Shown: positions 1 to 64,000 of the stretch, in pieces
Layout: each line of letters starts with the position of its first letter
Position numbering within the stretch: the stretch's first letter is position 1
NCBI GenBank assembly: GCA_024742455.1
Contig: JANSYL010000002.1
Location: 310,001 to 374,000 of the forward strand
Direction of reading: 5' to 3'
Source of the DNA: Paracoccaceae bacterium
GTDB lineage: Bacteria > Pseudomonadota > Alphaproteobacteria > Rhodobacterales > Rhodobacteraceae
DNA: 64,000 bases
Notes under the pieces: model-generated
What the model was told of the DNA's origin: nothing
What the model saw: the letters and a program-made list of their open reading frames with translations, nothing else
Database searches by the model: none
Made by a program: the position numbers and the translations under genes

Positions 1-426
1 ATCGCGCGCATCCGGCCCCGCCAGCGCGTCGATGACGCGGGATTCGGCAGCGTCATGGGCCCGGGCCTTGACCTCTTCGCGCATATGCTCGCGCACCATG
101 ACCTGCGCGGCATCCACCAGATCGCGGATGATCTGTTCGACGTCCCGGCCGACATAGCCCACTTCGGTGTATTTCGTGGCCTCCACCTTGATGAAGGGCG
201 CGCGCGCCAGCTTGGCCAGGCGGCGGCTGATCTCGGTTTTCCCGACGCCGGTGGGACCGATCATCAATATGTTTTTCGGATAGACCTCGTCGCGCAGATC
301 ATCGGCCAGCTGCTTGCGCCGCCAGCGATTGCGGAGCGCGACGGCCACGGCGCGCTTGGCGTCCTTCTGCCCGATGATGAACCGGTCCAGTTCGCTGACG
401 ATCTCGCGGGGGGTCAGGTCGGTCAT
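1..426 (-). CDS. hslU: ATP-dependent protease ATPase subunit HslU (N-terminal part, cut by window edge)
   Basis: HslU is the AAA+ unfoldase that feeds proteins to the HslV peptidase in the cytoplasm. The visible 142 codons begin [10 protein letters not shown] and contain the Walker A loop GPTGVGKTE and the following [15 protein letters not shown] stretch typical of HslU. The ATG at 426 lies one base after the stop of the upstream membrane-protein gene, so the two are probably translationally coupled. The C-terminal two thirds lies outside the window. Identification is secure from the P-loop context and the nearby hslV. Confidence 0.95.
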
Positions 427-427
427 G

Positions 428-1507
428 TCACTGGGCCTCGGCTTGGGTCACGTCAAAGGGCGGCAGGCGCGTCTTGCCGGGAAAATCGGGCAGGGCGCGC
501 ATGAGCGCGCGGCGCAGCGCGTCCCATTTCGCGCCGAGCAGTACCAGACCGGCTCCAAGGGCCAGGATGATCACAAAGGCACCCCCTTCGATCACCGTAA
601 AGGCCAGCGCCACGCAATACCCGACCCCCGCCACAAGAAATGACCGGCGGTCGATCACAACGGCGAACAGCGCCATCACCGAAAGGAAAAGCAGCAGGAT
701 CGCCTGCGCGCCCGGCATTTCCATTGAAAACAGGGTCAGCGCCACGGTGTTCACGATCGCGGGCGCCGCGATGATATGCAGCCAGAACCCCGCCGCCGCG
801 CGTCGTGTCACCCGGTGCGGGTCGCTCATGTCAAAAGACAGCGCCACCGCCAGCCCGATCAGCCCCAGGACAATCGTCAGAACCGCGAAAGGCCCGTCCG
901 CAGACAGCAGGAAGATGTCGAGCGGTGTTTCCGGGAACGTGCCGCCCAGCGTGGCCAGCCCGAAGGCGCAGCCGAAAACCGACACCGCCACGATGGCGAC
1001 GGCGAAAGGCACGCGGAACACAGCATAGAACCCGCCGACGGCTGCCGCAGTGATCCCGAAGGCCCAGGCGATGGCGCCCTGCGTGTTGGCATCCAGCATC
1101 GCGGCAAAGGACATGCCGAACTGGAACGCGCTGATCGCGAACATCACCACCAGCGCGATGGACGGGGCCACCATCCGCCGGGTCAGCGTGAAATACCGCG
1201 TCAGAAAGGCACAGCCGCCCATCGCCACCAGCGCATAGATCAGGCCGGTGATGTAGCCGGTCTGCGCTGCCGAAAAGACGCCCAGCCCCGTCACCCCCAG
1301 CCAGCCCATGAACAGGATCGTCAGGCCGACGACGATGAAGATCTCGTTGAACCCCTTGAACAGCTCGAAGGGTTCATCCAGCCCGGTGACCTTGGCCCGC
1401 TGCCCGGATCGGGTTTCGGCCAGCACGATCAGGGACGCGGCCTGCGCCTCGGTGATCGCACCGGTGGTCACGGCGGCGCGCAGGTCGTCGCGGGTGATGT
1501 CGGTCAC
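428..1507 (-). CDS. Polytopic membrane protein of unknown function between hslV and hslU
   Basis: The product has 359 residues: a soluble N-terminus of about 50 residues ([20 protein letters not shown], a small helical segment) followed by about ten hydrophobic helices and a basic C-terminus. The architecture resembles DUF2157-type bacterial membrane proteins, but that is only an impression from the N-terminal helical segment plus repeated membrane spans. It overlaps the end of hslV by 4 nt and stops one base before hslU, so all three are likely co-transcribed. No catalytic motif was recognised. Its position inside the hslVU unit suggests co-expression with the heat-shock protease but does not prove a functional link. 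Confidence 0.8.
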
Positions 1508-2061
1508 GGCGCGATCCGCTCCACCGTCAGATTGCCGTTGGTATAGACACAGATATCGGCGGCGATCTCCATCGCGCGGCGGGCGATGGTTTCGGCGTCC
1601 TTGTCGCTGTCGATCAGCGCCCGCGCGGCGGCCAGCGCGTAATTCCCGCCCGACCCGATGGCCGCGATCCCGTGTTCGGGTTCCAGAACATCACCTGCGC
1701 CGGTGATCACCAGAAGGTCGCGTCCGTCGCTGACGATCAGCATCGCCTCAAGCTTTTGCAGGTATTTGTCGGTGCGCCAATCCTTGGCCAATTCGACGCT
1801 GGCGCGCTGCAATTGGCCGGGCGTGGCTTCCAGCTTGGCTTCCAGCCGTTCGAGGAGGGCGAAGGCATCGGCGGTCGATCCCGCAAAACCGGCCAACACG
1901 TCGTGGCCCCCGGGGGTGAGCCGACGCACCTTGCGGGCGCTGCCCTTGATCACGGTCTGGCCGAGACTCACCTGCCCGTCGCCCGCGATCACGACCTCGC
2001 CGCCCTTGCGCACGCCGATGATCGTCGTGCCATGCCAACCGGGAAAATCCGTGTCTGCCAT
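1504..2061 (-). CDS. hslV: ATP-dependent protease peptidase subunit HslV
   Basis: HslV is the proteasome-like threonine peptidase that partners HslU. The 185-residue product has the nucleophile sequence [11 protein letters not shown], with Thr12 as the expected catalytic residue after removal of the first 11 residues, then [11 protein letters not shown] and the conserved [15 protein letters not shown] motif. The ATG at 2061 was chosen because it follows a GGAGGC ribosome binding site and gives the usual family length; the longer open frame upstream is GC-rich non-coding sequence. The next gene overlaps its end by 4 nt. Confidence 0.96.
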
Positions 2062-2232
2062 GCCGCCTCCGTTGCTTGTGCCTATATGAAGGCCGGGCCG
2101 CAGGGTCGCAAGCGGGGCCGGGGGGCCGGTCGATCGCTTCTGACGGGACGGCAAGAGGTTACCCGAAGGTTACGAATACCGCATATCTTCCCGAAAATCA
2201 TCGGGTTCGGCCAGATCCTCGATCCTGATCAC

Positions 2233-3246
2233 TCAGAACCAGCCGGGCCAGCCGGGCCTGCGTGGCACCCGCACGGCCAGCATCGGCATCAGCCAAGGCC
2301 CCCGGAACCGGTCAAGGTCCAGCGCCTCGTAGACGCCCACCGTTTCCTCGCCATTGATCTGCGTCCGGATGGCGCTGCGGTTGTAAAAGGGGGCGTCCAG
2401 CATCGCCTTGACCTGCCGCGGCCGATACCCCGCATCGGCCCGGGTTTCGCGCCGGACCATCCAGCCGGGCCGCCGCAAATGCGCGACCGGCGGCGCGTCG
2501 ATCGCCATAGGCTTTCCATCCTCGGAAAAGCCGATCGCGGTGTTCAGGGTCGATCCATCCCGCCGGACGGCATCATAGAAACAGGCTGCCCCGTCCCGCA
2601 GGGGGAACCGTCCCCAGCTCCAGTAGCTGAAATCGGCCTCCAGCGCCCGGGTGCCGAAATTGGCGTCGAAATACCCGTGCCCCGTCCAGGACCATCCCTT
2701 GCGGTCGATCCTCACCTCGATATCGGCCTTGGGCGCAAAGGGCCGCCAGATATGCGCCCCGTCCCCGGTCAGCGGAAGTTCGACACTGGTCAGCGCCGAG
2801 GGCCGCACGATCACCGCGCCCCGGACCTTCTGCGCATGCGGCGTCGACATCTCGTCGATCTCGATCACCAGCGCGCCGTCGCGCCATTCCATCGCCGACG
2901 GCCCGATCTCGATCCGGTCCGCGCCCAGCCGCAGCGCGTCGCGCCCCCGGTCGGTCATCGTCCAGCGCCCGCCGTGCCCGTAGGTGACGACATTCAGACA
3001 GCAATGATTGGCCGGGTCGCGGCGCCCGCTCCACCGATACCAGGGCGAGAAAACTGACCCTATGAAACCGATGATGGAGATCGCCCGCGCGCCATCGTCG
3101 CTGATTCCGTCGATGTACCACCAGGCGTAGCCGTCGGGCGGGACGTCGATGTCGAAGCACGGTCGCTCAAGATCGCCCCGGCCGCGTGCTTGCCGGAGAG
3201 GCAGGCCATGGGAATCCCCGCCCCCGGATGCGCCCCGCCCCCGCAA
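2233..3246 (-). CDS. crtC: Carotenoid 1,2-hydratase CrtC (start codon uncertain)
   Basis: CrtC adds water across the terminal double bond of neurosporene or lycopene-type carotenoids, giving 1-hydroxy derivatives on the way to spheroidene. Recognisable conserved parts are DGYAWWYIDGISDDG, GFIGSVFSPWYRWSGR and GYFDANFGTRALEADFSYW. The conserved region begins near 3170, yet no ATG, GTG or TTG lies in frame close to it. The nearest canonical in-frame start upstream is the TTG at 3246 used here (337 residues). The next ATG downstream would delete about 67 conserved residues. The gene overlaps the 3' end of crtD by more than 110 nt in another frame. Function is confident; the 5' boundary is not. 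Confidence 0.85.
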   Translation of the reverse strand: MRGRGASGGGDSHGLPLRQARGRGDLERPCFDIDVPPDGYAWWYIDGISDDGARAISIIGFIGSVFSPWYRWSGRRDPANHCCLNVVTYGHGGRWTMTDRGRDALRLGADRIEIGPSAMEWRDGALVIEIDEMSTPHAQKVRGAVIVRPSALTSVELPLTGDGAHIWRPFAPKADIEVRIDRKGWSWTGHGYFDANFGTRALEADFSYWSWGRFPLRDGAACFYDAVRRDGSTLNTAIGFSEDGKPMAIDAPPVAHLRRPGWMVRRETRADAGYRPRQVKAMLDAPFYNRSAIRTQINGEETVGVYEALDLDRFRGPWLMPMLAVRVPRRPGWPGWF

Positions 3247-4622
3247 AGATACAGGCCCGCCATCCGCGTGCGTGCCGTCGGCCGCCGGAAGGTCGCCGTC
3301 ATTCCATGCGGGCTCCGCCCGTAAAGGGAACCGTCCGACCCAGGGAAGGCCGCGTTGAAATCCATCGGCATGGTCAGGGCGTTGATCCCGGGTTCCGGGG
3401 TGAAGCTCAGCCGCTGCCGCGCCAGTTGCGTGAAGGTCCGGGTTTTGCACGTTTTCGCGTCCTCTTCGGTCGACTTGTGCCCGGCGGGGCCGTTCAGGAT
3501 GATTTCGAACCGCTCCAGGCTTCCGGGCGGCGTTGCGCCCCGGTCCTGGGCGCAAACATACAAGGTGCCGTCCTGCGGCATCCGCCCCGCCGCCAGGTCG
3601 TCGAATTCCTGTTTCGGGTCGGCGCCGAAGAACACGTTGTGATGGGCGAGATCGACGCCGTGGGGTTTCGCGGCGAACCCCCATACAAATGCCGACAGAC
3701 TGCGCGGTGTCACACCGCTGCGCGGGACGGCGCGACGCGGCTCCGGCCCGAGCAGGCCGTCGCCCAAGGCCTTGGGGTCGCCATTGAACACCACCTGATC
3801 GGCCGCGAACCGGGTGCCATCGGCCAGCACCACGGCTGCGGCGCGTCCGTTCTCGCGGATGATGCGCGCCACGGTGGTGTTGAACTCGAACCGGACCCCC
3901 TTGGCGACGGCCAGATCGTGCAGGGCGCGGGCGAGAGCATGCATCCCGCCCTTGATGCTCCATACCCCGTTGGCCTCGGATTGCCAGATCAGGCCGAGGA
4001 CGGCGGGGCTTTGGTAGGGGGACCCGCCGACATAGGTGGCATAACGACCGAAAAGCTGTTGCAGGCGAGGATCACGGAACTCTTTCGCCAATACGCCCGC
4101 CAGGGTGAGACCCGGCAGAAGCGCGGGCCAGAGCCGGGGCATGCCAAGAACCCGCGCGACAAGACCCGGCAACCGGGGCCGAGCGGCCTGCATGATCGGG
4201 GCATCGAACGCATCAAGAAGCGCACGCGCCCTGTCCGAGAACCGGGCAAAGGCCCGTGCTTCTCCGGAGCCCGCGAAAGCTGCGATCGCGCGTTCGTCTG
4301 CCGCCCGGTCGCCGGTCAGGTCCAGTCTGCTTCCATCCGGCCAGAAATGCCGGGCGAGAATCGCGTCGGGCACAAGCGTCACGTGATCGGTCAGCCGTTC
4401 TCCGCAATCGGTGAACAGCGCCTCGAACACGGGCCGCATTGTCATGACGGTCGGGCCGATATCCACGGGCCCCGCCGCCGAGTCGCGGGTCCGCATCTTG
4501 CCGCCGGGGGCCGGGTGACTGTCGAACACGGTCACCGACATCCCCGCCTGCGCAAGGCGCAAAGCGGTCGCGAGGCCGCCGATCCCGGCGCCGATGATGG
4601 CGGTTTGGCTGTGGTCGGGCAC
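3060..4622 (-). CDS. crtD: Hydroxyneurosporene desaturase CrtD
   Basis: CrtD is a CrtI-family FAD desaturase that introduces the 3,4 double bond into 1-hydroxyneurosporene. The 520-residue product begins with the dinucleotide-binding fold IIGAGIGGLATALRLAQAG and has PGGKMRTR just after it. The family C-terminal signature appears as GGGAHPGAGIPMACLSGKHA. Beyond that signature, about 35 residues rich in Ser and Thr run to the stop at 3060. This tail overlaps crtC and is probably not functional. The gene is transcribed divergently from crtE across a region with two PpsR palindromes. Confidence 0.93.
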   Translation of the reverse strand: MPDHSQTAIIGAGIGGLATALRLAQAGMSVTVFDSHPAPGGKMRTRDSAAGPVDIGPTVMTMRPVFEALFTDCGERLTDHVTLVPDAILARHFWPDGSRLDLTGDRAADERAIAAFAGSGEARAFARFSDRARALLDAFDAPIMQAARPRLPGLVARVLGMPRLWPALLPGLTLAGVLAKEFRDPRLQQLFGRYATYVGGSPYQSPAVLGLIWQSEANGVWSIKGGMHALARALHDLAVAKGVRFEFNTTVARIIRENGRAAAVVLADGTRFAADQVVFNGDPKALGDGLLGPEPRRAVPRSGVTPRSLSAFVWGFAAKPHGVDLAHHNVFFGADPKQEFDDLAAGRMPQDGTLYVCAQDRGATPPGSLERFEIILNGPAGHKSTEEDAKTCKTRTFTQLARQRLSFTPEPGINALTMPMDFNAAFPGSDGSLYGRSPHGMTATFRRPTARTRMAGLYLCGGGAHPGAGIPMACLSGKHAAGAILSDRASTSTSRPTATPGGTSTESATMARGRSPSSVS

Positions 4623-4650
4623 GGCCGTCTCCCGGCGAAGGCCTGAAAAG

Positions 4651-4668
4651 TGTCACTTATTGTTGACA
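4651..4668. promoter_or_regulatory. PpsR/CrtJ palindrome (crtD-crtE intergenic, site 1)
   Basis: TGTCACTTATTGTTGACA matches TGT-N12-ACA exactly, the operator bound by PpsR (CrtJ). It includes a TTGACA hexamer that could act as a -35 element toward crtE, so repressor binding would occlude polymerase. Site 2 lies 13 nt further on. Confidence 0.85.
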
Positions 4669-4681
4669 GATATGGCCAAGC

Positions 4682-4699
4682 TGTCCACTGTAATTTACA
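4682..4699. promoter_or_regulatory. PpsR/CrtJ palindrome (crtD-crtE intergenic, site 2)
   Basis: TGTCCACTGTAATTTACA is a second exact TGT-N12-ACA match, 47 nt before the crtE start. Paired sites are the usual arrangement for cooperative PpsR binding and could control crtD and crtE together. Confidence 0.85.
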
Positions 4700-4746
4700 A
4701 GTTGATTGTCCATTCCATCCGACGCCTTGTGCAAGGGGCCTGTTCC

Positions 4747-5616
4747 ATGCCGCTCACCTCCCGCATCCAGACTGCCGTCGATACGGCCATCCGCACAGGT
4801 CAGGCGGGCAAGGCGCCACCGCAACTGGCGCGGGCGCTTGATTATGCGGTGAACCCGGGCGGGGCCCGCATTCGCCCCACGATCTGCCTGTCCGTAGCCA
4901 TGGCCTGCGGCGATGACCGCCCGGCGGTGTCTGATGCGGCGGCCTGCGCGATCGAGCTTATTCACTGCGCCTCTCTCGTGCATGACGACATGCCCTGTTT
5001 CGACAACGCGCCGCTGCGCCGGGGCAAACCGGCGGTCCACAAGGCCTACGGGGAACCGCTGGCGCTGCTGACGGGCGATTCGCTGATCATCATGGCGTTC
5101 GAGGTTCTGGCCCGCGCGGCGGCGACCGATACGGAACGAGCGGTCACCCTGATTCGGGTTCTTGGCGAAAGCACCGGCATGCCCGGCGGCATCTGTGCCG
5201 GGCAGGGCTGGGAAAGCGAAGCCGAGATCGATCTTGGCGCCTATCACCGCGCCAAGACCGGCGCCCTGTTCACTGCCGCCACCCGGATGGGGGCCGCGGC
5301 GGCCGGGGCCGATGAAACGGCGTGGACCGAGCTTGGGGCCCGGATCGGCGAGGCGTTCCAGGTCGCCGATGATTTGCGCGATGCGCTTTACGACGCGGAT
5401 ACACTTGGTAAGCCTGCGGGACAGGACGCCATCAACAATCGCCCCAATGCCGTCCATCAGCTGGGGGTGCGCGGCGCGATCCGGCGGCTTGAGGATATCC
5501 TGTCCGGGGCCATCGCCTCGATCCCGTCCTGCCCGGGCGAGGCGGCCCTTTGCGACATGGTGCGCAAGACAGCCGAACGCCTGACCCCGGTTCTGCCCGC
5601 TCATCACCTGGCCTGA
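4747..5616 (+). CDS. crtE: Geranylgeranyl diphosphate synthase CrtE
   Basis: CrtE condenses isopentenyl diphosphate units to GGPP, the precursor of carotenoids and of the phytyl tail of bacteriochlorophyll. The 289-residue product has the first aspartate-rich motif HDDMPCFDNAPLRRGKPAVH and the second one at VADDLRD, both needed for magnesium-diphosphate binding. The ATG at 4747 was chosen over upstream in-frame starts because it follows the promoter and operator region and gives family length. It is followed after 4 nt by crtF, so the two form one transcription unit. Confidence 0.95.
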   Translation: MPLTSRIQTAVDTAIRTGQAGKAPPQLARALDYAVNPGGARIRPTICLSVAMACGDDRPAVSDAAACAIELIHCASLVHDDMPCFDNAPLRRGKPAVHKAYGEPLALLTGDSLIIMAFEVLARAAATDTERAVTLIRVLGESTGMPGGICAGQGWESEAEIDLGAYHRAKTGALFTAATRMGAAAAGADETAWTELGARIGEAFQVADDLRDALYDADTLGKPAGQDAINNRPNAVHQLGVRGAIRRLEDILSGAIASIPSCPGEAALCDMVRKTAERLTPVLPAHHLA

Positions 5617-5620
5617 CCCG

Positions 5621-6769
5621 GTGGCGCTGGCGGAACCGACCGTGCCACCTCCGCCCCGGGGCTGGGGCGACCGCCTGTACGCCACATGGACGCGTCTGCT
5701 GTCCAACCGACGCTTTCAAGCGCGCGCGGCACGACTGCCTGTAGCCTCGGCCATTGCACGCCGCGACGGCGAACGCCTGTTCGACCTGACGGCGGGATTC
5801 CTGCACAGCCAGATCCTGCGGGCGTTTGTCGTCTTCGATATCCCGGCCCTGCTGTCGGATGTCCCCGCTACCGCCGGGGAACTGGCGTCGCGCTGCGGTG
5901 TGCCTGCCGACCGGATGCAGGTATTCTGCCAGGGTGCGGCGGCGCTTGGCCTTCTGAAACGACGACGCGACGGACGTTATGGTCTCGGGCGGCTCGGCGC
6001 AGCCCTGCCGGGGGTGCCGGGATTGGCCGACATGATTCGGCATCACGACGTGCTCTACCGGGACATGGCCGACCCGGTGGCCTTTTTCCGCGATGGCAGC
6101 GACACGGAACTGGCGCGGTTCTGGCCCTATGTCTTCGGGGCTGCGGGCGACATCGACCCCGAGGTCGCGGCCCGGTATTCCCGCCTTATGGCCGAAAGCC
6201 AGACCCTGATCGCCGAAGAGGTTCTGGCACATCTCGATCTGCGCGGCGTGGATCGCCTGCTGGATGTGGGTGGCGGATCAGGGGTGTTTCTTGCTGCGGT
6301 AGCCGCATCATATCCTGATCTTCAGCTGCACCTGTTCGATCTGCCCGAAGTCGCCCCGGCGGCGAAGGCCCGGTTCGGAGCGGCGGGCCTGTCGGCACGC
6401 GCCACCATCAGCAGTGGCAGCTTTCGGGCCGATGCCCTGCCGATGGGCGCGGATGCGATCAGCCTGGTTCGCGTGCTTTACGATCACACTGATGACACGG
6501 TGCGCGCGCTTCTGGCCAAGGCCTATGCTGCGCTGCCCGATGGCGGACGCATCATCATCGCCGAGCCGATGGCGGGCGGGCAGACGCCCAGCCGGGCAGG
6601 CGATGCGTATTTCGGCCTTTACTGTATGGCCATGGGCACCGGCCGCGCACGCAGCGCCGACCAGATCGCGGCGTTGCTGCAGGATGCCGGGTTTTCGCGC
6701 GTCAGACGCCACAAGACTGGCCGGCCTTTCGTGACCGGGCTGGTCGAGGCGCGAAAAACGCCGTCCTGA
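5621..6769 (+). CDS. crtF: Hydroxyneurosporene O-methyltransferase CrtF
   Basis: CrtF methylates the 1-hydroxyl of demethylspheroidene using S-adenosylmethionine. The 382-residue protein has an N-terminal winged-helix dimerisation region and a class I methyltransferase core with LLDVGGGSGVFLAAVAASYP and HLFDLPEV, as in plant-type O-methyltransferases. The start is a GTG 4 nt after the crtE stop. The product sits with crtC, crtD and crtA in the spheroidene branch. Confidence 0.92.
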   Translation: MALAEPTVPPPPRGWGDRLYATWTRLLSNRRFQARAARLPVASAIARRDGERLFDLTAGFLHSQILRAFVVFDIPALLSDVPATAGELASRCGVPADRMQVFCQGAAALGLLKRRRDGRYGLGRLGAALPGVPGLADMIRHHDVLYRDMADPVAFFRDGSDTELARFWPYVFGAAGDIDPEVAARYSRLMAESQTLIAEEVLAHLDLRGVDRLLDVGGGSGVFLAAVAASYPDLQLHLFDLPEVAPAAKARFGAAGLSARATISSGSFRADALPMGADAISLVRVLYDHTDDTVRALLAKAYAALPDGGRIIIAEPMAGGQTPSRAGDAYFGLYCMAMGTGRARSADQIAALLQDAGFSRVRRHKTGRPFVTGLVEARKTPS

Positions 6770-6778
6770 CAGGAATGA

Positions 6779-6796
6779 TGTCTATTACGATTGACA
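6779..6796. promoter_or_regulatory. PpsR/CrtJ palindrome upstream of bchC (site 1)
   Basis: TGTCTATTACGATTGACA is an exact TGT-N12-ACA match located 10 nt after the crtF stop. It ends in TTGACA, a plausible -35 element for the bchCXYZ-puf transcript. Confidence 0.87.
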
Positions 6797-6804
6797 ATAC
6801 AAAG

Positions 6805-6822
6805 TGTCAGGTTAAACTTACA
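6805..6822. promoter_or_regulatory. PpsR/CrtJ palindrome upstream of bchC (site 2)
   Basis: TGTCAGGTTAAACTTACA is a second exact match, 8 nt after site 1. Two tandem sites with this spacing are the classical bchC promoter arrangement in Rhodobacter, where PpsR/CrtJ represses under oxygen. Confidence 0.87.
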
Positions 6823-6883
6823 GTCAGGTTGTCGCAGGTCTATAGATTCTTGCCCGACCCAGAACCGACCGAAGGGGATCACA

Positions 6884-7825
6884 GTGCAGACCACCGCCAT
6901 CATCCTTGAGGCGCCCAAGAAGCTGGGTCTCGGCACGGTCGACCTGACCGAGCCCGCCAAGGGTGATCTGGTCGTGGATGTACGTCATTCGGGCATATCG
7001 ACCGGGACCGAAAAACTGTTCTGGTCCGGCCAGATGCCGCCCTTTCCCGGCATGGGCTACCCGTTGGTCCCGGGCTACGAGGCGGCAGGCGAAGTCGTCG
7101 AAGCCGACCCTTCCACAGGCTATGCCATCGGCGATACGGTCTTCGTGCCGGGTGCCAATTGCTACAAGGACGTCAAGGGCCTGTTCGGCGGGGCCACGCA
7201 CCGCCTGATCACCGCTGCCGACCGTGTCGTCAGGATCGATCCGGCGCTTGGGGCCGAGGGGGCGCTTCTGGCGCTGGCCGCAACGGCCCGCCATGCCATC
7301 GCGGGGCTCGACAGCCGCCTGCCGGAACTGATCGTCGGTCATGGCGTCTTTGGCCGCCTGCTTGCGCGCCTGACGATCGCCGCTGGTGGCGCCGCGCCCA
7401 CCGTCTGGGAAATCGACGAAGACCGGATCGCCGGGGCCGAGGGCTACCAGGTGATCCACCCCGACGCCGACGAGCGTCGCGATTACACATGCATCTACGA
7501 CGCCTCGGGTGTCGGAAGCCTGCTCGACCAGTTGGTCATGCGCCTCGCCAAACATGGGGAGATCGTGCTGGCCGGGTTCTACCCCGAGCCTCTGCAATTC
7601 GCCTTTCCGCCCGCCTTCATGAAGGAGGCGCGGTTCCGCATCGCCGCCGAATGGACGCGCGATGATCTGATCGCCACACGCGATCTGATCGACCACGGGG
7701 CACTGAGCCTCGCGGGACTGATCACGCATTCGGTTCCCGCCAGTGAAGCCGCGAACGCTTACCAGACGGCGTTCGAAGATCCGGCTTGCCTGAAGATGAT
7801 CTTGAATTGGGAGAACGCCGCATGA
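6884..7825 (+). CDS. bchC: Bacteriochlorophyllide a dehydrogenase BchC
   Basis: BchC is a zinc-independent MDR-type dehydrogenase that oxidises the C3-hydroxyethyl group to acetyl, completing the bacteriochlorin side chain. The 313-residue product shows [32 protein letters not shown] and the reduced nucleotide-binding segment [19 protein letters not shown] at 6884 after a GAAGGGG ribosome binding site is the best start; the in-frame ATG far upstream lies in the operator region. Its stop overlaps the bchX start by 4 nt. Confidence 0.93.
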
Positions 7826-8826
7826 GCCTCGATAATCCGCCGAACCTGCGCGACTATGACAACAAGCTGCGCGAAGAAGCCGCCGAGCCGACGCTCGAGG
7901 TGCCCCAGGGCGAGCCGACCAGCAAGACGCAGATCATCGCGATCTACGGCAAGGGCGGCATCGGCAAATCCTTCACGCTGGCCAATCTCAGCCACATGAT
8001 GGCCGAGCAGGGCAAACGTGTCCTGCTGATCGGCTGTGACCCGAAATCCGACACCACAAGCCTGCTCTTCGGCGGCAAGGCGTGCCCGACGATCATCGAA
8101 ACCTCGACCCAGAAGAAACTGGCGGGCGAGGACGTGAAGATCGGCGATGTCTGCTTCAAGCGCGGCGGCGTCTTCGCGATGGAACTCGGCGGCCCCGAGG
8201 TCGGTCGCGGCTGTGGCGGTCGCGGCATCATCCACGGCTTCGAGTTGCTGGAAAAGCTGGGCTTTCATGACTGGGATTTCGACTACGTCCTGCTTGATTT
8301 CCTGGGCGATGTGGTCTGCGGCGGTTTCGGCCTGCCGATCGCGCGCGACATGGCGCAGAAGGTGATCCTTGTCGGGTCCAATGACCTTCAGTCGCTTTAC
8401 GTGGCCAACAACGTCTGTTCGGCGGTGGAATACTTCCGCAAGATGGGTGGCAATGTCGGCGTGGCGGGCCTTGTCATCAACAAGGATGACGGCTCGGGCG
8501 AAGCGCAGGCTTTTGCCAAGGCGGTCGATATCCCTGTGCTTGCGTCAATCCCGCAGGATGACGACCTGCGCAAGAAATCCGCGAATTATCAGATCGTCGG
8601 CACCGCCAAAAGCCAGTGGGGCGCCCTGTTCGCCGAACTGGGCATGAACGTCGCCGAAGCACCGCCGATGCGACCTGCGGCCCTGACGCAGGACGAGTTG
8701 CTTGCCCTTTTCGACGGGTCCGATACCGGCGCGGGTGTCGTGCTGGAACCCGCCACCGATCAGGACATGCGGGGCAAGGACGCCAAGCCCAAAGCTTCGC
8801 TCGAAGTCGTTTACGACGAGGCCTGA
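7822..8826 (+). CDS. bchX: Chlorophyllide a reductase iron protein BchX
   Basis: BchX is the nitrogenase-like ATP-hydrolysing [4Fe-4S] electron donor of chlorophyllide a oxidoreductase. The 334-residue protein has the P-loop [15 protein letters not shown] and the two cluster cysteines within [10 protein letters not shown] and [11 protein letters not shown]. It overlaps bchC by 4 nt and is followed 3 nt later by bchY, its catalytic partner. Confidence 0.96.
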
Positions 8827-8829
8827 GCG

Positions 8830-10422
8830 ATGTCGGAGGATTTCAAAGAAGTCAGATATGACGATGCCGCCGACACCGAGGTGATCCTCGGTGAAGGGCG
8901 CTCGGAGGCTGTGGAAACCGCACCGGCGCAACCGGTCGACGGCATGGGATGCCATGCCGGCGCCGCCGAGATGGAAAAGGCGGCCCGAATGGCGGGCAAG
9001 TCAGAGATCCTGGACCAATACGCCAGGGACTATCCGCAAGGCCCCCATGACAAGCCGCAATCCATGTGCCCGGCTTTCGGATCGCTGCGCGTCGGTCTTC
9101 GGATGCGCCGCACCGCGACCGTGCTTTCGGGCTCGGCCTGCTGCGTCTACGGCCTGACCTTCGTGAGCCATTTCTACGGCGCGCGCCGGTCGGTGGGCTA
9201 TGTGCCCTTCAATTCCGAAACGCTGGTTACCGGCAAGCTGTTCGAAGACATCCGCGACGCGGTTCACGAAATGGCTGATCCGGAACGCTATGACGCCATC
9301 GTCGTGACCAACCTTTGCGTGCCGACCGCCTCCGGCGTGCCGCTGCGCCTGCTCCCGAACGAGATCAACGGTGTCCGCATCGTCGGCATTGATGTGCCGG
9401 GTTTCGGGATCCCCACGCATGCCGAGGCCAAGGATGTCCTGGCCGGTGCCATGCTCAACTATGCCCGACAGGAGGTGGAGGCCGGTCCCGTGCAAGCCCC
9501 TGTCTCGGGTAAATCAGACCGTCCGACAGTGACCCTGTTGGGCGAAATGTTCCCTGCAGACCCTCTGGGTATTGGAGGGATGCTCGCGCCACTCGGTCTG
9601 GCGGCAGGTCCGGTCGTTCCCTGCCGTGAGTGGCGCGAGCTCTATGCTGCGCTGGACAGTGAAGTGGTGGCTGCGATCCACCCGTTCTACACTGCCGCGA
9701 TCCGCGAGTTCGAGGCTGCCGGCCGCAAGATCGTGGGCTCCGGCCCGGTGGGTCATGACGGCACCGCCGCCTGGCTGGCCGCGATTGGTGACGCCTATGG
9801 TGTCGCCGCCGATCAGGTCGCCGCGGCACAGAACGCGTTCCTGCCCGCGATCAAGGCGGCATTGGCGGAAACCCCGATCAAGGGCACGATCACCCTGTCG
9901 GGCTATGAAGGCTCTGAACTGCTGGTCGCGCGTCTGCTGATCGAAAGCGGGGCAGATGTGCAATATGTCGGTTCCGCCTGCCCGAAAACGCCATGGTCCG
10001 CCCCGGATGTGGAATGGCTGGAAAGCAAGGGCGTGAAGGTCAAATTCCGTGCTTCACTGGAAGATGACTGCGCCGCGATGGAGGCGGTGAAGCCCGACCT
10101 CGCCATCGGCACCACGCCGGTCGTGCAGAAGGGCAAGGAGCTTGGCATCCCCTCGCTCTATTTCACCAACCTGATCTCCGCACGCCCGCTGATGGGGCCG
10201 ATGGGGGCAGGCAGCCTGCAACAGGTCGTCAACGCCGCCATGGCCAACAAGGGCCGCATGGATCACATGAAGGCGTTTTTCGAAGGCGTCGGCCACGGCG
10301 ACACGGCAGGCATCTGGGAAGGCGCCCCGAACCTGCGCCCCGATTTCCGCGATCAGAACCTCAAGAAACTCGAACGCGCCGAAAAGGCCCGGGTCGCAGC
10401 GAACGGGGGTGTGAAATGCTGA
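8830..10422 (+). CDS. bchY: Chlorophyllide a reductase subunit BchY
   Basis: BchY forms the catalytic heterotetramer with BchZ that reduces the C7=C8 bond of chlorophyllide a. The 530-residue product has the expected cysteine contexts [22 protein letters not shown] and [12 protein letters not shown], candidate ligands for the interface [4Fe-4S] cluster. The N-terminal 45 residues are acidic and variable. Its end overlaps bchZ by 7 nt. Confidence 0.95.
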
Positions 10423-11891
10423 TCCAGGATCATGACCGCGCCGGGGGCTACTGGGGCTCCGTCTACGCCTTCACCGCCGTGAAGGGTCTGCAATGCATCA
10501 TCGACGGCCCGGTCGGCTGTGAGAACCTGCCGGTGACCTCGGTCCTGCATTACACCGATGGCCTGCCGCCGCATGAGCTGCCTATCGTGGTGACAGGCCT
10601 GGCCGAGGAAGAACTGGGTCGCGATGGCACAGAGGGCGCGATGAAACGCGCCTGGGATACACTTGATCCGGCCCTGCCTTCCGTTGTGGTTACCGGGTCC
10701 ATCGCCGAGATGATCGGTGGCGGTGTCACGCCGCAAGGCACCTCGATCCAGCGGTTTCTGCCGCGCACCATCGATGAGGACCAATGGGAAAGCGCGGACC
10801 GCGCGATGACCTGGATCTTCACGGAATTCGGCATGACCAAGGGCCGGATGCCGCCCGAGAAGAAGCGCGAAGAGGGAGCTGCCCCCCGCGTCAACATCCT
10901 TGGTCCGATGTACGGCACCTTCAACATGCCTTCGGACCTGGCCGAGATCCGTCGCCTCGTCGAAGGGATCGGGGCCGAGGTCAACATGGTGATGCCGCTT
11001 GGCAGCCATATCGCCGAGATGCGCAACCTCGTGAATGCCGATGTGAACATCTGCATGTATCGCGAGTTCGGGCGCGGGCTGTGCGAGGTTCTGGACAAGC
11101 CTTACCTCCAGGCGCCGATCGGCGTGGAATCCACCACGAAATTCCTGCGCAAACTGGGTGAGCTTCTGGGCCTCGACCCCGAACCCTTCATCGAAAAAGA
11201 GAAACATTCGACCATCAAACCGGTCTGGGATCTCTGGCGGTCAGTGACACAGGATTTCTTCGCGACGGCCAGTTTCGGCATCGTCGCCAACGAAACCTAT
11301 TCGCGCGGCATCCGCCTGTTCCTCGAAGAAGACATGGGGCTGCCCTGCGCCTTCGCCGTGGCACGGACCGCCGGCAAGAAGACCGACAATGAAAAGGTCC
11401 GCGCGATGATCGCGGAAAAGCGGCCACTGATCCTGATGGGGTCGATCAACGAAAAGATGTATCTGGCGGAAATGGCTGCCGGACATGGCCCGAAACCCGC
11501 CTTCATCCCGGCCAGCTTTCCCGGCGCTGCCATCCGGCGCGCCACGGGCACGCCGATGATGGGTTATGCCGGGGCCACTTACCTGATCCAGGAGGTGTGC
11601 AACGGCCTGTTCGATGCACTGTTCCATATCCTGCCGCTGGGCAGCGACATGGATGCCGCCGACGCCACCCCCACGACACTGCGCCGCGACTTTCCCTGGG
11701 ATGATGACGCGCAGGCGCTTCTGGACCGCATCGTGGCCGAACACCCGGTTCTTACACGCATTTCCGCCGCGAAGACGCTGCGCGATGCCGCTGAAAAGGC
11801 CGCGCTCGCCGATGGGGCGGAGCGGGTGATGAAAAACACGGTCGCCAAACTGGCCCCTGCCGGTTTCGTGACGGAGGAGGAGACGGCATGA
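10416..11891 (+). CDS. bchZ: Chlorophyllide a reductase subunit BchZ
   Basis: BchZ is the second catalytic subunit of chlorophyllide a reductase. The 491-residue product contains [26 protein letters not shown] near the N-terminus (first 20 residues of the motif carry the cluster cysteine), then [15 protein letters not shown] and a C-terminal domain. It starts inside the bchY 3' end and its TGA overlaps the pufQ ATG, which ties pigment synthesis to the puf genes on one transcript. Confidence 0.95.
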
Positions 11892-12109
11892 CCGATATCA
11901 GCCCCGACACCCATTGCACGCGCGCCCACAAGCCGCCGCGCACCGAATACCTGATCTATTTCGGGATCATTTTTCTGGCGACCCTGCCGCTGGCCACCCT
12001 GTCCTGGGCTCTGGCTGCGATCCGGCAAGGCAGCCTGACCGACAAAGGGCCGGTCAAACGTGCTTGGACTCAAGCGCGGATCATCACCCCGATGATCTTT
12101 TCGGCCTGA
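11888..12109 (+). CDS. pufQ: PufQ, bacteriochlorophyll synthesis/LH1 expression factor
   Basis: PufQ is a small single-span membrane protein at the head of puf operons and is needed for normal bacteriochlorophyll formation in Rhodobacter. The 73-residue product has a cytoplasmic N-terminus, one hydrophobic helix (roughly residues 21-45, [20 protein letters not shown]) and a basic tail, matching the family layout. The ATG overlaps the bchZ stop. It is followed by a 213-nt leader before pufB. Confidence 0.9.
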
Positions 12110-12322
12110 TGCAGGTTCCGTTTCGTCACCCAATGCCCGACCAGACCCGGGCCGGCGAAACGGACCTCACCCAAACCCTCGGCGTGACGACCGGAGCCGA
12201 GACTGAATTTTCCGGGGGCGGAGCAATCCGGCCCGGGAAACGCCGACAGGACAATGACGTTCTGTCGGGGCCCCGCCGCAGGGATTGCGGCATCAGTCCT
12301 AGACGTTCCGGAGGAAAGTTAA
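12110..12322 (+). promoter_or_regulatory. pufQ-pufB leader with stem-loops
   Basis: This 213-nt non-coding stretch separates pufQ from pufB. It holds an imperfect stem near 12209-12240 (TTTCC/GGAAA arms with GGG/CCC above) and a clean hairpin at 12275-12291 (GCCGCA, loop GGGAT, TGCGGC). A strong ribosome binding site GGAGGA lies 7 nt before pufB. By analogy with Rhodobacter puf mRNA, such structures probably define 5' ends of processed pufBA messages. No convincing ORF was found. Confidence 0.5.
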
Positions 12323-12472
12323 ATGGCTGACAATACCGACCTGTCGTTCACGGGTCTGACCGACGAGCAGGCTCAAGAGCTGCACGCGGTGTACATGAGC
12401 GGGTTGTACCTCTTCGCGGCCGTCGCCGTGGTCGCACACCTCGCCACGTACATCTGGGCTCCCTGGTTCTGA
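12323..12472 (+). CDS. pufB: Light-harvesting complex 1 beta polypeptide PufB
   Basis: This is the LH1 antenna beta subunit, a 49-residue single-span protein. It begins [20 protein letters not shown], has His21 and the bacteriochlorophyll ligand His39 in [14 protein letters not shown], and ends in the Trp-rich periplasmic tail typical of beta chains. A GGAGGA ribosome binding site lies 7 nt upstream. pufA follows after 15 nt. Confidence 0.97.
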
Positions 12473-12487
12473 GGAAGGATTTAAAGA

Positions 12488-12652
12488 ATGGCAAAGTTCT
12501 ACAAGATCTGGCTGATCTTTGACCCCCGCCGCGTGTTCGTGGCTCAGGGCGTCTTCCTGTTCCTGCTGGCAGCGATGATCCACCTGGTGGTTCTGTCGTC
12601 CGGCCTGAACTGGTTCGAGTCGGCCGCGATGACTGCAGGCTTCGGCAACTGA
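12488..12652 (+). CDS. pufA: Light-harvesting complex 1 alpha polypeptide PufA
   Basis: This is the LH1 alpha subunit, 54 residues, starting [20 protein letters not shown]. The transmembrane helix carries the AxxxH pigment motif (Ala28 to His32), and the C-terminal side contains the NWF element. It is normally followed by pufL and pufM; here it is followed by a hairpin and then dxs. Confidence 0.97.
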
Positions 12653-12682
12653 GCCGACCTGATCACGATTGCGATCTAAAGA

Positions 12683-12718
12683 TGCTGCGGGCGGCGCGTG
12701 TCCGCCTCGCCCGCAGCA
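12683..12718 (+). terminator. pufA 3' stem-loop (mRNA stabiliser or terminator)
   Basis: An 11-bp perfect inverted repeat, TGCTGCGGGCG at 12683 and CGCCCGCAGCA ending at 12718, encloses a 14-nt loop. There is no T-run after it, so it looks like the intercistronic hairpin that in Rhodobacter lies between pufA and pufL and protects pufBA mRNA, not a rho-independent terminator. Here it is retained although pufL is absent. Confidence 0.75.
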
Positions 12719-12821
12719 AATTCAGGGCCCCGAGAGCCGATCTTTCGTCTCGACCGAGCGACCACAGACCCCGCTCGTGGCCCGATCCTCGCAGATGATG
12801 CGGGTTTGGGAGGACCCCCGA

Positions 12822-14765
12822 ATGACACGACCAACCGGATATGCCGACAATCCCGACACCCCGGTGCTGGACCGGGTGACCTGGCCCGCCGACCTGCGAC
12901 GGCTGAGCGACGCCGAACTGGCCCGATGCGCCGACGAACTGCGCGCCGAAACGATCTCGGCCGTGTCGCAGACGGGCGGCCATCTTGGATCCTCGCTTGG
13001 TGTCGTCGAACTGAGCGTGGCGATCCACGCGGTGTTCAACACCCCCTATGACAAGCTCGTCTGGGACGTGGGTCACCAATGTTACCCCCATAAGATCCTT
13101 ACCGGCCGCCGCGCCCGCATCCGGACTCTGCGCCAGAAGGACGGTTTGAGTGGATTCACCAAGCGGTCCGAAAGCGATTACGACCCGTTCGGCGCGGCCC
13201 ATTCCTCGACCAGCATTTCCGCCGCGCTCGGCTTCACGATGGCGCGCGAACTGGGCCAGGCAACAGGCGATGCGATCGCCGTGATCGGCGACGGGTCGAT
13301 CAGCGCGGGCATGGCCTATGAGGCGCTCAACAATGCAGGCGATCTTGGCCGCCGGTTGTTCGTCATCCTGAACGACAACGACATGTCGATCGCACCGCCC
13401 ACCGGGGCGATGTCGCGTTACCTCGCCGGTCTTTCCGGTCAATCGCCGCTGGCCGCGCTGAAGGACATCGCCGATGGCGTCGCGTCCCACCTACCCGAAC
13501 CCCTGCGTCAGGGCGCAGAGCGTGCGCGCGAACTGGTCACTGGCCATCCCAAATCCGCGACCCTGTTCGAACATCTGGGCTTCACCTATGTCGGCCCGGT
13601 CAACGGACATGACATGGGCCAACTTCTGTCGGTTCTGCGCGCAGCCAAGGCGCGCGCCACCGGGCCGGTTCTGATCCACGCCGTCACGGTCAAGGGCAAG
13701 GGCTATGCACCGGCCGAAGGGTCCGATTGCTGCTACCATGGCGTTGCGAAATTCGATGTCGCGACCGGCCAGCAGAAGAAATCCGCCGCCAATGCCCCGA
13801 ATTACACAGGCGTATTCGGGGACGAATTGCTGAAGCTGGCCGAACAGGACACCCGTATCGTCGGCGTCACCGCGGCCATGCCGGGCGGTACCGGCCTGAC
13901 GGCGTTGCAAAAGGCGCTGCCGTCGCGGGTCTTCGACGTGGGGATCGCCGAACAACATGCCGTGACGTTCAGTGCCGGGCTTGCGGCAGGCGGGCTGAGG
14001 CCCTTTTGCGCGATCTATTCCAGCTTTCTTCAGCGCGGCTACGACCAGGTGGTCCATGACGTGGCGCTGCAGAACCTGCCTGTGCGCTTCATGATCGACC
14101 GCGCGGGATTGGTCGGCGCCGACGGCCCGACCCATGCCGGGGCGTTCGATATCGGGTTCATGGCCGCCTTGCCCAACATGGTGGTGATGGCCTGCGCCGA
14201 TGAGGCGGAACTGGTGCATATGATGGCCACCGCGGCCGCGCATGACAGCGGACCGATCGCACTGCGTTACCCGCGCGGCGAGGGCACGGGGGCGGCCATG
14301 CCCGAAACGGGCGAAGTCCTCGCGATCGGCAAGGGGCGCATCCTGTCCGAAGGCAGCGATGTGGCGCTTCTGTCGTTCGGTGCGCATCTGTCCGAGGCCG
14401 AAGAAGCCGCCACGGCGCTGCGCGCCCGGGGCATTTCGGTGACGGTGGCCGATGCCAGGTTCGCCAAACCGCTCGACACCGATCTTGTGGATCAGCTTGC
14501 GGATAGCCACCGCGCCCTGATCACCGTTGAACAGGGTGCGGTGCTGGGGTTCGGTGGGCTGGTGTTGCATCATCTTGCAGCGTCGGCGCGGCTCGACGGG
14601 CGGTGTTCGGTGCGAACGATGCATCTTCCCGACCGGTTCATCGACCAGGCCAGCCCGTCCGAGATGTATGCCGATGCGGGCCTCAGCGCCGATTATATCG
14701 CGGCCGAGGCCTTGAGCGCCCTTGGTGCCGTGGACCTGAGCCAGAACAGAAAAGCCCGCGCCTGA
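12822..14765 (+). CDS. dxs: 1-deoxy-D-xylulose-5-phosphate synthase
   Basis: DXS condenses pyruvate and glyceraldehyde 3-phosphate, the first step of the MEP isoprenoid pathway, and needs thiamine diphosphate. The 647-residue product shows [18 protein letters not shown] near the N-terminus, the thiamine diphosphate-binding segment [18 protein letters not shown], and the transketolase domain with [15 protein letters not shown] and [15 protein letters not shown]. The ATG at 12822 after GGGAGGA was chosen; the in-frame extension upstream is the pufA 3' region. A dxs gene directly after puf is a Rhodobacter-type arrangement. Confidence 0.96.
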
Positions 14766-14797
14766 CGCGCGAGCCGTTTCGCGACAGGACGACCAGA

Positions 14798-15319
14798 TCA
14801 GGCAGTCTGAAAGATCACGCCGGCATGGTCACGCATGTAGATCCGCAGCCAGGGCGTGAACACCTCGGGCGTTTCGATGACCTTTTCGGCCAGATCGGCA
14901 AGCGGCACCCAGATCGTGTCCATCACTTCCTCGGGATTTGGTTGCGGCTGGTCATCAGCGCCCACTTCACCCACAAATATATCCACAACTTCATGTTCGA
15001 TGAGGCCACCACCTACATCGGCCCGGTATTCCACAGTGTCACGGAATATCAGCCTTGTTTTCCTGATCCCAAGCTCTTCATCCAGGCGGCGCAAGGCGCA
15101 GGTTTCGCTGTCCTCGCCCCAGAACGGATGGGTGCAGCAGGTATTCGCCCACAACCCTGGCGTGTGGTACTTTCCAAGCGCCCGGCGCTGCAAAAGCACC
15201 TGATCCCCACGCATCACGAAGACCGAGATGGCCTTGTGACGCAGGCCCTTCACATGCGCCTCCAGCTTTTCGACGGGGGTCAGTTTGCCATCGACCCAGG
15301 CGGGTATTTCGATCTTCAT
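14798..15319 (-). CDS. idi: Isopentenyl-diphosphate delta-isomerase (type I)
   Basis: Idi interconverts isopentenyl and dimethylallyl diphosphate. The 173-residue Nudix-fold protein contains LLQRRALGKYHTPGLWANT followed by CCTHP (catalytic cysteine), and RRLDEELGI with the metal-binding glutamates. It overlaps bchP by 4 nt at its start, so it is the last gene of the bchG-bch2-bchP-idi unit and converges on dxs across 32 nt, which contain only a short CGCGA/TCGCG hairpin. Confidence 0.95.
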   Translation of the reverse strand: MKIEIPAWVDGKLTPVEKLEAHVKGLRHKAISVFVMRGDQVLLQRRALGKYHTPGLWANTCCTHPFWGEDSETCALRRLDEELGIRKTRLIFRDTVEYRADVGGGLIEHEVVDIFVGEVGADDQPQPNPEEVMDTIWVPLADLAEKVIETPEVFTPWLRIYMRDHAGVIFQTA

Positions 15320-16503
15320 GCGTATGTCGGGGCCACCACACCGGTCAGATGGGCGAGGTTCTTCACGCCGATCTTCAGATGCGCGAGCGGCCGTGCCTTG
15401 ACCAGTTCCTTGTTCATATAAGCCTCGAAAGTCAGCCGTTGCACGTCGACATCATGGCACAGGCTGACGAACCGTTCGCGGCGCTCGTCGGATTTGTAAT
15501 AGGCATCCTGCATCGCGCCCAGGATCTTGAAGACGTTCTTGTGCTCGCGCATGAACAGTTTCCGCGCCAGTTTCAGGTCCTTGATCATCCCCGATTGCAA
15601 CTTGGCCGCCGCCGCGATGGCCGCCACCCGCCCCCCCATCATCGCGTAGTAGATGCCTTCGCCCGAGGATGGCGCCACGACCCCGGCGGCATCGCCGGCC
15701 AGGACGACATCGCGGCCATTGTCCCAGTCATCAAGCGGGCGCAGCGGTATCGGTGCACCTTCGCGCCGGATCGTGGGGCAATCGTCAAGCCCCGAGGCCA
15801 CGCGCAGATCGGCAGTGGCTTTCTTCAGATCGACGTCGCGGTGGAAGGTGCCCATGCCCACGCTGGCCGATTTGCCATGCGGAAAGACCCATCCGTAGAA
15901 ATCAGGGCTGATGCGGCCGTCATAGATGACGTCGCAGCGGTCGGGGTGGTAGTCGCCGCGTGGCCCCGGGCTTTCGATGATTTCGTGATAGGCCATGACA
16001 TAGGGGATCTTGTCACCGTTCTTGACCTCGGTGCGCGCCACGTTCGACCGGGCGCCATCGGCGCCGATCACCATGCGCGTCGTCAGAACCCGTTCCTCAC
16101 CGCTTTCCTTGTCGCGGTAATGGACATGGGTGCCATCCTTGTCGCGGGTGATGCCGGTATAGGTGCCGGTCATCCGGTCTGCCCCGGCTTCGGCGGCACG
16201 GACACGCAGGAACTCGTCGAAATGTTCCCGGTCGACCATGCCGACGAAGCCGTTTTCGATCGGGATATCAACGCGCCGACCCGTGGGGGAAATCATGCGC
16301 GCGGTGGTGATCTTGGCGACGAGCTGATCGTCGGGAATGTCGAAATCGCGGATCAGGCGCGGGGGAATAGCGCCGCCGCAGGGTTTGATCCGCCCGGCGC
16401 GGTCGATCAGCGCCACCGAATGTCCCGATTGCGCAAGATCCGTCGCCGCCGTTGCCCCGGAGGGACCGCCACCTACCACCACTACATCGTAAACCATGGT
16501 CAT
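15316..16503 (-). CDS. bchP: Geranylgeranyl reductase BchP
   Basis: BchP reduces the geranylgeranyl tail of bacteriochlorophyll to phytyl in three steps. The 395-residue flavoprotein begins with the FAD fold VVVVGGGPSGATAATDLAQ, followed by CGGAIPPRLIRDFDIPD and the second FAD contact LAGDAAGVVAPSSGEGIYYA. It overlaps both neighbours by 4 nt, as expected for a tightly coupled operon. Confidence 0.95.
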   Translation of the reverse strand: MTMVYDVVVVGGGPSGATAATDLAQSGHSVALIDRAGRIKPCGGAIPPRLIRDFDIPDDQLVAKITTARMISPTGRRVDIPIENGFVGMVDREHFDEFLRVRAAEAGADRMTGTYTGITRDKDGTHVHYRDKESGEERVLTTRMVIGADGARSNVARTEVKNGDKIPYVMAYHEIIESPGPRGDYHPDRCDVIYDGRISPDFYGWVFPHGKSASVGMGTFHRDVDLKKATADLRVASGLDDCPTIRREGAPIPLRPLDDWDNGRDVVLAGDAAGVVAPSSGEGIYYAMMGGRVAAIAAAAKLQSGMIKDLKLARKLFMREHKNVFKILGAMQDAYYKSDERRERFVSLCHDVDVQRLTFEAYMNKELVKARPLAHLKIGVKNLAHLTGVVAPTYA

Positions 16504-17753
16504 TCTCCTGGTTGCAGCGCGGGCGTCGCCTCACGCGGGTCGAGCAGACGCAGCGCGACAAGCGCGGCTGCGAGGAACAGAACCGCCTCGAGGCCGAAGA
16601 CGACGCCATAGGCGGCCTCCAAAGGCAGGGAGAGACGGGCGATATCAAGAATTCCGGTAGCCATCAGACCCGCCGCACCTGCGGCAATCGCCTGAGCCGC
16701 GCCAAAGACACCCATGCGGGTGCCTGCGGCCCCCTGTTGAGCAGCGGCAAGGCGCATCATCGACCCGATGGCCCCGACCACGAACAACCCGTTTCCGAGG
16801 CCGAGGATAACGGTGAAGGGCACAAGGGCCAGGCCAAGGCCAAGGCCGGTCAGGCCGATGGCCGAGACCACGCAACCCACAACGGCCCACATCCGCAGAG
16901 ACCCCAGACCGAAGGCCGACAAGGCCCCGACCGCGATCATCCCCAGAAGCGACGCGCCATCCTTGCCCCCGGACAGTTTGGTCGAGTCCTCGGGCGGCAG
17001 TCCGTGAACGTGCCCGGCGAAGGGTTCGAGCACCAACTCGCTGAGATAGAAGGCAAGGATCGACAGGAAGACGAAGCCGGTGAAGGCGCGTGCCGCCGGG
17101 TCGGCCCATGTGGCGCGCAGGGCAAGCCGCAGGTTCGGCTCGGACGGAGGCGGCACGGGGCCGAGCCGGGATTCGACGCCGATGGTGGCGATCACCGCCA
17201 GGACAAAGGCAATGACGGCCACCCCGGTAACGACCGGCACGAGGCGATCAGGTGAATAAGGTTCCAGAGCGATTCCCGTGCCGACGGAGGCCACAATGGC
17301 CCCCATTATCAGGCCGAGCCAGGCAACGGTGGCCACGGCCCCCTTGCGTTGATCGGGCGCACCGGTGGCCAGAAGCGCAAGAAAGGATGTGCCCGCTGCC
17401 CCGATGCCGAGGCCGATGGCGGCATAGGCGATGATCCAGATGACAAGGGCCATGGTCGGGTCGGAGACATAAGCGATGGTCGAAGCGGTCGAAACTAGTC
17501 CGAGCCCGACCAGGGCAATGCCACCGAGGATGAAAGGCGTACGCCCGCCCTTGGCATCGGAACGGTGGCCCCAGAAGGGCCTCGTCAACTGAACCCCGTA
17601 ATGCAGCGCGACAAGCATTCCGGGCAGAAGGGCGGGCCAGGACAGTTCGACCGTCATCAACCGGTTGAAAAGGTTGACCGGCAGGGCTGCAAGCCCGCCA
17701 ATGGCAGCATTGGCCAGGCACAGCCGTGCCGTTGTGCCCCAACCCAGGGTCAC
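16500..17753 (-). CDS. PucC/Bch2-family major facilitator, light-harvesting or pigment assembly protein
   Basis: The 417-residue protein has about twelve membrane spans and the BCD (bacteriochlorophyll delivery) family features LPVNLFNRLMTVEL and GVQLTRPFWGHRSD. Members located between bchG and bchP are usually called Bch2 or ORF428 and are related to PucC and LhaA, which insert pigment into antenna complexes. It overlaps bchP and bchG by 4 nt each. The exact cargo cannot be inferred from sequence. Confidence 0.88.
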   Translation of the reverse strand: MTLGWGTTARLCLANAAIGGLAALPVNLFNRLMTVELSWPALLPGMLVALHYGVQLTRPFWGHRSDAKGGRTPFILGGIALVGLGLVSTASTIAYVSDPTMALVIWIIAYAAIGLGIGAAGTSFLALLATGAPDQRKGAVATVAWLGLIMGAIVASVGTGIALEPYSPDRLVPVVTGVAVIAFVLAVIATIGVESRLGPVPPPSEPNLRLALRATWADPAARAFTGFVFLSILAFYLSELVLEPFAGHVHGLPPEDSTKLSGGKDGASLLGMIAVGALSAFGLGSLRMWAVVGCVVSAIGLTGLGLGLALVPFTVILGLGNGLFVVGAIGSMMRLAAAQQGAAGTRMGVFGAAQAIAAGAAGLMATGILDIARLSLPLEAAYGVVFGLEAVLFLAAALVALRLLDPREATPALQPGE

Positions 17754-18670
17754 GGCCAGACCTCCAGCGTGCGGACGGCAAAGGCCGTCACCATCATGCC
17801 CGAGACGTAAAGCACAACACCGACCCCGTTATACCACGGCGCCTTGGCCTTGGGATCGCGCAGCAGGACCTGCATCGCGTAGAATTGCGCGATCAGCGAG
17901 ATGGCAATGACTAGCCCGTGCCAGGGCCGGTCCCAGACGAAATAGAGCAGGGCGAAGACGACGATCTGCGGCACGGCCATCACGATACAGGCCAGTTTCG
18001 CAGCGCGTTCGGGGCCAAGCGTGACCGGCAGGGAATTCACCCCCATCTTGCGGTCACCTTCCAGCGCCTTGAAATCGTTGAGCGTCATGATGCCATGGGC
18101 GCCAAGACCATACAGCACGGCGACGATGATCACCGGCCAGCCTGGCGCGCCGGCCGCCAGAACCGCGGCCCCGGTGAACCAGGGCAGGGTTTCATAGCTG
18201 AGCCCGACAAGACCCGGCCCCCACCAGCCGGATTTCTTCAATCGCACTGGTTCGGCGGAATAGGCCCAGGCAGCCGCGATCGCCACCAGCGTCGCGCCGA
18301 ACCCCCAGGGGCCCAGAGTCAGGCCCAGTGCGGCGGCAAAGATCGACATGGCCATGGCGATCCAGAGACCCCAACGGCCGGGAATGCGGCCGGACGGGAT
18401 CGGGCGGTCGGGTTCATTGATCGCGTCGACATGTCGGTCGCACCAGTCATTGGCGGCCTGGCTCATCCCGCAGACCACGGGACCGGCCAGCACGACACCC
18501 ACGATCAGCAGGGCCCAGTTTCCGGCGGGCGCAACCCCGGCGGACAAGGCGCCGCACAGATAGGCCCACATCGGCGGGAACCAGGTGATCGGCTTCAGCA
18601 GCGTCAGAACGGATCGAAGATCCGGCAGGCTACGAGCGCTTGGCGGGGTGAGGTCGGTCGTTACACTCAT
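17750..18670 (-). CDS. bchG: Bacteriochlorophyll a synthase BchG
   Basis: BchG is a UbiA-family membrane prenyltransferase that esterifies bacteriochlorophyllide a with geranylgeranyl (or phytyl) diphosphate. The 306-residue product has the first aspartate motif NDWCDRHVDAINEPDRPIPS and a second, LNDFKALEGDRKMG, with about eight or nine membrane spans. The ATG at 18670 lies 3 nt from a perfect PpsR palindrome; the longer open frame upstream would start within the operator region and is rejected. Confidence 0.95.
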   Translation of the reverse strand: MSVTTDLTPPSARSLPDLRSVLTLLKPITWFPPMWAYLCGALSAGVAPAGNWALLIVGVVLAGPVVCGMSQAANDWCDRHVDAINEPDRPIPSGRIPGRWGLWIAMAMSIFAAALGLTLGPWGFGATLVAIAAAWAYSAEPVRLKKSGWWGPGLVGLSYETLPWFTGAAVLAAGAPGWPVIIVAVLYGLGAHGIMTLNDFKALEGDRKMGVNSLPVTLGPERAAKLACIVMAVPQIVVFALLYFVWDRPWHGLVIAISLIAQFYAMQVLLRDPKAKAPWYNGVGVVLYVSGMMVTAFAVRTLEVWP

Positions 18671-18673
18671 GAC

Positions 18674-18691
18674 TGTAAGCTTAAGCTTACA
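18674..18691. promoter_or_regulatory. PpsR/CrtJ palindrome upstream of bchG
   Basis: TGTAAGCTTAAGCTTACA is a perfect 18-bp palindrome fitting TGT-N12-ACA. It ends 3 nt before the bchG ATG on the minus strand, so binding would cover the start region. A degenerate second copy (TGT-N12-ACG) lies at 18709-18726. Confidence 0.88.
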
Positions 18692-18741
18692 CATTGCGAC
18701 TCGGCAAGTGTAAACTTGCCCTGACGAACCCGTGCCAAACA

Positions 18742-18766
18742 CAAAAAAACGGCCCCGCAGGGCCGT
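18742..18766 (-). terminator. Rho-independent terminator of ppaA-ppsR
   Basis: On the minus strand ACGGCCC pairs with GGGCCGT around a 4-nt loop and is followed by a run of seven T. It begins about 24 nt after the ppsR stop and separates ppsR from the bchG operon promoter. Confidence 0.9.
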
Positions 18767-18789
18767 ATTTCACGCGAACAGATTGCCGG

Positions 18790-20238
18790 TCAGTTGGCGT
18801 TCTTGTTCAGCAAGCCGTACTTGCGCAGCTTCACGTAAAGCGACTGCCGCGACAGGCCCAGCATCTCGGCCGCCGCCACGCGGTTGTTGTCGGTCAGTTC
18901 GACGGCGGTTTCGATGCACATCTTCTCGACTACGTCGGTCGTGGCCGCGACGATTTCCTTCAGCGGGGCCGACCCCACGAGGTCCATCACGTTGCGCATC
19001 GCATCATCGGAGACCGGCGCGGGGCCGGGCAGCGCAGGCGCTGTGGTTGCGCCGGGGTCCCGCATCACTTCGAGCCGCGAGGTGTCCCGGAAGATGAAGG
19101 CGAACCCTTCGCCGCCCGACTGGTTGAGATGGGTGGCCGAAATCTCGACCGAAAGCTGCGCCCCGTGGGCGCCTTCCAGCCGGGTGGAATAGAGCCGGAT
19201 GGTGCCGTTGCGCGCGGAATTGTCCAGAAGCACCTTCAGGTCGACGCTGCCGCGCGCGAGGAATTCGGCAAGGGACCTGCCCTTCACATCGGCCATGCGC
19301 CCGGCGTCGCACAGGCTGAGGAAGGCGTCATTGGCGGTGCGGATGATCCCCGAGGCATCGGTGAACACCATGCCGTCGGGGGCCTTGCGGAACAGGCCAC
19401 CCAATGTCTGGCTCAATTCCGCCGCGATGGACAGATCCGTCGCGGCAGGTTGCAGACGGCAGAGCAACATCTTCTCGCCTGCCGCGCGGAATACGATCGG
19501 TTCGATGGTCGCTTCGGCCTGGCCGCGCCTTGTGGTGACCGTGACAGGTCCGATGGACTCGTCCCCGGCGGCCATGATCAGGCCCTCGATAAACTCGCCG
19601 CGCCGCCGCCCCTCGAATTCCTGGGTGAAGGCGCTGCCATTCAGGGCATCCAGATCGCCACCCAACAGACGGGCCGCTGCCCCGTTCAGGTCCACGATCC
19701 GCCCCGAGGCCACATCGACCAGCACCAGCGCATCGCGCGCCGCTTCGAGGATGACACGGTAACGCGTTTCGTAGTCGCGATGGGTCTCGTAATCCTTTTC
19801 CAGCGCCAGCTGCGCCTTGACCAGCCGGTGCTGCAGCTCGGCGATCGGGCGCAGGTCGCGCCCCAGCATCAGGATGATGTCGTCCCGCCCCGTCTTGTGC
19901 AGCGTGTAGCGGATCGGGAATTCCCAGTTCGCATTGTCGAAATGGTTGACCTCGATCGCGTCCGTGGGACGGGCGACGCCCGCGCGATAGGCTTCGAGTT
20001 GTTTTTCCAGTTTCGACAGGCTGTCATCGGCCATGAACTCGCGGATATCGCGGTCTTTCCAATGGTCGAGCTGGCCGAGTGTCGGATTCAGCGGGTTCAC
20101 GATAACCGATTTCACCGTGCCCTCGGTGTCGAGAACGATGGCAAGATCCGCCGCCGTGGTGACGATCTCGTTGAACTGTTCTGGCCCGATCGGCGGGCCG
20201 CTGGGCTGATCCCAGAAATCCGATCCACGGGAATTCAT
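18790..20238 (-). CDS. ppsR: Photosynthesis gene repressor PpsR (CrtJ)
   Basis: PpsR represses bch, crt and light-harvesting genes under aerobic conditions by binding TGT-N12-ACA palindromes. The 482-residue protein shows an N-terminal PAS-like region (about 20-125), a helical linker (about 133-155), two further PAS domains (about 158-262 and 275-385), and a C-terminal Fis-type helix-turn-helix (about 435-478, NNRVAAAEMLGLSRQSLYVK). Cysteines are at 260, 310 and 441. Cys441, just before the HTH, is at the position of the redox-active cysteine known in Rhodobacter PpsR. It overlaps ppaA by 4 nt. Confidence 0.95.
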   Translation of the reverse strand: MNSRGSDFWDQPSGPPIGPEQFNEIVTTAADLAIVLDTEGTVKSVIVNPLNPTLGQLDHWKDRDIREFMADDSLSKLEKQLEAYRAGVARPTDAIEVNHFDNANWEFPIRYTLHKTGRDDIILMLGRDLRPIAELQHRLVKAQLALEKDYETHRDYETRYRVILEAARDALVLVDVASGRIVDLNGAAARLLGGDLDALNGSAFTQEFEGRRRGEFIEGLIMAAGDESIGPVTVTTRRGQAEATIEPIVFRAAGEKMLLCRLQPAATDLSIAAELSQTLGGLFRKAPDGMVFTDASGIIRTANDAFLSLCDAGRMADVKGRSLAEFLARGSVDLKVLLDNSARNGTIRLYSTRLEGAHGAQLSVEISATHLNQSGGEGFAFIFRDTSRLEVMRDPGATTAPALPGPAPVSDDAMRNVMDLVGSAPLKEIVAATTDVVEKMCIETAVELTDNNRVAAAEMLGLSRQSLYVKLRKYGLLNKNAN

Positions 20239-21050
20239 GCCGTCACCCCGCCGGTATGTGACCGGACCGGACCGTCCTCGGCCAAAACCGGCAAGCCGCA
20301 GACGCGCAGCGCCTCGCGGGCGTCGCCGGCCACGCCATGCGCGCCGGTCAGGTGCAGTTCAGTTTCGGCTCGATCCAAGGAAGCCCCGCCCAAGACAACA
20401 GGGGTCACGCGTGTGACGACAGATGCAATTAATTCAACCAAATCCTTTACCGATGCAAGGGTTCTGCGCGCGCCCACGGAAATCCCGACAAGGGCAAAGC
20501 GCTGCGTCCGCAGCTGTGCGACGATCTCGTCCGGTTTGGAATCGACCATGATCACGGCGCGGTATCCGAGCCGCCGGAACTGATCTGCCAGAACGCAGGG
20601 CCCGAGAGTGTGCTGTTCGCCGCGCGGCACGATCAGAAGGACGGTGGGAACGTCGCGGCGCCGATCCCGCGCAACAGCAGCGGTCGGGCGGATGGAGAGC
20701 GCATGCACTGTCTCCTGCATGCGGGCCGCGCCGATGGTGACATGCGCAAAGCTGATCGTGTCTGCCATCCATTGCTCACCCAGAAGCCGTGCGGCGGCGG
20801 GAATGACATGATCGATGATGTCGTGCGGGTCGATCCCGTCCTGCCTGAGGCCAAGCAATGCCCGGTGCCGGTCTTCCTCATCGGGGGCGATGAAGGCGGT
20901 GGTAATGTCGGCAAGGCGCGCATTCAGCACATCGACGTCGGTTGGCACCGAACCGGCCAGCACCGTCAGCGCCGTCCTGGCGAGGCGGCGGATCTCATCC
21001 TCGGGCACACCCGGGGACGGCCTCCGCACATACTGCGTTTCGTCCTTCAT
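20235..21050 (-). CDS. ppaA: PpsR antirepressor PpaA/AerR (B12-binding-like)
   Basis: PpaA/AerR modulates PpsR and binds cobalamin (or haem) through a B12-type domain. The 271-residue product has a helical cap with QWMADTISFAHVTIGAARMQ and a Rossmann-like domain with GEQHTLG, in which His147 fits the ExHxxG lower-ligand position. The ATG at 21050 was chosen; a TTG at 21113 would extend it by 21 residues but lacks a ribosome binding site. The 4-nt overlap with ppsR means repressor and antirepressor are co-translated. Confidence 0.9.
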   Translation of the reverse strand: MKDETQYVRRPSPGVPEDEIRRLARTALTVLAGSVPTDVDVLNARLADITTAFIAPDEEDRHRALLGLRQDGIDPHDIIDHVIPAAARLLGEQWMADTISFAHVTIGAARMQETVHALSIRPTAAVARDRRRDVPTVLLIVPRGEQHTLGPCVLADQFRRLGYRAVIMVDSKPDEIVAQLRTQRFALVGISVGARRTLASVKDLVELIASVVTRVTPVVLGGASLDRAETELHLTGAHGVAGDAREALRVCGLPVLAEDGPVRSHTGGVTA

Positions 21051-21151
21051 CTGATCGTCACCACAATGGCTCACTTGGCGCAGGATTGCGCCCTCGCTCC
21101 GGGTCGTGAGCAACGGGTCGTCACCGAAAGTCTTCCTGAAACCAACCCATG

Positions 21152-21169
21152 TGTCAAATCAAATTGACA
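21152..21169. promoter_or_regulatory. PpsR/CrtJ palindrome, ppaA side
   Basis: TGTCAAATCAAATTGACA is an exact TGT-N12-ACA match about 100 nt upstream of ppaA, suggesting feedback of PpsR on its own operon. Confidence 0.82.
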
Positions 21170-21222
21170 CCCGGCGGCGTGAAGACGCCCATCGCGTGCA
21201 TGACCTGAGATATGGTGGTGAT

Positions 21223-21236
21223 TTGACGCAATTCAA
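21223..21236. promoter_or_regulatory. Possible FnrL box
   Basis: TTGACGCAATTCAA fits the FNR consensus TTGAY-N4-RTCAA except at one position (T in place of R). It lies between the two PpsR palindromes. FnrL control of ppaA is, to my recollection, described in Rhodobacter sphaeroides, but this site is only a sequence match. Confidence 0.4.
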
Positions 21237-21287
21237 GGCGCCCGCCGCGCCCGCCTGTTCAGCATTTTCATGACGGACAGAGAAATG

Positions 21288-21305
21288 TGTAAGTTTGAAT
21301 TGACA
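21288..21305. promoter_or_regulatory. PpsR/CrtJ palindrome, bchF side
   Basis: TGTAAGTTTGAATTGACA is an exact TGT-N12-ACA match ending 47 nt before the bchF start. It would control the long bchFNBHLM-lhaA-puh transcript. Confidence 0.85.
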
Positions 21306-21352
21306 CTTTCGAGTTTACAGCGATAGTTTTCCAATACCGACCGGAGGAATCG

Positions 21353-24714
<3,362 letters not shown>

Positions 24715-24725
<11 letters not shown>

Positions 24726-27700
24726 CGGCGATCATATCCCCGGCTACCGGGTCGTGATTGTCACGCTGGACCGGCATGCCGCCGGTCCCGCCGCGCGTGC
24801 GATGGAACGGATGGGGGATGAATTCCCCGGCCTGAACGTGTCGATCCATGCCGCCGCCGAATGGGCGGAAACGCCCGAGGCGCTGGAAGAGGCCAGGATC
24901 GCCGTGCGCCATGGCGACATTATCGTCGCCAACCTGCTGTTCATCGAGGAACATATCACCGCCATCCTGCCCGAGCTTGAGGCGCGTCGCGAGGCATGTG
25001 ACGCCATGATCGGCGTCATCTCGGACCGGCAGGTCGTCACGCTCACCAAGATGGGTGAGCTGGACATGCGCAAACCGGCCTCCGGGCCGATGAAGATCCT
25101 CAAGAAGCTGCGTGGCAGCAAGGAGCCGTCTTCGGACAGCGCCGAGAAACAGGCGAAACTGCTGCGCCGTCTGCCAAAGATACTGAAATTCATTCCGGGC
25201 AAGGCGCAGGACCTCCGCGCCTGGTTCCTGACGATGCAGTACTGGCTGGGCGGGTCCGACGACAATGTCGAACAGATGATCCGTTTCCTTGTGGGCCGCT
25301 ACGCCAAGGACAGCGCGTTCCAGGGGGCCGAGGCCGAGGCGCCCATCGAGTACCCCGAGGTCGGGCTTTATCATCCCGATCTGCCCGGCCATCACATCAC
25401 CACCGAGGTGGCCGATCTGCCGAACCCGGAAAACCCGGTGGCCACGGTGGGGGTGCTGATGATGCGCTCCTACATCCTGGCCTCGGATGCTGCGCATTAC
25501 GACGCGGTGATCCGCGGGATGCAGGCGGCGGGCCTGGCCGTGATCCCGGCCTTTGCCGGTGGTCTCGACGGGCGCCCGGCCATTGCGCAGTATTTCGATC
25601 AGGGTCGTGTCGACGCGATGGTGTCGCTGACCGGGTTCAGCCTGATCGGCGGCCCGGCCTATAATGACAGCAACGCCGCCGTGTCGGTGCTCAAGGAGCT
25701 CAACGTCCCTTACATCGCGGCGCATGCGATCGAGTTTCAGACGCTGAACCAGTGGTCCGGCTCGGGCCAGGGCCTGGGCCCGGTCGAGACGACGATGCTG
25801 GTCGCTCTTCCCGAAATCGACGGGGCGACCAACCCCACGGTTTTCGGCGGGCGGCTCGGGCCCGAGCCTTGCACCGGCTGCACCCATGCCTGCACCGCCA
25901 AGGGCGGAACCAAGGCGATGGTACCCTGCCGCGAACGGGTGACGTCGCTGGTGGAAAAGACCCGGCGCCTCGCCATCCTGCGCCGCAAGGAAAACGCGGA
26001 TAAGAAGGTGGGCATCGTCCTATTCGGCTTCCCGCCCAATGCCGGGGCCGTGGGCACCGCCGCCTATCTCAGCGTGTTCGAAAGCCTGTTCAACACTCTG
26101 ACGCGGATGAAGGCCGAAGGCTATGACGTCGAGGTGCCGGACAGCATCGACGCGTTGCGCATGGCGGTTCTGCAGGGCAACGCCAAGCAATACGGCCAGG
26201 AGGCGAATGTCGCCGCCCATGTCGATGCCGACACCATCGTCCGCACGACCCCGCCCCTGAAGGCGATCGAGGCGGTCTGGGGCCCGGCCCCCGGCAAGAT
26301 ACAGTCGGACGGGCAGGGCGTGTTCGTTCTTGGTGCGCATTTCGGCAAGGTCTTCGTCGGTGTCCAGCCAACCTTCGGCTACGAAGGTGACCCGATGCGC
26401 CTGCTGTTCGAAACGGGCTTTGCACCGACGCATGCCTTCACCCAGTTCTATCTCTGGCTCCGCAACACCTGGCAGGCCGATGTGTTGCTGCATTTCGGCA
26501 TGCATGGCGCGCTGGAGTTCATGCCCGGCAAACAGGCGGGCCTCGGTGCCCGGGACTGGCCTGACCGGCTGATCGGCGAAGTGCCGAATGTCTACCTTTA
26601 CGCCTCCAACAACCCGTCCGAGGCGACACTGGCCAAGCGCCGCTCGGGCGCTGTGACCGTCACGCATCTGACCCCGCCGCTGGCGGCTTCGGGTCTGTAC
26701 AAGGGTCTGTCCGAATTGAAGGACAGCCTGACCCGCTGGCGCGCCCTTGGCCCCGATGCGCCGGAACGGGGTGAGTTGGCCGAGCTGATCGCCGCGCAGG
26801 CCGAAGCTGTGGACCTTGCGGGCCACGACCCCGACGCCCTGTGGCTGACGCTGCTGGAAACCGAAGACGCGCTGATCCCTGACGGGTTGCATGTCGTCGG
26901 TCGCCCGATCACCGAGGAAGAATTGGCCGAACATCTGCGGGTGATGGCCGCAACCGATGACGAGACACGCGCCCGGGTTGCCGACCTCTTGCGGCAGGAG
27001 ACGGAACTGACCGGGCTGATGCGGGCGCTGTCGGCCGAATATATCGAACCGGTGCCCGGCGGTGACCTGATCCGGTCGCCCGAAGTGCTGCCTTCGGGCC
27101 GCAACATCCATGCTTTCGACCCGTTCCGCATGCCCACCGCCTTTGCCTTGCAGGACGGTGCGAAACAGGCGGATCGTCTGATCGAAGCGGCCGGCGACAT
27201 GCCCCGATCGGTCGCACTGGTTCTCTGGGGCTCGGACAATATCAAGTCCGATGGTGGCCCGATCTCCCAGGCCCTCGCGCTGATGGGCGCGACCCCCCGT
27301 TTCGACGGCTACGGCCGTCTCTGCGGCGCCGACCTGATCCCGCTCGAGGATCTGGGCCGCCCGCGCATCGACGTGGTGATGACGCTTTCGGGCATCTTCC
27401 GCGACCTCCTGCCGCTGCAGACCCGGATGCTGGCCGAAGCCGCCTACAAGGCGGCGACGGCCGATGAACCGGTGGAGCGGAACTTCGTCCGCGCCCATGC
27501 GCTCGATTACATGGACAAGATGGGCGTCGGGATCGAGGAAGCTGCTTTGCGCGTCTTCTCCAACGCCGAAGGCGCGTATGGCGCAAACGTCAACGGTCTG
27601 ATCGACAGCGGCGCCTGGGCCGAGGAAGACGAACTGGCTGACGCCTATCAGGCGCGGAAGTGTTTCGCCTACGGCATGGACGGCAAGGCCACGAAGAATG

Positions 27701-28278
27701 CGGGGCTTCTGCAAAGCGCCCTGAAAGACGTCGATCTGGCCTATCAGAACCTCGAAAGCGTCGAACTGGGTGTCACCACGGTAGACCATTATTTCGACAC
27801 GCTCGGCGGCATTTCCCGCGCGGTGAAACGCGCCAAGGGCGGCAAGGAAGCCCCCGTCTTCATCGGCGACCAGACCCGGGGTGAAGGCAAGGTCCGCACC
27901 TTGCAGGATCAGGTGGCACTTGAAACCCGGTCGCGCAGCCTGAACCCGAAATGGTTCGAAGGGCTTTTGAAACACGGCCATGAAGGCGTGCGCCAGATCG
28001 AGGCGCAGGTGACCAACACGCTGGGCTGGTCGGCCACCACGGGACAGGTCGACCCCTGGGTCTATCAGCGCCTCTCTGAGACCTTCGTGCTGGATGAAGA
28101 CATGCGCCGCCGCCTGGCGGAGCTGAACCCCCAGGCTTCGGCCCGGATGGCGAACCGCCTGATCGAGGCGTTCGAACGCAACTACTGGCAACCCGACGAT
28201 GAAACCTTGGCTGCGCTTCAGGCTGGCGCGGATGAGCTGGAAGACACGCTCGAAGGTCTCACCGTGGCCGCCGAATGA
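24715..28278 (+). CDS. bchH: Magnesium chelatase large subunit BchH
   Basis: BchH binds protoporphyrin IX and is the catalytic subunit of magnesium chelatase together with BchI and BchD. The 1187-residue length matches the family. Diagnostic stretches include [39 protein letters not shown] and [14 protein letters not shown]; a [13 protein letters not shown] cysteine cluster lies near residue 387. It starts 11 nt inside bchB, and bchL follows after 12 nt. A 1083-codon frame on the opposite strand here is only a GC-rich shadow. Confidence 0.97.
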
Positions 28279-29252
<974 letters not shown>

Positions 29253-29253
<1 letters not shown>

Positions 29254-29945
29254 TGGTGGCCACGCCGACATACGGGCGCACGCGCGACCGGGTCGAAGCC
29301 TATTTCGACCGCACCGCTACAAAGACGTGGGAGCGGTTGACCTCGGACGCGCCGGTATCGGGCATTCGCCAGACCGTCCGCGAAGGCCGTGACCGGATGC
29401 GCGCCATCATGCTCGGCCGTCTGCCCGAAGACCTGTCCGGGCAGCGGGTGCTGGACGCCGGATGCGGCACCGGCGCGATGACCGAGGAACTGGCCCGTCG
29501 CGGGGCCGAGGTAGTGGCAATCGACATCTCGCCTGCCCTGATCGGCATTGCGCGCAGCCGCCTGCCCGCAGACCTGAAGGACAGGGTGACCTTTCTCAGC
29601 GGGGACATGCTGTCGCCTGCCCTCGGCCGGTTCGACCATGCCGTCGCGATGGATTCGATGATCTATTACGAGGCCCCGGACCTCGCGCAAGCGATCACCG
29701 CGCTTTCCGGACGCGTTACAGGGCGCATCGTGTTCACGGTGGCGCCACGCACGGCTTTCCTGATGGCCTTCTGGGGCATGGGCAAACTGTTCCCGCAATC
29801 GGACCGGTCGCCCAGCATGATCCCGCATGCGCCCGCGCGCCTGTCGCGCGCCATCGCCGCCGGGGGCGGCACCGGCACCCTGACCGAGATCGAACGGGTC
29901 AGCCGAGGTTTCTACATCTCGACCTGCCTGGAGTATGCAAAATGA
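29253..29945 (+). CDS. bchM: Magnesium-protoporphyrin IX methyltransferase BchM
   Basis: BchM methylates the C13 propionate of Mg-protoporphyrin IX with SAM. The 230-residue product has the motif VLDAGCGTGAMTEELARRG and the start MVATPTYGRTRDRVEAYFDR typical of the family. The ATG at 29253 overlaps the bchL stop; an open frame extends 37 codons upstream inside bchL and is rejected. lhaA overlaps its end by 4 nt. Confidence 0.95.
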
Positions 29946-31375
29946 GCACGCTCAAGCGCCTTTCGATCAGATACCTCCCCTTCGCCGATGCGGCGTCCGA
30001 CGATCTGCCGCTTGGCCAGTTGTTGCGGCTGAGCCTGTTCCAGGTTTCCGTCGGGATGGCTGCGGTGATGCTGCTCGGCACGCTCAACCGCGTGATGATC
30101 GTGGAACTGCAGGTGCCCGCCTTCCTCGTGGCCGTCATGGTGGCTTTGCCGGTTCTGATCGCGCCCTTCCGCGCGCTGCTCGGCTTCAAGTCCGACACCC
30201 ATAAGTCCGCCATCGGGTGGAAACGGGTGCCTTACCTCTGGTTCGGCACGCTCTGGCAATTCGGGGGGCTGGCGATCATGCCCGCCGCGCTGCTGGTTCT
30301 GGGCGGAGAGGTCACGCAGGTCCGGTATGACATTCCCTTCGCCGGGGAAGCCCTGGCCGCGATCGCCTTCCTGATGACGGGCCTCGGCATGCACATGACG
30401 CAGACCGCCGGTCTGGCGCTGGCGGCAGATCGGGCCACGGATGAGACCCGCCCGCGCGTCGTGGCGCTGCTTTACGTGATGTTCCTGATCGGCATGGCCG
30501 TATCGGCGGTGGTGATCGGGTATCTCCTGCGCCAGTTCACGCCGCTGGAACTGATCCAGGTGATACAGGGCACCGCCGTCCTGACCGTGGTGTTGAACGT
30601 CATCGCGCTGTGGAAACAGGAACGCATCCGCCCGATGAGCGCGGAGGAACGCGCAGCACCGGCCCCCAAATTTGCCGATGCCTGGGCCGAATATGGCCGT
30701 GGCGGAGAGGCCGGTCGCCTTCTGGCGGTCGTGTTCCTTGGCACGATGGCCTTCAACATGCAGGACGTTCTGCTGGAACCCTATGGCGGCGATATCCTCG
30801 GGCTGTCGGTTTCCGCCACCACGCTGCTGACCGCGACCTGGGCCTGCGGGGCGCTTGTGGGGTTCGCACTGGCCGCGAAATGGCTGGCGGCGGGCCTGTC
30901 ACCCTACCGGATGGTGGCCCGCGCCCTTTTGGCGGGGCTTTTCGCCTTCACCGCCGTGATTTTCGCCAACCCGATGGACAGCGCGGGCGTCTTCTTTGCA
31001 GGGGCCTGCATGATCGGCTTCGGCGGCGGCCTGTTCTCGGTCTCGACGCTGACGGCGGCGATGACCATGCCGACCGCCACCCGGGCGGGCCGGGGCCTTG
31101 CGCTCGGGGCCTGGGGCGCGGCGCAGGCAACGGCGGCGGGTTTGTCCATCGCCCTTGGCGGCGGCATCCGCGACCTCGTCAACGGGCTGGCACTGAACGG
31201 CACCCTCGGCGAGGCGCTGAACAACCCGGCGACCGGATACTCGGTCGTCTATCACCTCGAGATCCTTCTCATTTTCGCAACCCTCGTGGCGCTCGGACCC
31301 CTGGTCCGGTTCGCCACCTCATCAACCCCACGCGGGGCGGCACGCAAGATCGGGCTCGCCGACCTGCCAACTTGA
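29942..31375 (+). CDS. lhaA: LH1 assembly factor LhaA (PucC family)
   Basis: LhaA is a major-facilitator-type membrane protein that helps assemble the LH1 antenna, probably by delivering bacteriochlorophyll. The 477-residue product has about twelve membrane spans and the family segments [20 protein letters not shown] and [19 protein letters not shown]. It lies directly upstream of puhA, its usual place. Confidence 0.94.
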
Positions 31376-31400
31376 CCGCCGAACCCGAAAGGAACCTACG

Positions 31401-32189
31401 ATGACACCCTTAGACACCCCATTCTTCGGCAATTTCGACCTGGCCAGCCTGTCGATCTGGCTGTTCTGGATCTTCTTTGCGCTGCTGGTCTACTACCTGC
31501 AGACCGAGAACATGCGCGAAGGCTACCCGCTGGAAGCCGATGACGGCGGCGAAGCCGCCAACCAGGGTCCCTTCCCGCTGCCCAAGGCGAAGACCTTCAA
31601 GCTGCCCCATGGCCGGGGTGAGGTCACCGTTCCCTCCGCCGAGAACGAAGCGGCCCATCGCCGGACCAACCTCGCGCTGGAACAGACCTCCAAGGCCGGC
31701 GGCTTCCCCTTCGCACCCACCGGCGATCCGATGCTCGACGGTGTCGGCCCGGCGTCCTGGGCCCCGCGCCGTGACGCGCCGGAACTGGACGGCCACGGCC
31801 ATCCGAAAATCGTGCCGATGGCCCAGACCGAAGCCTACCGCGTCAGCGCCGGGCGCGACCCGCGCGGTCTGCCGGTCGTCGCCGGGGACGGTGCAACCGT
31901 GGGTGAGATCACCGATATCTGGATCGACACCCCGGAACAGCTGGTTCGTTATCTTGAGGTGACGCTGAACGACGACCACGGGGGCGGCACCCGCCTGATC
32001 CCGATCAACCTGGCCGTCATCCGCAGCGACCGCGTCAAGGTCCGGTCCATCTTCGGCAAGCATTTCGCCAACGTGCCGCAGATCAAGTCGGGCACCCAGG
32101 TGACCCTGCTCGAGGAAGACAAGATCACCGCCTACTACGCCAGCGGCAATCTTTACGCCTCCGAGGATCGTCTGAACCCCTACGCCTGA
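31401..32189 (+). CDS. puhA: Photosynthetic reaction centre H subunit
   Basis: PuhA caps the cytoplasmic face of the L/M core and guides protons to QB. The 262-residue protein has a single N-terminal membrane helix (about 12-31, [20 protein letters not shown]), then [11 protein letters not shown] and a PRC-barrel domain with [20 protein letters not shown]. It is full length with no frameshift, which matters because the partner genes pufL and pufM are not in this window. Confidence 0.96.
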
Positions 32190-32222
32190 TCCGACCCTGC
32201 CAAGACCCGAAGGACCCGACCG

Positions 32223-32870
32223 ATGCCCCATGATCACCACGACGATTTCCAGGTGGAACCGATCCCGGGATTGCCCGAAGCCCTGCCTCAGGGTGAGGAG
32301 ATCCTGTGGCAAGGTCGCCCATCCTGGATCGCGCTGGCGGTCGAGGCGTTCGGTGTCCTCTGGGTCGCGGCCATCACGCTGGGCCTTGCGGCGTGGCGTG
32401 TCATCGCCGCCTTCGCAGGGGCACCGTGGGAGGCGAACATCGCGCTCGCCATTGCCATCGCCATTCTTGGCGGTGGCCTTGCGGCGGTCCTGTGTCTGGC
32501 GGCCTGGCTGCAGGCGCGCGAGACGGTCTACACCCTGACCACGGGCCGCGTCGTCATGCGCTTTGGCGTCATGCAGACGATGAAACTTCAGATCCCGTTC
32601 AACCGCATCCGCAATGCGGCCTTGTCGATCGGGCGATCGGGCGCGGGAACCATCGCGCTCGATATCACCGGGGCGGGCAACCTGTCCCACATCCTGTCCT
32701 GGCCGCATGTGCGGCCCTGGCACACCAGGCCCATGCAACCGGCGCTGCGCTGTATCGCCGGGGCGCAGGACGTGGCGCAGCTTCTGGCTGAAGCGGCTGA
32801 AACCGCGCTGACCACCCCCACCATCGACCGGACGCCTGCCTACGCGGCAGCGGCCACAGCGGCGGAGTGA
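32223..32870 (+). CDS. puhB: Photosynthetic complex assembly protein PuhB
   Basis: PuhB assists reaction-centre assembly in Rhodobacter. The 215-residue product begins with a His/Asp-rich N-terminus, has LPQGEEILWQGRPSW, about two or three membrane helices, and a PH-like domain with TLTTGRVVMRFGVMQTMKLQ and IPFNRIRNAALS. It follows puhA by 33 nt. The expected next gene, puhC, is missing. Confidence 0.92.
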   Translation: MPHDHHDDFQVEPIPGLPEALPQGEEILWQGRPSWIALAVEAFGVLWVAAITLGLAAWRVIAAFAGAPWEANIALAIAIAILGGGLAAVLCLAAWLQARETVYTLTTGRVVMRFGVMQTMKLQIPFNRIRNAALSIGRSGAGTIALDITGAGNLSHILSWPHVRPWHTRPMQPALRCIAGAQDVAQLLAEAAETALTTPTIDRTPAYAAAATAAE

Positions 32871-32875
32871 CACTC

Positions 32876-32986
32876 ATGCGCCGCCCCTGTCCCTTTCCCC
32901 TTTACGTGATCCCGCATTCAGACCGCGGTGTCCGGGGGCAGGGAACCACCCTGATCGCGGGACTGTCCCGCAAGCTGGAGGAATGA
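32876..32986 (+). CDS. Small ORF (36 aa) in the position of puhC
   Basis: The ATG at 32876 is preceded by GGAG with 8-nt spacing, and the TGA at 32984 ends 2 nt before the bciE start. The peptide begins MRRPCPFPLYVIPHSDRGVR and ends in a basic/acidic LSRKLEE. It shows no membrane helix and no resemblance I can recognise to PuhC, which is about 150 residues with an N-terminal membrane anchor. It may be a real microprotein, a remnant left by puhC deletion, or a chance frame that carries the bciE leader. Confidence 0.4.
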   Translation: MRRPCPFPLYVIPHSDRGVRGQGTTLIAGLSRKLEE

Positions 32987-32988
32987 CC

Positions 32989-33285
32989 ATGGGTTTGTTT
33001 ACCCGAACGACCGAAACCGCGCCCTGCGAGGTGGAAGTGAGCCATCGCTTCGACAGCCTTCATGCGCATGTGAAATTTCTGAACGGCGCCATCATCCACC
33101 CCGGTGACGAGGTGCTGGTGCATGGCGCGCCGGTCATGGCGCCGTATGGCGAGGTCGTGCGCGAGGAACGCACCGCCACGATCACCCGCGCCTCCGGCAT
33201 CGAGCGGGCCTGGACCCGGATGACCGGCGATTTCGAATTCATGGAACTGTGCGAGTTCTCGTTCTCCGAGGAGGTTTCGGTATGA
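32989..33285 (+). CDS. bciE: BciE, small subunit for the oxygen-dependent cyclase
   Basis: This 98-residue soluble protein lies immediately upstream of acsF and overlaps it by 4 nt. In Rhodobacter sphaeroides the small protein encoded at this position, BciE, is required for AcsF activity. Visible features are a FLNGAIIHPGDEVLVHGAP beta-rich core and an acidic C-terminus. The ATG at 32989 has GGAGG at 7-nt spacing; the ATG at 32983 is too close to that site. The name rests on position, size and overlap, without a database comparison. Confidence 0.75.
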   Translation: MGLFTRTTETAPCEVEVSHRFDSLHAHVKFLNGAIIHPGDEVLVHGAPVMAPYGEVVREERTATITRASGIERAWTRMTGDFEFMELCEFSFSEEVSV

Positions 33286-34397
33286 AAGACCTGCAGCATT
33301 CCGCAGACGCATCCACCGTCGAAGAGGCGATGGCCGCGCAGAATTACGAACAGGCCATCGTCGACAGCGAAGGCGCGACCGCGCTGGCCATGCAGAACAC
33401 CCTGCTGACGCCGCGCTTCTACACCACCGATTTCGACGAGATGGACGCCATCGACGTTTCACCCGTCCGCGAAGACTGGGATGTGCTCATCGGCCAGATG
33501 CAGGCCGATCCGAACAAGGGCCATTTCAAGAAGAACGAGGACTGGGACCATATCGACTGGGAAGGGATGGAGCCCAAGCTGAAGGCCGAATTCATCGATT
33601 TCCTGGTGTCTTCCTGCACCGCCGAGTTTTCGGGCTGCGTGCTTTACAAGGAAATGAAGCGGCGCGGGAACAATGAAGACATCGTCACCCTGTTCCAGCT
33701 GATGGCCCGCGACGAGGCGCGGCATGCCGGTTTCATCAACGATGCCCTGCGTGAAGCAGGGATCGCGGTGAACCTCGGCTTCCTGACGCAGAAGAAGAAA
33801 TACACCTATTTCCGGCCCAAGTTCATCTACTACGCCACCTATCTGTCGGAGAAGATCGGCTACGCCCGTTACATCACCATCTATCGCCACCTCGAGGCGA
33901 ACCCGGAACATCGGTTCCACCCGATCTTCAAGTGGTTCAAGGAATGGTGCAACGACGAGTTCAGCCATGGCGAAGCCTTTGCGCTGCTCATGAAGACCGA
34001 CCCGAAACTGACCTCGGGCGGCAATGTCTGGTGGATCAAGTTCTTCCTGACGGCGGTCTATTCCACGATGTATGTCCGCGATCACCAGCGCCCGGCGTTC
34101 CACGCGGCCCTTGGCGTGGACCCGGATTGGTACGCGCATGAGGTCTTCACCAAGACCTCGGAGATTTCCAAGCAGGTCTTCCCGATCACGCTGGATATCG
34201 ACCATCCGCGCTGGCAGCGGGGTCTGGAACGCCTGCAGAAGGCCAATGCCGATCTTGCCGAGGCAAAGCAGTCCGGCAACATCTTCAAGCGGATCGGCGC
34301 CTCGGCGCGGGCCGCCTCGGCCTTCATCAGCCTCTACACCATCCCCGCCAAGCAGCATGATGTGCCGGTCAGCACCCGACTGGAGCCCGCGTACTGA
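33282..34397 (+). CDS. acsF: Mg-protoporphyrin IX monomethyl ester oxidative cyclase AcsF
   Basis: AcsF is the oxygen-dependent diiron enzyme that forms ring E of protochlorophyllide. The 371-residue product carries the carboxylate/histidine ligands in CTAEFSGCVLYKEMKRR, MARDEARHAGFIND and EWCNDEFSHGEAFALL. The ATG at 33282 overlaps the bciE stop. No bchE (the anaerobic cyclase) is present in the window. Confidence 0.96.
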   Translation: MKDLQHSADASTVEEAMAAQNYEQAIVDSEGATALAMQNTLLTPRFYTTDFDEMDAIDVSPVREDWDVLIGQMQADPNKGHFKKNEDWDHIDWEGMEPKLKAEFIDFLVSSCTAEFSGCVLYKEMKRRGNNEDIVTLFQLMARDEARHAGFINDALREAGIAVNLGFLTQKKKYTYFRPKFIYYATYLSEKIGYARYITIYRHLEANPEHRFHPIFKWFKEWCNDEFSHGEAFALLMKTDPKLTSGGNVWWIKFFLTAVYSTMYVRDHQRPAFHAALGVDPDWYAHEVFTKTSEISKQVFPITLDIDHPRWQRGLERLQKANADLAEAKQSGNIFKRIGASARAASAFISLYTIPAKQHDVPVSTRLEPAY

Positions 34398-35209
34398 TGT
34401 TCGACTCGCCCTGGATCGCGGCCGCCTTGGCCCTTTTCCTCTGGTGGTTCTCCACCGGGGCGATCCTGCTGGCAGTGCGCCGCGCCGACCGGCATGGCCC
34501 GGCCGCGCGTATCTGGGCGGTGCTGTGGCATCTGCCGATCCTGGTTCTGGCCGGGGTCGGCTTTCTCGACAGTCTCGATCAGGCCACGGTCGGCGGGGTT
34601 TATCTGGGCTTTCTGTCCGCGCTGGCGCTGTGGGGCTGGATCGAGCTGACCTTCCTGACCGGGGTGGTCACCGGCCCGGTCAGGACCATCCTCGAACCCG
34701 GCGTCCCGGAATGGGAACGGTTCATCCGCGCCTGGGGCACCGTCGCCTATCACGAGATCCTGCTCGCCGTGACCCTTCTGACCATGATCGTGCTCAGCTA
34801 CGGGCAGGCGAACACCATCGCGGTGCTCACCTTCGGCGTGCTGTTCGGTGCCCGGGTATCGGCCAAGCTCAACCTCTATCTCGGGGTGCGCAAGATCAAT
34901 GTGGAGTTCATTCCCGAACCCCTCAATCACTTGCCCAGCCATTTCCGCACCGCACGGATGAACTGGCTTTTCCCGATCTCGATCACCGCGCTCAGCGTCG
35001 CGACGGGCCTGTGGCTCGAACGGCTCTGGGTCGCGGAGAGCGCGGCCGACATCGTCGGCTACGCTCTTCTCAGCGCCCTGACCGCGCTGGCCCTGCTGGA
35101 ACACTGGTTCATGGTGCTTCCGCTTCCCGATGAAAAACTCTGGCGTTGGATGTTGCCCGCGCGGCCCCAGCCCCCCCAAGCGATAACGACAAGCGAGGAT
35201 GCCCGATGA
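34397..35209 (+). CDS. puhE: Photosynthetic complex assembly protein PuhE
   Basis: PuhE is a polytopic membrane protein conserved in puh operons and reported to influence bacteriochlorophyll level and complex formation. The 270-residue product has about seven membrane spans, with [20 protein letters not shown] and [19 protein letters not shown] as recognisable family segments. It overlaps acsF by 1 nt and hemA by 4 nt. Confidence 0.9.
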
Positions 35210-36417
35210 ATTTTGACAAGATGTTCCAGGCCCAGTTGGACTCCCTGAAGGAAGAGGGCAACTATCGCGTCTTCGCCGAATTACAGCGCGAATGCGGGTC
35301 GTTTCCGCGCGTCAAGAATCACAACGGCACGCAGGACAAGGTCACCGTCTGGTGTTCAAACGACTATCTGGGGATGGGTCACCACCCCGACGTGATCGGC
35401 GCAATGGTCGAAACCACGCAATCCTGTGGCGCGGGCGCGGGCGGCACACGCAACATCTCGGGCAATGCCTATCACCACAAGCGGCTGGAAGACGAACTGG
35501 CCGATCTCCACAACAAGGAAGCGGCGCTGCTGTTCACCTCGGGCTATGTGTCTAACTGGGCGGCGCTGTCGACGCTCGGGGCACGCCTGCCCAACGCGGT
35601 GATCCTGTCGGATGCTCTCAACCATGCCTCGATGATCGAGGGAATCCGCCACGCCCGCTGCCAGAAGGTGATCTGGGAACACAACAACCCCGAGGATCTC
35701 GACCGGAAACTGGCCGCGCTGCCGGCCAATTCCACGCCCATCGTGGCCTTTGAATCCGTCTATTCGATGGATGGTGACATCGCCCCCATCGCCGAGATTC
35801 TGGATGTCTGCGAGAAACATGGCGCGATGTCCTATATCGACGAAGTCCATGCCGTTGGCATGTATGGCCCGCGCGGCGGTGGCGTGGCTGAACGCGAAGG
35901 TCTGATGGACCGGATCACCCTGATCGAAGGCACGCTGGGCAAGGCCTTCGGCGTGGTCGGTGGCTACGTCACCGGGTCACATGCGCTGTGCGATTTCATC
36001 CGGTCCTTCGCCTCGGGCTTCATCTTCACCACCGCGCTGCCGCCTTCTGTCGCGGCCGCCGCCACAGCGTCGATCAGGCACCTCAAGCAAAGCTCGGTCG
36101 AACGCGACATGCAGAAGCGCCAGGTAGCGCGGCTGCGTGCCCGGCTGGATGCCGAGGGCATCCCGCATGTCCGCAATCCCTCCCACATCATACCGGTGAT
36201 GGTGAAGGACCCGGTGAAGTGCAAAATGCTGTCCGACATCCTGATGGAACAGTTCGGCATCTACGTGCAGCCCATCAATTATCCGACCGTGCCCAAGGGC
36301 ACCGAGCGTCTGCGTTTCACGCCGGGCCCGCTGCACACGGACGAGGATATCGATTACCTCGTCATGGCGCTGTCGACCCTGTGGAAGCAATGTGCGATCG
36401 CCCATGCCGTGGCCTGA
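35206..36417 (+). CDS. hemA: 5-aminolevulinate synthase HemA
   Basis: HemA condenses glycine and succinyl-CoA to 5-aminolevulinate (Shemin pathway), the first step of tetrapyrrole synthesis. The 403-residue PLP enzyme shows [25 protein letters not shown], the [10 protein letters not shown] motif and the PLP-binding lysine in [13 protein letters not shown]. The ATG at 35206 overlaps the puhE stop, so ALA supply is coupled to the puh-acsF transcript. Confidence 0.97.
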
Positions 36418-36493
36418 GGCGCGGATTTGATTTGACCGTCAAGGGCAGACCACCTAGCCAGAATCGGGGACCAAGGAATTGGGAGACGAAACC

Positions 36494-36973
36494 ATGAATC
36501 ACATCCGTACCGCTCTGGCTGCCACGCTGTTTTTGATGCTGGCCTCACCGGCTGCATTCGCGCAGGACGTGACCGGTGACGCAGCCAATGGCGAGCGCCT
36601 GTTCAACCAGTGCTCGACCTGCCACAACGTCACGAATGCCGAGGGCGATGTCCTGGCCGGGCGTCCGAACATGCGGACCGGCCCGAACCTTTACGCCGTG
36701 TCCGGCCGCACAATCGGCAGCATCGAGGATTTCCGTTATTCCGACGGTCTGATCGCTTTGGGCGAAATGGATATGGTCTGGGATCAGGCGAACTTCATCG
36801 CCTATGCACAGGATCCCACCGGCTTCATCCGCGAGGCCTCCGGCAACAACCGGCTGCGCGGCGCGATGGCGTTCCGTGCGCGTTCGGAACAGGACGCGGC
36901 TGATCTCTATGCCTATCTGCGCTCCCTCGCACCCGTCGAGGAAGAGGCCGGGGAGGCCGCGCAGGAGGGCTGA
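36494..36973 (+). CDS. cycA: Periplasmic cytochrome c2 (CycA)
   Basis: Cytochrome c2 shuttles electrons between the cytochrome bc1 complex and the oxidised reaction centre or oxidase. The 159-residue precursor has a signal peptide cleaved after AAFA (residue 23), the haem motif CSTCH at 40-44, and Met125 (RGAMAF) as likely sixth ligand. A C-terminal Glu/Ala-rich tail extends beyond the usual fold. It sits 76 nt after hemA, the Rhodobacter-type arrangement. Confidence 0.94.
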   Translation: MNHIRTALAATLFLMLASPAAFAQDVTGDAANGERLFNQCSTCHNVTNAEGDVLAGRPNMRTGPNLYAVSGRTIGSIEDFRYSDGLIALGEMDMVWDQANFIAYAQDPTGFIREASGNNRLRGAMAFRARSEQDAADLYAYLRSLAPVEEEAGEAAQEG

Positions 36974-37020
36974 GCCACCTTCGGCGCAAGGCGCGAAGAC
37001 TTTCGCGTCCGAACGGATCG

Positions 37021-37052
37021 GGGCGCCCTGCGATGGGGCGCCTCTATTCTTT
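37021..37052 (+). terminator. Terminator after cycA
   Basis: GGCGCCC and GGGCGCC form a 7-bp stem with a 7-nt loop (37022-37042), followed by TCTATTCTTT. It ends the bchF-to-cycA transcript. The T-rich part overlaps the convergent bchO 3' end. Confidence 0.8.
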
Positions 37053-37937
37053 CTGAGGTGCCGTTTCGTTGCGCGGGTCACGCACGGGTGCGAGAAACTG
37101 ATCGAGCGCCTCGGCCACGCGCTCCGGCGCTTCCTCCTGCGCGATGTGACCGACCCCCGGCAGGATTTCCAGACGCGCCCGGGGGAGAGCCTCGGCCACG
37201 CGCTCCGCAACCTTGATGGGCACGGCACCGTCCTTCTCGCCATGCAGCATCAGCACCGGCACGTCCACACGCGGCAGCGCCGCGCCCAGGGCATCGAGCG
37301 ACCATTGCGCCATCATCGACAGCGCCCCGTCCACATGCCGACGGTTGCCGATCAGCCGGGCATAAAGCTGCAGATCCTCTTCGGGCAGCACGCTTCCGGC
37401 AGATTTGATGATCCCCCGCACCTGAGTTATCGGCACGGCGGCATGAGCGATCATGAAGGCGGTCAGCGGGTTCAGCGCCATGGCCCGCGCCAGGATCGGA
37501 AAGAGCCACCCGGCAGTGCCTTCGAAATTTTCCAGTGCCCCGTTGATGACCACCAGCCGATCGGCTGACAGCGACCCGTCAAGCTGCAACTGCAACGCGA
37601 TTGCGGCCCCGGCGGAATGGCCGATAATGGCTTTCGGTTGCCACCCTTCCTGCGTGACCAGAACGGCAATATCGGCGGCGACCTGCGGCAGGCGGGTGCG
37701 ACCGCGCGGGCTTTTCGTGTAGGCGTGGCCCGGCAGATCGACGGCGATCACGCGGAAGTCGCGGGCAAGCCCAGGAACGATCTTGTAGAAGGAATGCAGC
37801 GATGCCCCCGCACCGTGGAGCAACAGCAGATCGGGACCCTCGCCCCTGATCTGCACATGCCAGCGATGCGGTGCACAGGGCACGATCCGGCTGAAGGCCC
37901 GGCCCGGCCAGTCTTCGGGTGGCAGGCCGGCCGTCAT
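37044..37937 (-). CDS. bchO: Alpha/beta hydrolase BchO
   Basis: BchO is a conserved PGC hydrolase-fold protein linked to the magnesium chelatase genes; its substrate is not settled. The 297-residue product has the oxyanion segment LLLLHGAGASLHSFYK, the nucleophile elbow GHSAGAAIALQ and a C-terminal GVGHIAQEEAP histidine. It overlaps bchD by 4 nt. Confidence 0.9.
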   Translation of the reverse strand: MTAGLPPEDWPGRAFSRIVPCAPHRWHVQIRGEGPDLLLLHGAGASLHSFYKIVPGLARDFRVIAVDLPGHAYTKSPRGRTRLPQVAADIAVLVTQEGWQPKAIIGHSAGAAIALQLQLDGSLSADRLVVINGALENFEGTAGWLFPILARAMALNPLTAFMIAHAAVPITQVRGIIKSAGSVLPEEDLQLYARLIGNRRHVDGALSMMAQWSLDALGAALPRVDVPVLMLHGEKDGAVPIKVAERVAEALPRARLEILPGVGHIAQEEAPERVAEALDQFLAPVRDPRNETAPQKE

Positions 37938-39649
37938 GCCGGGTTGAGCGATGCGTCCACCGCTGCCGACAGGCTCCGCGCGTCGGCGCGCGGCAGGGGC
38001 AGATAGGGTACGCCCATCTCGCCCGCCAGACCGTCAAGGCCACGTGTCGGACGCAGCCCGGTATCGATTACCAGCCCCGGCACGCCTTGCGCCCGGATCG
38101 CGCGCGCCATCAGCGACGCATCCGCAGCAGCCTGTCCGCGATTGGCCGCGCCGCTCAGATCGACATTGGCACGTCCATCGGTCAGCAGCGCCACCGAAGG
38201 CGTCATGCCCTTGCCCTTGGCCAGCCCCGCCAGTTCGAGCGCCGATTTCAATCCCGAGGCCAGCGGGGTTCCCCCACCGCCCGGCAATCCCGCCAAGCGC
38301 CGCTTGGTCTGCACCAGTGACCGGGTGGGCGGCAAAAGGATATCGGCCCCAGTGCCCCGGAACGCGACCAGCGCAACATGATCGCGGCGGGAATATGCCT
38401 CGCCCAGCAAAAGTTCCACCGCGCCCTTGGCCTCGGCCAGCCGCGCCATGGCGGATGATCCGGACGCATCGACGACGAAAATGATCGCCCGGTCCGAGGT
38501 TTCCTGGAACCTGCGCACCCGGATGTCGGACATGCGGATGTGCAGAAGCTTGTCCTTGTTGATCGCCACGGCGCGCCGCATCGGCTGCCACGGCGCGGCT
38601 GCGCGCAGCGTGGCGACCAGATCGACCCGCGCATCGCCGCCGATCCGGCCGGGGCGTGAGGGCAATGGCCGTCCGCGATGGTTGCCTTTCTTGGCCGCGC
38701 CCGACCCGCTGGCCGAAGCGGAGGGTCGCGCGGCCTTTCCCGCCTGCAGGCGGGCCAGAAGATCGGGCGGCAGCATTGCACGGGCGGCTTCCAGCAGCAG
38801 CTCCACCGGCGGCAGGTCGAGCGTTTCGTCCTGCTCCGTCTCCTCCGGCGGCGGCTGATTGTCAGGGTCCGGGGTTTGCGGCTCGGGCGGTGTGTCGTCC
38901 TGTGCCTCCTGCTCTGGCGCTTCGGGGATCTGCGTGGCCCGGGGGGCCAGCACCAGCTCGATCGCGGTCAGCAGATCGGATTGCTCGATCTCGGTCTCAC
39001 CCGACAGGGCTGCCGAGGCGCGCGCAACCGCCAGCGCCTGCATCGGCGCCCGCAAACTGTCGATGCCGAGGCGAAAGGCCACCTGCGCCAGTTCGGCGAT
39101 GACGGCCTCGGGTACCTCTACATGGGGCAGGCGCGCGCGGGCGTCCCGCAGGGCGTCGCGATCAATCGACAGATCAAGGGCTTCGGACAGGGGAATGTCG
39201 GAAAGGTCCAGATGAATGGCGAGCCGATCCACCAGGGATGATGGCAGGCGTTCGTCCGGTTCCGCCCCTTCATCCAGTGCGATCAGCCCGTGGCGCACCG
39301 GTCCGTCCAGCGCCGAGGCCAGACGCGCGGCAAAGCCCGCGCTCGCGCGTTCGGCCATCGGCAGGATCATGACCGTGGGGTCGGCCAACAGGCCGCGACT
39401 GCGCACAAGGTGACCTTCGGCCAGCGTTGCCGCCAGATCGACACCACCGAACAGCGCATCGTCGGCCAGATTGATGTTGAGACGGGCGGCGCGCTGCCCC
39501 GCCAGGGCCAGCTCCAGCCCGGCCATCACCCGGTCGCGGGCCGGTCCGACCCGGGCCCGCAGCCAGATTCCGCCCAAGGCCGCCGGGTCCAGCGCGAACA
39601 GCGCGACCGCCAGATTGGCGTTCAGCCAGCGGGCCTCGGCTTGGCTCAC
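37934..39649 (-). CDS. bchD: Magnesium chelatase subunit BchD
   Basis: BchD partners BchI in the ATP-driven ring that activates BchH. The 571-residue protein has an N-terminal degenerate AAA+ region, a linker very rich in Pro, Glu and Asp (about residues 240-285), and a C-terminal integrin-I-like domain with the MIDAS motif [19 protein letters not shown]. It overlaps bchI and bchO by 4 nt each. Confidence 0.95.
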
Positions 39650-40647
39650 GCCAGAACCTCCTCCACCGTGCGGGAGACGCGGGTGGCCGATCCGGCCTCG
39701 TCCAGCGGGTCGCGGCGCAATCGGTGGCGCAGGGCCGACGGGGCGACAAGGCGGATATGCTCGCGGCTCACCGATGGCGCGCCGTCAAAGGCGGCAAAGG
39801 CCCGCGCGGCACGCAACAGGGTCAGCTCGCCGCGCAACCCGTCCGAGCCAAGCGCCACGCAAAGCTCGGCGCAATCGCGCAGGATTGCGTCGGAGGCATC
39901 GACCACAGGCAACGCGGCGCGGGCCGCAAGGATACGGTCACGCAGGGCCAGGTCTTCGCCATGCCAGGCTGCGGTGAAGGCGATGGGGTCGCGGTCGTAG
40001 GCATCGCGGCGGCGCACAACCTCGATCCTTGTATCGATGTCTTTCGGGCTGGCCACCTCGACCGACAGGCCGAACCGGTCCAGAAGCTGAGGACGCAGCT
40101 CGCCTTCTTCGGGGTTGCCCGAGCCCACCAGGACGAACCGCGCGGCATGGCGGATGGAAAGCCCTTCACGCTCCACGACGTTCTGTCCCGACTGGGCCAC
40201 GTCAAGCAGCAGATCGACCAGGTGATCCTCCAGAAGGTTGACCTCGTCGATATAGAGATACCCGCGATTGGCCCGCGCCAGCAGGCCCGGTTCGAACGCC
40301 TTTTGGCCCTGTGTAAGGGCCTTTTCGATATCCAGTGCGCCCACGACGCGGTCTTCGGTTGCGCCGAGCGGAAGGTCGATCACCGGGGTGGGTTTCTCGA
40401 CCACCGCCCGGTCCTCGACCTTGGCCCAATCGGGAATGTCAGCCTCGGCTGCCGAGTTCACGGGGCAGCCCGCCACGGCTTCGATCGGCGGCAGCAGCGC
40501 GGCCAGCCCGCGCACGGCGGTGGATTTGCCGGTGCCCCGGTCGCCGAATACCAGAACGCCCCCGATGCCGGGGTCGATGGCCGTCAGCACCATGGCACGT
40601 TTCATCTCGTCCTGGCCGACGATGGCGGAGAAAGGGAATGCGGTCAT
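39646..40647 (-). CDS. bchI: Magnesium chelatase ATPase subunit BchI
   Basis: BchI is the AAA+ ATPase of magnesium chelatase. The 333-residue product begins [20 protein letters not shown] and has Walker [15 protein letters not shown], Walker [15 protein letters not shown] and the sensor region [20 protein letters not shown]. It overlaps both crtA and bchD by 4 nt. Confidence 0.96.
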
Positions 40648-41372
40648 TCGGCGGCTACCTTCATCTCTGTCTGGTGGAGCGGCACCTGGGGCGTCTGACC
40701 TTCCCAGGTGCCTTCAATGGCATCGACCCGGAACCGGGCGTAAAGCTCTTCTGAGAACAACCGTCCCTCGCGCACGGCACGGATGGCCTCGGCATGGGGT
40801 CCATCGGCCCGGGCGAATTGCGCCATGGTGGACGTGTCGGGCCAGATCGAAAAGGTGACCTGCCGGAACAGCGGCGCCTCGCCGATTCCGATCTTGAACA
40901 GCACGTTGGGGTCAGCCCCGATGGCCTGCGTGATCGACGGCTCATGCTTCCAGAACCGCAATGCGCGGCCCGGCCGGATACTGGCCCGGGTCATCGCCGC
41001 GATCGGGCCATCGGGCGTGGCGGCGGCATCGGAGACAAAGGGCGCGATCCCGCCCCATTGGCCGCGACTGGAACAGGGTGTCAGGAATATCGTCAGCCGT
41101 TCTTCGGCGCGCGCGGAGTAGCGGCGGAACACGTCCGCCCCGAAAAATGCGCGGCGCGCGGTGTCATGGTCGGGCCATGTCGCCAGGATCGCGTAGACGG
41201 CAGTGTTGGGGATCGGGGTGAACCCCTCGCCCGTGCCCGACCCGCACAGCTTGGCGGTGCCGATTCCCTTCACGCGGGACAATGCCCCCCGCGCAAGCCC
41301 CATCTGCGCAAAGGCCCATAGGCGTGCGCTCAGAGGCCCGAAGCGGAACAGGCTCAAGGTTACGGATTGCAT
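40644..41372 (-). CDS. crtA: Spheroidene monooxygenase CrtA
   Basis: CrtA introduces the keto group that turns spheroidene into spheroidenone in the presence of oxygen. The 242-residue product begins [20 protein letters not shown] and contains [17 protein letters not shown]. The ATG at 41372 is preferred over the ATG at 41387 because GGAG, inside the first codons of the longer form, lies 9 nt before it. The 41387 start would lie against a PpsR palindrome. Confidence 0.93.
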
Positions 41373-41388
41373 GGCCGGTCTCTCCATG

Positions 41389-41406
41389 TGTCAACTTAGT
41401 CTGACA
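41389..41406. promoter_or_regulatory. PpsR/CrtJ palindrome, crtA side
   Basis: TGTCAACTTAGTCTGACA is an exact TGT-N12-ACA match 17 nt upstream of the preferred crtA start. It would control crtA-bchI-bchD-bchO. Confidence 0.86.
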
Positions 41407-41474
41407 TATTGTCCCCCAGATGGAAAGGGAAACCTGCCCCTAATGCCTTGGCAAACCGGCCCTGTATCGCATAT

Positions 41475-41492
41475 TGTCAACTAGACCTTACA
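41475..41492. promoter_or_regulatory. PpsR/CrtJ palindrome, crtI side
   Basis: TGTCAACTAGACCTTACA is an exact match 15 nt before the crtI ATG. The two sites in this divergent region are 68 nt apart, which fits looping or independent control of crtA and crtI. Confidence 0.86.
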
Positions 41493-41506
41493 GACCGAGG
41501 CACAGA

Positions 41507-43060
41507 ATGACCGATTCCAACATGCCCGATGGGGCGCCGTCCCAGGCCATCGTGATCGGCGCGGGCCTCGGCGGCCTCGCCTCCGCCATGCGGCTTGGAG
41601 CCAAGGGCTACCGGGTTACCGTGCTCGACAAGCTCGACCGTCCGGGCGGGCGCGGGTCGTCGATTACCCAAAGCGGGCACCGGTTCGACCTCGGACCGAC
41701 CATCATCACCGTCCCGCAAATCTACGAGGATCTCTGGGCCGCCTGCGGGCGGGATTTCCACGCCGACATCACGCTCAAACCGATGGACCCGTTCTACGAG
41801 ATCCGGTTCCCCGATGGCGAAACCTTCACCGCGCGCCAATCTACCGAGGCAATGGAGGCCGAGGTTCATCGCCTGTCGCCGCGCGATGTCAAAGGCTATC
41901 GCCGCTTCATGAAGGATGCCGAACGCCGCTATGTCGTGGGGTTCGAGGGCATGCTCCTGAAACCCATGCACCGGATATGGGAAACGCTGAAGGTCCTGCC
42001 CGAGTTTGCCCTGCTGCGCGCCGACCGGTCGATCCTCGGCCTCGCCAAGGCCCGCGTGCGCGACCCGCGCCTGCGCATGGCTCTGTCCTTCCACCCGCTC
42101 TTCATCGGTGGCGACCCGATGCATGTGACATCGATGTATGCGCTGGTCGGTTACCTCGAGAAACAATTTGGCGTCCACTACGCGATGGGCGGGGTGCAGG
42201 CCATCGCCGATGCGATGACCCGCGTGATCGAGGCGCAGGGCGGACAGATGCGTCTGGGCGAAACCGTGGATGAAATCCTGATCGACAAGGGCGCCGCCCG
42301 GGGTGTGCGGACGACGAAGGGCGAAACGCTGCATGCCCCGCTTGTCGTCAGCAATGCCGATGCGGGCCACACCTATGCCAAGCTCCTGCAGAAGCAGCGG
42401 CGACGTCGCTGGACCGACGCGAAACTGAAAAGCCGGAAATGGTCGATGGGACTTTTCGTCTGGTATTTCGGCACCCGGGGCACGCGCGGCCAGTGGGCCG
42501 ATGTGGGCCATCATACCATTGTCAGTGGCCCCCGCTACGAAGGCCTGCTGAAGGACATCTTCATCAAGGGCCATCTGGCCGAGGACATGAGCCTTTACGT
42601 CCATCGCCCGTCTCTAACCGATCCGAGCTGCGCGCCTGAGGGCGACGATACCTTCTATGCGCTGTCACCGGTGCCGCATCTGGGCCATGACACACCGGTC
42701 AACTGGGCGACGGAAGGTGAGGTTTATCGCAGGAAGGTCGCGAAGGTCCTCGAAGGACTGATCCCCGGTTTCGAGGACAAGATCACCGCGTCGCGCTTCT
42801 TCACCCCCGAAACCTTCCGTGACCGGTACCTGTCGCCCAACGGGTCGGGCTTTTCCATCGAGCCGCGCATTCTGCAAAGTGCCTGGTTCCGCCCCCACAA
42901 TGTCAGCGAAGAGGCAAGCGGCCTGTTCCTTGTGGGTGCAGGCACCCACCCGGGCGCGGGTGTGCCGGGCGTGATCGCCTCGGCCGAGGTGATGGCGGGC
43001 ATGGTGCCCGCCGCGCCGCATCCCATCGACCTGACGACACCGAAACTGGCCGCCGAATGA
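41507..43060 (+). CDS. crtI: Phytoene desaturase CrtI
   Basis: CrtI is the FAD desaturase that converts phytoene to neurosporene (or lycopene). The 517-residue product shows VIGAGLGGLASAMRLGAKGY, RPGGRGSSITQSGHRFDLGP and the C-terminal signature GLFLVGAGTHPGAGVPGVIA. The ATG at 41507 follows a GAGG element; the longer frame would start inside a PpsR site. It overlaps crtB by 4 nt. Confidence 0.95.
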   Translation: MTDSNMPDGAPSQAIVIGAGLGGLASAMRLGAKGYRVTVLDKLDRPGGRGSSITQSGHRFDLGPTIITVPQIYEDLWAACGRDFHADITLKPMDPFYEIRFPDGETFTARQSTEAMEAEVHRLSPRDVKGYRRFMKDAERRYVVGFEGMLLKPMHRIWETLKVLPEFALLRADRSILGLAKARVRDPRLRMALSFHPLFIGGDPMHVTSMYALVGYLEKQFGVHYAMGGVQAIADAMTRVIEAQGGQMRLGETVDEILIDKGAARGVRTTKGETLHAPLVVSNADAGHTYAKLLQKQRRRRWTDAKLKSRKWSMGLFVWYFGTRGTRGQWADVGHHTIVSGPRYEGLLKDIFIKGHLAEDMSLYVHRPSLTDPSCAPEGDDTFYALSPVPHLGHDTPVNWATEGEVYRRKVAKVLEGLIPGFEDKITASRFFTPETFRDRYLSPNGSGFSIEPRILQSAWFRPHNVSEEASGLFLVGAGTHPGAGVPGVIASAEVMAGMVPAAPHPIDLTTPKLAAE

Positions 43061-44082
43061 TGGACGCCGCCGATCTCGCCCATTGCCGCGCGGCGATCCA
43101 GGAAGGATCTTATTCCTTCCATGCCGCCTCGCGGCTGCTGCCGGGAGAGGTGCGTGATGCGGCACTCGCGCTCTATGCCTTCTGCCGGATAGCCGATGAC
43201 GAGGTCGATAACGGCATCCACAAACCCGCCGCCGTGCTGCGACTGCGCGAACGGCTGGACCTGGCCTATGCCGGAACCCCCATCGATGCTCCGGCCGACC
43301 GCGCCTTTGCCGCGATCGTGGCGGAGTATGACATGCCGCGCGCGCTGCCCGAGGCGTTGCTCGAGGGGCTGGCCTGGGACGGGATGGGTCGCCGCTATGC
43401 GTCGCTTGGCGATCTGCGCGCCTATTCCGCGCGCGTCGCCTCGGCGGTCGGGGCGATGATGTGCGTGCTGATGCGCATCCGTGACCGGCACGCGCTCGCC
43501 CGGGCCTGCGATCTGGGCGTGGCGATGCAGCTGACCAATATCGCCCGCGATGTCGGTGAGGACGCCCGCGCCGGGCGGCTCTACCTGCCGACTGACTGGT
43601 TCGCCGACCAGCGCCGCGACGCTGAGGCGTTTCTGGCCGATCCGCGCCCCGACCCGGGCATTCGCCGCATGGTCAAGCGCCTGCTTTTCGAGGCCGACCG
43701 GCTGTACTGGCGGTCCGAACCCGGCATCGGGCGCCTTCCCGTGTCGGTCCGGCCGGGGATATTCGCAGCGCGCTATTGCTACGCGGCGATCGGGTCCAGG
43801 CTCAGGCGGCAGGATTTCGACAGCGTGACGACCCGCGCTTTCACCACGCGGCCGCACAAGATCGCGCTGCTGGGTCTGTCGGTCGCCCGCGCCGCGACGC
43901 AAACGATCCTGCCTGAAAGCCCGGTGATCTATGCACCGGCCTTGCCGGAAACGCAGTTTCTGGTCGACGCCGCTGCCGCGCCCGACACCGCGCGGGCAGA
44001 GTGGAGCGATCGTGTTCTGGGCGTTCTGGGCCAGCTGGAGGCGCAGGACCGGATGCAGCGGGGGCTGGACCACGCCGTCTGA
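43057..44082 (+). CDS. crtB: Phytoene synthase CrtB
   Basis: CrtB joins two GGPP molecules to phytoene. The 341-residue product has the prenyltransferase motifs FCRIADDEVDNG (DxxxD) and LTNIARDVGEDARAGRLYLP. Start overlap with crtI indicates coupling. Confidence 0.95.
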   Translation: MMDAADLAHCRAAIQEGSYSFHAASRLLPGEVRDAALALYAFCRIADDEVDNGIHKPAAVLRLRERLDLAYAGTPIDAPADRAFAAIVAEYDMPRALPEALLEGLAWDGMGRRYASLGDLRAYSARVASAVGAMMCVLMRIRDRHALARACDLGVAMQLTNIARDVGEDARAGRLYLPTDWFADQRRDAEAFLADPRPDPGIRRMVKRLLFEADRLYWRSEPGIGRLPVSVRPGIFAARYCYAAIGSRLRRQDFDSVTTRAFTTRPHKIALLGLSVARAATQTILPESPVIYAPALPETQFLVDAAAAPDTARAEWSDRVLGVLGQLEAQDRMQRGLDHAV

Positions 44083-44090
44083 TGGGTTAG

Positions 44091-44573
44091 ATGCGTCCCA
44101 TGGACTGGTTGCTGTTTCCCATTTTCCTCGCCGCCTGCGGCGCTGCCGCGACAACCGGGTCCATGTTCATGCCCGGACAGTGGTATCGCGACCTGAACAA
44201 ACCCCCCTGGACTCCGCCCGACTGGATGTTCCCGGTGGTCTGGACGTTGCTATATCTTTCCGCCGCTTATGCCGCCACGCGCGTGGCCCCGTTGGAGGGC
44301 AGCCAGTACGGCATGGCCTTCTGGGCCATGCAGATCGCGTTCAACACGCTGTGGACCCCGATCTTTTTCGGGCTGAAACGGATCAAGGCGGCGCTCGTCG
44401 TCATGGTCGGGCTCTGGACCGGGGTGGCCGGCACCACCATCGCCTTTTTCCAGCTTGACTGGATCGCGGGCGCGCTGTTCGTTCCGTATCTGATCTGGGT
44501 GACTGTGGCCGGGGCGCTCAACGCAAGTGTCTGGATGCGGAACCCGGGGGTGGTGGCGCAACCTGCCGAGTAG
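44091..44573 (+). CDS. tspO: TspO/MBR tryptophan-rich sensory protein
   Basis: TspO is an outer-membrane-associated five-helix protein that binds porphyrins and dampens photosynthesis gene expression under oxygen in Rhodobacter. The 160-residue product has WYRDLNKPPWTPPDWMFPVV and AFNTLWTPIFFGLK, both family signatures. It lies 8 nt after crtB, the usual place. Confidence 0.94.
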   Translation: MRPMDWLLFPIFLAACGAAATTGSMFMPGQWYRDLNKPPWTPPDWMFPVVWTLLYLSAAYAATRVAPLEGSQYGMAFWAMQIAFNTLWTPIFFGLKRIKAALVVMVGLWTGVAGTTIAFFQLDWIAGALFVPYLIWVTVAGALNASVWMRNPGVVAQPAE

Positions 44574-44635
44574 GGCGCGCCGAGGAGCGCCAATACCCCC
44601 TTGCGACGGGGTAGGTCGTGCCAAGCACTACGCTT

Positions 44636-44671
44636 CGGAAAAGCAAAAGGGGCACCAAACGGCGCCCCTTT
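44636..44671 (-). terminator. Terminator of the nusA-infB operon
   Basis: AAAGGGGC (44646-44653) and GCCCCTTT (44664-44671) form an 8-bp stem. On the minus strand it is followed by TTTTGCTTTT, a T-rich tract, and it lies about 24 nt after the infB stop. It may also block tspO read-through from the other side. Confidence 0.82.
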
Positions 44672-44694
44672 CACATCAGACTAAATGAGTGCCG

Positions 44695-47172
44695 TCAGGC
44701 CAGCGTCCGCTCGACCTCTTCCCGTTCGAAGATCTCGATGACGTCGCCCGGGCGGATGTCCTCGTAATTCTCGAAGGCCATCCCGCATTCCTGGCCCGAC
44801 TGGACCTCTTTCACTTCGTCCTTGAAGCGTTTGAGTGTCTTCAGCGTGCCTTCATGGATCACCACGTCGTCGCGCAGCAGGCGGACCCCGGCAGAGCGAC
44901 GGGCGATGCCCTCGGTCACCAGACAGCCGGCGACATTGCCGACGCCCGAGACCTTGAAGACCTCCTTGATCTCGGCATAGCCGATGAAGTTCTCGCGGAT
45001 TTCGGCGCCAAGCAGGCCCGACGCCGCCGCCTTCACATCATCGACAAGGTCGTAGATCACCGAGTAATAGCGGATCTCCACGCCTTTCTGGTTGGCAGCA
45101 TTGCGCGCAGGCGCGTTGGCGCGGACGTTGAACCCGATGACCGGCGTGCCCGAGGCTTCGGCCAGACCGATATCGGATTCCGTGATCGCGCCCACCCCGT
45201 AATGAATGACGCGCACGCGCACCTCGTCATTGCCGAGCTTTTCCAGCGCTTGCACGATGGCCTCGGCCGAACCCTGAACATCGGCCTTCACCACGATCGG
45301 CAGCTCGGCCACGTTTTCATCCGCCTTGGCCTTGGCCAGAAGCTGATCCAGCGTGGTCGCAGCCCCTGCGGCGGCGCGTTTGTCCTTGGCGGCCTGCGCA
45401 CGGTATTCGGCGATCTCACGGGCCTGCGCCTCGGTTTCGACCACGTTCAGCACATCGCCCGCCTCGGGCGTGCCGTTCAGGCCCAGCACCTCCACCGGCA
45501 CCGACGGCCCGGCTTCCTTCACCCGCTCGCCCTTGTCGTTGACCAGCGCGCGGACCTTGCCCCATTGTTCGCCCACGACGAAGATATCGCCCTGACGCAG
45601 CGTACCGTTCTGCACCAGAACGGTGGCCACCGGGCCACGCCCCACGTCGAGCTGCGCCTCGATCACGGCACCGGAGGCGGCGCGTTTCGGGTTGGCCTTA
45701 AGTTCCAGAACCTCGGCCTGCAGGGAGATGGCCTCCAGCAGGTCGGGCAAACCCTGCCCGGTCTGCGCCGACACCTCGACATCCTGCACATCGCCCGACA
45801 ACGCCTCGACGATCACCTCGTGCTGAAGCAGGTCGGTCCGTACTTTCTGCGGATCGGCATCGGGTTTGTCGATCTTGTTGATCGCCACGATCATCGGAAC
45901 TTCGGCGGCCTTGGCATGGGCGATGGCCTCGACCGTCTGCGGCATGACCGCGTCATCGGCGGCCACGACCAGAACTACGACATCGGTGACCTGCGCGCCC
46001 CGCGCCCTCATCGAGGTAAAGGCCGCGTGGCCGGGCGTGTCGAGGAAGGACAGAACCGCACCACTGTCGGTCGTCACCTGATAGGCGCCGATATGCTGCG
46101 TGATCCCCCCGGCCTCGCCCGACACCACATTGGCCTGCCGGATCTTGTCGAGGAGCGAGGTCTTGCCGTGGTCGACATGGCCCATGATCGTGATGACAGG
46201 CGGACGCGGCTGAAGGTCTTCGGGCTTGTCCTGCACGGTGTCGATCACGTCTTCGACGTCGGCGTCGGACACGCGCTGTACCTTGTGGCCAAACTCCTCG
46301 ACGATCAGTTCGGCGGTGTCGGCATCGATGGGCTGGTTCTGCGTAACCATCATGCCGTTGTTCATCAGCGCCTTGACGACGTCGGCGACCCGTTCGGCCA
46401 TCCGGTTGGCCAGTTCGGAAACGACGATGGTTTCGGGTACCTGAACCTCGCGAACGATCTTCTCGCGATCCTGGCTGCCGCCCATCGCCTTCTGGCGCGC
46501 ACGTTCCTGTTTCCGCTTCATCGCGGCAAGGCTGCGCTGCCGCCCGCCTTCGCCACCCGTCAGTGCCTGGTTGACGGTCAGTTTGCCGGACCGGCGCCCA
46601 CCATCACGGTCGCCCTTGCTGCGGTTCGACCGGTCATCGCGTTCGGGTTCGCGCCGTGCGGGCGTGGCACGACCACCGCCGCCCCGGTTTGCCGGTGCCC
46701 CCCGGTCCGGGGCGGGCGCTGCAGCCTCTGCCGGGCTCGGCGCGCGTTTTTCCTCTTCCTTGGCGCGGCGGCGCGCCTCTTCTTCCTCGGCGCGGGCTTT
46801 CAGAGCTTCTTCGCGCTCTTTCTCCTCGCGCTCGCGCTGTTCGGCTTCGGCGCGGCGGCGGGCACGGTCTTCTTCGCGCTCCTTCTCCTCGCGCTCGCGC
46901 TGTTCGGCATCTTCAGCCTCGCGCGCCTTGGCGGCCCGAAGTGCCTTCAGGCGACGCTCGAGCTCGGCATCGGGGACCGATTTCTCGCGCTTGCCGCCCT
47001 CGGCATTCTGCGCTGCGGCGCTTTGCGCACCGGGCTTGGGCACGGAGACCCGTTTACGTTTGGTTTCCACCACCACGCTCTTCGTCCGGCCGCGTGAAAA
47101 GCTTTGGTTCACACGTCCGCTACGGGCGCCGCCCGACAAGCCCAGGGGTTTCTTTCCGTCTTGGTCGCTCAT
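44695..47172 (-). CDS. infB: Translation initiation factor IF-2
   Basis: IF-2 delivers initiator tRNA to the ribosome. The 825-residue protein has an N-terminal low-complexity region of Arg, Glu and Ala (about 60-200), a linker, and the GTPase core with [29 protein letters not shown] and [10 protein letters not shown], then the C-terminal domains. The ATG at 47172 overlaps ylxR by 4 nt; the longer frame upstream reads through ylxR in another frame and is rejected. Confidence 0.97.
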
Positions 47173-47801
47173 GCGTTTCGATCGTCTTTCCCGGCGGTCC
47201 CTCCGCCGTCTGCCTTGCGCAGGCCCTGCAGTTTCGCGGCTCCCTCTACAACACGGGGGGCCAGACCACCAGCGGCAAGCGCGCAATGTATCACACTTTG
47301 ACGTCCGAATGCCAAACCCAATTCCCGGGCGGTCAGGACGTTGAAATACCGGGCGCCCTCGGGCGTCCAGAGCTTGGATTTCCCCCGCTCCGACCCGTCA
47401 CTGGCCTGAAGCAGAACGCCGATTTTCCTGGTGGCGAGCCAGTCCTTCACCTTCTCGAACCCGGCCACGGCCTCACCGGCCTTGCGCGCCAGCGCGACCA
47501 GATCGGTCAGGCGTTTCGCCAGCCCCGCTTCTACCCGGTCGGCAAGGCCATCGGGCACCGTCACCTGCGCCTTCGCGGCGCGGGCGAAAAGGTTCTTGCG
47601 CGCTGCAAGATCGAGCGCCTCGCGGTCGGCGGCCACCCAGATGCCCCGCCCCGGCAGTTTTTCCGCAAGGTCCGGGGCGATCTGGCCATCGGGGGCCACC
47701 ACGAAGCGGATCAGCCCCTGCTTGGGCTGCACCTCACCGGTGGCGATGCATTTGCGCTCGGGCCCGTCCTCACGGGTTTTTGCCTGTCCGCCCCGGCTCA
47801 T
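47169..47801 (-). CDS. ylxR: YlxR-family RNA-binding protein (with L7Ae-like C-terminus)
   Basis: The 210-residue protein has an N-terminal YlxR (DUF448) domain with [20 protein letters not shown] and [15 protein letters not shown], then a C-terminal part with [20 protein letters not shown] that resembles ribosomal L7Ae-type RNA-binding folds. It sits between nusA and infB as in most bacteria. It is a nucleic-acid-binding protein; its precise role is unclear. Confidence 0.9.
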
Positions 47802-47825
47802 GATCTGCGGGCCTTCCGGCAGGGC

Positions 47826-49517
47826 CTAGGCCTCTGCCGCCTCCGCTTCGGCGGCTGCGGCTTCCGCCTCGGCTGCGGCCTGGGCTTCCAGTTCCTCGAT
47901 GGTGACCCAGCCCAGTTTCAGGCGCGCGGTCATCACCATGTTCTGGGCTTCTTCAAGGCTGACATCGAAGGGTTCCAGCACCCCGTCATCCTTGTGGCGT
48001 TCGCCATCCACCGTGGTCCATCCGCCCGCCAGCTCCCAGTCGGCGCAGGTGGCGAAGTCTTCCAGCGTCTTCACGCCGTCCTCAGCCAGCGCCACCAGCA
48101 TCTGGGGGGTCAGCCCGTCGAATTCAACAAGGCTGTCCTCGACGCCCATTTCCCTGGCCTTTTCGAGGGCCTTCTTGTTCTGTTCCTCAAGGTAATCGCG
48201 CGCGCGGGCCTGAAGTTCCTCGGCGGTGCTTTCATCGACACCGTCGATGACCAGAAGCTCATCCTGTTCGACATAGGCCACCTCTTCGAGCGAGGTGAAG
48301 CCTTCGGCGACCAGGAGTTGCGCGAAGAATTCGTCAAGGTCGAGCGTATCCATGAACAGACGCGTGCGTTCCTCGAACTCGGCCTGGCGGCGCTTGGATT
48401 CCTCTTCCTCGGTCAGGATGTCGATATCGAGCCCGGTCAGCTGGCTGGCCAGCCGCACGTTCTGACCGCGGCGGCCGATGGCCAGAGACAATTGTTCGTC
48501 CGGCACGACCACCTCGATGCGCTCGGCGTCCTCGTCGAGAACAACCTTCGACACCTCGGCGGGCTGAAGCGCGTTCACCAGGAAGGTCGGCGCATCCTCG
48601 TTCCACGGGATGATGTCGATCTTTTCACCCTGAAGCTCGTTGACCACGGCCTGCACACGGCTGCCGCGCATACCGACACAGACGCCCACCGGATCGATGG
48701 AGTTGTCGTAGGAAATGACGGCGATCTTGGCGCGGCTGCCCGGGTCGCGGGCGACGGCCTTGATCTCGATGATGCCGTCATAGATTTCCGGCACCTCCAT
48801 CTTGAACAGCTCGGCCATGAATTCGGGCGCGGTGCGGCTAAGGATGATCTGGTGGCCGCGCAGCTCCTGCCGCACGTCCTTGATGTAGCAGCGGATGCGG
48901 TCGCCGTTCCGATAGGCCTCGCGACCGATCTTTTCGTTGCGGCGCAGCACGGCCTCGCCCCGGCCGACATCGACGATGATGTTGCCGTATTCCTCGCGCT
49001 TGACGACACCGTTGATGATCGTTCCGACGCGGTCCTTGAATTCTTCGTACTGGCGCTCGCGCTCGGCCTCGCGCACCTTCTGCAGGATCACCTGCTTTGC
49101 CGATTGCGCCGCGATTCGGCCCATGTCGACGGGCGGCACCGCCTCGTAGAAGGCGTCCCCGATCTGCGGTTCGGTTTCGGTGGGGTCGATCCGCTGCCCG
49201 TCCCGCAGCCAGTATTCGTCACGTCCCTCGGCGGGCGCGCAGAAATAGGGTTTGGCGGTCTCGGTGGTGAACTCGGCCTTCTCGTTCTCAAGCTCTTCCT
49301 CGTCCACGATCGTGCGGACGCGCGTAAAGCTGGCCTTGCCGGTTTTGCGGTCGATCGAGACATGAATGTCGAGCTCGGCCCCGTAGCGCGACTTGGCTGC
49401 ACGGGCGAGCGATTCCTCCATCGCCTCGACCACCAGACCGGGGTCGATCATCTTTTCGCGGGCCACCGCCTCGGCGGTCTGCAGAAGTTCAAGCTGGTTG
49501 GCTGATGTGATGGCCAT
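47826..49517 (-). CDS. nusA: Transcription termination/antitermination factor NusA
   Basis: NusA binds RNA polymerase and nascent RNA. The 563-residue product has the N-terminal polymerase-binding domain, S1 domain (GTIINGVVKREEYGNIIVDV), KH domains (PVGVCVGMRGSRVQAVVNEL and LAIGRRGQNVRLASQLTG) and a C-terminal helical region ending in an Ala/Glu tail. It starts 5 nt after the stop of a small upstream gene whose last codons form the nusA ribosome binding site. Confidence 0.96.
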   Translation of the reverse strand: MAITSANQLELLQTAEAVAREKMIDPGLVVEAMEESLARAAKSRYGAELDIHVSIDRKTGKASFTRVRTIVDEEELENEKAEFTTETAKPYFCAPAEGRDEYWLRDGQRIDPTETEPQIGDAFYEAVPPVDMGRIAAQSAKQVILQKVREAERERQYEEFKDRVGTIINGVVKREEYGNIIVDVGRGEAVLRRNEKIGREAYRNGDRIRCYIKDVRQELRGHQIILSRTAPEFMAELFKMEVPEIYDGIIEIKAVARDPGSRAKIAVISYDNSIDPVGVCVGMRGSRVQAVVNELQGEKIDIIPWNEDAPTFLVNALQPAEVSKVVLDEDAERIEVVVPDEQLSLAIGRRGQNVRLASQLTGLDIDILTEEEESKRRQAEFEERTRLFMDTLDLDEFFAQLLVAEGFTSLEEVAYVEQDELLVIDGVDESTAEELQARARDYLEEQNKKALEKAREMGVEDSLVEFDGLTPQMLVALAEDGVKTLEDFATCADWELAGGWTTVDGERHKDDGVLEPFDVSLEEAQNMVMTARLKLGWVTIEELEAQAAAEAEAAAAEAEAAEA

Positions 49518-49522
49518 GGGTG

Positions 49523-49738
49523 TTATCCTTTTACGAATTCGTCCAGCACGCCTTTGAAAGCGTGGACCGCTTTGCCAAGCGTCTGCGTTTCGCCCGCCTC
49601 TCGGGCCTTCACGATGGTTCGCAGGTTGCGAAACAGCCGCGCGCTGTCCGACGATATCGGATCGCCAGCGCGCCAGCCGCGCGATCCCGCCAAATCGAAT
49701 GGCGGGTTCTCGGGGTCATGATGCAATGGTTTTTTCAT
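49523..49738 (-). CDS. Small protein of unknown function, possible antitoxin partner of the BrnT-like gene
   Basis: The 71-residue product begins [20 protein letters not shown] and is followed by a helical, basic C-terminal half. It overlaps the BrnT-like gene by 23 nt and ends 5 nt before nusA, supplying the nusA ribosome binding site. Size and position fit an antitoxin, but it lacks the ribbon-helix-helix pattern expected of BrnA, so the role is an inference from position only. Confidence 0.6.
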   Translation of the reverse strand: MKKPLHHDPENPPFDLAGSRGWRAGDPISSDSARLFRNLRTIVKAREAGETQTLGKAVHAFKGVLDEFVKG

Positions 49739-49988
49739 ATGCTCTGCGCTCCCTAGGCGCTGCTGGCCTTAACGAGATGAGGCGACATTTGTCGCCTCGA
49801 AGGGTGTAGACGACGACCGCGACGGTATCGAAAAGATAGCCAATCGCTTGGCCGCGCTGTTCTCCGCGGAAATCGTCCTCGGCAAAGCGCGCAAGTTCCC
49901 AATCGAACCCCAGTTCCACATCGGCGAAATCGAGCCTGTGTTTGGCCAGATTGCTGCGGCGTTTGTCCTCATCCCATTCATACCTCAT
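49716..49988 (-). CDS. BrnT-family toxin-like protein
   Basis: BrnT proteins are RNase-fold toxins. The product (90 residues from the ATG at 49988, 93 from a GTG at 49997) begins [21 protein letters not shown], close to the family pattern FEWDxxKxxxNxxKHGVxF, followed by EVELGFDW-like text and a C-terminal [17 protein letters not shown], which matches the family ISxRxAxxxExxxY ending. It overlaps the rimP 3' end, so both likely start codons are translated from the rimP message. Activity is not proven by sequence. Confidence 0.85.
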
Positions 49989-50556
49989 CCGCTCCACCAG
50001 CGTCTTCGGTTTCGATCTCGTCGAATTGGGTCTCGTCGATGACGCCCGCGGCCTTGCGCTGGCGCAGCATCTCCTTGATCAGGTCGTCGGTCAGGACGAG
50101 CTTGGCGTCGCTCAGCCAGTCGAAGTTCAGGCCGATCGTGCCTTCCTCGACATTGAGCAGAACCTCGTCCCCCTCGACCCCGGCCAGCACGCCGCGGAAA
50201 CGGCGGCGCCCGTCGATCGTGTCGGTCGTTTCGATCTTGGCCTCGTAGCCTTCGAAACTCGCGAAATCCTTAAGGCGTGTCAGGGGTCGGTCGATGCCGG
50301 GGCTTGAGACTTCCAGCGTATAGGCGTCCTCCAGCGGGTCCTCCACATCCAGCACGGCGCTGACCTGCGTGGAAATCCGCGCGCATTCATCCACCTCGAT
50401 CCCGCCATCAGGCCGTTCGGCCATGATCTGCAGGGTCTTGGTCTTGCCGCCCATCAGGCGGATGCGCACCAGTTCGAACCCCATGTGTTCGATCACGGGG
50501 GTCAGGATTTCGGCCATGCGCCGGTCGATGGCGGTTTTGGCGATAAGGTCCGACAT
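49978..50556 (-). CDS. rimP: Ribosome maturation factor RimP
   Basis: RimP assists 30S subunit maturation. The 192-residue product has the family segments [20 protein letters not shown] and [20 protein letters not shown], and an acidic C-terminus. The ATG at 50556 was chosen; the open frame runs 55 codons further upstream through a terminator-like hairpin, which is not expected to be translated. Its end overlaps the BrnT-like gene. Confidence 0.95.
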
Positions 50557-50578
50557 GGTGTCTGAACGAGGTCCTGAA

Positions 50579-50605
50579 ACAAAAAAACGGGCCAGGCGGC
50601 CCGTT
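50579..50605 (-). terminator. Terminator-like hairpin in the rimP leader (possible attenuator)
   Basis: On the minus strand AACGGGCC and GGCCCGTT form an 8-bp perfect stem with a 4-nt loop, followed by a run of seven T. It lies 23 nt upstream of rimP and downstream of the likely promoter, so it would stop transcription before the operon unless relieved. Confidence 0.75.
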
Positions 50606-50651
50606 GCTTTTCCGGTGGAGCCTGAGGGTCTCAAGCGCCGCTGTTGAGCCG

Positions 50652-50680
50652 CATATAGGGGGAATCGGATGGGGGCGCAA
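50652..50680 (-). promoter_or_regulatory. Probable sigma-70 promoter of rimP-nusA-infB
   Basis: On the minus strand TTGCGC (50675-50680) and TATATG (50652-50657) are separated by 17 nt. Transcription would begin near 50645 and give a leader of about 90 nt holding the hairpin described above. Confidence 0.55.
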
Positions 50681-50755
50681 GACGGCACGCTTGTGTTGCA
50701 ACGCGGGCCGGATTGGCCCACGCTTCCCTCAAAACAAATCTAGGGAGGGACGACC

Positions 50756-51868
<1,113 letters not shown>

Positions 51869-51871
51869 CCG

Positions 51872-52117
51872 ATGGATTGCGGCGCGGCGGCCATGCCTGT
51901 CCCTGCGGCCCTGTTCGTGATCGGGGTTCTGGTCACCACCGTGGTCGTGGCACGGCGCGAAAGGCTTGGCATCAAGGACACGCTTCTGGTGATGATCGGG
52001 CTGCGCCGTTTCGGCCAGTCCCGCCTTGTCACGTCGCTGTTGCTGATCACCCTTTTGCTGCCTGTAGGGTTATGGGTGGCACTGAACGAAGCCTGCAAGG
52101 CAGGGCTTGCGGCCTGA
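51872..52117 (+). CDS. Small membrane protein, function unknown
   Basis: The 81-residue product has two hydrophobic segments (about 8-26 and 53-72) separated by a basic loop with RRERLGIKDTLLV. It starts 3 nt after frmA, so it is probably co-transcribed. An internal ATG at codon 8 is an alternative start. No family was recognised. Confidence 0.6.
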   Translation: MDCGAAAMPVPAALFVIGVLVTTVVVARRERLGIKDTLLVMIGLRRFGQSRLVTSLLLITLLLPVGLWVALNEACKAGLAA

Positions 52118-52149
52118 CCCGGCCCGACGCAGAACGAAAGGACCCTTCC

Positions 52150-52542
52150 ATGAGCAAACGCATTTTCACCGCCGGGCTGCTGACCTGCGCGCTCGCGCTT
52201 CCGGCCTCGGCCGAAGGCTGGAGCGTGATCGATTTCACGTCGATGCCCGATATCGCGACCTGTGTCAGCCATGCCGAGGCCGCGATCGGCGTCTACAGCC
52301 AGACCTACCCGGCACCGGTCGACGTGGTGGTCGCGCAAAGCACCATCGGGGCATACGGCCTGCGCGGCAACGTGGTGGACGGATTGTTCGTCTGCACCGA
52401 GATTGCGGGTCTCGTGGCGCCTATGCTGGTGGTCCACAACTCCGACGATGATACCGACGCTCGTATCCTGATCGCCGACCGTCTGGCCGAAGCCTGGGAT
52501 GCGGTGGCAGCAGGGGCCTCGCCCGGTGCCCCGAAGGAGTGA
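52150..52542 (+). CDS. Exported protein of unknown function
   Basis: The 130-residue product has a signal peptide (MSKRIFTAGLLTCALALPASA, cleavage after residue 21 likely) and a small domain with two cysteines (CVSHAEAA and FVCTEIAG). The ATG follows an AAAGGACC element. It ends where the GNAT gene starts. No family was recognised. Confidence 0.7.
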   Translation: MSKRIFTAGLLTCALALPASAEGWSVIDFTSMPDIATCVSHAEAAIGVYSQTYPAPVDVVVAQSTIGAYGLRGNVVDGLFVCTEIAGLVAPMLVVHNSDDDTDARILIADRLAEAWDAVAAGASPGAPKE

Positions 52543-53036
52543 TGCCTGACATCCGCCCAGCCGGGCCTGGGGATCGCGACGCCATTGCCGATATCCTGCT
52601 GCCCGTCTTCGGGGCGGGTGAAACCTATGCCGTCGATCCCGGCCTCGATGCCGCTGGCGCGCTCGACTACTGGTTCGGCGGCGGTCGCCGCGTGTTCGTG
52701 GCTGAACGCAGCGGCACCATCCTCGGCACCTATTACATTCGCCCGAACCAGCCCGGCGGCGGGGCCCATGTGTGCAATTGCGGCTATGTGACGGCGGCCC
52801 GGGCCACGGGCCGGGGCGTCGCACGCGCAATGCTGGACCATTCCATCGCCCGGGCCCGCACCGAAGGATACCGCGCGATGCAGTTCAATTTCGTGATTGC
52901 CAGCAACCTGCGCGCCATCGAGACATGGCAGCGCAACGGGTTCGACATCGTCGGGCGCCTGCCGGGGGCCTACCGCCACCCAAGCCTCGGCTATGTCGAT
53001 GCGCTGGTGATGTTTCGCGATCTGACGGAGGCGTAA
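52542..53036 (+). CDS. GNAT-family N-acetyltransferase
   Basis: The 164-residue protein has the GNAT fold: DIRPAGPGDRDAIADILLPV at the N-terminus, the acetyl-CoA loop region ATGRGVARAMLDHSIARA and the C-terminal ASNLRAIETWQRNGF, a conserved substrate-side segment. The ATG is preferred over a GTG 3 nt earlier, because the adjacent stop TGA overlaps it. Substrate unknown. Confidence 0.85.
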   Translation: MPDIRPAGPGDRDAIADILLPVFGAGETYAVDPGLDAAGALDYWFGGGRRVFVAERSGTILGTYYIRPNQPGGGAHVCNCGYVTAARATGRGVARAMLDHSIARARTEGYRAMQFNFVIASNLRAIETWQRNGFDIVGRLPGAYRHPSLGYVDALVMFRDLTEA

Positions 53037-53039
53037 GGG

Positions 53040-53477
53040 ATGCGCAGCGGGTTTTCATGCATCGTGTTCGCCACGGCTCTTCTTGCGGCGGACGCCCTTG
53101 CCGATCAGGCACCGATGCTGCAACCGGAGCCGTTCCTGCTGCTGCGCTCCGGCCCTGAGGTCGTGGCCGCTGGGCCCCGGGAAATCACCGATATCGAAAT
53201 CTCGGAAAGCGGCGGGCGTACGGATCTGTTCATCCGCCTCGGGGCCCCGGCAGCAGCTGCGCTGGGCCGTGCCACATCGGGGCCCGCGGCCGAACCCCTC
53301 GGCGCGACGATCTGCGGCCGCCCGGTCGACGTCGTCGAGCTGCCCTTGCCGGTCATCAGCGGCACGGTTTACATCGCCGACCGCACGGCGCAGGAGGGGG
53401 AGGCGATGCGCGCGCTGTGGTCGGGTCGAACCCGTTGCGCCGCCCTCAGCCCGGAGGTCTTTTCCAATGCCCAGTGA
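53040..53477 (+). CDS. Exported protein, weak resemblance to a SecD periplasmic domain
   Basis: The 145-residue product has a signal peptide (cleavage after ADALA likely). The rest has a pattern of strands DLFIRLGAPAAAALGRATS, LGATICGRPVDVVELPLP and a final helix EGEAMRALWSG that recalls the SecD P1-type repeat, in which a strand, helix and hairpin alternate. This resemblance is only by eye. Its end overlaps the NYN gene by 11 nt. Confidence 0.65.
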   Translation: MRSGFSCIVFATALLAADALADQAPMLQPEPFLLLRSGPEVVAAGPREITDIEISESGGRTDLFIRLGAPAAAALGRATSGPAAEPLGATICGRPVDVVELPLPVISGTVYIADRTAQEGEAMRALWSGRTRCAALSPEVFSNAQ

Positions 53478-54180
53478 CACGCCGCTGCTCGCCGTCCTGA
53501 TCGATGCTGACAACACGTCCCACAAACACGCCAAGGCGATCTTCGACGAGATCGCGGGGTTCGGCGAGGCCAGCGTGCGCCGCATCTACGGCGATTTCTC
53601 GTCCAGCCACATGAAGGGCTGGTCGAACGTGCAGGCTGAATTCGGGATCGTGCCGCATCATCAGCCCGCGAACACCGTGGGCAAGAACGCCAGCGATATC
53701 GCTCTGGTGATCGACGCGATGGACCTCATGCATTCCAACCGGTTCGACGGGTTCGTGCTGGTTTCTTCGGACAGTGATTTCACCCGGCTGGCCAGCCGCA
53801 TCCGCGAACAGGGGCTGGAGGTCTACGGGATCGGCCAGCAGAAAACGCCCGAACCCTTCCGAAAGGCCTGCAAGCGTTTCATCTTCATCGAAAACATCCT
53901 GCCGCAGGCCGATGATTCCAAGACCGCCGCGGACCGCAAGCCTGACACCAAGGCCCTGACCGACGCGCGCGACCTCATCTTCCGCGCGATGGAGGCGATC
54001 GATCAGGATGATGACTGGTATTCGCTGGGCCAGATCGGCCAGTACATCACGGCCGCGAACCCCGATTTCGACACCCGCACCTATGGAAAACGCAAGCTCA
54101 GCGACCTGATCGAAAGCATCAAGGCGCTGGAGGTGCGCCGCGATCAGGGTCGCCAGATTCAGGTGCGGCGGCTGGACTGA
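53467..54180 (+). CDS. NYN-domain protein with C-terminal OST-HTH/LOTUS-like domain
   Basis: NYN domains are PIN-like RNase folds. The 237-residue product shows the acidic residues LAVLIDADNTS, NASDIALVIDAMDLM and LVSSDSDFTRLASRIRE, expected metal ligands, and a C-terminal helical domain (about 165-230) with SLGQIGQYITAANPDFDTRT, which looks like OST-HTH/LOTUS. Such fusions are widespread in bacteria, with suspected RNA-binding roles. Start chosen at 53467 because the upstream frame lies in the previous gene. Confidence 0.87.
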   Translation: MPSDTPLLAVLIDADNTSHKHAKAIFDEIAGFGEASVRRIYGDFSSSHMKGWSNVQAEFGIVPHHQPANTVGKNASDIALVIDAMDLMHSNRFDGFVLVSSDSDFTRLASRIREQGLEVYGIGQQKTPEPFRKACKRFIFIENILPQADDSKTAADRKPDTKALTDARDLIFRAMEAIDQDDDWYSLGQIGQYITAANPDFDTRTYGKRKLSDLIESIKALEVRRDQGRQIQVRRLD

Positions 54181-54186
54181 AACCCG

Positions 54187-54804
54187 TCAGGTGCGCGCAT
54201 AACGTGCCATGAAGGTGCGCACCGCCTCCTCGGCGACGCGGTCGATATCGGCGTCGCGCGGGGCGGTCTGGATGCCAAACATGATCTTCAACATCAGGTC
54301 GGTCCGGCAAAGCTGGCACAACTGATCGGCAGCCAGCGCGATATCGTCGATCTCGAACACCGCCTGCGCCGCCGGTGACCGCAGGTAATCGCCGATCTTG
54401 CGGGTCCAGCGTTTCGGCCCGCTTTCGTAAAACGCCTGCCCCAGTTCCGGAAACCGCTGCGATTCCGCCACGCAGACGCGGAACATGTCCTGCCCGAAGG
54501 GCGACAGCATGAATTCGACCAGGGTCTTGCAGATGAATTGCAGGGTTTGCGGCACGTCCATCGTGCCCCCCTCGATCATCAGTTCGACCTCGGACTGGTG
54601 CGCGCAATCGGCGGTCAGCACCGCGAGAAACAGGTGCTGCTTGTCGGGAAAGTAACTGTAAAGCGTGGCCTTCGACACGCCGGCATCCCGCGCGATGGTG
54701 TCGACGCTGGCGCCCTCATAGCCTTCACGCATGAAGACATCGCGCGCCCCGGCGATGACCTGGTCGTATTTCCGACCCTTCTTGATCTGAGCTTCCATCG
54801 TCAT
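54187..54804 (-). CDS. TetR-family transcriptional regulator
   Basis: The 205-residue protein has an N-terminal HTH (about 14-58, GASVDTIARDAGVSKATLYS) and a C-terminal ligand-binding domain of the AcrR/TetR_C type. A 15-bp inverted repeat lies 35 nt upstream of the start and may be its operator. The convergent NYN gene ends 6 nt away. Confidence 0.92.
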   Translation of the reverse strand: MTMEAQIKKGRKYDQVIAGARDVFMREGYEGASVDTIARDAGVSKATLYSYFPDKQHLFLAVLTADCAHQSEVELMIEGGTMDVPQTLQFICKTLVEFMLSPFGQDMFRVCVAESQRFPELGQAFYESGPKRWTRKIGDYLRSPAAQAVFEIDDIALAADQLCQLCRTDLMLKIMFGIQTAPRDADIDRVAEEAVRTFMARYART

Positions 54805-54838
54805 GTGGAGACGTCCCCTTCTCCTGCTGCGATCTTAG

Positions 54839-54853
54839 ACTGATCCGTTCAGT
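54839..54853. promoter_or_regulatory. Inverted repeat, possible TetR operator
   Basis: ACTGATCCGTTCAGT has perfect 5-bp arms around TCCGT. It lies in the 139-nt gap between the divergent tetR-like gene and the AEC transporter gene, so it may control either gene. The rest of this gap shows nothing else distinctive. Confidence 0.5.
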
Positions 54854-54943
54854 TTGGGCAAGTTGCGGGCAAAACAAGTGGCCGGCCCCGCTGGTGCCAT
54901 CCTCCATCTGGACGCCGCCCCGCAGGTTCGCTAGCGCAGGGTC

Positions 54944-55894
54944 ATGGTCGAGATATTCCTGAAAACGCTGCCCTTCTTCGCGCTGATCGCGCTCGGCTAT
55001 CAGGCCTGCCGCACCGGATTCTTCACCGCGGAAGCCGCGGCCTACCTGACCAAGTTCGTGTTCTACTTCGCGCTTTCGGCCATGTTGTTCCGGTTTTCGG
55101 CCAATCTTTCGGTGGCCGAGGTGTTCGATTGGTGGTTCGTCGCCGCCTATCTCTGGGGCTGTTTCGTCGTTTACCTGATCGCCACCGCGGTGGCCCTGAT
55201 CCGCAGGATCGGCATCGAACAGGCCGCAGTCGAGGCGCAATGTGCCGTCATCGGCAATACCGGGTTTCTGGGCGTGCCGATGCTGGTGGTGCTGATGGGG
55301 CCGGATGCGGCGGGGCCGGTCCTGATGGTGCTGGCGCTCGATCTGATCGTGTTCTCCAGCCTGATCGTGATCCTGATCACCGGCAGCCGGGACGGACGCA
55401 TGTCGCTTGGCGTGCTGAAGACCGTGGGCCTCGGTCTGGTGAAAAACCCGATGATCGTGTCAATCACCCTCGGGCTTGCATGGTCGGGCACCGGATGGGC
55501 GGTGCCGGGCCCGGTGAATGAATTCCTGGCCATCCTGGGCGCCGCCGCCACCCCTGGCGCGTTGTTCGCCATCGGCGCGTCGCTGGCGGGCAAGTCCGCC
55601 GAACGCGTATCGGTCGCGGGCTGGCTGACCTTCTGCAAGCTGGTGCTGCACCCGGCGGCGGTGGCCTTCGCCGCGCTTCTTTTGTTCCCGGTGCCGATCT
55701 TCGATGCCGCCGTCATGATTGCGGCAGCGTCCCTGCCGGTGGCGGGCAATGTCTATATTCTTGCGCAGCATTACGGGGTCGCGCCGCAGCGGGTCTCGGC
55801 CTCGATCCTGATCTCGACCGCGCTCAGCATCGTGACCGTTTCGCTGATCATCGCCTGGGTCTCCGGCCTTGCCGGTATCGTCCCGGGTGGCTGA
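54944..55894 (+). CDS. AEC (auxin efflux carrier)-family transporter
   Basis: The 316-residue membrane protein has about ten spans with the family halves FKTLPFFALIALGYQA-like N-terminus and the repeat in the C-terminal half (AASLPVAGNVYILAQHYGV, a hallmark PxxxxxYxLAxxYG segment). AEC members transport dicarboxylates or other anions, and no specific substrate can be inferred. It is divergent from the TetR gene. Confidence 0.88.
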   Translation: MVEIFLKTLPFFALIALGYQACRTGFFTAEAAAYLTKFVFYFALSAMLFRFSANLSVAEVFDWWFVAAYLWGCFVVYLIATAVALIRRIGIEQAAVEAQCAVIGNTGFLGVPMLVVLMGPDAAGPVLMVLALDLIVFSSLIVILITGSRDGRMSLGVLKTVGLGLVKNPMIVSITLGLAWSGTGWAVPGPVNEFLAILGAAATPGALFAIGASLAGKSAERVSVAGWLTFCKLVLHPAAVAFAALLLFPVPIFDAAVMIAAASLPVAGNVYILAQHYGVAPQRVSASILISTALSIVTVSLIIAWVSGLAGIVPGG

Positions 55895-55965
55895 CCGCTT
55901 GCCTGTCGCCCCGCGCCCGGGCTAGGCCAAGGCAGGCCGCATGAGGTCAGGCATTGGGGGGCAGC

Positions 55966-56805
55966 ATGGACACGATTTCAGAGAACCGGTGTTTCGGTGG
56001 CACCCAGGGCGTTTATACGCACCGCTCCGCCGCCACCGATTGCACCATGACCTTCGGCCTGTTCCTGCCCGAAGAGGCGGCGGACGGCCCGGTGCCCGTC
56101 CTGTGGTATCTTTCGGGTCTGACCTGCACCCATGAAAACGCGATGGTGAAGGCGGGCGCACAGCAATGGGCAGCGGAACAGGGCATTGCGCTGGTCTTTC
56201 CCGACACCTCGCCGCGCGGCGCGGGCGTGTCCGACGATGATGCCTATGATCTGGGGCAGGGGGCCGGGTTCTACGTCGATGCCACGCAGGACCCCTGGGC
56301 CGAGCACTACCAGATGTGGACCTACATCACCGAGGATCTGCCCCGCGCCCTTTTCGACCGGTTCGCCCTGGACGAGGCGCGGCAGGCGATCACCGGCCAC
56401 TCGATGGGCGGACATGGCGCGCTGACCATCGCAATGACCCATCCCACCCGCTTTGCCAGCGTTTCGGCCTTCGCGCCGATCTGCAACCCGACCGGCGGCG
56501 ACTGGGGCCGCAAGCAGTTCACCGCCTATCTGGGCGAAAACACCGCCCTGTGGGAGGCGCACGACGCCACCCTTCTGATGCAGGACCGTGGCTTTCCCGG
56601 CCCCATCCTGATCGACACCGGCACCTCCGACCAGTTCGGCGATCACCTGGGCACCGATGCCTTCGCAGCCGCCGTCGCCGCGCGCCGGCAACCGGCCACC
56701 ATCCGCCTGCAGCCGGGCTACGACCACAGCTATTTCTTCGTCTCGACCTTCATGGAGGATCACCTGACCTTCCATGCCGAGGCGCTTTACGGGGTACGCA
56801 CATGA
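55966..56805 (+). CDS. fghA: S-formylglutathione hydrolase
   Basis: FghA hydrolyses S-formylglutathione to formate and glutathione, completing the pathway begun by frmA. The 279-residue serine hydrolase has SGLTCTHENAMVKAG, the nucleophile elbow ITGHSMGGHGALT and the catalytic histidine in GYDHSYFFVSTF. The ATG at 55966 was preferred to one 12 nt upstream. It overlaps the HAD gene by 4 nt. Confidence 0.95.
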   Translation: MDTISENRCFGGTQGVYTHRSAATDCTMTFGLFLPEEAADGPVPVLWYLSGLTCTHENAMVKAGAQQWAAEQGIALVFPDTSPRGAGVSDDDAYDLGQGAGFYVDATQDPWAEHYQMWTYITEDLPRALFDRFALDEARQAITGHSMGGHGALTIAMTHPTRFASVSAFAPICNPTGGDWGRKQFTAYLGENTALWEAHDATLLMQDRGFPGPILIDTGTSDQFGDHLGTDAFAAAVAARRQPATIRLQPGYDHSYFFVSTFMEDHLTFHAEALYGVRT

Positions 56806-57425
56806 CCATTCAGGCGGTGATCTTCGACATCGGCAATGTCCTGATCGAATGGCAACCGGAACGCTATTATGACCGCGTGATGGGCGAAGACCGCCGCCGC
56901 GCCATGTTCGCCGAGGTCGATCTGCACGGTATGAACGACAGGGTCGATCTGGGCGAAGGGTTCCGCGATTTCATCTACGAGGTGGCCGACCAACACCCCG
57001 ACTGGCGCGATGAAATCCGCCAGTGGCATGACAACTGGATCGAGCTGGCGCAGCCGGTGATCCCCCATTCCCTGAACCTGATGAAACGGCTTCAGGCCAA
57101 GGGCGTGCCGGTCTTCGCGCTGACCAATTTCGGGATCGAAAGCTTCGCCTATGCACAGACCCAGTACGCGTTCCTGTCAGACTTCGATCATGCCTATGTT
57201 TCGGGTCATATGCGGGTCGCCAAACCCGATCCCGAAATCTACCGCATGGTCGAAGATCATTCCGGGATCGCCCCCGGGGCGTTGCTGTTCACCGATGACC
57301 GGGCCGATAATATCGCCGCGGCCAAGGCGCGCGGGTGGAACGCGCATCTGTTCCAGGGGCCTGAGGGCTGGGCCGACTGCCTCGTCCGACACGGCGTTCT
57401 GACGGCTGAGGAGGCAGCGGCATGA
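56802..57425 (+). CDS. HAD-superfamily hydrolase
   Basis: The 207-residue product has motif I FDIGNVLIEW (Asp9 nucleophile), motif II FALTNFG and motif III/IV KPDPEIYRMVEDH with LFTDDRADNIAAA. It is a HAD subfamily IA phosphatase-type enzyme of unknown substrate. It overlaps both flanking genes by 4 nt, so it belongs to the fghA operon. Confidence 0.9.
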   Translation: MTIQAVIFDIGNVLIEWQPERYYDRVMGEDRRRAMFAEVDLHGMNDRVDLGEGFRDFIYEVADQHPDWRDEIRQWHDNWIELAQPVIPHSLNLMKRLQAKGVPVFALTNFGIESFAYAQTQYAFLSDFDHAYVSGHMRVAKPDPEIYRMVEDHSGIAPGALLFTDDRADNIAAAKARGWNAHLFQGPEGWADCLVRHGVLTAEEAAA

Positions 57426-58336
57426 GCGTGGTAATGATCGGGCCCGAGGCCGAGGCCCAGCTCGACTGGCTGGCGCTGACCGATGCGCTGGCTGCGGGCC
57501 ATGCGTTGCCCAGGGCCGAGATCGGCGACACCTTTCTTTACCGAGGGTCCGACACCCTGCTCAGCCGCGCGGCCTGGATCGACGGGTTGGGACAGCTGGT
57601 GAAAACCGCCACGATCTTTCCCGGCAATCCCGACACCGGCCTGCCTGTCGTCAACGGTGCGGCTAGCCTGTTTTCCGACACCGATGGCACCTTGGCCGCG
57701 ATGGTCGATTTTCACCTGCTGACGAAATGGAAAACCGCCGGTGACAGCCTTCTGGCTGCCCGCCGTCTTGCCCGTCCCGACAGCCGGACGGTGCTGATCG
57801 TGGGAGCGGGCACCGTTGGCCGGTCCCTGCGCGAGGCCTATGGCGCCGCCTTTCCCGGGGCACGGTTCATGGTCTGGAACCGCTCCGCTGGCCGGGCCGA
57901 GGCGCTGGCCGCGGGCTACCCCGATACCCGCGCGGTCACCGACCTGCCCGTCGCCGTGGCCGAGGCCGATATCGTGACCTGCGCCACCATGTCCACCGAT
58001 CCGGTGATCGACGGGGCCTGGCTGCGCCCCGGGCAGCATCTCGACCTGATCGGCGCCTACAGACCCGACATGCGTGAGGCCAATGATACGGCGCTGACGC
58101 GTGCCACCATCTTCGTCGACAGCCGGGACACCACGCTCGACCATATCGGCGAGCTGAAAATCCCGTTGTCCAAGGGCGTGATCGGGCGCGACGCGGTGCG
58201 CGCCGATTACTACGACCTGCCCGGTGGCGCGTTCACCCGCGACAGCCCTGACCAGATCACGCTGTTCAAGAATGGCGGCGGCGCGCATCTCGACCTGATC
58301 TGCGCCCGCTACATCCTGGATGCCGTGGGGGGTTAG
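57422..58336 (+). CDS. Ornithine cyclodeaminase/mu-crystallin-family protein
   Basis: The 304-residue product has the family substrate segment LVKTATIFPGNPDTGLPVVN and the Rossmann motif VLIVGAGTVGRSLREAYGAA. Family members include ornithine cyclodeaminase, alanine dehydrogenase and ketimine reductase; the substrate cannot be assigned here. It is the last gene of the fghA group and its stop converges on the MFS gene with a 4-nt overlap. Confidence 0.9.
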   Translation: MSVVMIGPEAEAQLDWLALTDALAAGHALPRAEIGDTFLYRGSDTLLSRAAWIDGLGQLVKTATIFPGNPDTGLPVVNGAASLFSDTDGTLAAMVDFHLLTKWKTAGDSLLAARRLARPDSRTVLIVGAGTVGRSLREAYGAAFPGARFMVWNRSAGRAEALAAGYPDTRAVTDLPVAVAEADIVTCATMSTDPVIDGAWLRPGQHLDLIGAYRPDMREANDTALTRATIFVDSRDTTLDHIGELKIPLSKGVIGRDAVRADYYDLPGGAFTRDSPDQITLFKNGGGAHLDLICARYILDAVGG

Positions 58337-59577
58337 GCTGCCGCCGGTTGCGTGGCCAAGGGCTGTTCCCTTACCGGCAGATGTACGATGGCCGAGAAGG
58401 CACCGACGCCCACGCCGATCCACCACACGGCGTCATAGCTGCCGTAAAGGTCATACATCCACCCGCCCAGCCAGACACCCAGGAAGCTGCCCAACTGGTG
58501 GCTGAAGAAAACAATGCCATAGAGCGTTCCCATGTAGCGCAGCCCGTAGATATAGCCGACCAGCCCCGCCGTGACCGGCACGGTCGCCAGCCAGGTCGAC
58601 CCCATGACGATGGAGAAGACGATCACGGTCAGCGGCGTCATCGGCAGCAGGATGAAGATCGCCGCGATCAGAGTTCGGATCGAATAAAGCGCCACAAGGA
58701 TGTATTTCTTCGGCACCCGCGCCCCCAGCCACCCGGCATAGATCGTGCCCGCGATATTGGCGACCCCGATCAGCGCCATCGCCCAGGCGCCCAGCGCAGA
58801 GGTCGTGGTGATCCCGATATCATGCAGGATCGTGCCCGGTGAAATCGGGCCGCAGACCTCGGTCACGAAGGCCGGGAAATGCGCGGTGATGAAGCCCAGC
58901 TGGTAGCCGCAGGAAAAGAACCCCACGAAGATCAGCGTGAAAGACGGATCGCGCAGCGCCTTGCCGATGATCTCGGACAGCGATTCCTCAAGGTCGGCCT
59001 TCGTGGCCCGCGCGGGTGCCCGCAGCAGCGGCAGGAACAAGAGCGCTGCAAGGATCACACCCGCCATGATCAGGAACACCGACTGCCAGGACATCACCGC
59101 CAGAAGCGCCGCAACCGCCGGCGGGCCCACGATCTGCCCGCCCGACCCGGCGGCGGTGGCGATGCCAAGGGAAAGGGACCGGTTTTCGTCCGATGATGCG
59201 CGTCCGACGATGGCAAGGATCACGCCGAACCCGGTGCCCGCCACCCCGAAACCCACCAGAACCTCAAGCAGGTTATGCTGCCCCGGCGTGATCGCCACGG
59301 CCGACAGCGCCAGCCCGACGGCATAAAGCACGATGCCCAGGATGATCGCCTTCCGGTCCCCGTATTTTTCCGCAATCGCGCCGAAGATTGGCTGCCCGAT
59401 GCCCCAGGCCAGGTTCTGGATCGCGATCGCAAGCGAAAACTCGGCCCGGAGCCATCCCAGATCATCGGCGATAGGGATCTGGAACAGGCCGAAGGACGAC
59501 CGGATCGCGAAACTGATCAGGATGATGATCGAGCCGCCGATCAGGACCGGCGTCAGAAGCGGTGCGGATTTCGTCAT
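58333..59577 (-). CDS. Major facilitator superfamily transporter
   Basis: The 414-residue protein has about twelve spans. The loop after helix 2 reads GAIAEKYGDRKAIILG, the standard MFS motif A. The whole resembles the oxalate/formate antiporter (OFA) subgroup, though the substrate is unknown. The ATG at 59577 was chosen over an upstream frame start at 59619 to match the family N-terminus. Confidence 0.88.
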   Translation of the reverse strand: MTKSAPLLTPVLIGGSIIILISFAIRSSFGLFQIPIADDLGWLRAEFSLAIAIQNLAWGIGQPIFGAIAEKYGDRKAIILGIVLYAVGLALSAVAITPGQHNLLEVLVGFGVAGTGFGVILAIVGRASSDENRSLSLGIATAAGSGGQIVGPPAVAALLAVMSWQSVFLIMAGVILAALLFLPLLRAPARATKADLEESLSEIIGKALRDPSFTLIFVGFFSCGYQLGFITAHFPAFVTEVCGPISPGTILHDIGITTTSALGAWAMALIGVANIAGTIYAGWLGARVPKKYILVALYSIRTLIAAIFILLPMTPLTVIVFSIVMGSTWLATVPVTAGLVGYIYGLRYMGTLYGIVFFSHQLGSFLGVWLGGWMYDLYGSYDAVWWIGVGVGAFSAIVHLPVREQPLATQPAAA

Positions 59578-59707
59578 GCCGTGTCCTCTGTCCGTCACTG
59601 ACGTGACCCCGAAACGCACGCGCCGTCAAATCAGAGGTTTTGAGGCCGACATCAAGGATCGCTTATGCACTGGCGAAGCGCGGCGGTTTGGGGCTAGGTC
59701 GCGTCCC

Positions 59708-60784
59708 ATGTCGCAACATCTGACTGCCATCTACGACACCCGTGTGGCCGAGGGCATCCTGCGCCCCGATCCGGCGCAGCGGGCCGTGCTGGTCCGCCTG
59801 GAACCGATCCGCGAGGCGCTGGAGGCACCGGTGAAAAAGGGCCTCCTGTCCCGGTTCCGCAAGGCCGAGGTCGCGGGTCCGCGCGGGCTCTACCTTTGGG
59901 GCGGGGTCGGGCGCGGCAAGTCGATGCTCATGGACCTGTTCCACGCCCATGTCGGCATCGCCGAAAAGCGCCGCGTGCATTTCCACGCCTTCATGCAGGA
60001 GGTGCAGAGCGCGCTGCACGAAGTCCGCAAGACCGGGGTCGATGACGCGATCAAACCGGTGGCCGAGCAGATCGCGCGCGACATCCGGCTGCTTTGTTTC
60101 GACGAGATGCAGATCACCGATATCGCCGATGCGATGATCGTGGGCCGCCTTTTCCAGGCGTTGTTCGAGGCCGGTGTCTATGTCGTGACGACCTCGAACC
60201 GGCACCCGGGCGAGCTGTACAAGGACGGGCTCAACCGTCAGTTATTTCTACCTTTCATCGATCTTCTGCAAGAAAATCTTGGGGTCGATCAGCTGGAGGC
60301 GATGACCGATTACCGCCAGGATCGCCTGTCGGGCGAACAGGTCTATTTCCACCCCGCAGATGCTGCTGCGCGCAGCGCGATTGACCGGCTCTGGCAGGGT
60401 TTGACGGAGGGGCGGGAGGAGGAGCTGTTGCTGGAGGTGAAGGGGCGCGAGGTGCATCTGCCGCGGTACTGGGCGGGGATGGCGCGGGCGTCGTTCTGGG
60501 ACCTGTGCGGCCAGCCCCTTGGCCCCGCCGATTACCTGGCGCTGGTGGGCGCGGTGAAGCTTTTGGTGCTGGAAGGGGTTCCCCGGCTGGACGCCACGAA
60601 ATTCAATGAAGCCAAAAGGTTCGTCACGCTGATCGACGCGCTTTACGAGGGGCATGTGCGGCTGATCTGTTCGGCTGAGGACGAACCGGAGCGGCTGTAC
60701 CTGGAAGGCGCGGGCAGTTTCGAGTTCGAACGCACCGCCAGCCGGTTGCGCGAAATGCAGGGTGCGGACTGGGGGGAAGGCTAG
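59708..60784 (+). CDS. zapE: Cell division ATPase ZapE (AFG1 family)
   Basis: ZapE is a P-loop ATPase tied to the divisome and, in its AFG1 relatives, to membrane protein quality control. The 358-residue product has Walker A GLYLWGGVGRGKSMLMDLF, Walker B LLCFDEMQITDIADAMI and the sensor TTSNRHPGELYKDGLNRQ, all family signatures. The ATG at 59708 matches family length; upstream frame was rejected. Confidence 0.94.
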   Translation: MSQHLTAIYDTRVAEGILRPDPAQRAVLVRLEPIREALEAPVKKGLLSRFRKAEVAGPRGLYLWGGVGRGKSMLMDLFHAHVGIAEKRRVHFHAFMQEVQSALHEVRKTGVDDAIKPVAEQIARDIRLLCFDEMQITDIADAMIVGRLFQALFEAGVYVVTTSNRHPGELYKDGLNRQLFLPFIDLLQENLGVDQLEAMTDYRQDRLSGEQVYFHPADAAARSAIDRLWQGLTEGREEELLLEVKGREVHLPRYWAGMARASFWDLCGQPLGPADYLALVGAVKLLVLEGVPRLDATKFNEAKRFVTLIDALYEGHVRLICSAEDEPERLYLEGAGSFEFERTASRLREMQGADWGEG

Positions 60785-60821
60785 GGCGGTCCCTTACGTA
60801 GAGTCTGGCCGAAAGGCATGT

Positions 60822-60854
60822 CACACCCCGTACACAACCCGTGCACACCCCGTG
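60822..60854 (+). repeat. Short tandem repeat, 3 x 11 nt
   Basis: Three 11-nt units, CACACCCCGTA, CACAACCCGTG and CACACCCCGTG, follow each other without gaps in the 86-nt gap between the convergent zapE and CAT-like genes. The function is unknown; the size is too small to be a CRISPR array. Confidence 0.8.
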
Positions 60855-60870
60855 CATACACGCCTTTCCC

Positions 60871-61500
60871 CTAAACCCGGTCGAGCGCCTCCTGAACGGC
60901 GGCAAAAAACCGGCCAACATGCACGCCATCGACCAGCGCGTGATGGACCTCCAGCGTCATCGCCATGTCCGAACGGGTGCCATGGTCCACGATCCTGCCC
61001 CAGGAGATGCGGGGGATGCAGTCGTCGGGCCCGGAGATCGCATTGTCGAGCGACGTGTAGTCGAGCCAGGGCAGGCAGGACAGGAACGCCACATCGTCCC
61101 GCCGTCCGGCGTTTTCCTTGAAGTCCGGCGTTGCGGCGGCTTCAGCGATCAATCGAGCCGCTTCCGGGTCGAAGCGGGGGAAATCGGGATCGAAGGGGAC
61201 GTAGCCGAAGGTGAAACCGCCGTCGTCGCGCGGCACCGTCATCGACAGGGCCACCGCATCATGGCGCACGACCGTGTCGCCCCGGAACCGGGTCAGAAGC
61301 TCGGGCACGGCATGCAGCCCCGCCCCGATGGCATAAAGACAGGCGCGGTAGGGCGACACACCGTCTGCCTTGCGCCTGCCCGTCAGATGCGTGGCGTCGA
61401 CCCGCGCCGTGGTGGCGAAATGGGGTTTGGCATAAGTCCGGAACAGCCGGAATTGATCGGCGCGGGGCCATGTGGCGAGGTCGATCCGGGTTTCCGCCAT
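60871..61500 (-). CDS. Chloramphenicol acetyltransferase-like protein
   Basis: The 209-residue product has the CAT (type A) fold: LFRTYAKPHFATTARVDATH at the N-terminus, the active site MTLEVHHALVDGVHVGRFF with the catalytic HHxxxDGxH motif, and FGYVPFDPDFPRFDPEA. CAT-like proteins in non-resistant bacteria often acetylate unknown substrates, so resistance should not be assumed. It lies 3 nt after the exported-protein gene. Confidence 0.9.
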   Translation of the reverse strand: MAETRIDLATWPRADQFRLFRTYAKPHFATTARVDATHLTGRRKADGVSPYRACLYAIGAGLHAVPELLTRFRGDTVVRHDAVALSMTVPRDDGGFTFGYVPFDPDFPRFDPEAARLIAEAAATPDFKENAGRRDDVAFLSCLPWLDYTSLDNAISGPDDCIPRISWGRIVDHGTRSDMAMTLEVHHALVDGVHVGRFFAAVQEALDRV

Positions 61501-61503
61501 GGC

Positions 61504-62016
61504 TCAGCTCATCGGCTGGACGGCGTTGCAGGTCATCTCCACGTCCATCGCAAAGGCGGGCAGGGGCGTGTAGCGGTCGATGGAGGACACCTCGATATAG
61601 GTATTGTCGATGCAGACATCCTGCGCCCAGTTGCCCGCGTTGAACCCGAAGCCGCCGACGCCGCAATCATTGACCGCACCATTGGCGTTCCAAGCCTGGT
61701 ACCGGTTCAGCAGGCGTTCGCCGCCGGTGGGAAATTCCAGCTTGGTGGTGTCGAAGGACAGGGTCCATGTCGTCTGCGGCGTCAGCTGATCCAGCGTCCA
61801 GGACCCCACGGGGATGCCGTTGTGAAAGCCGTAGATCCGGAATCCGGTGACCTGGGTTTCGTTGATGATGCCGGTGCCCACCAGTTCATCCGGGACCTCG
61901 ATGATCCCTTCCATCGTGTAGCCGCCGCCGCCGATCCAGCAGAACTGGAACCGGGCGGCCTGAAGGGGCGTTGCAATGGAAATAGCGGCAATCGTCAGGA
62001 CAACGGGGCGGATCAT
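61504..62016 (-). CDS. Exported protein of unknown function
   Basis: The 170-residue product has a signal peptide (MIRPVVLTIAAISIATPLQA) and a beta-rich mature part with several cysteines (FCWIGGGG, NDCGVGGFGF, QDVCIDNTY, MTCNAV), which could form two disulfides. The pattern resembles secreted Rhodobacteraceae proteins of unknown role. It is followed 3 nt later by the CAT-like gene, so they may be co-transcribed. Confidence 0.72.
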   Translation of the reverse strand: MIRPVVLTIAAISIATPLQAARFQFCWIGGGGYTMEGIIEVPDELVGTGIINETQVTGFRIYGFHNGIPVGSWTLDQLTPQTTWTLSFDTTKLEFPTGGERLLNRYQAWNANGAVNDCGVGGFGFNAGNWAQDVCIDNTYIEVSSIDRYTPLPAFAMDVEMTCNAVQPMS

Positions 62017-62044
62017 CGGGCACTCCTGAAGGGTTGCGATGAGG

Positions 62045-63319
62045 CTAGCCGTTTTCCTTCAGGATGTCGCCCGCAAGGTAAAGCGATCCGCAGATCAGGA
62101 TGCGCGCGGCGGGGGCCTTCCCGGTGATGCGCTGCACGGCATCCATCGCGTCTTCGGCGAAATCTGCGCTCAGCCCGGCACGGGTCGCGGCCTCCGCCGT
62201 GTCCGCGGCGGTCAGCGTGGCGATCTGGCCGGGGATGTCGATGGCGTAAATCCGGTGGGCGATATCGGCGAAAGGCGACAGGAAGCCCACCGGGTCCTTG
62301 GTGTTCAGCATCCCGCAGACCAGATAGGTGGGCCGGTCGGCCATGCCCGACATCGCCCGCGCCAGCGCGCGGCCCGCATGGGGGTTGTGCCCGCCATCGA
62401 GCCAGAATTCCGCCTGTGGGGCCGCATCGACAAGGGGGCCGTGACGCAGGCGCTGCATCCGGGCGGGCCATTCGGCACGGGTGACGGCGGCCTCGCAGGC
62501 CGCGTCATCCTTGCCGAGCGCGCGCAGCGCCGCCAGCGCGGTGCCCGCGTTCTGCACCTGGTGTGCGCCGATCAGGTTCGGCAGCGGCAGGTCGAGAAGC
62601 CCGGTTTCGTCCTGAAAGATCAGTCGCCCCCGTTCCTCGGTCACGTGCCAGTGCTGGCCATGGGCGAGGATCGGCGCGCCGATCCGCGCGGCGCGATCCT
62701 CGATCACCTCCATCGCGGGTTCGGCCTGCGGGCCGACGATGCAGGGCACGGCGCGCTTGATGATCCCGGCCTTTTCGGCAGCGATCGCGCCCAGCGTGTC
62801 GCCGAGAAACTGCTGGTGGTCCATGTCGACGGGTGTGATCACGGTGACGGCGGGGGTGTCGATGACATTGGTGGCATCGAGCCGCCCGCCCAGCCCCACC
62901 TCGAGCAGGCAGTAATCGGCGGGCGTTTCCGCGAAGGCCAGAAGGGCCGCGGCGGTGGTGATCTCGAAATAGGTGATCGGGTCGGGGCCGTTGGCGGCGA
63001 GGCAGCGGTCGAGCAGGTCGGACAGGGTGTCCTCGGCGATCAGGTCGCCTGCCAGCCGGATGCGTTCATGGAAGCGCACCAGATGGGGGGAGGTATAGGC
63101 GTGGGTGACATGCCCCGCGCCCTCGAGCCCCGCGCGGATCATGGCCAGTGTCGATCCCTTGCCATTGGTGCCCGCGATATGGATGACCGGGGGCAGGCGG
63201 CGTTCGGGGTGACCGAGCGCGCCGAGGATGCGCCACATCCGGTCGAGCGTAAGGTCGATGATCTTGGGATGCAGCGACATCATCCGGTCAAGGAGGATGT
63301 CGGAGGAGGGCACGCTCAC
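62045..63319 (-). CDS. folC: Folylpolyglutamate synthase / dihydrofolate synthase
   Basis: FolC attaches glutamate to dihydropteroate and tetrahydrofolates. The 424-residue Mur-ligase-fold protein has the P-loop [29 protein letters not shown] and the conserved [13 protein letters not shown]. It overlaps accD by 4 nt at its start, the usual alphaproteobacterial arrangement. Confidence 0.95.
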
Positions 63320-64000
63320 GTTTCGGACGGGGCCTTGGGTGTTTCCGTCTCCGGCGTCGGGGCCTCGACGGCCGGGGGGGCAGGTTTGGGAAGATCCCCC
63401 GCCACGGGCGGGGCCAGCCCCATCAGCATCCGGGTGATCGAGATCAGTTCATCGCGCAGCTGTCCGCGCGGTGTCACCCGGTCGAGCATGCCGTGATCCA
63501 AAAGATATTCGGCGCGCTGGAACCCTTCGGGCAGGGTTTCGCGGATCGTCTGTTCGATGACGCGGGGGCCTGCGAAACAGATCAGCGCATTGGGTTCGGC
63601 GATCTGGACGTCACCCAGCATCGCGTAGGAGGCCGTCACGCCGCCCGTCGTCGGGTGCGTCAGGACCACGATATAGGGCAGGTTCGCCTCGCGCAGCATC
63701 TGCACGGCCACGGTGGTACGCGGCATCTGCATCAGGCTGAGGATGCCTTCCTGCATCCGGGCGCCGCCGGCGGCGGAGAACAGGATGAAGGGGCGTTTGG
63801 TGGCCACGGCGCGTTCGCAGCCCGCGATGATCGCGTTGCCCACATACATGCCCATCGACCCGCCCATGAAGCCGAAATCCTGTGCGGCGGCAACGATTGG
63901 GGTGCGCCCGATCTCGCCCTCGGCGACCAGCATCGCCTCGTCTTCGGCGGCCTGTTTCTGGGCCGCGCGGAGCCTGTCCGGGTAACGTTTCTGGTCGCGG
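63316..64000 (-). CDS. accD: Acetyl-CoA carboxylase carboxyltransferase subunit beta (C-terminal part)
   Basis: AccD with AccA transfers the carboxyl group from biotin to acetyl-CoA, the first step of fatty acid synthesis. The visible 228-codon fragment includes [35 protein letters not shown] and [18 protein letters not shown], all carboxyltransferase signatures. The C-terminal tail is rich in Pro, Glu and Thr. The N-terminal zinc finger lies beyond the right edge. Confidence 0.96.

Follow-up and report, generated by a model that had tools for sequence, protein, structure and literature searches.

The puf operon of the Paracoccaceae bacterium analysed here was very probably split by replacement: a cassette encoding a PufX-type reaction centre (RC) displaced the resident RC of a pufC-type phototroph. 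The native RC genes are missing from their usual place, and the bacterium apparently runs on a cassette of another lineage located elsewhere in its genome. The antenna and pigment genes are encoded in a stretch of 64,000 nucleotides, referred to here as the window, and the RC cassette is found on a different contig, C18.

Gaps in the puf and puh loci of the window

The pufA stop codon (TGA, 12652) and the dxs start codon (ATG, 12822) are separated by 169 nt (Table 1), as the original prediction had it. It had also claimed that pufL, pufM, pufX and pufC are all missing from this gap, and indeed no sequence of these genes was found in the 169 nt, nor is there anything else RC-like. The layout thus departs from the canonical one, in which pufBA is directly followed by pufLM. 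A profile search of the whole genome gave no Photo_RC match (PF00124) in the window, which agrees with the claim that the window lacks L/M-like sequence elsewhere. PF00556 (LH1) matched twice in the genome, at the pufB and pufA of the window, and no other LH1 genes are present. pufC (PF02276) is absent genome-wide and present in the close pufC-type genomes searched alongside; the window PufA is identical to that of one pufC-type genome, G235.

The hairpin that usually precedes pufL, noted in the original prediction, is still located downstream of pufA. This region is similar to the spacer between pufA and pufL in close relatives (local scores of 24-33, reached in 0-7 of 300 shuffles), and its fold is strong (-36.4 kcal/mol, z -2.1). 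The role of this hairpin in canonical Rhodobacter operons is to stabilise the pufBA mRNA relative to pufLM. When leftover pufL, pufM or pufC sequence was sought in the gap by comparison with relatives, the hairpin was the sole remnant. Similarity of the 3′ half to the pufC-dxs spacer of the relatives is confined to the ribosome-binding-site stretch and is non-significant for most of them.

A second gap, beyond the observations of the original prediction, is found in the puh locus. The window reads puhA-puhB-orf-acsF versus puhA-puhB-puhC-orf-acsF in relatives of its cluster, and the only puhC of the genome is the copy on C18. The second pufQ and second puhB on C18 are likewise new. Analysis of the window PuhB showed that it is 47-52% identical to relatives that share 66-76% among themselves, and that it sits on a very long branch (1.5 versus 0.18-0.36), which is not the case for the adjacent PuhA. 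Such fast evolution would fit the loss of an old partner.

Altogether, 17 PpsR-type sites were predicted in the window, where 5.1 are expected. One pair (6779/6805) is located at the bchC end of bchCXYZ-pufQBA. The gene for a soluble c-type cytochrome, found downstream of puhE and hemA, presumably encodes the electron donor used without PufC. An open frame of 1083 amino acids runs antisense to bchH and bchL (26020-29271, minus strand) and is probably an effect of G+C-rich codon usage.

Table 1. Features of the window and of the contig C18 cassette. Positions without a contig name refer to the window.
Feature	Position	Strand	Evidence
Paired PpsR-type sites (TGT-N12-ACA)	6779..6822	+	start of bchCXYZ-pufQBA; like the pair before pufQLMX on C18
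pufQ, native copy	11888..12109	+	PF05398, E 3e-35; 74% to Roseicyclus PufQ
pufB, LH1 beta, native	12323..12472	+	PF00556
pufA, LH1 alpha, native	12488..12652	+	PF00556; 54/54 identity to PufA of G235
Scar, site without native pufL-pufM-pufC	12653..12821	+	relatives have pufLMC between pufA and dxs
pufA-pufL intercistronic hairpin, now 3′ end of pufQBA	12683..12718 (about 12679-12721)	+	fold; homology to pufA-pufL spacers of relatives
dxs, native	12822..14765	+	84% to Roseicyclus
puhA, reaction-centre H subunit, native	31401..32189	+	PF03967 and PF05239
puhB, native assembly factor	32223..32870	+	bPH_2; 47-52% to relatives
Second scar, from puhB to the orf before acsF, without native puhC	32871..32982	+	gene order of relatives
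Soluble c-type cytochrome gene (cycA position)	36479..36973	+	ORF with CXXCH motif, downstream of puhE and hemA
Second puhB	C18 55153-54518	-	bPH_2
puhC	C18 54514-54053	-	TIGR03054
Second pufQ	C18 53812-53567	-	PF05398
pufL	C18 53402-52554	-	TIGR01157/TIGR01115 for L and M
pufM	C18 52561-51638	-	TIGR01157/TIGR01115 for L and M
pufX	C18 51628-51398	-	PF11511

A reaction-centre set of other ancestry on contig C18

The genome contains only two PF00124 matches, both on the minus strand of C18 (51653-52411 and 52584-53315). The prediction of a split cluster is correct in that pufL and pufM were both found elsewhere in the genome; the RC genes are, however, not the cluster's own but a PufX-type set of other ancestry. 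They belong to a cassette (minus strand, 51398-55153) with the order puhB-puhC-[two PpsR-type sites]-pufQ-pufL-pufM-pufX. The paired sites between puhC and pufQ are at 53908-53925 and 53934-53951, and a single PpsR-type site is located upstream of puhB (55241-55258). The pufX gene follows directly 3′ of pufM; its product matches the solved PufX chains in the PDB weakly (E 2e-4). pufLM and puh genes are thus encoded together without LH1 or bch genes, and the PF00556 search of the whole genome found no pufBA on C18.

Since an intact RC set is present in the same genome, the suggestion of an LH1-only lineage is refuted. It is also very improbable that phototrophy is being lost, with a decayed native RC and the C18 set left as a non-expressed remnant: the C18 genes are all intact, none of 230 highly conserved PufLM positions is changed, PpsR-type sites are present and the bch, LH1 and puhA genes have been retained.

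Phylogenetic analyses separate the cassette from the window. Taken together, BchZ, Dxs and BchC of the window have Roseicyclus sp. M30B49 as their sister (99/92), G235 branches next (100/98), and both of these genomes read pufQBALMC-dxs. The C18 PufLM falls within a PufX-type clade of 11 members (100/99). A tree constrained to unite it with the Roseicyclus clade is worse by 252 log units and is rejected (AU p 1.9e-83). An origin of the C18 PuhC within the Roseicyclus kind is also rejected (p 2.3e-5, in PuhC trees that have long branches), and evidence against PuhB grouping with the Roseicyclus kind is weaker (p 0.013). RC and LH1/bch genes therefore do not have one shared history. These results reject a simple relocation, in which native pufLM and puhC would have moved within the genome with their ancestry unchanged. 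Location in the same genome, the similar G+C contents (0.665 and 0.649) and the presence of pufQ on both sides, which could mean a duplication, would fit such a move; placement of PufLM and PuhC outside the lineage of the window and pufX in place of pufC speak against it so strongly that it is scarcely credible. In a Roseicyclus MAG, pufC is found in two pieces with a stop (G303, contig C19, 377974-378910), which points either to a PufC that is decaying in the sister lineage or to an error of the assembly.

The tetranucleotide correlation between C18 and the window is 0.91, compared with 0.63-0.83 for the loci of close relatives. Genes for a glycerate kinase, a ribokinase and an acyl-CoA ligase are located beside the cassette and are also found together in Roseicyclus. 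The glycerate kinase is 75-80% identical to proteins of the Roseicyclus clade, except for G291 (52%); in the remaining genomes compared, almost all of its matches share 35-54% identity with it. C18 also encodes fmt, rnhA and peptide deformylase-like genes. The tetranucleotide signature, the synteny with Roseicyclus and these additional genes make a place in the chromosome of the same genome likely. No mobility genes were found among the flanking genes of the annotated part of C18, and PLSDB contains no plasmid with a PufM closer than 79%; these two sources revealed neither an integrating conjugative element nor another transfer vehicle. An empty site was sought upstream of the glycerate kinase gene in four relatives; no clean one was found, and the far flank is not shared.

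Related cassettes in other genomes

To place the cassette among known pufLM loci, named genomes and a family scan with one genome per genus were surveyed, which yielded 163 distinct pufLM loci whose upstream sequence was long enough. LH1 genes are located just upstream in 157 of these. The six loci without them all belong to a puhC-pufLMX cassette: C18, the second RC locus of G194 and loci in four marine Rhodobacteraceae genomes (Marinovum sp. NAT183, AH-326-E22, AG-390-B07 and AG-359-N23). Five further candidates (L060, L067, L079, L101 and L139) were rejected, being cut by contig ends. In all six cassettes puhC precedes pufL-pufM-pufX, and a PpsR pair lies between puhC and pufL or pufQ in each of the five examined (C18, G194, G300, G301, G302). 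Content varies, with puhB and pufQ present only in the C18 cassette, and the flanking genes differ among the three lineages.

In addition to the cassette, G194 has a native puhC and a complete pufQBALMC-dxs of its own. The four marine genomes, partial assemblies of 1.4-2.0 Mb, contain the cassette RC only and no pufC. We assume that G299-G302 may belong to the COR cluster. For two of the four, each of which also carries the cassette, the native locus could be identified: pufQBA and dxs are separated by 158 nt in G302 and by 355 nt in G300, where the pufL start is retained (MVLLSFQRKYR vs MALLSFERKYR). Loss of the native RC in G302 looks young, because its cluster shares 93% identity with that of G164, in which pufLMC is intact. 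Grouping of the marine cassettes with the pufC-type relatives of their hosts is rejected (p 1.7e-10).

The same type of scar in independently assembled genomes makes the proposed assembly deletion very unlikely. More generally, a draft genome (2.88 Mb, 21 contigs, completeness 98.75, contamination 0) could suggest an artefact, either C18 mis-binned from another organism or pufLMC lost from the window during assembly. Considering the scars in G302 and G300, the signature and synteny of C18, which match the host clade, and the absence of contamination, we regard this as quite improbable; moreover, puhC and pufC are both gone, which one assembly error would not produce.

Further observations concern other loci. 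In the marine genomes, a divergent gene for a pseudoazurin-like cupredoxin adjoins the puhC-pufLMX cassette (L043, 7658-8152; L044, 7612-8106); its product could donate electrons to an RC that lacks PufC. In G057, an intact PufX-type operon is accompanied by a second, divergent pufL-pufM-pufC set on another contig (L292/L294, C3 51403-54216), which is of the pufC type and has no LH1 genes in the 1.5 kb upstream. A pufM match in G188 (C1:646190-646948, L028) lies inside an open frame of 614 amino acids, well beyond the normal length, which may reflect either a fusion or an extension arising by chance in G+C-rich sequence.

The PuhC proteins of the cassettes form one clade (97/93), and monophyly of the cassette PufLM is allowed (p 0.285) and unsupported. 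Because of the PuhC clade and the common layout, a single origin of the cassette is suggested. We hold it to be somewhat more probable than not that a self-regulated cassette of single origin (puhC - PpsR-type promoter - pufLMX, in the present genome with puhB and pufQ) invaded pufC-type phototrophs on several occasions and took the place of the resident RC. Alternatively, an ancestor of several Rhodobacteraceae might have held both RC sets, followed by differential loss with little or no recent transfer. The long branches within the one old PuhC clade would be compatible with this, as would the sister relationship of the C18 and G194 cassette PuhCs (90/87), whose native clusters are moderately close; the different flanks in three lineages, the presence of the cassette in only six of 163 loci and the scattering of its hosts across the native-cluster tree render it unlikely. 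Counted against displacement are possible chimeric joins at the cassette edges, the long branches of the PuhC trees, the differing contents of the cassettes, the partial nature of the marine assemblies and the failure of the searches described above to reveal a transfer vehicle.

For the displacement of the native RC we propose the following course, in which the transfer direction, the succession of steps, and the expression and assembly of the complex are inferred. The ancestor would have had a normal pufC-type cluster with pufQBALMC-dxs and puhABC. The PufX-type cassette puhB-puhC-[PpsR-type promoter]-pufQ-pufL-pufM-pufX would have settled elsewhere, probably in the chromosome, and two RCs would have coexisted, which is the state seen in G194. 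Native pufLMC and puhC would then have been deleted, leaving pufQBA-dxs and puhAB-orf-acsF. The resulting core complex would be chimeric, with foreign L, M and PufX, the native H subunit and native LH1, and the soluble cytochrome might feed the RC in place of the PufC tetrahaem subunit. The pufQBA message would now terminate at the hairpin after pufA. Co-regulation of the two loci could be maintained by the PpsR-type sites present at each, and the LH1:RC ratio, formerly set by one mRNA, would be set by two promoters.

Meaning and comparison with known systems

PufX-type RC sets apart from the cluster are found in pufC-type hosts, including a genome with both types and hosts without the native set. 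Therefore, phylogenies of pufLM or pufM are no sure guide to the remainder of the photosystem. If the displacement is true, the RC on the one hand and the LH1/pigment machinery on the other are modules that can be exchanged in nature, and working core complexes can be chimeras of two lineages. This would offer a natural test of how LH1, PufX and the H subunit depend on one another and of what determines the LH1:RC ratio once the shared mRNA is broken. In the open-licence literature we found no description of a split pufBA/pufLM arrangement, nor any account of a displaced native RC, of a pufQBA-dxs scar, or of a puhC-PpsR-pufLMX cassette that is shared between genomes and occurs repeatedly.

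The closest precedent is the extra pufLMC-puhCBA of Citromicrobium sp. JL354, an incomplete second cluster encoded in an integrating conjugative element (PMC3338782). Both cases comprise a set of RC and assembly factor genes in one genome, without LH1 or pigment genes and with an ancestry unlike that of the resident cluster. In Citromicrobium, however, the complete resident cluster is kept, whereas here the native RC is gone. The Citromicrobium set is of the pufC type, includes puhA and lies in the conjugative element; the present one is of the pufX type, lacks puhA, has PpsR-type sites and was not seen in such an element.

Seven pelagic Roseobacter genomes of the COR cluster carry pufLMX as well as pufLMC according to the pufM tree of another study (PMC12661815). 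These resemble G194 in having two RC types per genome; the part of that account dealing with the tree describes no scar, split operon or puhC-bearing cassette.

In Rhodobacteraceae clusters, replacement of pufC by pufX together with horizontal transfer has been reported (PMC6052148, PMC6739100). As in the present case, a PufX-type RC stands in for a PufC-type RC and horizontal transfer is involved. There, pufX is in place within a canonical operon, with an inferred single origin and transfer of whole clusters, whereas here the RC cassette alone is foreign and is located elsewhere. The cassette data conflict with the statements that pufC was "replaced by pufX once" (PMC6052148) and that "no known phototroph has both" pufX and pufC (PMC12654162).

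Follow-up and report, generated by a model that had tools for sequence, protein, structure and literature searches.

The window analysed here, a stretch of 64,000 nucleotides from a Paracoccaceae bacterium, contains the puh genes and some of the puf genes of a photosynthesis gene cluster (Table 1). Between the stop codon of puhB, which ends at position 32870, and bciE lie 118 nt, which hold one ORF of 36 codons and no puhC. The ORF begins with an ATG at 32876, 8 nt downstream of a GGAG, and ends with a TGA (32984-32986) located 2 nt before the ATG of bciE, exactly at the coordinates originally predicted. An alternative in-frame GTG start upstream, at 32867, would lengthen it to 39 codons, a second candidate ATG of bciE at 32983 overlaps its TGA, and the ribosome-binding sequence GGAGG of bciE (32977-32981) sits within it. 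The gene on its 3' side is presumed to be bciE from its position in the locus, and hemA is also found among the neighbours (NCBIfam).

Table 1. Features of the window, with positions counted from its first nucleotide
Feature	Position	Strand	Evidence
pufQ1, native copy	11888..12109	+	74% identity to Rhodophyticola PufQ, 54% to the PufQ of contig C18
pufB, LH1 beta	12323..12472	+	PF00556 match
pufA, LH1 alpha	12488..12652	+	PF00556 match
pufA-dxs junction, without the pufL, pufM and pufX or pufC normally there in ordinary clusters	12653..12821		Locus comparison
puhA, reaction-centre subunit H, native copy kept in the cluster	31401..32189	+	TIGR01150, 353.6 bits
puhB1, native copy, fast-evolving	32223..32870	+	NF040894, 207 bits, against 245 for the copy on C18
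GGAG, ribosome-binding site inside the 3' end of puhB, at the site used by intact puhC genes	32864..32867	+	Several intact relatives with the same layout
36-codon ORF, most likely a collapsed native puhC with start site and stop/bciE junction kept	32876..32986	+	Layout, junctions, codon usage
bciE	32989..33285	+	Locus pattern; no family model match
acsF	33282..34397	+	TIGR02029, 530.9 bits
puhE	34397..35209	+	TIGR03055, 274 bits

In agreement with the original prediction that puhC is missing from the puh operon, nothing PuhC-like is encoded in the gap. The 36-codon ORF matches no family in NCBIfam or Pfam and does not match the PuhC model TIGR03054 at E-values up to 1, and thus is at best a PuhC remnant, not a PuhC. 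Its codon usage in its own frame is gene-like, with a score of +0.11 per codon versus -0.57 and -0.55 in the other frames (for comparison, 36-codon gene segments have a mean of 0.35 and a 5th percentile of 0.12, and the off-frame 95th percentile is -0.26). An RNA element in the spacer was considered and rejected, as the fold is unremarkable (not better than shuffles, z -0.40) and an Rfam search of window positions 32000-34000 gave no match.

The cluster also lacks pufLM, as had been noticed at the outset: pufA is followed directly by a gene that we read as dxs. The only LH1-type genes over the cut-off in the genome are pufB and pufA of the window, and puhA is likewise present in a single copy, in the window. 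The genome contains two pufQ genes whose products are 54% identical, one standing with the LH1 genes of the window and the other with pufLMX (locus L003, 9068-9307).

The source genome (2.88 Mb, 98.75% complete, 21 contigs) was searched with TIGR03054, and one full-length puhC was found, on contig C18. Its product of 153 aa scores about 128.5-128.8 bits (cut-off 55) and covers profile positions 1-138 of 138. It belongs to a block on one strand, puhB2-puhC-pufQ2-pufL-pufM-pufX, where PufX matches PF11511 at 52.8 bits (cut-off 25) and where pufL and pufM have their only copies in the genome; a third PuhB match in the genome is presumably a general bPH_2 protein. This search rules out a loss of puhC, which the original prediction had combined with the loss of pufLM into a changed or relocated path of core assembly: the relocation stands, with puhC beside pufLM on C18, and the loss does not. 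The core complex is therefore coded from two places, the cluster supplying subunit H and LH1, and C18 supplying L, M and PufX as well as PuhC, PuhB2 and another PufQ.

It is highly improbable that this division results from faulty assembly or binning, with the C18 block coming from another organism or puhC being lost in assembly. The assembly does have 21 contigs, and the two parts do lie on different ones; tetranucleotide correlations among the window and C18 pieces, however, are 0.89-0.97, which assigns both to the same genome, and nothing in the composition suggests that C18 does not belong to the assembly. Moreover, the parts complement each other exactly, with one pufLM and one puhC in the genome, and a second genome, that of the uncultured relative AG-359-N23, shows the same split on two contigs. 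Of ten C18 proteins scanned, nine belong to metabolic, transport or redox families and one has no match, with no transposase or integrase among them. A plasmid origin of C18 was rejected, as no replication or transfer gene occurs among these ten proteins, a scan that was not exhaustive.

Two sigma-70-like promoters were found in the C18 block against 0.7 expected, one before pufQ2 (11 of 12 matches, with tandem boxes) and one before puhB2 (10 of 12), and both overlap TGT-N12-ACA boxes, which are putative PpsR-type sites. The promoter-like hexamers lie within these boxes at L003 9408-9440 before pufQ2 and at 10718-10747 before puhB2. As such hexamers precede both genes, transcription of puhB2-puhC and of pufQLMX would seem to start independently. 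Downstream of pufX lies a stem of nine G-C pairs that resembles a terminator.

Similar arrangements were identified in relatives. Among the best 80 PufM loci (from 590 confirmed candidates in species genomes), puhC is directly upstream of pufLMX in four, those of the uncultured relatives Marinovum sp. NAT183, AH-326-E22, AG-390-B07 and AG-359-N23, as detected with the C18 PuhC as the only query at E 1e-4, a search that very divergent copies may escape. A further member of the family, genome G217, carries puhC-pufL-pufM-pufX outside its main cluster on a single contig, with identities to the products of the window genome of 54% (PuhC), 89% (PufL), 85% (PufM) and 69% (PufX). The PufX proteins of G217 and of loci L085 and L089 match PF11511 at 43.2, 30.0 and 39.8 bits, respectively (cut-off 25). 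In all six cassettes found, the interval from puhC to pufQ or pufL contains two TGT-N12-ACA boxes spaced by 21 to 26 nt, and only the cassette of the window genome includes puhB and pufQ.

On another contig G217 has a complete ordinary cluster with pufQBALM-pufC and puhABC-bciE-acsF, its PufC matching PF02276 at 406 bits with four CxxCH motifs, and so it holds both pufC and pufX. NAT183 and AH-326-E22 are two-copy intermediates with two puhC each, one per location. AG-359-N23 has a single puhC, in the cassette; like the window it has dxs immediately after pufA, and its pufLMX lies on another contig. AG-390-B07 has one puhC and no puhB, an absence that means little in an assembly as small as 1.5 Mb. 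In the 394 genomes of the family, puhC is over the cut-off in 162 and puhB in 163; inspection by eye of the puhB and puhC matches listed for them revealed no puhC away from puhB except the second copy of G217, and the puhC of the window genome itself stands beside puhB2. G155 has a weak puhC match only, and its puhB lies at a contig end, making this genome uninformative on the puhB-bciE gap. A second, divergent puhA-puhB pair in G081 (C3:50161-50664, L195; 35% and 32% identity to the window), whose complete puhABC operon is elsewhere, was set aside as unrelated to the case of the window.

The trees of the two parts conflict with each other. The window BchXYZ is sister to that of Rhodophyticola porphyridii (support 100, 90% identity; FastTree, 62 of 83 loci, the remainder having no bchY or bchZ in the available DNA), whose puf operon has pufC, whereas PufL and PufM group within the pufX type, in a clade (support 100) with the other cassettes and locus L084. 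At 77.2%, the PufLM identity to Rhodophyticola is below that of every other pair among the 81 whose BchXYZ identity is 88-92% (median 88.6; L108 and L109 excluded), and joint descent of the two PufLM is rejected at a cost of 251 log units (p-AU 0.0001; L108, a long, partial row, excluded). The six cassette PuhC proteins form one clade against 75 others (support 96) in a tree with long branches, and the cassettes as one PufLM clade are not rejected (p-AU 0.154). In the PuhB tree PuhB1 and PuhB2 are not sisters; the end branch of PuhB1, 1.17 against a median of 0.22, is the second longest of 77 and about five times the median, while that of PuhB2 is about twice. The long branch of PuhB1 and a collapsed puhC fit a redundant native pair, of which one member decays in sequence and the other has collapsed.

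Locus L084, an ordinary cluster, is placed within the PufLM clade of the cassettes, as neighbour of the window (support 91), and the cassette is therefore perhaps not a single strict lineage. Its pufLMX is of the cassette clade and its bchXYZ is near pufC-type genomes, and it may represent either an in-place exchange or a lineage near the source of the cassette. At L084 and likewise at L110, an ordinary cluster contains PufLM of the pufX type together with BchXYZ that falls among pufC-type genomes. It may be that pufLMX is exchanged within clusters more often than a single replacement of pufC by pufX would imply. The position of L084 would also suit a C18 block that is the genome's own cluster, rearranged and vertically inherited rather than acquired, and this would fit as well with the lack of mobile elements among the ten scanned C18 proteins and with the duplicated pufQ and puhB, as if by internal duplication. 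Such a rearrangement is nevertheless unlikely given the contrast between BchXYZ and PufLM identity to pufC-type Rhodophyticola, the rejected joint descent of PufLM, the separate placement of PuhB1 and PuhB2, and the coexistence in G217 of the cassette and a complete pufC-type cluster.

Acquisition of the cassette being preferred, we turn to the short ORF. Comparison of 79 distinct puhB-bciE junctions bears out the canonical puhABC order in relatives and contradicts the possibility that related strains normally lack puhC here, as 77 contain puhC (74 by tblastn, three by spacer length and a TIGR03054 match at that place), although the set was partly drawn from puhC searches and is biased towards having puhC. 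The only exceptions are the window and AG-359-N23. In the latter a gap of 86 nt holds a 24-codon ORF with GGAG, ATG and a stop just before bciE, and the last 29 nt of this ORF match, in frame and at 26 of 29 positions, the 3' end of intact puhC in NAT183 and AH-326-E22 (LAKTTKGE versus LAKAKKGE in the PuhC of these sisters). The Smith-Waterman score is 46 against 19 for shuffles, none of 300 shuffles reaching it; removal of the last 13 nt weakens the match, with 93 and 11 of 300 shuffles then as good for the two sisters. Frame and residues nevertheless agree with the puhC of the sisters, and we take this ORF, a parallel stub, to be a collapsed puhC.

Of the puh operons compared, the nearest to the window is that of G258 (AcsF 93% identical, the next 83%). 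The PuhC of G258 and of four more genomes has ARLLEE or ARIMEE at its C terminus, and 2 or 3 nt separate the stop from bciE, similarly to the window ORF, which ends in SRKLEE, and the 19 nt CTGGAGGAATGACCATGGG are identical in the window and G258. Local alignment of the window spacer with puhC of six related genomes was matched by 0, 0 and 2 of 300 shuffles in three of them, was borderline in one (10 of 300) and absent in two, and its significance disappeared when the last 16 nt were removed (26 to 198 of 300 shuffles as good). The stop-anchored last 12 residues score as high in 2 of 1353 ORF ends, rising to 51 without EE and 169 without LEE, and thus most of the signal lies in the ribosome-binding part of bciE. 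Upstream of that part, homology to puhC is not above that of 160 control junctions with a ribosome-binding site before stop and ATG. The window stub is therefore likely rather than proven, its probable identity being based mainly on position and junctions.

It had also been suggested that the ORF may be either a remnant or a new microprotein, and the first of these now appears likely and the second disfavoured. A functional microprotein that replaces PuhC or regulates bciE and acsF could explain the good ribosome-binding site and start and the gene-like codon usage. It is, however, distinctly unlikely, because the short ORF of AG-359-N23 at the same site shares its junctions and no peptide sequence; in addition, in the set of loci searched tblastn gave no match beyond the window's own genome, no membrane segment was seen in the ORF by eye, and a full PuhC is encoded elsewhere in the genome. 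The clusters of the window and AG-359-N23 sit apart in the bchXYZ tree; together with the unlike peptides and the intact puhC in the sisters of the latter, this means that, provided the window ORF is indeed a stub, puhC collapsed on two or more occasions.

We consider it probable that the 36-codon ORF is the remnant of a native puhC, left after a puhC-pufLMX cassette replaced the native reaction-centre genes. A second, pufX-type block puhC-pufL-pufM-pufX, here with puhB and pufQ, would have been acquired elsewhere in the genome and would have become the sole supplier of L, M and PufX; a deletion between pufA and dxs would have removed the native pufLM (probably pufLMC), and the native puhC, now redundant, would have collapsed by an internal, frame-keeping deletion. 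The ends of the stub would have survived because they hold the operon junctions, the start after puhB and the ribosome-binding site of bciE in the last codons. The stub itself probably at most carries ribosomes from puhB to bciE, and PuhC would still work from its C18 location. As a gap the locus is ordinary; as a scar it is likely a collapsed puhC that points to replacement of the core by the cassette.

A wider proposal is that puhC-pufL-pufM-pufX is a transferable cassette of Rhodobacterales with its own assembly factor and PpsR-type promoter, able to coexist with an entire pufC-type cluster and to turn a pufC-type phototroph into a pufX type, a puhC stub being the scar in the old puh operon, and that such stubs arose at least twice and were retained to bridge translation from puhB to bciE. 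As a joint claim this is tentative, a serious possibility that we would stop short of calling probable. The case offers a specific path by which pufC-type reaction centres can give way to pufX-type ones, via genomes with both. PuhC helps core complex assembly, and to our knowledge it is not settled which part of the complex it serves. Here PuhC accompanies L, M and PufX rather than H or LH1; this suggests that it is matched to the L/M/PufX part, a point that becomes testable by swaps. The case also cautions that a gap in one operon need not equal a loss of function.

A literature search covering few subscription journals gave one close precedent and no description of puhC next to pufLMX in Rhodobacterales, of pufC and pufX in one genome, or of a puhC stub. 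Citromicrobium sp. JL354 has an incomplete second cluster, pufLMC-puhCBA, for which its authors infer horizontal transfer (PMC3338782). As there, reaction-centre puf genes and puh assembly genes stand side by side outside the main cluster, here on C18, in G217 and in the four uncultured relatives, and G217 has a complete main cluster as well. Unlike what is described for JL354, a member of the Sphingomonadales and not of the Rhodobacterales, the window genome has no complete main cluster, its single pufLM being on C18; the cassette has pufX instead of pufC, has no puhA and places puhC upstream of pufL; and the native pufLM is missing, with a likely stub left of the native puhC. As to location in an integrative conjugative element, ten C18 proteins were scanned, none of them mobile. 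In all 22 pufX strains of Rhodobacteraceae in another study, pufX lies downstream of pufQBALM and upstream of dxs (PMC6052148). The order pufL-pufM-pufX and the PF11511 match are shared with this type, whereas here pufLMX, accompanied by puhC and by PpsR-like boxes of its own, is not part of the cluster, and neither the window genome nor AG-359-N23 has pufX between pufM and dxs within the cluster. Finally, the puh operon of the window retains the order and the junction geometry of the canonical puhA-puhB-puhC-bciE-acsF operon except for puhC, which is apparently reduced to 36 codons.
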